Below, piece after piece: positions 1 through 32,973 of a stretch of DNA of 32,973 bases. Within the stretch, counting starts at the first letter, position 1, and each line of letters begins with the position of its first letter. The notes under the pieces are model-generated. The model worked only from the letters and a program-made list of their open reading frames with translations, was not told the DNA's origin and did not search any database. The translations under genes and the position numbers were made by a program. The DNA lies in assembly GCA_027064045.1 (NCBI GenBank), contig JAMOQK010000060.1, positions 1-32,973 of the forward strand, written 5' to 3'. The stretch comes from Sulfurimonas sp. (GTDB lineage: Bacteria > Campylobacterota > Campylobacteria > Campylobacterales > Sulfurimonadaceae).

Positions 1-5999
<5,999 letters not shown>

Positions 6000-6006
6000 T
6001 CTTCTT

Positions 6007-6016
6007 GGCATGTGGG
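6007..6016 (+). repeat. GGCATGTG motif, copy 1
   Basis: GGCATGTGGG, preceded by T, followed by A. Intergenic; left arm of the rpoC hairpin. Confidence 0.85.
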
Positions 6017-6025
6017 ATATTAAAA

Positions 6026-6035
6026 CCCACATGCC
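6026..6035 (-). repeat. GGCATGTG motif, copy 2
   Basis: CCCACATGCC on the plus strand; right arm of the rpoC hairpin. Confidence 0.85.
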
Positions 6036-6100
6036 GATACTTCCCACTATAAAAATTAAATATTAATTCTTTCTTAAAATAAGCTAACTTTAATCACTTT

Positions 6101-6125
6101 TTGAGTATTATCTCGTGTCTATAAT
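6101..6125 (+). promoter_or_regulatory. Candidate promoter for rpsL
   Basis: A perfect TATAAT at 6120-6125 lies 58 bases before the rpsL ATG, in an AT-rich spacer after the rpoC hairpin. A TTGAGT at 6101 is too close (13-base gap) to be a standard -35, but vegetative promoters in this phylum often lack a clear -35 box. Weakly supported. Confidence 0.4.
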
Positions 6126-6183
6126 TCTCTATTGTAAATAGTGAATTAAATTCTACTGGAAAAATTTAAGTAAAAGGAATTGT

Positions 6184-6558
6184 ATGCCTACAATCAATCA
6201 ATTGATTCGCAAAGAGCGTAAAAGAGTGATTAAAAAATCGAAATCACCAGCTCTTGTATCATGTCCACAGCGTCGTGGTGTATGTACTCGTGTTTACACA
6301 ACTACACCTAAAAAACCTAACTCGGCTTTAAGAAAAGTTGCAAAAGTTAGATTAACTTCAGGTTTTGAGGTTATCTCATATATCGGTGGTGAGGGTCATA
6401 ACCTTCAAGAACACTCAATCGTTCTTGTTCGTGGTGGTCGTATTAAAGATTTACCAGGTGTTAAGTATCATATCGTTCGTGGTGCATTAGATACTGCTGG
6501 TGTTGCAAACCGTATGGTTGCTCGTTCTAAATATGGAACAAAAAGACCAAAAAAATAA
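6184..6558 (+). CDS. rpsL: 30S ribosomal protein S12
   Basis: S12 sits at the decoding centre of the small subunit and controls translational accuracy. It is 124 residues, the family length. The diagnostic [14 protein letters not shown]-type loop is present: Lys43 within [12 protein letters not shown] and Lys88 in [10 protein letters not shown]. Both are the wild-type residues whose replacement gives streptomycin resistance, so no resistance substitution is seen at these two positions. The C-terminus [12 protein letters not shown] is typical. The ATG at 6184 follows AAGGA at 6174-6178 with 5-base spacing. First gene of the str-type cluster rpsL-rpsG-fusA; the tuf gene that follows fusA in E. 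coli is absent here. Confidence 0.98.
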
Positions 6559-6573
6559 TCTAGGATTATTTTT
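6551..6573 (+). terminator. AT-rich hairpin overlapping the rpsL stop
   Basis: AAAAATAATC (6551-6560), loop TAG, GATTATTTTT (6564-6573), followed by two more T. The stem is perfect but AT-rich, and it contains the rpsL stop codon. It resembles an intrinsic terminator or attenuator; strength is doubtful, since rpsG and fusA normally share the rpsL transcript. Confidence 0.45.
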
Positions 6574-6597
6574 TTAGTACCACTGTTTTAATACTAA

Positions 6598-6725
6598 GTT
6601 TTTTTCGGTGAAAAACCCATGAAACTAGTTTTATCTTAAAATAGTAAAAATAAAGGTTAGAAAAAATTCTAACATATTGATATTCAAGCTAGCTACAGGA
6701 CTTACACGATTAGTTTTAGGTAAGT
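6598..6725 (+). promoter_or_regulatory. Structured rpsL-rpsG intercistronic leader
   Basis: The 216-base gap between rpsL and rpsG contains further small perfect stems: TTTTTC/GAAAAA around 6601-6615; GTTAGAA/TTCTAAC at 6656-6662 and 6667-6673 with an AAAA loop; and ACTTAC/GTAAGT at 6700-6705 and 6720-6725. In E. coli, S7 represses its own synthesis by binding the rpsL-rpsG intercistronic RNA, so an analogous element here is plausible. That function is inferred, and no match to the E. coli structure is claimed. Confidence 0.3.
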
Positions 6726-6756
6726 TTTGAGTAAATTTGAAGAAAAAACAAATTGA

Positions 6757-7242
<486 letters not shown>

Positions 7243-7253
7243 TAGGATAAAAT

Positions 7254-9344
7254 ATGGCAAGAAGTCACAAACTTAATGATGTAAGAAACATCGGTATTGC
7301 TGCTCACATTGATGCAGGTAAAACAACAACAACAGAAAGAATACTTTTTTATACTGGTGTTGAACATAAAATCGGTGAGGTTCATGATGGTGCAGCTACT
7401 ATGGACTGGATGGAGCAAGAGCAAGAAAGAGGTATTACAATTACTTCTGCTGCAACAACTTGTGAATGGCGAGGTAAACAGATAAATATTATCGATACTC
7501 CGGGTCATGTTGACTTTACTATTGAAGTTGAGCGTTCAATGCGTGTTCTTGATGGTGCTGTTAGTGTTTTCTGTGCTGTTGGTGGTGTTCAACCTCAATC
7601 AGAAACAGTTTGGAGACAAAGAAACCGTTATAAAGTTCCATCTATTGTTTTTGTTAATAAAATGGATAGAACTGGTGCAGATTTTTATGAAGTTGAAAGA
7701 CAAATTCGTGATAGACTAAAAGGTAATCCAATGCCTTTTCAACTACCTATTGGTGCTGAAGCTGAGTTTGAAGGTGTTGTTGATTTAGTTAAAATGAAAG
7801 AGATTGTTTGGGATGAAGATGCAGCAATGGGTTCTGCATATCATGAACAAGATATTCGTGATTCATTAAAAGAGATCTCTGAAGAATACAGAGAAAAAAT
7901 GCTTGAAACTTTAAGTGAAGTTGATGGTAATGATGATTTTGCTGAAAAATTCTTAGAGGGTGAAGAATTTACTCAAGAAGAAGTTAAAGCTGCAATTAAA
8001 GCTGCAACACTTGGTATGGCTATCGTTCCTATGACTCCAGGTACTGCATTTAAAAACAAAGGTGTTCAAACTTTACTTGATGCTGTTGTTGATTACTTAC
8101 CTTCACCAGTTGAATCTGCTCCAATTATGGGTACATTGATGGATGATGAAGAAGTTGAAGTAGTAGTACCATCAACTGACGATGGTGATTTCGCTGCACT
8201 TGCATTTAAAATTATGACTGATCCATTTGTTGGTGTTCTTACATTTATCCGTGTTTACCGTGGTTCTCTTGAAGCTGGTTCTTTTGTTCACAACTCTACT
8301 AAAGATAAAAAAGAGAGAGTTGGTCGTATTGTTAAGATGCATGCTATCAAAAGAGAAGAAGTTAAAGAGATTTATGCTGGTGAAATCGGTGCAGTTGTTG
8401 GTCTTAAATCAACTACTACAGGCGATACTCTTTGTACTGGTGAAGAAAAAGTTGTACTTGAAAGAATGGATTTCCCAGATCCGGTTATTTCTGTTGCAGT
8501 TGAACCAAAAACTAAAGCTGACCAAGAGAAAATGGGTATAGCTCTAGGCAAACTAGCTGCTGAAGATCCATCATTTAGAGTTCATACAGATGAAGAGACT
8601 GGTCAAACTATTATCTCTGGAATGGGTGAGTTACACCTTGAGATTCTTGTAGATAGAATGAAAAGAGAATTTGCTGTTGATGCTGAAGTTGGTGCGCCTC
8701 AAGTTTCTTACCGTGAGTCTATCAAAGAAGAGGTTCAGCAAGAGTACAAATATGCTAAACAATCTGGTGGTCGTGGTCAATTTGGTCATGTTTATCTTAC
8801 TGTTAAGCCAGGTGAGCCTGATAGTGGTTTTGTTTTCCATAATGAAATCAAAGGTGGATCTGTTCCTAGAGAATATATTCCTGCTGTTGAAAAAGGTTGT
8901 CAAGAAGCTATGCAAAATGGTGTTCTTGCAGGTTATCCAATGGAAGATGTTGATGTTACACTTTATGATGGTTCTTATCATGATGTGGATTCAAATGAGA
9001 TGGCATTTAAACTTGCTGCATCTATGGGATTTAAAGAAGCTTGTCGTAAGGCAAAACCTTCAATTTTAGAGCCAATGATGAAAGTTGAAGTTGAAGTTCC
9101 TGAAGAAAATATGGGTGATGTTATCGGTGACCTTAACCGTCGTCGTGGACAAGTTAACTCTATGGGTGACAGAAGTGGAAACAAAATTGTTGATGCTTTT
9201 GTACCACTTGCTGAGATGTTTGGTTACTCAACTGACCTTCGTTCTGCAACTCAAGGTAGAGCTACATACTCTATGGAATTTGATCACTATGAAGAAGTTC
9301 CTAAAAATGTATCTGAAGAGATTCAGAAAAAAAGAAACGGTTAA
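7254..9344 (+). CDS. fusA: Translation elongation factor G
   Basis: GTPase that drives ribosomal translocation and, with ribosome recycling factor, recycling. It is 696 residues, the usual EF-G length. The G domain shows AHIDAGKT at 17-24 (P-loop), the switch I block [19 protein letters not shown] at 81-88 and NKMD at 135-138. Domain IV carries the loop [12 protein letters not shown]. It ends after a C-terminal block [31 protein letters not shown], typical of bacterial EF-G. AGGA at 7244-7247 precedes the ATG. It is the last gene of the ribosomal cluster and is followed by a stem-loop at 9339. No GGCATGTG copies occur in it. Confidence 0.98.
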
Positions 9345-9373
9345 TAATTTCTCTCCTTCTGGAGAGAATAACC
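9339..9373 (+). terminator. Hairpin after fusA
   Basis: Inner stem TTCTCTCC (9349-9356), loop TTCT, GGAGAGAA (9361-9368), perfect over 8 bp. It is extended by GGTTA (9339-9343) pairing with TAACC (9369-9373) across a bulge. It includes the fusA stop. A C/T-rich rather than pure T tract follows, so this is a probable but not canonical intrinsic terminator. Confidence 0.6.
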
Positions 9374-9405
9374 ATCTCCCCCTCTCTTAATATATCTTAA
9401 TCCTA

Positions 9406-9437
9406 TTGTATCTAGTTTAATTAAATTTTGTTATAAT
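9406..9437 (+). promoter_or_regulatory. Candidate promoter for the secreted unknown protein
   Basis: TATAAT at 9432-9437 in an AT-rich stretch, with TTGTAT at 9406-9411 (20-base gap, longer than ideal). A start site near 9444 fits translation from the ATG at 9466 better than from the earlier ATG at 9454. Confidence 0.4.
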
Positions 9438-9465
9438 TATAAAAACAAATTTTATGGTGTTAAAT

Positions 9466-10134
9466 ATGAAACTAATTATTTTTTTATCTGTTTTAGTAAC
9501 TTTTTTGATGGCTAATAATCCAGCTGTGTATGCAACATTAGGTGATGTTATATATGATAATGCTGTTAAAATAGAAAAATTAAGAACTATAGATGAGTAT
9601 AGTCCCTCAAGTATCATGATAGATAAATATTTGCTAGATGTAAAAAAAACAAAAGAACTTGGTTTTAAGCTTGAATCTGGGGATAAAACCACAGATGCAA
9701 AGGGATACTTAATCAGACTTAGACAACTTTCAAAGATAAATGATTTGTTTGTTAGAAGGGTGTATAAGCTTTACAAAGAATCACTTAAAAATGAAGATAG
9801 TTGGCTTTTATCCAAGATGATTAATTCTGGTTTGATGGATACACAAAAATATAAAGATGAGATTTTAGATTATTATTTTAAACATAGCGATATGATGGAC
9901 AGTACAGGAATTATCGATAAATTTTTACAAGAAAAAAAGAAGTCTAAGGAGTTGAAGGAGGTATCCAAGAAAAAGATTGGTCTGAGTAAAGAGGAGATTC
10001 AAAAAGCTAGGATTCAACGCTTAAGAAGAAATGACAGGTTGAAACAAGAGGCAATGCAAAAGTCTTTAGAAGCACAAGTAGCGCATGAAAAGCATCAGAT
10101 TAGACAGGAACAATTAAGGGAACTTTCCAAATAA
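9466..10134 (+). CDS. Secreted protein of unknown function with basic C-terminal coiled coil
   Basis: Not recognised as a named family. From the ATG at 9466 it is 222 residues; an in-frame ATG at 9454 would add four residues, but 9466 starts directly at a signal peptide. Visible: a hydrophobic N-terminal segment MKLIIFLSVLVTFLMANNPAVYA resembling a Sec signal peptide with possible cleavage after VYA; a mixed helical middle; and from about residue 150 a long Lys/Arg/Glu/Gln-rich helix (KKIGLSKEEIQKARIQRLRR and on) likely to form a coiled coil, with no hydrophobic anchor at the end. It has no strong ribosome-binding site. It stands alone between the fusA terminator and the convergent gltX. A periplasmic location is inferred; function is unknown. 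Confidence 0.75.
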   Translation: MKLIIFLSVLVTFLMANNPAVYATLGDVIYDNAVKIEKLRTIDEYSPSSIMIDKYLLDVKKTKELGFKLESGDKTTDAKGYLIRLRQLSKINDLFVRRVYKLYKESLKNEDSWLLSKMINSGLMDTQKYKDEILDYYFKHSDMMDSTGIIDKFLQEKKKSKELKEVSKKKIGLSKEEIQKARIQRLRRNDRLKQEAMQKSLEAQVAHEKHQIRQEQLRELSK

Positions 10135-10226
10135 AATTATTATTTTTAGAAGAGTTTAAAAATACCAAGGAAAAACAAAAAGAGTATCTTAGTGTTTTAG
10201 CGATGGTTTTAGGTGTTGTTTTTTAG
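10104..10226 (+). pseudogene. Possible remnant of a small membrane-protein gene
   Basis: The gap between the secreted protein and gltX holds an open frame with no ATG, GTG or TTG at its head. From about 10134 it reads KLLFLEEFKNTKEKQ and continues to YLSVLAMVLGVVF before a TAG at 10224-10226. It looks like a short cytoplasmic N-terminus leading into a membrane helix, cut off just as it begins. It may be the start of a lost gene, a non-AUG microprotein or chance. It overlaps the end of the gene before it and the last bases of gltX. Confidence 0.2.
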
Positions 10227-11632
10227 GATACAGTTTTATCAGAAGAGACTAAGGCTGTAATTGCATTTGCAATTCTAAGCATAGTTTCATCTTTACCTAT
10301 TATAGCCATAACTGTATCGAGTCCAACCCCTGACATCTTTCCAAGGAGTGCAACTCTTAGTGGTTGACCAATTTTACCAAAACCAATCTCTTTTTCCTTA
10401 ACTATATCTTCCATAAGTATATGATAATCACTTGGAAGATGACAATTTTTACATGTTGCAACTTTTGCACCAAAAGCATTTAAAATCTCTATTGCATCAC
10501 CTTTAAAAGCTTTTTTAACAGCTTTTTCATCATAGCTTGTTGGTGTTTGTAAAATCTCTTTGATAAGGGAAACCATCTCTTTTAGTGTTTTTGCTCTCTC
10601 TTTTATGGCATCAAGAATTATCTCTTTTTTGTCATGTGAAGTAAGAACAATATCAAATTCCAAAAGAAGTTGGGCTAGTTCGTCATTTGGTGTATTTTTA
10701 ATGTAGTGTGCATTTAACCAGTCAAGTTTTTCTGTATTGTATATGGATGCAGACTTGTTAATATCTTTTGGATCAAAAAGATTTTTCATCTCTTGTAGAG
10801 AAAATATCTCTTGGTCTCCATGACTCCAACCAAGACGAACTAAAAAGTTTAGTAGTGCTTGTGGAGTGTAACCCATCGTTTTATACTCCATAACATCTGT
10901 TGCACCGTCTCGTTTGCTTAGTTTTTTACCTTGTTGATTATGAATCATTGGCACATGATAAAACTTAGGTATATCAAAACCTAACGCTTCATAAACCACT
11001 ATTTGTTTTGGTGTATTTGAGAGGTGGTCATCTCCACGGATAACTTCATTGATACCCATTAAAGCATCATCAATAGCTACAACAAAGTTATAAGTTGGAC
11101 TTCCGTCAGCTCTTGCGATTACAAAATCATCTAAAATATCTTCAGCTTGAAAACTAACATCACCCTTTACACCATCTTTAACGATTATCTCCCCAGTTAA
11201 TGGTGCTTTGATGCGTATTACAGGTTCTATTCCCTCTGGTGGTGTTGCATTGAAATCACGATATTTCCCATCATATTTTGTTCGTTGTTTATTTGCCATT
11301 TGAGTTTCACGAAGTTGTGTAAGCTCCTCTTTTGACATGTAACATTTGTATGCTTTTCCCTCATCTAAAAGTTGATTGATATATTTTGCATAAATTTCAC
11401 CTCTTTTAGATTGGTATTGAATCTCCCCATCATGCTCAAGTCCTAGCCATTTAAACGCTTCAAGAATAGCTTTTGTAGCCTCATCAGAGTTTCTAGCTTT
11501 ATCAGTATCTTCTATACGAAGAACAAATTTTCCACCATTTTTTTTAGCCCAAAGGTAAGAAAAAAGAGCAGTTCTGAGACCACCAATATGTAAATATCCA
11601 GTAGGAGATGGAGCGAAACGGGTAACAACCAT
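10223..11632 (-). CDS. gltX: Glutamyl-tRNA synthetase
   Basis: Class I aminoacyl-tRNA synthetase that charges tRNA with glutamate in the cytoplasm. It is 469 residues, normal for bacterial GluRS. It has FAPSPTGYLHIGGLRTALF at the N-terminus, with the HIGH-type motif HIGG at 15-18. The second ATP motif is KLSKR at about 237-241 followed by DGATDV. The pattern FAPSPTG...HIGG with KLSKR separates it from GlnRS. Many Campylobacterota carry two gltX paralogues, one dedicated to tRNA-Gln as substrate for GatCAB; which one this is cannot be told from sequence alone. A CKNC pair lies in the C-terminal anticodon-binding half. The ATG sits at 11630-11632. It is divergent from the addA-type gene. Confidence 0.96.
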   Translation of the reverse strand: MVVTRFAPSPTGYLHIGGLRTALFSYLWAKKNGGKFVLRIEDTDKARNSDEATKAILEAFKWLGLEHDGEIQYQSKRGEIYAKYINQLLDEGKAYKCYMSKEELTQLRETQMANKQRTKYDGKYRDFNATPPEGIEPVIRIKAPLTGEIIVKDGVKGDVSFQAEDILDDFVIARADGSPTYNFVVAIDDALMGINEVIRGDDHLSNTPKQIVVYEALGFDIPKFYHVPMIHNQQGKKLSKRDGATDVMEYKTMGYTPQALLNFLVRLGWSHGDQEIFSLQEMKNLFDPKDINKSASIYNTEKLDWLNAHYIKNTPNDELAQLLLEFDIVLTSHDKKEIILDAIKERAKTLKEMVSLIKEILQTPTSYDEKAVKKAFKGDAIEILNAFGAKVATCKNCHLPSDYHILMEDIVKEKEIGFGKIGQPLRVALLGKMSGVGLDTVMAIIGKDETMLRIANAITALVSSDKTVS

Positions 11633-11691
11633 GTAAAAGCCTTTTGTTTAAGTAAACGAATTTTAGGCAAATATTGGTTAGATTAAGGTTA

Positions 11692-11699
11692 ATTATACT
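11692..11699. promoter_or_regulatory. Overlapping divergent -10 boxes between gltX and addA
   Basis: The 119-base gap between gltX and addA contains ATTATACT. On the minus strand this reads TATAAT (11692-11697) toward gltX; on the plus strand it reads TATACT (11694-11699) toward addA. If both were used, polymerase binding would be mutually exclusive. No clear -35 is visible for either, so this is a suggestion only. Confidence 0.3.
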
Positions 11700-11751
11700 A
11701 AAAGAGCTTTTAAAACTAAGGATATTTTGTTACCATTCATAAAGGATTTTG

Positions 11752-14469
11752 ATGTTTAAAAACAATTTAGCTTATGAGGCGAGTGCTGGAAGTGGTAAAA
11801 CTTTTATGCTTGTTGTTCGTTATCTTTCACTGTTGTTTATGGGTGCTTTGCCATCTAAAATACTTGCACTTACTTTTACAAATAAAGCTGCAAAAGAGAT
11901 GCAAGAGAGGGTGGTTGAAACTTTAGAAGAGTTACAAAACAGAGGTGAACTTGATGAGATAATCAAAGTAACAAATCTTTCAAAAAGTGAGATTTTGGGT
12001 GCTAGAGAGAAACTTTTAGAACAATTTTTAGATACAAATTCTAAGATTATGACTATTGATAGTTTTTTTACTCAGATACTTCGTAAATTTTCACTTTATG
12101 CTTCACTTATGCCAGATTTTACAACTTCTGCTTCGCAACATGAGGTCAAATTACTTTCAAGATTTTTAAAAGAGGTAAGTGTTGCTGGTAAAAAAGATAT
12201 ACTTATTTCACTTTCACTGGAGTCAAATAAGAGGCTTGAAAATATTTTTAATCTACTTGATGAATTTTATATAAAAAAGCAAGAGATAGCACATCTTAAA
12301 TTTACTAAAGTTAATTTTAAAGTGTTCGAGGATGAGGCTTTAGGGTATTTAGAAGAGCTTAAAAATATTGTACATAGTTGCGATAAAGCTTCAGCTACTG
12401 CTAAAAAAGGTGTTGTAGCTGAGAATTTTGAGGAGCTTACGAAAAAAGCATGGTTAAGCAGAGATAGTTTTGATTACAGCACTTTTAGAAAGTGTTATAC
12501 GCCTCAGATGGATACCCTTTTACATCAAATAAAAGAGAGTATAAAAAATCAAAATAGAGCAAAGGAGCAAAACTTCTTTTATGCACTAAATGAACTTGTA
12601 GATATATATGAAAAATCAAAAAAAGCACTATATATGGAAGATAGTGAGCTTAGTTTTTCAGATGTTACAACTTTAGTACATTTTATACTCCGAGAGATAG
12701 CTGATAGTGAGTTTTTATACTTTAGACTTGATGCTGAGATAGAGCATATGCTTTTAGATGAGTTTCAAGACACGAGTATTCTTCAGTATGAGATACTTCG
12801 TCCACTTATAAATGAGATAACTTCAGGAGAGGGGATTTTTGAAAATGGAAGTTTCTTTTTTGTGGGGGATGTTAAACAGTCTATTTATCGTTTTCGTGGT
12901 GGCGTTAGTGCTTTATTTAGTGCGGTTTTAAAAGAGCAAAATACAACTGTGGAACAACTTTTAACAAACTATCGTTCACAAAAAGAGGTTATAGAATTTG
13001 TAAATACTACTTTTATAGATAAAATCAAAAACTATACACCACAAAGAGTAAGAGATGAAGCAGATGGTGGTTTTGTAGAGGTAAAAGAGAGTGATGAACT
13101 GATTAGGCAAAGCATAAAATGTGTGAAGCAACTTATCTCTTTGGGTGCAAATCTAAATGAGATAGCTATACTTTGTGCTACAAATGGCGATGGGGAAAGT
13201 GTCAAAGAGGCTTTAGAAAATGAAAATATAGAGGTAGTAACTGAGACAACAACAAAGCTTATAAATCAAAAAAGTGTCAAAGCAGTTGTAGAGTACTTGA
13301 AATATTTATACTTTTGTGAAGAGATTTACAAGTATAACTTTTTTGCACTTCTTGATGAAGAGTTAGGGGAGATGAAAAAGTTTGATATAAGTAGATATAC
13401 TCTTTTTGAATTGGTGCAAAAAATTATAGAAGAATACAAGCTTTTTAATGATGATTTTCATTTGATGCGATTTTTAAATGTAGTTGTGAGATATAAAGAT
13501 ATTGAAGCATTTTTGTTTGAGTATGAAAGGTTAGACACCGAGGCAGCTGCTTCAGATTTAGTTGGTGTTAGGGTTTTGACTATCCATAAGTCAAAAGGGC
13601 TTGAATATGAGCATGTTATAGTTATGGATAGACTTAAAAAGGCACCACCTTCAAGAGATACCATAATATATGAATATGACAATATAACTCTTAAAAACCT
13701 ATATCTAAGGATAAAAGGTAGAGATGTCTTAGATGACGAGTATGCATATGCCATAGCTAAAGATAAACAACTTCAAAAAGAAGATAATTTAAATGCTTTA
13801 TATGTTGCTTTTACAAGAGCTAAAAGAAATCTATTTGTTGTTATGAAGCCAAAAGATTCTGTATTTGAGATTTTAGATTTGGCATGTGGGAACAGAGGAG
13901 TTTTGATATGCTCGTCACTTGAGAGTAGTACTAAAATTGTCGGCTCAGAAGATAAGAATTTAGAATATAAAGAGATGTATTATGGAACTCAAAGTGATAT
14001 TTTAAAACTAGAAAATGAAAAAGACGAGGACTTAAAGTCTATAAATTTTGGTTTAGCTATGCACTATATGCTTGAGATGTTAGAGAGTTTTACTTCCAAA
14101 TCAATCCCACATGCCAAAACGATGATGTTAAATAAATATGGGTATATTTTAGATGATGAAGAGATAAAAGATATACAAAATCGTGTTGAGATGCTTTTAG
14201 CTTCAAAAGAGTTTATGAGTTTGGTAGATGGAGTATTTTATAAAGAAAAAGCTTTAAGATATAAAAATAACTTGCGTTATCTTGATTTACTTGTAAGTAA
14301 AGATGGCATGTGGGAGGTAGTTGATTATAAAAGTTCTATGAGTTTTATTAAAGAGCATATAAAGCAAGTAAAATATTATATAAATGCAGTTAAAGCAATA
14401 ACAGGAGAGAAAGTTAATGGTTGTCTTTGTTATTTGTTGAAAGATGAGATAAAGATAGTCAAAGTTTAA
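11752..14469 (+). CDS. addA: AddA/RecB-type ATP-dependent helicase-nuclease
   Basis: UvrD-superfamily helicase fused to a RecB-type nuclease, 905 residues. It is probably the AddA subunit that resects double-strand breaks for RecA loading. Visible: Walker A ASAGSGKT at 10-17; LALTFTNKAAKEMQERV (motif Ia); Walker B DEFQD at 336-340; VGDVKQSIYRFRGG (motif III); TIHKSKGLEY and ALYVAFTRAKRNLFV (motifs V and VI); and a C-terminal nuclease signature with Asp845, Asp858 and Lys860 in VVDYKSS. The ATG at 11752 has AAGGA at 11742-11746; the upstream in-frame TTG is less likely. The partner AddB is not adjacent. The gene contains three GGCATGTG motif copies, in three reading registers. It is shorter than Bacillus AddA but fits epsilonproteobacterial forms. 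Confidence 0.85.
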   Translation: MFKNNLAYEASAGSGKTFMLVVRYLSLLFMGALPSKILALTFTNKAAKEMQERVVETLEELQNRGELDEIIKVTNLSKSEILGAREKLLEQFLDTNSKIMTIDSFFTQILRKFSLYASLMPDFTTSASQHEVKLLSRFLKEVSVAGKKDILISLSLESNKRLENIFNLLDEFYIKKQEIAHLKFTKVNFKVFEDEALGYLEELKNIVHSCDKASATAKKGVVAENFEELTKKAWLSRDSFDYSTFRKCYTPQMDTLLHQIKESIKNQNRAKEQNFFYALNELVDIYEKSKKALYMEDSELSFSDVTTLVHFILREIADSEFLYFRLDAEIEHMLLDEFQDTSILQYEILRPLINEITSGEGIFENGSFFFVGDVKQSIYRFRGGVSALFSAVLKEQNTTVEQLLTNYRSQKEVIEFVNTTFIDKIKNYTPQRVRDEADGGFVEVKESDELIRQSIKCVKQLISLGANLNEIAILCATNGDGESVKEALENENIEVVTETTTKLINQKSVKAVVEYLKYLYFCEEIYKYNFFALLDEELGEMKKFDISRYTLFELVQKIIEEYKLFNDDFHLMRFLNVVVRYKDIEAFLFEYERLDTEAAASDLVGVRVLTIHKSKGLEYEHVIVMDRLKKAPPSRDTIIYEYDNITLKNLYLRIKGRDVLDDEYAYAIAKDKQLQKEDNLNALYVAFTRAKRNLFVVMKPKDSVFEILDLACGNRGVLICSSLESSTKIVGSEDKNLEYKEMYYGTQSDILKLENEKDEDLKSINFGLAMHYMLEMLESFTSKSIPHAKTMMLNKYGYILDDEEIKDIQNRVEMLLASKEFMSLVDGVFYKEKALRYKNNLRYLDLLVSKDGMWEVVDYKSSMSFIKEHIKQVKYYINAVKAITGEKVNGCLCYLLKDEIKIVKV
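13881..13890 (+). repeat. GGCATGTG motif, copy 3 (addA)
   Basis: GGCATGTGGG followed by A; register encodes Ala-Cys-Gly. Confidence 0.85.
14106..14115 (-). repeat. GGCATGTG motif, copy 4 (addA)
   Basis: CCCACATGCC; register encodes Pro-His-Ala. Confidence 0.85.
14305..14314 (+). repeat. GGCATGTG motif, copy 5 (addA)
   Basis: GGCATGTGGG followed by A; register encodes Gly-Met-Trp-Glu, just before the nuclease DYK. Confidence 0.85.
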
Positions 14470-14507
14470 AACTTATAAATACCTGAATTTAAGTAAGTTA
14501 TAAGTTT
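14469..14507 (+). terminator. Inverted repeat after addA
   Basis: AAACTTATAA (14469-14478) and TTATAAGTTT (14498-14507) form a perfect 10-bp but AT-only-rich stem with a 19-base loop, directly after the addA stop. It could be a weak terminator or an operator ahead of rplM. TATACT at 14515-14520 may be the rplM -10 box. Confidence 0.35.
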
Positions 14508-14552
14508 ATACAGTTATACTTCCATCAAATAAATTACTTGAAGGGTTCTAAA

Positions 14553-14975
14553 GTGAAATTTACAAAAATTGCAACTCCTGAACAAATCGATCAAAAATGG
14601 GTTTTGATTGATGCTGAGGGTAAAACATTTGGTCGTATGATTACAGAAGTAGCTACTATACTTCGTGGTAAAAACAAGCCATGTTTTACTCCAAATATTG
14701 ACTGTGGTGACTTTGTAGTTATCATCAACGCTTCTAAGGCTAAATTTAACGGTCTTGGTAAAATAGCAAATAAAGAATATTTTTCACATTCAGGTTACTT
14801 CGGTAGCACTAAAAGTGTTAAAATGACTGAGCTTTTAGAAAAAAATCCAGAGAAACTATATAAATTAGCGACTCGTGGTATGCTTCCTAAAACTAAGCTT
14901 GGTGCTAAAATGCTTAAAAAATTAAAAATCTATGCAGGTGCTGAACATCCACACACTGCACAGCTTTCAAAGTAA
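14553..14975 (+). CDS. rplM: 50S ribosomal protein L13
   Basis: Early-assembly protein of the large subunit. The preferred start is GTG at 14553 (MKFTKIATPEQIDQ, 140 residues), because AAGGG at 14541-14545 lies 7 bases before it. A TTG at 14538 is open but overlaps that ribosome-binding site. Typical L13 blocks: WVLIDAEGKTFGRMITEVATILRGKNKP, the DCGDFVVIINASKAKFNG segment, and the ATRGMLPKTKLGAKMLKKLKIYAGAEHPH region that is the L13 signature. It is followed after 9 bases by rpsI, the universal rplM-rpsI pair. Confidence 0.97.
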   Translation: MKFTKIATPEQIDQKWVLIDAEGKTFGRMITEVATILRGKNKPCFTPNIDCGDFVVIINASKAKFNGLGKIANKEYFSHSGYFGSTKSVKMTELLEKNPEKLYKLATRGMLPKTKLGAKMLKKLKIYAGAEHPHTAQLSK

Positions 14976-14984
14976 GGATAGTTT

Positions 14985-15377
14985 ATGGCAACAAAAATAT
15001 ATGCAACAGGTCGTCGTAAAGCGTCTATAGCAAAAGTATGGTTAACTCCAGGTAGTGGTAAAATTACAATCAATGGTCTTTCATTGGATGCATGGTTAGG
15101 TGGACTTGAAGCGAAAAAACTTCGTGTTAAACAACCTTTAGTTTTATCTAAACAAGATTCTTCAGTTGATATTGTAGCTACTACTTTAGGTGGTGGTTTT
15201 GGTGGTCAGGCTGATGCACTTCGTCATGGTATCTCAAGAGCTTTAGTTGCTTTTGATCCAGCGATAAAAGCTATCCTTAAACCAGAGGGTATGATGACTC
15301 GTGATGCTCGTGTAGTTGAGCGTAAGAAACCAGGTAAGAGAAAAGCTCGTCGTTCTCGCCAGTTCTCTAAGCGTTAA
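14985..15377 (+). CDS. rpsI: 30S ribosomal protein S9
   Basis: Small-subunit protein whose C-terminal tail reaches the P-site tRNA anticodon loop. It is 130 residues, the standard length. It opens with [20 protein letters not shown], contains [22 protein letters not shown], and ends with the basic tail [17 protein letters not shown], including the invariant C-terminal Lys-Arg. AAGGA at 14974-14978 overlaps the rplM stop, indicating tight coupling. A strong stem-loop follows at 15391. Confidence 0.98.
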
Positions 15378-15390
15378 TCTCCTTTTTTCC

Positions 15391-15415
15391 AATATCCAGA
15401 TTTTTTCTGGATATT
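15391..15415 (+). terminator. Hairpin after rpsI
   Basis: Perfect 10-bp stem AATATCCAGA (15391-15400), loop TTTTT, TCTGGATATT (15406-15415), 13 bases past the rpsI stop. The tail is TCTCC rather than poly-T. Likely terminator of rplM-rpsI. Confidence 0.65.
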
Positions 15416-15462
15416 TCTCCATATCTTCACCTATTTTTTAAATTTTATGTTAAAGTCTATCT

Positions 15463-16986
15463 ATGAAAATTATTTTAAAATATTTATGTCAAATTTTATT
15501 TTTTAGCTCTTGTATTTATGCCTCAACACTGCAACTTGCTATTTCGGCAAATCCATCAAGGATAAATCCAATCTTAGCTACAGATTCAAGTTCTTCTGAG
15601 ATTGCTGGTTATATTTTTAACGGTCTTGTAAAATTTAATAAAAATTCTTCAAATATCATTGGTGATTTAGCAGATGAGTTTTATTTCAAAGATGATACAA
15701 CTCTAATCTTTAAACTAAACCCACATGCCAAATGGAGCGATGGGGTTGAATTTAGCGCTGATGATGTTTTGTTTACATACGAGACAATCATATCTTCTAA
15801 GGTAATATCTCCATATAGTTCTGATTTTAGGTTTGTAAAATATGTTAGGGTGATTGATAGACACACTATAGAGGTAAGGTATAAGAAAGCATATTTCAAA
15901 GCATTAGAAATTTGGATGATGGGGATACTCCCTAAGCATATCTTAAAAGATGAAAAAAATCTTATGAATTCTAAGTTTAATACTCATCCCATAGGTACAG
16001 GTGCTTATAAACTTTTTCAGTTAGAACATTCTAAAAATATTATTTTGATGGCAAATGATAGTTATTTTAAAGGCAGACCAAAGATAGATAAAATATCTTT
16101 TCATGTTATATCAGATCCAATGACCCGTTTTTTGATGCTAAAATCTGGTGAGCTTGATATTGGCTCTGTTGAACCAATGCAATTTGAGAGGCAATTAAAA
16201 AATGATTTCTTTAAAAAGTTTCAAATATATGAAAACATCTCTTTTTCTTACACATATCTAGGATTTAATCTAAAAAGAGAGAAGTTTAAAAATCCAAAAG
16301 TAAGAGAGGCTTTGTCTCTTGGGATAGATAGAGATGAATTAGTAAAAATACTTTTTTTTAAACATGCCAAAGTTTGCACAGGTCCATTTTTACCAAGTAC
16401 AAAAGCTTTTAATCCTGATGTAAAAGCACCAAAACAAAATATAAAAAGGGCAAAACAACTTTTAAAAGAGGTTGGTTATGATGAAGAGCATCCATTTAGT
16501 TTTGAGATAGCAACATCAAACAGTAGTGCCATTAGACCATATGCGGCACAGATACTTCAGTATCAGTTAAAAAAAATTGGTGTGGTTGTAAAACTTAGAG
16601 TGATGGAGTGGCAGGCATTTTTAAATATGGTTGTATTTCCAAGAAAGTTTGATAGTGTACTTTTAGGCTGGGGGTTGTCACCCACACCTGATCCATATAT
16701 GTTATGGCATTCAGACAATGATAAAAAAGGTGGATTTAACTTTGTTGGTTATCACAATAAAAAACTTGATAAACTCATAGAAAAATCACAAAGTATTGTT
16801 GATAGAGAGAAACTATATGGCATGTGGAGAGAGATGTTTAAAATGATAGCAGATGATAATCCTTACTTGTTTTTATATATACCATCTTCTATAACTGCGG
16901 CAAATAAAAAAATCAAACATATACAGCCAAGTTTGAGTGGGATTTGGTATGATTATATTAGATGGGAAAAGGTTGAATTAAAATGA
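15463..16986 (+). CDS. Periplasmic peptide-type ABC transporter substrate-binding protein
   Basis: Family 5 extracellular solute-binding protein (OppA/DppA/NikA type), 507 residues. An N-terminal signal peptide MKIILKYLCQILFFSSCIYA is evident. It could be a lipoprotein only if the Cys were in a proper lipobox, which is unconvincing. Family features follow: ISANPSRINPILATDSSSSEIAGYIFNGLV, KWSDGVEFSADDVLFTYETI, HPIGTGAYKL, and KVREALSLGIDRDELV, all typical of the family. Ligand (peptide, nickel or other) cannot be told. No permease or ATPase gene is adjacent, so it is an orphan receptor. No ribosome-binding site is visible before the ATG at 15463. The stop overlaps the next start as ATGA, so the pair is coupled. 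Two exact GGCATGTG copies and one near-copy lie inside. Confidence 0.88.
   Translation: MKIILKYLCQILFFSSCIYASTLQLAISANPSRINPILATDSSSSEIAGYIFNGLVKFNKNSSNIIGDLADEFYFKDDTTLIFKLNPHAKWSDGVEFSADDVLFTYETIISSKVISPYSSDFRFVKYVRVIDRHTIEVRYKKAYFKALEIWMMGILPKHILKDEKNLMNSKFNTHPIGTGAYKLFQLEHSKNIILMANDSYFKGRPKIDKISFHVISDPMTRFLMLKSGELDIGSVEPMQFERQLKNDFFKKFQIYENISFSYTYLGFNLKREKFKNPKVREALSLGIDRDELVKILFFKHAKVCTGPFLPSTKAFNPDVKAPKQNIKRAKQLLKEVGYDEEHPFSFEIATSNSSAIRPYAAQILQYQLKKIGVVVKLRVMEWQAFLNMVVFPRKFDSVLLGWGLSPTPDPYMLWHSDNDKKGGFNFVGYHNKKLDKLIEKSQSIVDREKLYGMWREMFKMIADDNPYLFLYIPSSITAANKKIKHIQPSLSGIWYDYIRWEKVELK
15720..15729 (-). repeat. GGCATGTG motif, copy 6 (substrate-binding protein)
   Basis: CCCACATGCC; register encodes Pro-His-Ala. 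Confidence 0.85.
16819..16827 (+). repeat. GGCATGTG motif, copy 7 (substrate-binding protein)
   Basis: GGCATGTGG followed by A; register encodes Gly-Met-Trp. Confidence 0.85.
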
Positions 16987-17621
16987 TAATATTGTTCGAT
17001 TTAGATGGAACGCTTATAGATTCTACAGATGCAATAGTAAGTACATTTCACTATGCTTGTGATATGCAAAAGTTTCAAAAAGTAACAGATGAGAAAATTA
17101 TGGCTCTGATTGGTTATCCTTTGGATATTATGTTTAAAAGTGTTGGTGTTAGTGATGATAAAGTTTGGGATTTTGTAGCTAGTTATAAAGAAGAATATAG
17201 AAAAATTTCAACTCAAAAAACTACACTTTTAGAGGGGGCAAACGAGAGCATATTAAGTGCTAAAGAGTTCGCTACTTTGGGGATTGTAACAACGAAAACG
17301 GGACGATATTCTGAGGTTTTAATGGAGTATTTTGGTTTGATGAAGTATTTTGATGTTTTGATAGGACGAGAGGATGTTGAACATCCAAAGCCACATGCCG
17401 AGCCTATATTAAAAGCTATGGATAAGTTGGAGATTGGTACTAAAGAGATTTGGATGATAGGTGACACCAAACTTGATTTAATCTCTGCACAAAATGCTGG
17501 TATAAACTCGATTGGTGTGCTTAGTGGCTATGGTAGTGAGGATGATTTGAGAAATTTTACCGATATTATTTTTGATAATACACTTCAAGCTGTAAATTTT
17601 TTAAAGAGTAGGAAAAAATAA
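16983..17621 (+). CDS. HAD-family phosphatase, phosphoglycolate-phosphatase-like
   Basis: Haloacid dehalogenase superfamily hydrolase of 212 residues, resembling Gph/PpaX. Motif I FDLDGTLIDS at residues 5-14 supplies the nucleophile Asp and the acid/base Asp. The cap region follows (residues about 15-80). Motif II is the Thr of GIVTTKTGR; the motif III Lys lies in EHPKPHAEPI; motif IV is GDTKLDLISAQNAG. Natural substrates of this subfamily include 2-phosphoglycolate, pyrophosphate and nucleotides; the actual one cannot be assigned. Translation is probably coupled to the upstream substrate-binding protein through a 4-base ATGA overlap. One GGCATGTG copy encodes part of KPHAEP. Confidence 0.85.
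   Translation: MIILFDLDGTLIDSTDAIVSTFHYACDMQKFQKVTDEKIMALIGYPLDIMFKSVGVSDDKVWDFVASYKEEYRKISTQKTTLLEGANESILSAKEFATLGIVTTKTGRYSEVLMEYFGLMKYFDVLIGREDVEHPKPHAEPILKAMDKLEIGTKEIWMIGDTKLDLISAQNAGINSIGVLSGYGSEDDLRNFTDIIFDNTLQAVNFLKSRKK
17391..17399 (-). repeat. GGCATGTG motif, copy 8 (HAD phosphatase)
   Basis: CCACATGCC; register encodes Pro-His-Ala. Confidence 0.85.
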
Positions 17622-17678
17622 CACATATGCCACGGTTGTAAAATTATCTAATTACTTCAAGCTATTTTTAAGATCAAG

Positions 17679-17706
17679 TTGCATAAAATACAGTAGATTA
17701 TAGATT
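17679..17706 (+). promoter_or_regulatory. Candidate promoter of the por operon
   Basis: TTGCAT (17679-17684) and TAGATT (17701-17706) are 16 bases apart in the 131-base gap before porC. TATACT at 17725-17730 is an alternative -10. Either would drive the four-gene por operon. Weak matches. Confidence 0.3.
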
Positions 17707-17752
17707 TAGAGATACTCTTTAAGATATACTTGAAAAAATTGAAGGAGAATTT

Positions 17753-18310
17753 ATGCTAGAAATTAGATGGCATAGTCGTGCTGGACAGGGTGCTGTAACT
17801 GGTGCTAAGGGTTTGGCGGATGTTATTTCTACAACAGGTAAACATGTACAAGCATTTGCATTTTATGGATCTGCAAAAAGGGGAGCTGCAATGACAGCTT
17901 ATAATCGCGTGGATGATAAACCTGTTTTGAATCACGAGAAATATATGGAACCAGATTATGTTTTTGTAATTGATCCTGCTTTGGTTTACACATCTGATGT
18001 TACAGTTAACGGTAAAGATAATACTAAATATATTATCACAACTCATCTACCTAAAGATGAATTGATAAAAGCTCAACCAAAGTTAGAAGGTAAAGAAGTT
18101 TATACAGTTGACTGTATTACTATTGCAAATGAAACTATTGGTCGTCCTATCCCAAATACACCGATGCTAGGTGCATTTATGAAGATTTCAGAGATGTATG
18201 ATATAGAGTTTTTTAAAGAGAGTATGAAAAGAATTCTTAAAAAATTACCACAAAAGATTGTTGATGCAAATATGATTGCTATTCAACGAGCTTATGATGA
18301 AGTAAAGTAA
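17753..18310 (+). CDS. porC: Pyruvate:ferredoxin oxidoreductase, gamma subunit
   Basis: Gamma subunit of the four-subunit 2-oxoacid:ferredoxin oxidoreductase, which interconverts pyruvate plus CoA with acetyl-CoA, CO2 and reduced ferredoxin. It is 185 residues. It starts LEIRWHSRAGQGAVTGAKGLADV, the CoA-binding/gamma signature RxGQGxxxAA, followed by AFAFYGSAKRGAAMTAYNRV (the PxYGxExRGG-like block). AAGGAG at 17742-17747 precedes the ATG. First gene of porCDAB, with an 10-base gap to porD. In related autotrophs this enzyme works in the carboxylating direction of the reductive TCA cycle. The order gamma-delta-alpha-beta matches the Helicobacter pyruvate enzyme rather than the oorDABC oxoglutarate enzyme. 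Confidence 0.93.
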   Translation: MLEIRWHSRAGQGAVTGAKGLADVISTTGKHVQAFAFYGSAKRGAAMTAYNRVDDKPVLNHEKYMEPDYVFVIDPALVYTSDVTVNGKDNTKYIITTHLPKDELIKAQPKLEGKEVYTVDCITIANETIGRPIPNTPMLGAFMKISEMYDIEFFKESMKRILKKLPQKIVDANMIAIQRAYDEVK

Positions 18311-18320
18311 AGGGGTCGTA

Positions 18321-18722
18321 ATGAGTAAACAACAAGGATGGGACGAATTTGAAATTGGAGCTATGCTTCGCTCGTTCGATGGTAAGATAGATGAGTGTCC
18401 AGCTTTTACACCACAAAGAGATAGAAACTACTCACAGAATAGCTCTCATGTGGCAAGTGTTGCTGATTGGAGATTGATTAAGCCAGTATATAATAAAGAT
18501 TATTGTATTGATTGTCAATTTTGTTGGGTTTATTGTCCAGATGTTTCTATCATCTCAAGAGATAAAAAGATGATTGGTATAGATATGGATCATTGTAAAG
18601 GTTGTGGTGTTTGTGTTGAGGTTTGTCCTACAAACCCTAAATCACTTTTAATGTTCCCAGAACAAGCAGATGAGGAAACGGAGATAGCTTCGTGGCCAAC
18701 TAAAGATGAGAAGGAAGAATAG
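18321..18722 (+). CDS. porD: Pyruvate:ferredoxin oxidoreductase, delta subunit (ferredoxin-like)
   Basis: Small electron-transfer subunit, 133 residues, carrying two [4Fe-4S] clusters. The ligand sets are visible: Cys62, Cys65, Cys68 with Cys72, and Cys92, Cys95, Cys98 with Cys102, in the standard CxxCxxCxxxCP arrangement. The roughly 60-residue N-terminal extension before the ferredoxin fold is typical of PorD in Campylobacterota. The stop TAG is immediately followed by the porA ATG. It transfers electrons between the thiamine diphosphate centre in the beta subunit and an external ferredoxin or flavodoxin. Confidence 0.94.
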   Translation: MSKQQGWDEFEIGAMLRSFDGKIDECPAFTPQRDRNYSQNSSHVASVADWRLIKPVYNKDYCIDCQFCWVYCPDVSIISRDKKMIGIDMDHCKGCGVCVEVCPTNPKSLLMFPEQADEETEIASWPTKDEKEE

Positions 18723-19946
18723 ATGGCATTTGATAAGTTAGAGTTAAATGAAATAGAAGTTTGGGATGGTAATCATGCTGCTGCACAGGCTTTAAGACAA
18801 GCACAGGTGGATGTTGTATCTGCTTACCCTATTACACCATCAACAGCAGTTGTTGAGGGCTATGCTAAGTTTAAGGCAGATAATTTGGTAGAGGGTGAAG
18901 TTGTTATGGTAGAGTCAGAACATGCTGCTATGAGTGGTTGTATCGGTGCTGCTGCTGCTGGTGGTCGTGTTGCAACTGCAACTGCATCTCAAGGTTTAGC
19001 ACTTATGGCTGAGACGCTTTACCAAGCAAGTGGTATGAGACTTCCTATCGTTTTAAATCTTGTAAACCGTGCTTTGGCTGCTCCACTAAATGTTAACTGT
19101 GACCATTCAGATATGTATATGGTTCGTGATAGTGGTTGGATTCAGTTTGATGCGTTTAATGCACAAGAAGCTTACGATTTAAACCTTATCGCTTTTAAAG
19201 TTGGTGAAGATCATGATGTAAGACTTCCAGTAGTTGTAAATCAAGATGGTTTTTTAACTTCTCATACTGCTCAAGGGCTTCACCCTTTAAGTGATGATGA
19301 TGCCTATAACTTTGTTGGTGAATATAAACCGATGAATGATATGCTTGATTTTGAGCATCCTGTTAGTCATGGTATTCAAACAGAAGAAGACTGGCACTTT
19401 GAACACAAAGCTCGTCAACATGCAGATACTATGAATATAGTTCCAGCTAAGATTGATGAAGCATTTGCAGAGTTTGAGAGAATTAGTGGTCGTAAATATA
19501 ATCATATTGAAAAATATGACATGGATGATGCAGAAGTATGTGTTGTTTGTATGGGTACTTCGGTTGAAACTGCTCGTGAAGTAGCAAAAGAGATGAGAGA
19601 AAAAGGGATTAAGGCTGGTGTTATCGGTATCCGTGTTTTCCGTCCATTCCCATTTGCTGATATTTCAGAGGCTTTAAAAGATTTAAAAGCTGTAGCAGTG
19701 TTAGATCGTTCAGCTCCAGGTGGTGCTGCAGGTGCATTATTTAATGAGATTGCAGGATCATTGATAAATACTGATACAAAAGTATTGCTTAGTGGTTATA
19801 TATATGGACTTGGTGGTCGTGATTTGACTAAAAAACATTTAGTAGATTTATATACTGAGCTTCAGGCAAATGCTGATGCTGGTAAGTTACTTACACAACA
19901 ACAACAGTTTATCGGTGTTCGTGGACCGAAACTAGCTTTTTTATAG
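18723..19946 (+). CDS. porA: Pyruvate:ferredoxin oxidoreductase, alpha subunit
   Basis: Alpha subunit, 407 residues, supplying the pyrimidine-binding side of the thiamine diphosphate site. The signature YPITPST is at residues 35-41, followed by the VMVESEHAAMSGCIGAAAAGGRVATATASQGLALM region typical of alpha chains. A C-terminal segment with VLDRSAPGGAAGALFNEI and GYIYGLGGRDLT corresponds to domain II. The ATG directly abuts the porD stop. Within the coding sequence no GGCATGTG copy is found. Confidence 0.95.
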   Translation: MAFDKLELNEIEVWDGNHAAAQALRQAQVDVVSAYPITPSTAVVEGYAKFKADNLVEGEVVMVESEHAAMSGCIGAAAAGGRVATATASQGLALMAETLYQASGMRLPIVLNLVNRALAAPLNVNCDHSDMYMVRDSGWIQFDAFNAQEAYDLNLIAFKVGEDHDVRLPVVVNQDGFLTSHTAQGLHPLSDDDAYNFVGEYKPMNDMLDFEHPVSHGIQTEEDWHFEHKARQHADTMNIVPAKIDEAFAEFERISGRKYNHIEKYDMDDAEVCVVCMGTSVETAREVAKEMREKGIKAGVIGIRVFRPFPFADISEALKDLKAVAVLDRSAPGGAAGALFNEIAGSLINTDTKVLLSGYIYGLGGRDLTKKHLVDLYTELQANADAGKLLTQQQQFIGVRGPKLAFL

Positions 19947-19955
19947 GATATTGGT

Positions 19956-20912
19956 ATGAGTGAAATTAAAAAAATTAAAAATTTAAAAGAGTTTTCAACA
20001 TCAGCTGATAGATTTGAGGGGGCGCACCTTTTATGTCCTGGGTGTGCGCACTCTATTATCGTTCGTGAAGTTTTAAATGCAACTAATGATGATTTAGTAC
20101 TTGCTGCTTCTACTGGTTGTCTTGAAGTATGTACGGCTGTTTATCCATATACATCTTGGGATGCTTCTTGGATTCATATCGGTTTTGAAAATGGTTCAAC
20201 AGCAGTTTCTGGTGCTGAAGCGATGTACAAGGCACTTAAAACTAAAGGTCGTCTAAAGCAACCTGATCGTAATCCTAAGTTTGTGGCTTTTGGTGGTGAT
20301 GGTTCATCTTATGATATTGGTTTTCAGTGGATTTCAGGATGTATGGAAAGAAATCACAATATGATGTATATTGTTTTGGATAATGAAGTTTATGCAAATA
20401 CTGGTGGACAAAGATCTTCTTCTACACCTATTGGTGCATCAGCAACTACAACTCCAGCAGGAAGTGTTTCTTATGGTGAAAAGAGAAATAAAAAAGATAT
20501 GGTAGCTATTATGGCTTCTCATAATATCCCATATTCTGCACAAGTTGCTCCAAACAAATGGAAAGATATGGTTAAAAAGATTCAACATGGTATGAATGTT
20601 GAAGGTGCTGTATTTATCAATGCAGTTTCACCATGTACAACTGAGTGGAAATTTGACCCTAAAGATACTATGCATTTAGCTGATTTATCAACTGACTCTT
20701 TAGTGTTCCCACTTTATGAAATCATAGATGGGCATGAGTTAAATATAACTTACAGACCTAAAAATATAGTTCCAGTTGAGGAATATTTAGCTGCTCAAGG
20801 TCGTTTTAAACACCTGTTTAAAGATGAGTATAAATACTTAATCAAAGAGTGGCAGACAAGAGTAGATGCTAATTGGGCATACTTACAAAGAAGAGAAGAA
20901 GCTAGAGTTTAG
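19956..20912 (+). CDS. porB: Pyruvate:ferredoxin oxidoreductase, beta subunit
   Basis: Beta subunit, 318 residues, holding the diphosphate part of thiamine diphosphate and the proximal [4Fe-4S] cluster. Cluster cysteines: Cys27 and Cys30 in LLCPGCAHS, Cys55, and a later Cys in SPCTTEW. The thiamine diphosphate/Mg motif is GDGSSYDIGFQ (residues 114-124) with the DNEVYANTGGQ block at 142-152. Together with porCDA it forms a complete enzyme. GGAT-type ribosome-binding sequence precedes the ATG, 9 bases after the porA stop. Last gene of the operon, followed by a long hairpin. Confidence 0.95.
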   Translation: MSEIKKIKNLKEFSTSADRFEGAHLLCPGCAHSIIVREVLNATNDDLVLAASTGCLEVCTAVYPYTSWDASWIHIGFENGSTAVSGAEAMYKALKTKGRLKQPDRNPKFVAFGGDGSSYDIGFQWISGCMERNHNMMYIVLDNEVYANTGGQRSSSTPIGASATTTPAGSVSYGEKRNKKDMVAIMASHNIPYSAQVAPNKWKDMVKKIQHGMNVEGAVFINAVSPCTTEWKFDPKDTMHLADLSTDSLVFPLYEIIDGHELNITYRPKNIVPVEEYLAAQGRFKHLFKDEYKYLIKEWQTRVDANWAYLQRREEARV

Positions 20913-20940
20913 TCGTTTTATAGCTTCGACAAATTTTGCA

Positions 20941-20989
20941 CAAAAATCCAATGCGACAGGCTTATAGCCTAGTCTTTATTGGATTTTTG
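20941..20989 (+). terminator. Two-tier hairpin after porB
   Basis: An outer 12-bp perfect stem, CAAAAATCCAAT (20941-20952) with ATTGGATTTTTG (20978-20989), encloses an inner stem GAC-AGGCT / AGCCT-(A)-GTC (20955-20962 and 20966-20974) with a TAT loop. The outer right arm contains TTTTT. Probably the por terminator, but larger and more complex than needed. Confidence 0.55.
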
Positions 20990-21099
20990 CACAATCTTCA
21001 CTAAATCTATAAGGCTTTGTTGCTTTTTTAGATTTAAACTTTCAACTTAAAATCAAAATTTTTTGCTAAAATACCTTAACAATTAAAATTAAGGAATTT

Positions 21100-21108
21100 C
21101 CACATGCC
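21100..21108 (-). repeat. GGCATGTG motif, copy 9 (luxS start)
   Basis: CCACATGCC; its internal ATG at 21104 is the luxS start codon. Confidence 0.85.
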
Positions 21109-21619
21109 ATTATTAGACTCTTTCACAGTTGATCACACTCGTATGCCTGCTCCTGCGGTTAGAAAAGCAAAGGGGATGAAATCTCCAGGTGGTGATACTA
21201 TCACAGTTTATGATTTGAGATTTTATAAACCAAATGTTGATAAAATGGATGGTAAAGGTATCCATACACTAGAACATCTTTTTGCTGGTTTTATGAGAGA
21301 TCATCTAAATTCTAAAAATGTAGAGATAATTGACCTTTCACCTATGGGTTGTCGTACAGGTTTTTATATGTCAGTTCTTGGTGAGCCAAGTGAGAAAAAA
21401 GTTGCTTCAGCTTGGAAAAAATCTATGCAAGATGTTCTAAAAGTTAAAAAAGAAAAAGATATTCCAGAACTTAATAAGTATCAATGTGGAACATATAAAA
21501 TGCACTCATTAAAAAATGCTAAAAAGATAGCAAATGATATACTTAGCAATAAGATTGGTATCATGGATAATGAAGAGTTAAAACTTAGTGATAAAATTTT
21601 AAAAAAACTAGGTAACTAA
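21104..21619 (+). CDS. luxS: S-ribosylhomocysteine lyase (autoinducer-2 synthase)
   Basis: Cleaves S-ribosylhomocysteine to homocysteine and DPD, the autoinducer-2 precursor, as part of activated methyl recycling. It is 171 residues, family length. Metal ligands His54 and His58 lie in HTLEH, and Cys128 in KYQCGTY; the catalytic Cys83 is in [10 protein letters not shown] with Glu57. It begins [24 protein letters not shown], the usual N-terminus. AAGGA at 21091-21095 precedes the ATG at 21104, which lies inside a copy of the GGCATGTGG motif. It is followed by two closely spaced genes (gaps of 3 and 29 bases). AI-2 signalling or purely metabolic use cannot be told. Confidence 0.97.
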
Positions 21620-21622
21620 ACA

Positions 21623-21925
21623 ATGTATATACTTTTACCAATGGATAGTGATAATGCTCAAGAAGCAAAACTTACTAAACTTGAAGATGTAAAAGTTTGG
21701 ACTCAACTTTTAGTTAAAGATGGTGAACTTTCAGAAGTAAATCACGCTAAAGATAAAGATGATTTTAAAAACTTTAGTGAGTGTGTGGTTGTAGAGAATG
21801 ATAACGAGTATGTTTGGCCTTTTATGGAACTTTCTATGCTCGTATTAGTTGCTCATACACAAAAAACTATAGATGAAATTGTAGAAGCATACCTTTTTAA
21901 AGAACTTCACGATTTAGCATTTTAG
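21623..21925 (+). CDS. Small conserved-looking protein of unknown function
   Basis: 100 residues, acidic, no signal peptide or membrane helix. It begins MYILLPMDSDNAQEAKLTKL and has a regular mix of predicted strands and helices. The opening (a beta strand, then PMD plus a charged loop) is loosely reminiscent of NifX/NifB-type small domains, but no cofactor-binding signature is present and I do not assign it. The C-terminus is DEIVEAYLFKELHDLAF, likely helical. It starts 3 bases after luxS and precedes the MnmC-type gene, so it is probably in the luxS operon. A role linked to methyl recycling or tRNA modification is only a guess. Confidence 0.7.
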   Translation: MYILLPMDSDNAQEAKLTKLEDVKVWTQLLVKDGELSEVNHAKDKDDFKNFSECVVVENDNEYVWPFMELSMLVLVAHTQKTIDEIVEAYLFKELHDLAF

Positions 21926-21954
21926 AGAGATACTTAAATGTTGGGAATAGGGTT

Positions 21955-22707
21955 GTGAAGTTTGATACAAAATCTCATAAAATGGTTTTGAGTGAAGATG
22001 GCTCATATACTGCTTACTCAAAAGAGTATGATGAACATTATCATTCAACTAGAGATGGTGCTTTACATGAGTCTCTGCTTAAACATATTCAACCAGCTTT
22101 TAAAACTCAAAAACATAAACAAGAGATAGATATACTAGATATTTGTTTTGGTTTGGGGTTTAATACTTTAGCAACTTTTTATCATGCAAAACAATATCTT
22201 GGACAAACTAAAATCAATATCTATTCCCCAGAATTAGATGAAGAGCTTGTTCAATCATTAAAAGATTTTAAATATCCAAAAGAGTTTGATGAGTTTAAAC
22301 ATATTGTTTTAGCATTGGTTGAAAATGGTGTTTATGATGATGAATTATGGCATGTGGAGTTATTTTTAGGCGATGCTAGAAAATATATAAAAACATTTCC
22401 ACAAGCCAAATTTGACATAGTATATCAAGATGCTTTTTCTCCGAGTACAAATCCAATTCTTTGGACAAAAGAGTATTTTTCGGATATTAGAAAGATTATA
22501 AAAGAAGATGGAGTTGTAACAACTTATTCCATAGCTTTAGCAACAAGGTTAGCTTTGTATGAAAACGGATTTAATCTATATATAAATTCTGGCAAGGAGT
22601 TTAGAGATGCTACCATAGCTTCCCCATCACACCTAGATGACTTTAAAATTGTTGATATGATTCATAAAATCAGCTGTAACTCACATGCCAAACCTCTTAT
22701 GGATTGA
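21955..22707 (+). CDS. MnmC-type tRNA (5-aminomethyl-2-thiouridine) methyltransferase, stand-alone
   Basis: A DUF752-type SAM-dependent methyltransferase corresponding to the N-terminal MnmC(m) half of bifunctional MnmC, 250 residues. It methylates nm5(s2)U34 to mnm5(s2)U34 in family members. Visible: GSYTAYSKEYDEHYHS near the start, SAM loop ICFGLGFNT at 63-71, and the signature YQDAFSPSTNPILWT with Asp159. There is no FAD oxidoreductase domain. The start is GTG at 21955 with GGGAA upstream; the ATG at 21938 runs into a stop. It contains two motif copies. It overlaps the convergent recQ end by 11 bases. Confidence 0.85.
   Translation: MKFDTKSHKMVLSEDGSYTAYSKEYDEHYHSTRDGALHESLLKHIQPAFKTQKHKQEIDILDICFGLGFNTLATFYHAKQYLGQTKINIYSPELDEELVQSLKDFKYPKEFDEFKHIVLALVENGVYDDELWHVELFLGDARKYIKTFPQAKFDIVYQDAFSPSTNPILWTKEYFSDIRKIIKEDGVVTTYSIALATRLALYENGFNLYINSGKEFRDATIASPSHLDDFKIVDMIHKISCNSHAKPLMD
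22349..22357 (+). repeat. GGCATGTG motif, copy 10 (MnmC-type gene)
   Basis: GGCATGTGG followed by A; register encodes Trp-His-Val-Glu. Confidence 0.85.
22682..22689 (-). repeat. GGCATGTG motif, copy 11 (MnmC-type gene)
   Basis: CACATGCC core only (extended GGCATGTGAG); register encodes Ser-His-Ala. Confidence 0.75.
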
Positions 22708-24487
22708 TAATTTCTAAAAATTCTTCTCCAAATTGTTCAAATTTTTTCTCCCCTATGCCATTTACTTCAAGCATAGTTGCTTTGTCATAAGGTTTGTCAT
22801 TGGCTAAGTGTTTTAGGGTTTTATCACTAAAAATAATATATGCAGGAACACCAAGTTCACTGGCTAACTCTGAGCGTTTTACCCGTAACTTTTCAAACAA
22901 TTCTGAGTCATATTCAAAACTATCAACACTTTTTACTCTTTTTTCTTTTGTATTAATTTCTAATCTTGAAGATTTTATATCTATCGTTTTTTGTGATTTT
23001 AAAATCTTTATTGCATCATTCGTAAGTTTTAACGAACTAAAATCACCAACTTCTAAAACTCTAGTCTCCATGAGTCTCTCAAGCACAATAAACCACTCTT
23101 TTTTACTCAAGTAAGTTCCAATCCCATAAACAGAAAGTTTGTCAGCTTTATTTGTTAAAAGTTTTTGTTCTTTTGATCCTCTTAAAATATCTATGATGTA
23201 GTTTTTTCCAAAGTTTTGACCTGTTTTGTAGATGGTGCTAAGGAGCATTTGAGCCTCTTTGGTTATATCTTTTCTCTCATCATCTTTATGCAGGCAGTTA
23301 TCACATCTCTCCCCACATTCATCCATCTCATCATCAAAATAGTGAGCCAACTGTTGATGATAGCAAACTTCACTTGTCGCAAATTTATATATGCCATTGA
23401 TTTTAGATTCAAGATGTTGAGCGTACTCTTTGTCTGTTATAGCTTTTAAAAACTGTTTTTGAAGTACCATGTCTCCAGCATTAAAAAGCAATAATACTTC
23501 GCTGTTTTCCCCATCTCTGCCAGAACGACCAATCTCTTGATAATAATTTTCAATCGTTTTTGGTAAACTCATATGTACAACAAATCTTATATCACTCTTA
23601 TCTATTCCCATCCCAAAAGCTATGGTTGCGACCATTATATTTACTTTGTCATTTACAAAAATTTTAAAGTTTTGTTCCCTTGTGTGTTGTGGAAGTCCAG
23701 CATGATAAGGTAATGATTTATAGCCATTTTGATTAAGATAGGCACTTAAATCCTCTGCTTTTTTACGACTACTTACATATATGATACCACTCTCTTGCAC
23801 ATGCCTAGATAAAAAGTTTTTAAGTTGTGCGTAACCGTTTGTAATTCGTCTTTGTGTTGAGATGTAGATATTTTTACGAAAGATTTTACCTTTTAGAACA
23901 AGTGGATTTTCTAGTTTTAGTTCCCTTAAAATATCATCTTTTACATGATTTGTGCTTGTCGCTGTAAATGCACAGATATTGGCATGTGGGAAGTTGTGTT
24001 TTAAGTTCCCCAAAGCCCTGTAATCTTCACGAAACTCATGTCCCCATTGACTTATGCAGTGAGCTTCATCAATCACAAAAAAATTGATTTTTAAACTCTT
24101 TAGCAGATCATAACTCCATTGAGTATTTAGTCTCTCAGGGGATAAATATAAAAATTTTAACTCCCCCATGCGAAGTTTATATACCACTTCATCTATCTCA
24201 TCTTTTGTTTGTGAAGAGTTTATCATATCTGCAGGAATTTGTTGTGCTTTTAGTGCTGAAACTTGATCTTGCATGAGTGCTATGAGTGGTGAAATAACAA
24301 CACTGACACCATCTTTCATAAGTGTTGGAAGTTGAAAAACAAGGCTTTTTCCACCACCTGTTGGCAGTATCATAAGGAGGTCTTTGCCATTTAGTATAGC
24401 ATCAACTCCCTCCTCTTGAAGAGGTCTAAAGCTATTGTGTCCGAAGTTATCTTTTAAAACTTTATTTTTGATGATTAAAGCTTTCAA
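22697..24487 (-). CDS. recQ: ATP-dependent DNA helicase RecQ
   Basis: 3'-5' superfamily 2 helicase acting at recombination intermediates and stalled forks, 596 residues. Visible: FRPLQ (Q-motif-like); Walker A LPTGGGKS at 41-48; DEAH at 140-143 followed by CISQWGHEFREDYR; motif VI QEIGRSGRDG; the RecQ zinc-binding region with four Cys ending CGERCDNC around residues 380-400; an RQC-like winged helix; and a C-terminal HRDC domain (ELASELGVPAYIIFSDKTL). The start is TTG at 24487-24485, overlapping the ribE stop as TTGA. No in-frame ATG or GTG is close, so reinitiation after ribE is likely. Two GGCATGTG copies lie inside. Confidence 0.94.
   Translation of the reverse strand: MKALIIKNKVLKDNFGHNSFRPLQEEGVDAILNGKDLLMILPTGGGKSLVFQLPTLMKDGVSVVISPLIALMQDQVSALKAQQIPADMINSSQTKDEIDEVVYKLRMGELKFLYLSPERLNTQWSYDLLKSLKINFFVIDEAHCISQWGHEFREDYRALGNLKHNFPHANICAFTATSTNHVKDDILRELKLENPLVLKGKIFRKNIYISTQRRITNGYAQLKNFLSRHVQESGIIYVSSRKKAEDLSAYLNQNGYKSLPYHAGLPQHTREQNFKIFVNDKVNIMVATIAFGMGIDKSDIRFVVHMSLPKTIENYYQEIGRSGRDGENSEVLLLFNAGDMVLQKQFLKAITDKEYAQHLESKINGIYKFATSEVCYHQQLAHYFDDEMDECGERCDNCLHKDDERKDITKEAQMLLSTIYKTGQNFGKNYIIDILRGSKEQKLLTNKADKLSVYGIGTYLSKKEWFIVLERLMETRVLEVGDFSSLKLTNDAIKILKSQKTIDIKSSRLEINTKEKRVKSVDSFEYDSELFEKLRVKRSELASELGVPAYIIFSDKTLKHLANDKPYDKATMLEVNGIGEKKFEQFGEEFLEIINP
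23798..23805 (-). repeat. GGCATGTG motif, copy 12 (recQ)
   Basis: CACATGCC core only; recQ register encodes Arg-His-Val. Confidence 0.75.
23981..23990 (+). repeat. GGCATGTG motif, copy 13 (recQ)
   Basis: GGCATGTGGG followed by A; on the recQ strand it encodes Pro-His-Ala. Confidence 0.85.
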
Positions 24488-25098
24488 AAAGTTGCATTGA
24501 TAGCATCAACTTCATCCCAACTAAGAGATACTTTGTTTTGGTGTTTTATGATGTGAGCCACATATCTAGCAAACATATCTGTCTCAATATTTACTTTTGT
24601 GCCTTTTTTATAGTTTTTAAACAGTGTCTCTTTCATGGTATGTGGGATAATTGTTAAACGAAAACTATCATTAAAAACATCATTTACAGTAAGACTCACT
24701 CCATCAATGGTTATAGAGCCTTTAGGTATCACAAAAGCTATAAAATTTGTAGGTATAGTTATAAAAATATCATAAGAATTGCCATTGTTTTTTATCTCTT
24801 TTATCTCCCCTACACAATCCACATGCCCTTGAACTACATGTCCTTCAAATTTATCGCCCATCATCATAGCAGGTTCTATATGAACTTTATTTTTATAGTT
24901 TTGTATAGCTAAAAGTTTTTGGCTTTCTGGTGACAACTCCACGCTAAAACCATCATTGTTCACTTTTATAACTGTTAAACATGCACCGTTTATTGCGATA
25001 GAATCTCCAACTTTTGCTTTGTAGGATGATTTTATACTGAGTGTGCTACCAACGAAACTTTTTACTGTTGCTATCTCTCTTATAAGCCCTGTAAACAT
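24484..25098 (-). CDS. ribE: Riboflavin synthase, alpha-type
   Basis: Catalyses dismutation of two 6,7-dimethyl-8-ribityllumazine molecules to riboflavin. It is 204 residues, typical. It begins MFTGLIREIATVKS, the invariant N-terminus, and has two tandem lumazine-binding barrels: the first with AINGACLTV, the second with TIDGVSLTVNDV, plus VQGHVDCVGEI at the domain junction. The C-terminal helix serves trimerisation. It is first in a minus-strand pair with recQ. It is divergent from mnmG across a 116-base AT-rich spacer. One motif copy encodes part of GHVD. Confidence 0.95.
   Translation of the reverse strand: MFTGLIREIATVKSFVGSTLSIKSSYKAKVGDSIAINGACLTVIKVNNDGFSVELSPESQKLLAIQNYKNKVHIEPAMMMGDKFEGHVVQGHVDCVGEIKEIKNNGNSYDIFITIPTNFIAFVIPKGSITIDGVSLTVNDVFNDSFRLTIIPHTMKETLFKNYKKGTKVNIETDMFARYVAHIIKHQNKVSLSWDEVDAINATF
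24819..24827 (-). repeat. GGCATGTG motif, copy 14 (ribE)
   Basis: CCACATGCC; on the ribE strand it encodes Gly-His-Val. Confidence 0.85.
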
Positions 25099-25182
25099 TT
25101 TAAAATACCATCTTTGTTTGCTTTTTTATCATCTTTTCCTAACATCTTTTGTTTTACTTACACAAATTATACATAAAAATGA

Positions 25183-25188
25183 TAAAAT
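25183..25188 (+). promoter_or_regulatory. Candidate -10 box for mnmG
   Basis: TAAAAT at 25183-25188, 26 bases before the mnmG ATG, with TTACAC at 25158-25163 (19-base gap). This is the ribE-mnmG divergent spacer; nothing else stands out in it. Confidence 0.25.
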
Positions 25189-25214
25189 TCGATTAATAAA
25201 AAATAGGTAATTAA

Positions 25215-27107
25215 ATGAATTATGATGTAATAGTAGTAGGTGGTGGTCATGCAGGTGTAGAAGCAGCTCTTTCATCTGCTAGGATGGGTAATAAAACTTT
25301 GATGATTTCAATGCTTGCTGAAAATATTGGAGCAACAAGTTGTAATCCTGCCATAGGTGGTTTGGCAAAAGGTCATTTAGTAAGAGAGATAGATGCTCTT
25401 GGTGGAGAGATGGGGCTTTTAACAGATGAGGCAGGGATACAGTTTCGTATTCTCAATCAGACAAAAGGTCCAGCAGTTCGTGGAAGTCGTGCGCAAATAG
25501 ATATGGATAGGTATCGTATTGTCGCTAGAAACAGATTGTTAAGCACTAAAAATCTCGACTTGACTCAGGAAATGGCAGAGTCATTAGTTGTTAAAAATGG
25601 GGAGATAAAAGGTGTAAAAACAGATCTTTTAAATGAATATAGTGCTTCAAAAGTTATCATCACCAGTGGAACATTTTTAAATGGAATTATTCATATAGGG
25701 GAGGTGCAACAAGTTGGTGGAAGATTTGGTGAACAAACGAGCATAAACCTTAGCAAATCTCTAAAAGATGATTGTAATCTAAGCATAGCCAGACTAAAAA
25801 CTGGAACTTGTGCGAGAATAGACAGTTCAACTATTGATTTTTCAGTGATGGAGGAGCAAGGTGGTGATGAGTTGCCAAACCCTTTTAGTTTTAGAACAGA
25901 CAGAGAGGAGTTTAGAGCCACCAAAAAACAACTTCCATGTTTTATAGCTTATACTAACAAAACTACACATGACATCATAGAAGGCAACTTTTACAGAGCG
26001 CCACTTTTTACAGGGCAGATTGCAGGTAAAAGTCCAAGATACTGCCCCTCTATTGAAGATAAGATAAGTAAATTTGCAGATAAAGACAGACACCATCTTT
26101 TTATTGAACCACAAACAGTAGATAATACGGAGTGCTATATAAATGGTTTAAGTACATCTCTTCCACCAGATGTTCAGCGAGATATGATTCACTCAGTTGA
26201 GGGGATGGAAAATGCAAAAATAGTTCGTTATGGTTATGCAATAGAGTATGATTTTGTAGATCCCAGAGAGCTTAAACATTCACTTGAAACTAAAAAGATA
26301 AAAGGGCTTTATCTAGCTGGACAAATCAATGGTACAACAGGTTATGAAGAGGCGGCGGCTCAGGGGATTATGGCTGGTATAAATGCCTCTTTGAGTTTAC
26401 AAAATAAAGAGCCTTTAATCCTTAGGCGAGATGAAGCGTATATTGGTGTGTTGATAGATGATTTGGTGACAAAAGGGACAAATGAGCCTTATAGAATGTT
26501 TACAAGCAGAGCAGAGTACAGACTTTTACTTCGTGAGGAGAGTGCAGATACAAGGTTAGCTCACTATGGACATCAGTTAGGGCTTGTTGATGATGAACTC
26601 TATGAAAAAGTGAAGAAAAAAGATAAAGAGATAAAAGAGGGTGCAAAACTGCTTGAAGATATAAAATTTACACCAAACAAAGAGTTTAATGCTTTTTTAG
26701 AGTCTATGGATGAACAACCCCTAAAAGATGTCTCAACTGCACAACAGTTAGTAGCTAGAAAAAGTTTTGATGTTGATAAGATGATAAAGCTTGTACCTCA
26801 GTTAGATAAGTACAATAACTATATAAAAGATGAGATTTTAGTAGAGGGCAAATATGCAAGATATATAGACAAACAAACTCAAGAGATAGCTAGAATGAAA
26901 AAATATTTAAAAGTAAGTATTCCAGATGGTTTTGAGTTTAAAAAAGTGAGTGGTTTATCAAATGAGATAGTGGAAAAACTAGAGCAGTTTAATCCACCAA
27001 CACTACAAGCAGCGATGAATATAAGTGGTATAACCCCAGCAGCTATTGAGATACTTCATATATATATTAGAATGGCAAGTAAAAAAATGGTTCATAAACC
27101 GTTTTAG
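25215..27107 (+). CDS. mnmG: tRNA uridine-5-carboxymethylaminomethyl modification enzyme MnmG
   Basis: FAD-dependent subunit of the MnmE-MnmG complex that installs the (c)mnm5 group at wobble U34 of tRNAs. It is 630 residues, standard. The dinucleotide-binding loop is [12 protein letters not shown] at 7-18. The conserved [26 protein letters not shown] contains the redox-active Cys; a later Cys lies in [34 protein letters not shown] (FAD/tRNA-binding region) and a helical C-terminal domain are present. AGG lies about 8 bases before the ATG. It probably shares a transcript with the unknown gene 17 bases downstream. A stand-alone methyltransferase of the same pathway is at 21955. Confidence 0.97.
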
Positions 27108-27124
27108 ATTTAAAAAGAGAGAAA

Positions 27125-27925
27125 ATGAAAACATATTATTATGTCCATACAGGACACCGTATAGGTTTAGATAGATTTAGAAGAGCAACTACTATTGTAC
27201 GGGAGTTGCAAAAAGATATAGAGATAACACTGTTGTGTTCAGACTTTCGTATAGCAAGTGAAGCTAAAAGTTTTGGTATAAAAACAAGTGTTGGTGTAGA
27301 TGTAGTTAGAAATATACCATATATAGCTCATCATGGTGATAAAATCATTTTTGACTCAGATGAGGCAAATCCAATCATGCTTGAAGATATGGAACAGTTT
27401 TTCTCATCATTTATCCATTTAAAAGAAAATGAGATTGTTGTTGACGATAAATACTTTGTTAATGAACCTAAAACTATAAAAAAAGTTTTATTTTTTGGTG
27501 ATGATGATTATGAAAAAGATTTAGAAAAACATCTTGATTTTTTTGATGGTCTAGATTTGGATTTACAACTTGGATTTTACTATTTTTTAGATTATGAAGA
27601 TATGTTGAAAAAAAGATTTAAAAATTACCATGAGTTTGAGGATTACGATGAAATGATTACAAAAACAGACATATTAGTCACTTCATCTCCACAAGCAGTT
27701 TTAGAAAATTTATCAGCAGGTGGAAGACCTATCTATATTCAAAGGGAAGATTATACAAGAGGATTTAGAGCAATATTTGAAAAACTTAATATTCCTATAG
27801 TGGATAATTATAATAAAAAATTATTTTTTGAACTATTTGAAACTCTACCTGAGCGTAATTATGGTCAAATAGGGAAAAATAGTGACAAATTGATAAAATT
27901 TATAAAAGATAGCTTAAATTTATAA
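27125..27925 (+). CDS. Unknown protein with glycosyltransferase-B/PseG-like features
   Basis: 266 residues, no signal peptide or membrane helix; not recognised as a named enzyme. The N-terminus YYYVHTGHRIGLDRFRRATTIVREL followed by ITLLCSDFRIASEA resembles the opening of GT-B-fold enzymes such as PseG and MurG, with a GH(R/K)xGxxRxRR pattern. The C-terminal half has DILVTSSPQAVLENLSAGGRPIYIQRE, like the nucleotide-sugar site where a Glu/Asn-rich helix follows SSPQ. The middle is acidic with a GDDDYEKDLEKHLDFFDG stretch. It lies 17 bases after mnmG, probably in one operon. A role in surface polysaccharide or in nucleotide-sugar handling is inferred only. Confidence 0.7.
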   Translation: MKTYYYVHTGHRIGLDRFRRATTIVRELQKDIEITLLCSDFRIASEAKSFGIKTSVGVDVVRNIPYIAHHGDKIIFDSDEANPIMLEDMEQFFSSFIHLKENEIVVDDKYFVNEPKTIKKVLFFGDDDYEKDLEKHLDFFDGLDLDLQLGFYYFLDYEDMLKKRFKNYHEFEDYDEMITKTDILVTSSPQAVLENLSAGGRPIYIQREDYTRGFRAIFEKLNIPIVDNYNKKLFFELFETLPERNYGQIGKNSDKLIKFIKDSLNL

Positions 27926-27946
27926 TTAATTAAAACAACTTTGGTA

Positions 27947-27952
27947 TATAAT
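27947..27952 (+). promoter_or_regulatory. Candidate promoter -10 of petABC
   Basis: TATAAT at 27947-27952 within TTGGTATATAATAAGGG, 33 bases before the petA ATG; a TG at 27942-27943 precedes it. It lies outside the upstream gene, whose stop is at 27925. No good -35 is visible. Confidence 0.5.
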
Positions 27953-27985
27953 AAGGGCTTAAAATTCACAAGAAAGTGAGCAAAT

Positions 27986-28522
27986 ATGAAAAATAGTAGC
28001 CGTAGAGGTTTTATGGGTAAAGCGTTTGGTGCTGTTGCTGGCGTTGGTGCAGTAGCTTCATTGTATGCAATGAAAAAATCTTGGGATCCACTTCCAAGTG
28101 TAAAAGCAGCTGGTTTTGCAACTCTTGACATGTCAGGATATAAAGAAAATGAGTTAGTTACTGAAAAATGGAGAGGTAAGCCTATCTTTGTTTTAAAACA
28201 AAACGAAGAGATGCTAACAAAAGCTAAGGCAAATCCTAAAGAGATGGATAGACTCATCAAAATTGGTGATAGTTATTTCATGGTTTGCGTAGGTCTTTGT
28301 ACACATCTAGGTTGTATCCCTGGGTATAATCCTGATGATGAGAGTTTTTTGTGTGCATGTCATGGTGGTATGTATGACTTTTCTGGTGATGTTACAAAAG
28401 CTCCACCTCCTCGTGGTCTTGATATTCCTCCATTCAAAATTGATGGCAATAAATTGGTTTTAGGTGAAGAAGGACCAGAGTATAAAAAGATGCTAGAATC
28501 TGGCACAACTCTTAAAGTATAG
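27986..28522 (+). CDS. petA: Ubiquinol-cytochrome c reductase, Rieske iron-sulfur subunit
   Basis: Rieske [2Fe-2S] subunit of the bc1 complex, moving electrons from menaquinol at the Qo site to cytochrome c1. It is 178 residues. The N-terminus NSSRRGFMGKAFG has a twin-arginine pair at 6-7 ahead of a hydrophobic helix (AVAGVGAVASLYAM), a Tat-type membrane anchor as in other Rieske proteins. Cluster ligands: Cys105 and His107 in CTHLGC, Cys123 and His126 in CACHGG; disulfide partners Cys110 and Cys125. The second box reads CACHGG where CPCHGS is more usual. It is first of the petABC operon. Confidence 0.95.
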   Translation: MKNSSRRGFMGKAFGAVAGVGAVASLYAMKKSWDPLPSVKAAGFATLDMSGYKENELVTEKWRGKPIFVLKQNEEMLTKAKANPKEMDRLIKIGDSYFMVCVGLCTHLGCIPGYNPDDESFLCACHGGMYDFSGDVTKAPPPRGLDIPPFKIDGNKLVLGEEGPEYKKMLESGTTLKV

Positions 28523-28534
28523 GAAAGGGAAAGA

Positions 28535-29749
28535 ATGGCACATTTTACAAAAGCGACAAGTGTTAAAGATTGGTTAAACCAAAGATTAGCAGTTGAAAAA
28601 GTAGAAAAAGTTATGATGTCGGAATATTGGATTCCAAAAAACATCAACTTTTTATGGGCGATGGGTATGGTTCTTGTAATCACATTTACATTATTATTAG
28701 TCTCAGGTATCTTTTTATTGATGTATTATCAACCAAATGTTAATTTAGCATTTGACAGTGTAAACTACACAATCATGAGAGAGGTTGATTTTGGTTGGCT
28801 ATGGAGACATGTTCATGGTGTTGCAGCATCTGTTGTTTTCTTGATTATCTATATTCACATGTTTACAGGTATCTATTACGGTTCTTATAAAAAAGGTCGT
28901 GAGCTGATTTGGATCTCTGGTATGCTTCTTTTTGTTGCATTTTCAGCAGAAGCATTTTCAGGATATATGTTACCATGGGGTCAAATGAGTTACTGGGCTG
29001 GTATGGTTATCACTAACTTATTTAGTGGTGGTTCATTACATGCAGATGGTTTAGTTGAATGGATTCGTGGGGATTATGTTCCTGCTCAAGCATTCCTTAA
29101 CCGTTTCTTTATGCTTCATGTACTTCTTGTTCCATTGGCAATTATGGGACTTATTGGTTTACACTTTGGTGCTTTAAGAATTCCACATGTTAACAACCAA
29201 GATGGTGAAGAGATTGATTTTGATGTTGAATCTAAAAAATATTTAGCTGGTGATAAAGCTGGTAGTAAAGTTATGAGATTTGCAAATGACTTCATGTCTA
29301 AAGATATGATGGTTGTTGGTATCTATCTTATATTTTTCTTCTATTTAGTTTTTTTCCATTATGATTTTGCAATGGATCCTGTAAACTTCGACCCTGCTGA
29401 TGGTCTTAAAACACCGGCGCATATCTACCCTGAGTGGTATTTCCTATGGTCTTATGAGATTCTTCGTCCATTCTCAACCAATGTTGGTCTAATAGCATTT
29501 GCATTTGCACAGGTTATTTTTGTTCTTCTTCCATTTTTAGATAGAAGTCCAAATACTGTCCCTGCAAGTCGTCGTGGATTATTTCGTATTTGGTTCTGGG
29601 CTATGCTTATAGATATGATTGTGCTTACTTCGATGGGTAAAGTTCCACCGTCTGGTATATTTAGTACTATTGGTTTATATGCGGCACTAACATTTATTGG
29701 TTTATGGATAGCACTTCCATTTATTACCAAAATGGAAAAAAAGGTATAG
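28535..29749 (+). CDS. petB: Ubiquinol-cytochrome c reductase, cytochrome b subunit
   Basis: Full-length cytochrome b of 404 residues with about eight membrane helices, carrying the low- and high-potential b hemes and the Qo and Qi sites. Heme-ligand histidines are in WLWRHVHGVAASVVFLIIYIHMF and in FMLHVLLVPLAIMGLIGLHFG. The Qo-site PEWY motif is in IYPEWYFLWSYEILRPF. The GYMLPWGQMSYWAGMVITN block is diagnostic. The subunit is not split into b6 and subunit IV. GGAAAGGGAAAG upstream serves as ribosome-binding site. The 12-base gap to petA and 9-base gap to petC indicate one operon. Confidence 0.96.
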   Translation: MAHFTKATSVKDWLNQRLAVEKVEKVMMSEYWIPKNINFLWAMGMVLVITFTLLLVSGIFLLMYYQPNVNLAFDSVNYTIMREVDFGWLWRHVHGVAASVVFLIIYIHMFTGIYYGSYKKGRELIWISGMLLFVAFSAEAFSGYMLPWGQMSYWAGMVITNLFSGGSLHADGLVEWIRGDYVPAQAFLNRFFMLHVLLVPLAIMGLIGLHFGALRIPHVNNQDGEEIDFDVESKKYLAGDKAGSKVMRFANDFMSKDMMVVGIYLIFFFYLVFFHYDFAMDPVNFDPADGLKTPAHIYPEWYFLWSYEILRPFSTNVGLIAFAFAQVIFVLLPFLDRSPNTVPASRRGLFRIWFWAMLIDMIVLTSMGKVPPSGIFSTIGLYAALTFIGLWIALPFITKMEKKV

Positions 29750-29758
29750 GGAGAAGAG

Positions 29759-30706
29759 ATGAAAAATAAAGAACCATTAATATTAGTAGTAGTAGTACTT
29801 TTTTCACTATTAACATATTATCTAGTAGAACCGTTTGCACACTCACAGATGCATAAGCATCACGAGAGTGAAGGATTTGAGTATAAAGATTTACCTGCAT
29901 TGACTAAAAAAGGTGATGCGACTAAAGGTCAAGAACTTGTTATGGGTGCGGCTGCTTGTGTTGGTTGTCACTCTATTGAAAAAGCTGGTGTACCAGCTGC
30001 TATGGAGCCACAAGATGCTGCTGCTAGTTACGGTGTAAATCCACCTGACTTGAGTAATGCAGGTGCAGTTTATAGTGCAAGATTTTTAGCTGATCTTATC
30101 AAAAATCCTGCTCATGCCTTGATGGTTGAGCATAAGTTTGATGCAAGTAAAGGTCAAATGCACCCAATGGTACCTTTTTACGGTGCTGGTGGAGACATAG
30201 ATCAAGAAGTAGCTGATATCGTAGCTTACCTACAGTCGATAGCTCCAAAAGCTGAGGATTTAACTCCTGCAATGGCTTTTGAAACTGCTTGTGGTAGATG
30301 TCACGCTGTTCATTATGAAAACTGGACACAGATTGGTGAAAAACCTAAGTTCAAATACAAAAAAGATGAATTAGCATTTGATATAAAAGTGCTAGAGTAT
30401 CAAAAATCTTTAACAAAATATATGGGTAAATTACCACCAGATTTAAGTATCTATATCCGTTCTCGTGGTGAACACTTTATCAAAACTTTTGTTGAAAATC
30501 CTCAACAGTATCTAAAAGGTACAGCAATGCCTAGAGTTGGTGTAAATGCTGAATCTGCTGATAAAGTTTTAGAGTATCTTGAAGATTCAGGTGATTTAAA
30601 AAGACATGAAAGAGAAAGTGTTGGTAAAAATGTGATGATTTATATCGTTATCTTTGCTATCTTTGCACTTCTTTGGAAAAAACAAGTTTGGAAAGAGTTA
30701 CACTAA
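29759..30706 (+). CDS. petC: Ubiquinol-cytochrome c reductase, diheme cytochrome c subunit
   Basis: Diheme membrane-anchored cytochrome c taking the place of cytochrome c1, 315 residues. It has an N-terminal membrane helix (about residues 7-22) and a C-terminal helix MIYIVIFAIFALLW. Two heme-binding motifs are visible: CVGCH at 67-71 and CGRCH at 178-182. Likely distal Met ligands lie in QMHPMVPF and GTAMPRVGV. This two-heme form is the Campylobacterota/Aquificae-type subunit and passes electrons to a soluble cytochrome c or to cbb3 oxidase. It is last in the operon and is followed by a strong hairpin pair. Confidence 0.94.
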   Translation: MKNKEPLILVVVVLFSLLTYYLVEPFAHSQMHKHHESEGFEYKDLPALTKKGDATKGQELVMGAAACVGCHSIEKAGVPAAMEPQDAAASYGVNPPDLSNAGAVYSARFLADLIKNPAHALMVEHKFDASKGQMHPMVPFYGAGGDIDQEVADIVAYLQSIAPKAEDLTPAMAFETACGRCHAVHYENWTQIGEKPKFKYKKDELAFDIKVLEYQKSLTKYMGKLPPDLSIYIRSRGEHFIKTFVENPQQYLKGTAMPRVGVNAESADKVLEYLEDSGDLKRHERESVGKNVMIYIVIFAIFALLWKKQVWKELH

Positions 30707-30724
30707 GCCTTTCTATCAAGGAAC

Positions 30725-30773
30725 TACGACTTCAGTCGTACAGTATTAGGCTAAAGCTTTTCTAAGCTTTAGC
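30725..30773 (+). terminator. Tandem hairpins after petC
   Basis: First: TACGAC (30725-30730), TTCA loop, GTCGTA (30735-30740). Second: GCTAAAGCTT (30750-30759), TTCT loop, AAGCTTTAGC (30764-30773), a perfect 10-bp stem followed by TTT. The second is a good intrinsic terminator for petABC. Confidence 0.7.
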
Positions 30774-30812
30774 TTTCCGATATAATCATCCCTCTGATTA
30801 AACATCATCTGC

Positions 30813-30818
30813 TATAAT
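30813..30818 (+). promoter_or_regulatory. Candidate -10 boxes for the RDD gene
   Basis: TATAAT occurs at 30781-30786 and again at 30813-30818. The second is only 6 bases before the ATG at 30825, so if used the transcript would be leaderless; no AGGA-type ribosome-binding site is seen before that ATG. Confidence 0.3.
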
Positions 30819-30824
30819 TTCTAC

Positions 30825-31298
30825 ATGAGATTTAGAAACCTAAAAAAACAATCAAAACAACTAGACAAAATCAAACAAGATTTAAAACAAAAGTATCATT
30901 ATGCTCGTTTTGTAGATAGAGTAAAAGCACTTATAACAGATATGTTTATGATATATGCACCTATACTTTATGTTATAACTTATATTGTGCTAAATGGAAA
31001 AAATGATTTTCAGTCGTCTCAAGTAGCTCAACTTAGTGGCGTACTGCTTTATGGAATTATTTATGCCTTACTTCTCTCAAGGTCAGGTCAAACTCCAGGG
31101 AAAAAAGCGTATGAGATAAAAGTTGTGGATCTAAAGAGTGGTGAAAATATCTCTTTTGTTAGAGCATTTTTAAGGTTTATAGCTTTTTTATTTTCTGCTA
31201 CTGTCTTAGTCGGTCTTTTTATACAACTTTTTAGAAAAGACAATAGAACTTTACATGATTTGATAGCTCGAACAGTAGTGATAAAATCTAATAATTAG
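30825..31298 (+). CDS. RDD-family integral membrane protein
   Basis: 157 residues, a small membrane protein of the RDD family (named for conserved Arg-Asp-Asp). The N-terminal 25 residues are basic and amphipathic; then FVDRVKALITDMFMIYAPILYVITYIVL (helix 1 with the R/D signature), VLLYGIIYALLLSRSGQTPGKKAYEIKVV (helix 2 plus the family QTPGKK segment), and FLRFIAFLFSATVLVGLFI (helix 3), ending NRTLHDLIARTVVIK, the typical RTLHD(L) box. Function is generally unknown; some members act in ion transport. It is monocistronic between two hairpin/promoter regions. Confidence 0.85.
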   Translation: MRFRNLKKQSKQLDKIKQDLKQKYHYARFVDRVKALITDMFMIYAPILYVITYIVLNGKNDFQSSQVAQLSGVLLYGIIYALLLSRSGQTPGKKAYEIKVVDLKSGENISFVRAFLRFIAFLFSATVLVGLFIQLFRKDNRTLHDLIARTVVIKSNN

Positions 31299-31404
31299 TG
31301 ATAAGATTGTGATATTTTTTATACTTTTTATGGTGAAAATATAAAAAACTATCTCTAAATAAGCACATTTTATCAAATAAAGCCAGTTATAAACCAACTT
31401 TAAA

Positions 31405-31432
31405 CTTAAATTCAATTTTGTAGATATATAAT
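31405..31432 (+). promoter_or_regulatory. Candidate porin promoter
   Basis: TATAAT at 31427-31432 with CTTAAA at 31405-31410 (16-base gap) in the 250-base gap between the RDD gene and the porin. It implies an approximately 110-base leader carrying the hairpin at 31463. Confidence 0.4.
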
Positions 31433-31460
31433 ATTAGGTCTCGTAATATTACTACACTAT

Positions 31461-31505
31461 GTGAAGTGATAGTGAAGTGACATTTTGTCATTTTGCTATC
31501 ACTTC
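31461..31505 (+). promoter_or_regulatory. Structured porin 5' leader with direct repeat
   Basis: Outer stem GAAGTGATAG (31463-31472) pairs with CTATCACTTC (31496-31505), perfect over 10 bp; inner stem TGACA/TGTCA at 31478-31482 and 31486-31490. GTGAAGTGA is also directly repeated at 31461-31469 and 31473-31481, 12 bases apart. It lies 43 bases before the porin start: a candidate regulator or antisense-RNA site, or an RNA-stabilising 5' hairpin. Function is not known. Confidence 0.4.
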
Positions 31506-31548
31506 CATAAGGGTGGTAAATTCAAACATAAAAAACAGGAGAATGAAA

Positions 31549-32862
31549 ATGAAAAAAACTTTAGTTTCTTTAGCGGCAGTAGCTGCTCTAACAACAGGTG
31601 CAATGGCGGCTGATAAAGGTATCGATATTGTAACAACTGGTCAAGCAGTGGTTTACTATGAAACACATGCGGATGACGGTGATGGTATGGGCGTACAAAA
31701 GCGTGATACTTCTCTTTTTGATAAAGATAGTTCAGCTGCAAATGTTGGTATTCAATTAAATTTGAGTGCTGATCTTAAAAACAATTTTACTTTTGGTTCT
31801 CAACTTACTTATTTAGGTACAGCTGGTCTTGAACATAATTTAGTAAGTGGAACAAGACAACATTCTAATGCATGGGGAACTGGTGTTAGTCATACTGATC
31901 TTAATGATGAAATAGCATTAACTAAGATTTTTATTGCTAAGAAAATTGCTAATACTACAATTAAAGTAGGTCGCCAAGAACTTCCTAAGTCACTTTCTCC
32001 TTTTGCTTTCTCAGAGGGTTGGAATGTATTTAAAAATACTTTTGAAGCTATTTTGGTTGTGAATACAGATATTCCAGATACTACTTTAGTTGGTGCTTAT
32101 GTTAGTGCAAGCAATGGTTCAATTGGTGATATAACTACATTTAATAATCTTGGTAATCTTGGTATTGCTGGTAGTGGTGGTGCTTATTTAGCAACTGTAC
32201 AAAACAAGTCTGTTCCAATGACTACAATTACTGCTTCTTATTATGATGTAGCTAAAGTTATTGGTGCTGGTGGTGTAGCTGGTGCAGATGGTGTCAATGT
32301 TATATGGGGTGATGTTGCTGTAGCTGGTAAAGATTTACCAATGGGTCTTAAACTTGGAGTTCAAGGTGGTACAATTACAACTGATACAAATGGTTGGGAT
32401 GATACAACTGCTTATGGTGTCAAAGTTGGTCTTAAACCAATTAACGCTCTTGCGTTATGTGTAGCATACACATCAGTTGATGGCGATGACAACAAAGCAA
32501 ATGTAACAATGTCAAATGTTGGTACAGGTGTTAAAACTCCACTGTATACTCAAATGATTCTTAATCAAAACGCTATTAAATTAGATTCAGATACATATAT
32601 GGTTAAAGGTGTTTATAATACTGGTGCTTATGGTAAAATCATTGCACAATATGCTGGTTCAACTGTTGGTAAATCTAGTATGATGGGTGCTGATAAAGAC
32701 TACAGTGAATTTGATTTAATTTATAAAGTTAAAGCTGCTGGTGTTAATTATTTAGTTGCTTATATGAATCGTAACATCGATAAAGGTGGTAACATGGGTC
32801 TAGTTACTGCTAATACTGAACAAGATGATAGAATTCGTATCGTAGCTCGTTATAAATTCTAG
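31549..32862 (+). CDS. Outer-membrane porin
   Basis: Beta-barrel outer-membrane protein, 437 residues from the ATG at 31549. That start is preferred over 31543 because AGGAG (31537-31541) is 7 bases away from it and only 1 base from the other. The signal peptide MKKTLVSLAAVAALTTGAMA is followed by a mature start ADKG. Alternating hydrophobic/polar strands, many Gly/Asn/Thr turns, and a terminal Phe (RIVARYKF) fit a C-terminal barrel-assembly signal. The strand pattern around LTKIFIAKKIANTTIKVGRQELP resembles OprD/Campylobacterota major porins; substrate is unknown. It has its own promoter and leader and a downstream hairpin. High expression is likely. Confidence 0.88.
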   Translation: MKKTLVSLAAVAALTTGAMAADKGIDIVTTGQAVVYYETHADDGDGMGVQKRDTSLFDKDSSAANVGIQLNLSADLKNNFTFGSQLTYLGTAGLEHNLVSGTRQHSNAWGTGVSHTDLNDEIALTKIFIAKKIANTTIKVGRQELPKSLSPFAFSEGWNVFKNTFEAILVVNTDIPDTTLVGAYVSASNGSIGDITTFNNLGNLGIAGSGGAYLATVQNKSVPMTTITASYYDVAKVIGAGGVAGADGVNVIWGDVAVAGKDLPMGLKLGVQGGTITTDTNGWDDTTAYGVKVGLKPINALALCVAYTSVDGDDNKANVTMSNVGTGVKTPLYTQMILNQNAIKLDSDTYMVKGVYNTGAYGKIIAQYAGSTVGKSSMMGADKDYSEFDLIYKVKAAGVNYLVAYMNRNIDKGGNMGLVTANTEQDDRIRIVARYKF

Positions 32863-32895
32863 TAGTTAATAAAACTACACTGTCGCTAAGACACT

Positions 32896-32919
32896 TTCCT
32901 CAAGCTTTGGCTTGGGGAA
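32896..32919 (+). terminator. Hairpin after the porin
   Basis: TTCCTCAAGC (32896-32905), TTTG loop, GCTTGGGGAA (32910-32919): a 10-bp stem with one G-T wobble, 33 bases after the porin stop. A T-rich stretch follows a little further on. The remaining bases to 32973 are AT-rich, with no gene seen. Confidence 0.7.
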
Positions 32920-32973
32920 TCTCTCTCTTTAAAATCATTTTTTTATTTTTTTATCTCAAGGTATGATATTTTT

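Follow-up and report, generated by a model that had tools for sequence, protein, structure and literature searches.

Directly behind the rpoC gene of a sulfur-oxidising bacterium, Sulfurimonas, two copies of one short word form an inverted pair. We asked whether this site keeps its hairpin for the sake of the structure or for the sake of the word from which the arms are built. The window, the whole stretch of 32,973 nucleotides that was analysed, comes from a draft genome (1.53 Mb, 75% complete) in which it is contig 60. The RpoC of this genome is 92% identical to Sulfurimonas RpoC.

A stem-loop behind rpoC is built from a repeated word

The features of the locus are as follows:

1464–5999, + strand: rpoC, open reading frame; the hairpin adjoins its 3′ end
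6005–6037, + strand: full stem-loop from RNA folding, with T-A and T-G closing pairs
6007–6016, + strand: left arm GGCATGTGGG, forward copy of the motif
6026–6035, − strand: right arm CCCACATGCC, reverse copy of the motif
6184–6558, + strand: rpsL, open reading frame, the next gene 3′ of the hairpin

The stop codon of rpoC is a TAG ending at 5999, and the left arm starts 7 nt past it. GGCATGTGGG and CCCACATGCC form a 10-bp inverted pair with no mismatch around a 9-nt loop, ATATTAAAA (6017–6025). The original prediction of a perfect 10-bp pair at 6007 and 6026, separated by 9 bases behind the rpoC stop, was thus exact in its coordinates. As RNA, the site gave one stem-loop of 12 pairs at −20.6 kcal/mol (z = −5.3), and none of 200 shuffled sequences was as stable. 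The pair had also been described as the only one in the window, which is correct for short pairs, as the next best, within a gene at 22349, has a 41-nt gap and one mismatch. A perfect 10-bp inverted repeat is not rare as such, since about one per 33 kb is expected by chance when estimated from base composition. Chance does not account for arms that consist of a word repeated in the window and the genome and that stand 7 nt behind a stop codon.

The reported lack of a T-run was borne out: none follows the stem-loop, whose 3′ side reads GATACTTCCC. A terminator scan gave no match at the hairpin site. Thus, with the stem of −20.6 kcal/mol present and the U-tract absent, the rpoC hairpin is not a canonical intrinsic terminator. 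Further downstream, a TATAAT at 6120–6125, 58 nt upstream of rpsL, was seen by eye and not reported by the scan. It is a possible −10 element, which suggests that a separate promoter, located behind the rpoC hairpin, serves rpsL.

The word is over-represented and lies mostly in coding DNA

The 9-mer GGCATGTGG was found 12 times in the window, against 0.06 expected. Apart from the hairpin, the copies are located as follows:

13881–13890, + strand: motif copy in a UvrD/AddA-like helicase gene
14106–14115, − strand: motif copy in a UvrD/AddA-like helicase gene
14305–14314, + strand: motif copy in a UvrD/AddA-like helicase gene
15720–15729, − strand: motif copy in a solute-binding protein gene
16819–16827, + strand: 9-mer copy in the solute-binding protein gene that also holds the copy at 15720–15729
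17391–17399, − strand: 9-mer copy in a HAD hydrolase gene
21100–21108, − strand: 9-mer copy at the start of luxS
22349–22357, + strand: 9-mer copy in a methyltransferase-like gene
23981–23990, + strand: motif copy in recQ
24819–24827, − strand: 9-mer copy in a lumazine-binding (ribE-like) gene

Four of the five ten-mers outside the hairpin fall in genes for recombination- or repair-type helicases, UvrD/AddA-like (11749–14469) and RecQ (22697–24487). Leaving the hairpin aside, the rpoBC, str operon, POR and cytochrome bc genes of the window contain no ten-mer. The copies in helicase genes recall the reported excess of DUS, the uptake sequences of Neisseriaceae, in genome-maintenance genes.

Across the genome, the ten-mer GGCATGTGGG was counted 206 times (100 and 106 on the two strands), and its reversed control 0 times. 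The 9-mer had 500 copies against 2 for its reversed control. The consensus of the motif is TTTGGCATGTGGRA, extended to YTTTGGCATGTGGRAWT with its AT-rich flanks. A 716-kb sample held 281 perfect copies of the 9-mer versus 157 with a single mismatch, all 27 variants summed; an excess of perfect over singly mismatched copies has been named as a hallmark of DUS and of USS, the uptake signal sequences of Pasteurellaceae (PMC1626085).

Motif density was equal in coding and intergenic DNA (0.385 and 0.391 per kb), and no preference of the motif for non-coding DNA was found in this genome. About 92% of the copies, a share that is approximate because a plain length threshold defined the ORFs, lay inside ORFs, mostly as single copies and with all six reading frames used. 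Orientation was unbiased relative to genes (121/137) and relative to GC skew (129/117, p = 0.48), for which the genes themselves gave 412/200. Spacing was clustered (CV 1.17 versus 0.95 for random), and a test for regular spacing of the motif did not find it. The location in ORFs in all frames, the equal density and the lack of orientation bias together speak against reading the word as a regulatory operator, a Chi-type signal or a REP element. Moreover, the coding DNA of the related loci L057 (at 3017) and L075 (at 3654) has, at the corresponding place, an incomplete form of the word that aligns without gaps. This implies that motif copies arise by substitution and not by insertion.

Inverted pairs of the word lie behind stop codons

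Seven inverted pairs with a gap of at most 15 were present in the 716-kb sample, all of them starting 6–23 nt behind a stop codon; random placement would give about 0.9 such pairs. When gaps of up to 20 were allowed, the whole genome contained 10 pairs. Close inverted pairs also occurred in relatives (94 in G174, 80 in G170, and 36 in each of G160 and G204), and every control gave 0, which excludes that the rpoC pair stands alone genome-wide. Where flanks were available, 31 of 35 pairs, a few of which are one place fetched twice, were located behind stops, and 10 of the 31 lay between convergent genes. These results agree with the prediction of an uptake-sequence-like motif whose inverted pairs follow stop codons as in Neisseria. 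In Neisseriaceae, inverted DUS pairs are associated with terminators, as reported by Frye et al. 2013 (PMC3630211).

Relatives carry dialects of the word and unrelated words

We surveyed samples of up to 20 kb per genome and made whole-genome counts over 135 Sulfurimonas genomes. GGCATGTG reached 140–1668 copies in eight relatives, and dialects were found in G035 (CTTGGCATGT) and G036 (AGCATGTGGA). The class B word, TACATGTA, had about 276–848 copies in about 20 genomes, with controls near 50, and the class C word, CTCACGCA, had 621–962 copies in seven genomes, with controls near 20. A CTCACGCA-type word, which is unrelated in sequence to the window motif, occurred at about 0.7 per kb (621–948 copies per genome) in G007/L229, G013/L235, G020/L242, G022/L244 and G027/L249. 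Additionally, G014/L236 and G023/L245 showed an AAACGCA(G)-type word at about 0.9 per kb, as judged from 20-kb samples only, and this word has ACGCA in common with class C. The class cores are GCATGT (A) and ACATGT (B), both of which fit RCATGY, and ACGCA (C and D). In many other Sulfurimonas, no such repeated word was detected at the sampling depth used.

The class labels follow the rpoC tree, with 5 label changes versus 16 in shuffles; classes C and D each form one group, and A and B show three changes each. Class B was denser in non-coding than in coding DNA (0.81 versus 0.27 per kb in a 100-kb sample). Outside the genus, L258 (G055, another family of the order) has a very dense palindromic word, TACATGTAA, seen 22 times in 20 kb against 0.3 expected. 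The over-represented word of G053 (L261) was discarded because it stems from repeats in one stretch, mostly at a spacing of about 120 bp. This array (L261:1375–5266) encodes DGTVV-like units, looks like RCC1-type repeats and mimics an over-represented word.

The hairpin site behind rpoC is kept independently of the motif

We took the region behind rpoC from over 100 relatives. A hairpin scoring at least 20 was present in 76 of 107 loci, compared with 0.6% of shuffles. Its arms vary by clade and are mostly unrelated sequences, and the 8 nt past the hairpins are barely enriched in T (fraction 0.42 versus 0.39 in the background). Among the nine motif-bearing genomes, the arms consisted of the motif or the genome's own variant in eight. 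The motif itself was found in this genome, L035, L037 (with one arm imperfect), L041, L050, L057 and G035, and G036 uses its own variant TACATGTG (ACATGTG); L038 is the sole motif-bearing genome without the motif in its rpoC hairpin. None of the 44 motif-free relatives has the motif there, and most of them retain a hairpin with unrelated arms and no T-run. Before L035 was added, GCATGTG was present in the arms of six of eight motif genomes and none of the 44 others (Fisher p = 1.4e-6, a guide only, because relatives are not independent). Since motif-free relatives keep the hairpin with unrelated arms, conservation of its position does not depend on the motif, which was recruited into an existing hairpin site.

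The arrangement of the arms provided further evidence. The hairpin of L050 is tail-to-tail, with CCACATGCC first, while those of its sisters L041 and L057 are head-to-head (clade support 100/99), which indicates that motif copies re-formed the hairpin on at least two occasions. A TACATGTA-type word builds the rpoC hairpin of L033, L083, L084, L088, L110 and G110 and is not used there in most class B genomes examined; in class C genomes, CTCACGCA is not used in it. The arm sequences ATATGAGC, GTACAGCT and GTATGTGG of motif-free clades were rejected as candidate dialects, as each is represented by essentially just the two hairpin copies per 14-kb locus, a small sample.

These data bear on one part of the original prediction that did not stand, namely that the missing T-run makes the motif, rather than the hairpin, the reason for retention. 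Because hairpins occur in 76 of 107 loci with mostly unrelated arms and are barely T-rich behind, the lack of a T-run is no proof of motif-driven retention. It is the rpoC hairpin itself that is retained, with the motif as a guest in it.

Alternative explanations

A plain transcript-end hairpin, acting as a terminator or an RNA stabiliser and carrying the motif incidentally, would fit the frequency of hairpins at this site, far above that of shuffles, and their many unrelated arm sequences. We consider it unlikely, since arms made of the genome's own repeated word in 8/9 motif genomes and 0/44 others mean that the motif in the hairpin is not incidental; for a plain terminator, the U-tract is missing as well. 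It is quite improbable that the word is the site of a DNA methylase (RCATGY) serving self-recognition in uptake, in place of the naked sequence. Such a system has a precedent in Campylobacter jejuni, whose DNA uptake requires methylated RAATTY (PMC10046745), and the cores of classes A and B fit RCATGY; however, the conserved word, with at least 9 specific bases and AT flanks, far exceeds a hexamer, and the ACGCA core of classes C and D does not fit.

Slightly less probable still is that the word acts as a Chi-like hot spot of recombination or as some other chromosome signal oriented with replication. Hundreds of mostly genic copies with genus-specific variants would be in keeping with it, as would the AddA/UvrD-like helicase also encoded in the window, but the leading-strand bias of such a signal is missing from the copies (129/117 against GC skew) and present in the genes (412/200). 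The excess of close inverted pairs behind stops, not expected of Chi, and the palindromic related words in other clades also speak against this explanation. REP/BIME-like palindromes spread by a transposase share with the word the inverted pairs at gene ends. We disfavour them as very improbable, given that most copies are single, lie in ORFs and occupy all frames and that the gap-free partial words in L057 and L075 point to an origin by substitution.

A candidate uptake-sequence system in Sulfurimonas

The repeats, their dialects, the excess of pairs behind stops and the restriction of motif-built rpoC arms to genomes that carry the motif are best read as a dialect-bearing uptake-sequence system, a reading to which we give a probability of roughly 0.66. 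Such a system would have evolved in convergence with the DUS of Neisseria and the USS of Haemophilus, by which these bacteria recognise and import DNA of their own kind. We infer that the word works like an uptake sequence, as an analogy and not as a claim of proven membership. A surface receptor would bind the word and prefer DNA carrying it, and recombination of the DNA preferentially taken up would raise its copy number. The word would be best tolerated where an inverted pair can double as a transcript-end hairpin. The positionally conserved site behind rpoC would have taken on the motif because structure and uptake signal can both be met by an inverted pair, and the hairpin may end or stabilise the rpoC transcript.

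ComEC was present in 30 of the 31 genomes tested and prepilin genes in all 6 tested, which makes uptake possible. Motif-free relatives have them too, and thus ComEC is not discriminating. A receptor for the word was not identified, and the mature parts of the three prepilins detected in this genome are acidic (pI 4.5–5.4). Because neither a preference for non-coding DNA nor regular spacing was found here and a receptor did not emerge, the word is a candidate uptake sequence. In two class C genomes, the ComEC matches contain one internal TGA (G071:C1:254710–255462 and G013:C74:7242–7985); competence may have been lost there with the word still in place, or the assembly may be at fault.

Like the DUS of Neisseriaceae, the Sulfurimonas word of about 10 bp has hundreds of copies, species dialects around a fixed core and inverted pairs (PMC3630211). 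It differs in being unrelated in sequence and phylum, in its lower density, in having at least two unrelated cores in one genus and in that a ComP-like receptor was not identified. With the USS of Pasteurellaceae it shares a 9-bp core with AT-rich flanks, more perfect than singly mismatched copies, no orientation bias, an origin of copies by substitution and some close inverted pairs (PMC1626085), while sequence and phylum differ. USS/DUS are reported to be slightly regular in spacing and concentrated in non-coding DNA, whereas the Sulfurimonas word is clustered and has no such excess in this genome. The methylated RAATTY of C. jejuni, the known case of such discrimination in this phylum, is likewise a short DNA mark for telling self-DNA apart; in contrast to this methylated hexamer, Sulfurimonas has a strongly over-represented word of 9–14 bp with inverted pairs.

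In the open-licence literature, we found uptake sequences described solely for Neisseriaceae and Pasteurellaceae, and no description for Sulfurimonas or Campylobacterota. Evenly poised, in our judgement, is the further possibility that the system evolved independently in a third bacterial lineage, the Campylobacterota, where a single genus would have two or more unrelated word families (RCATGY, classes A and B; ACGCA, classes C and D) and the rpoC hairpin would be a fixed site whose arms are overwritten by the lineage's dialect. Under this reading, the presence of at least two unrelated families would mean repeated switches of uptake specificity.

Nowhere do bacteria mark their own DNA more clearly than with uptake sequences, and how uptake specificity arises and changes has long been debated. 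A genus in which several dialects occur, some have been lost and unrelated words have apparently replaced one another would allow the origin and change of specificity to be studied on a tree of more than 130 genomes. The rpoC site would present this process at a single locus, where the hairpin is kept and its letters shift to the local word.
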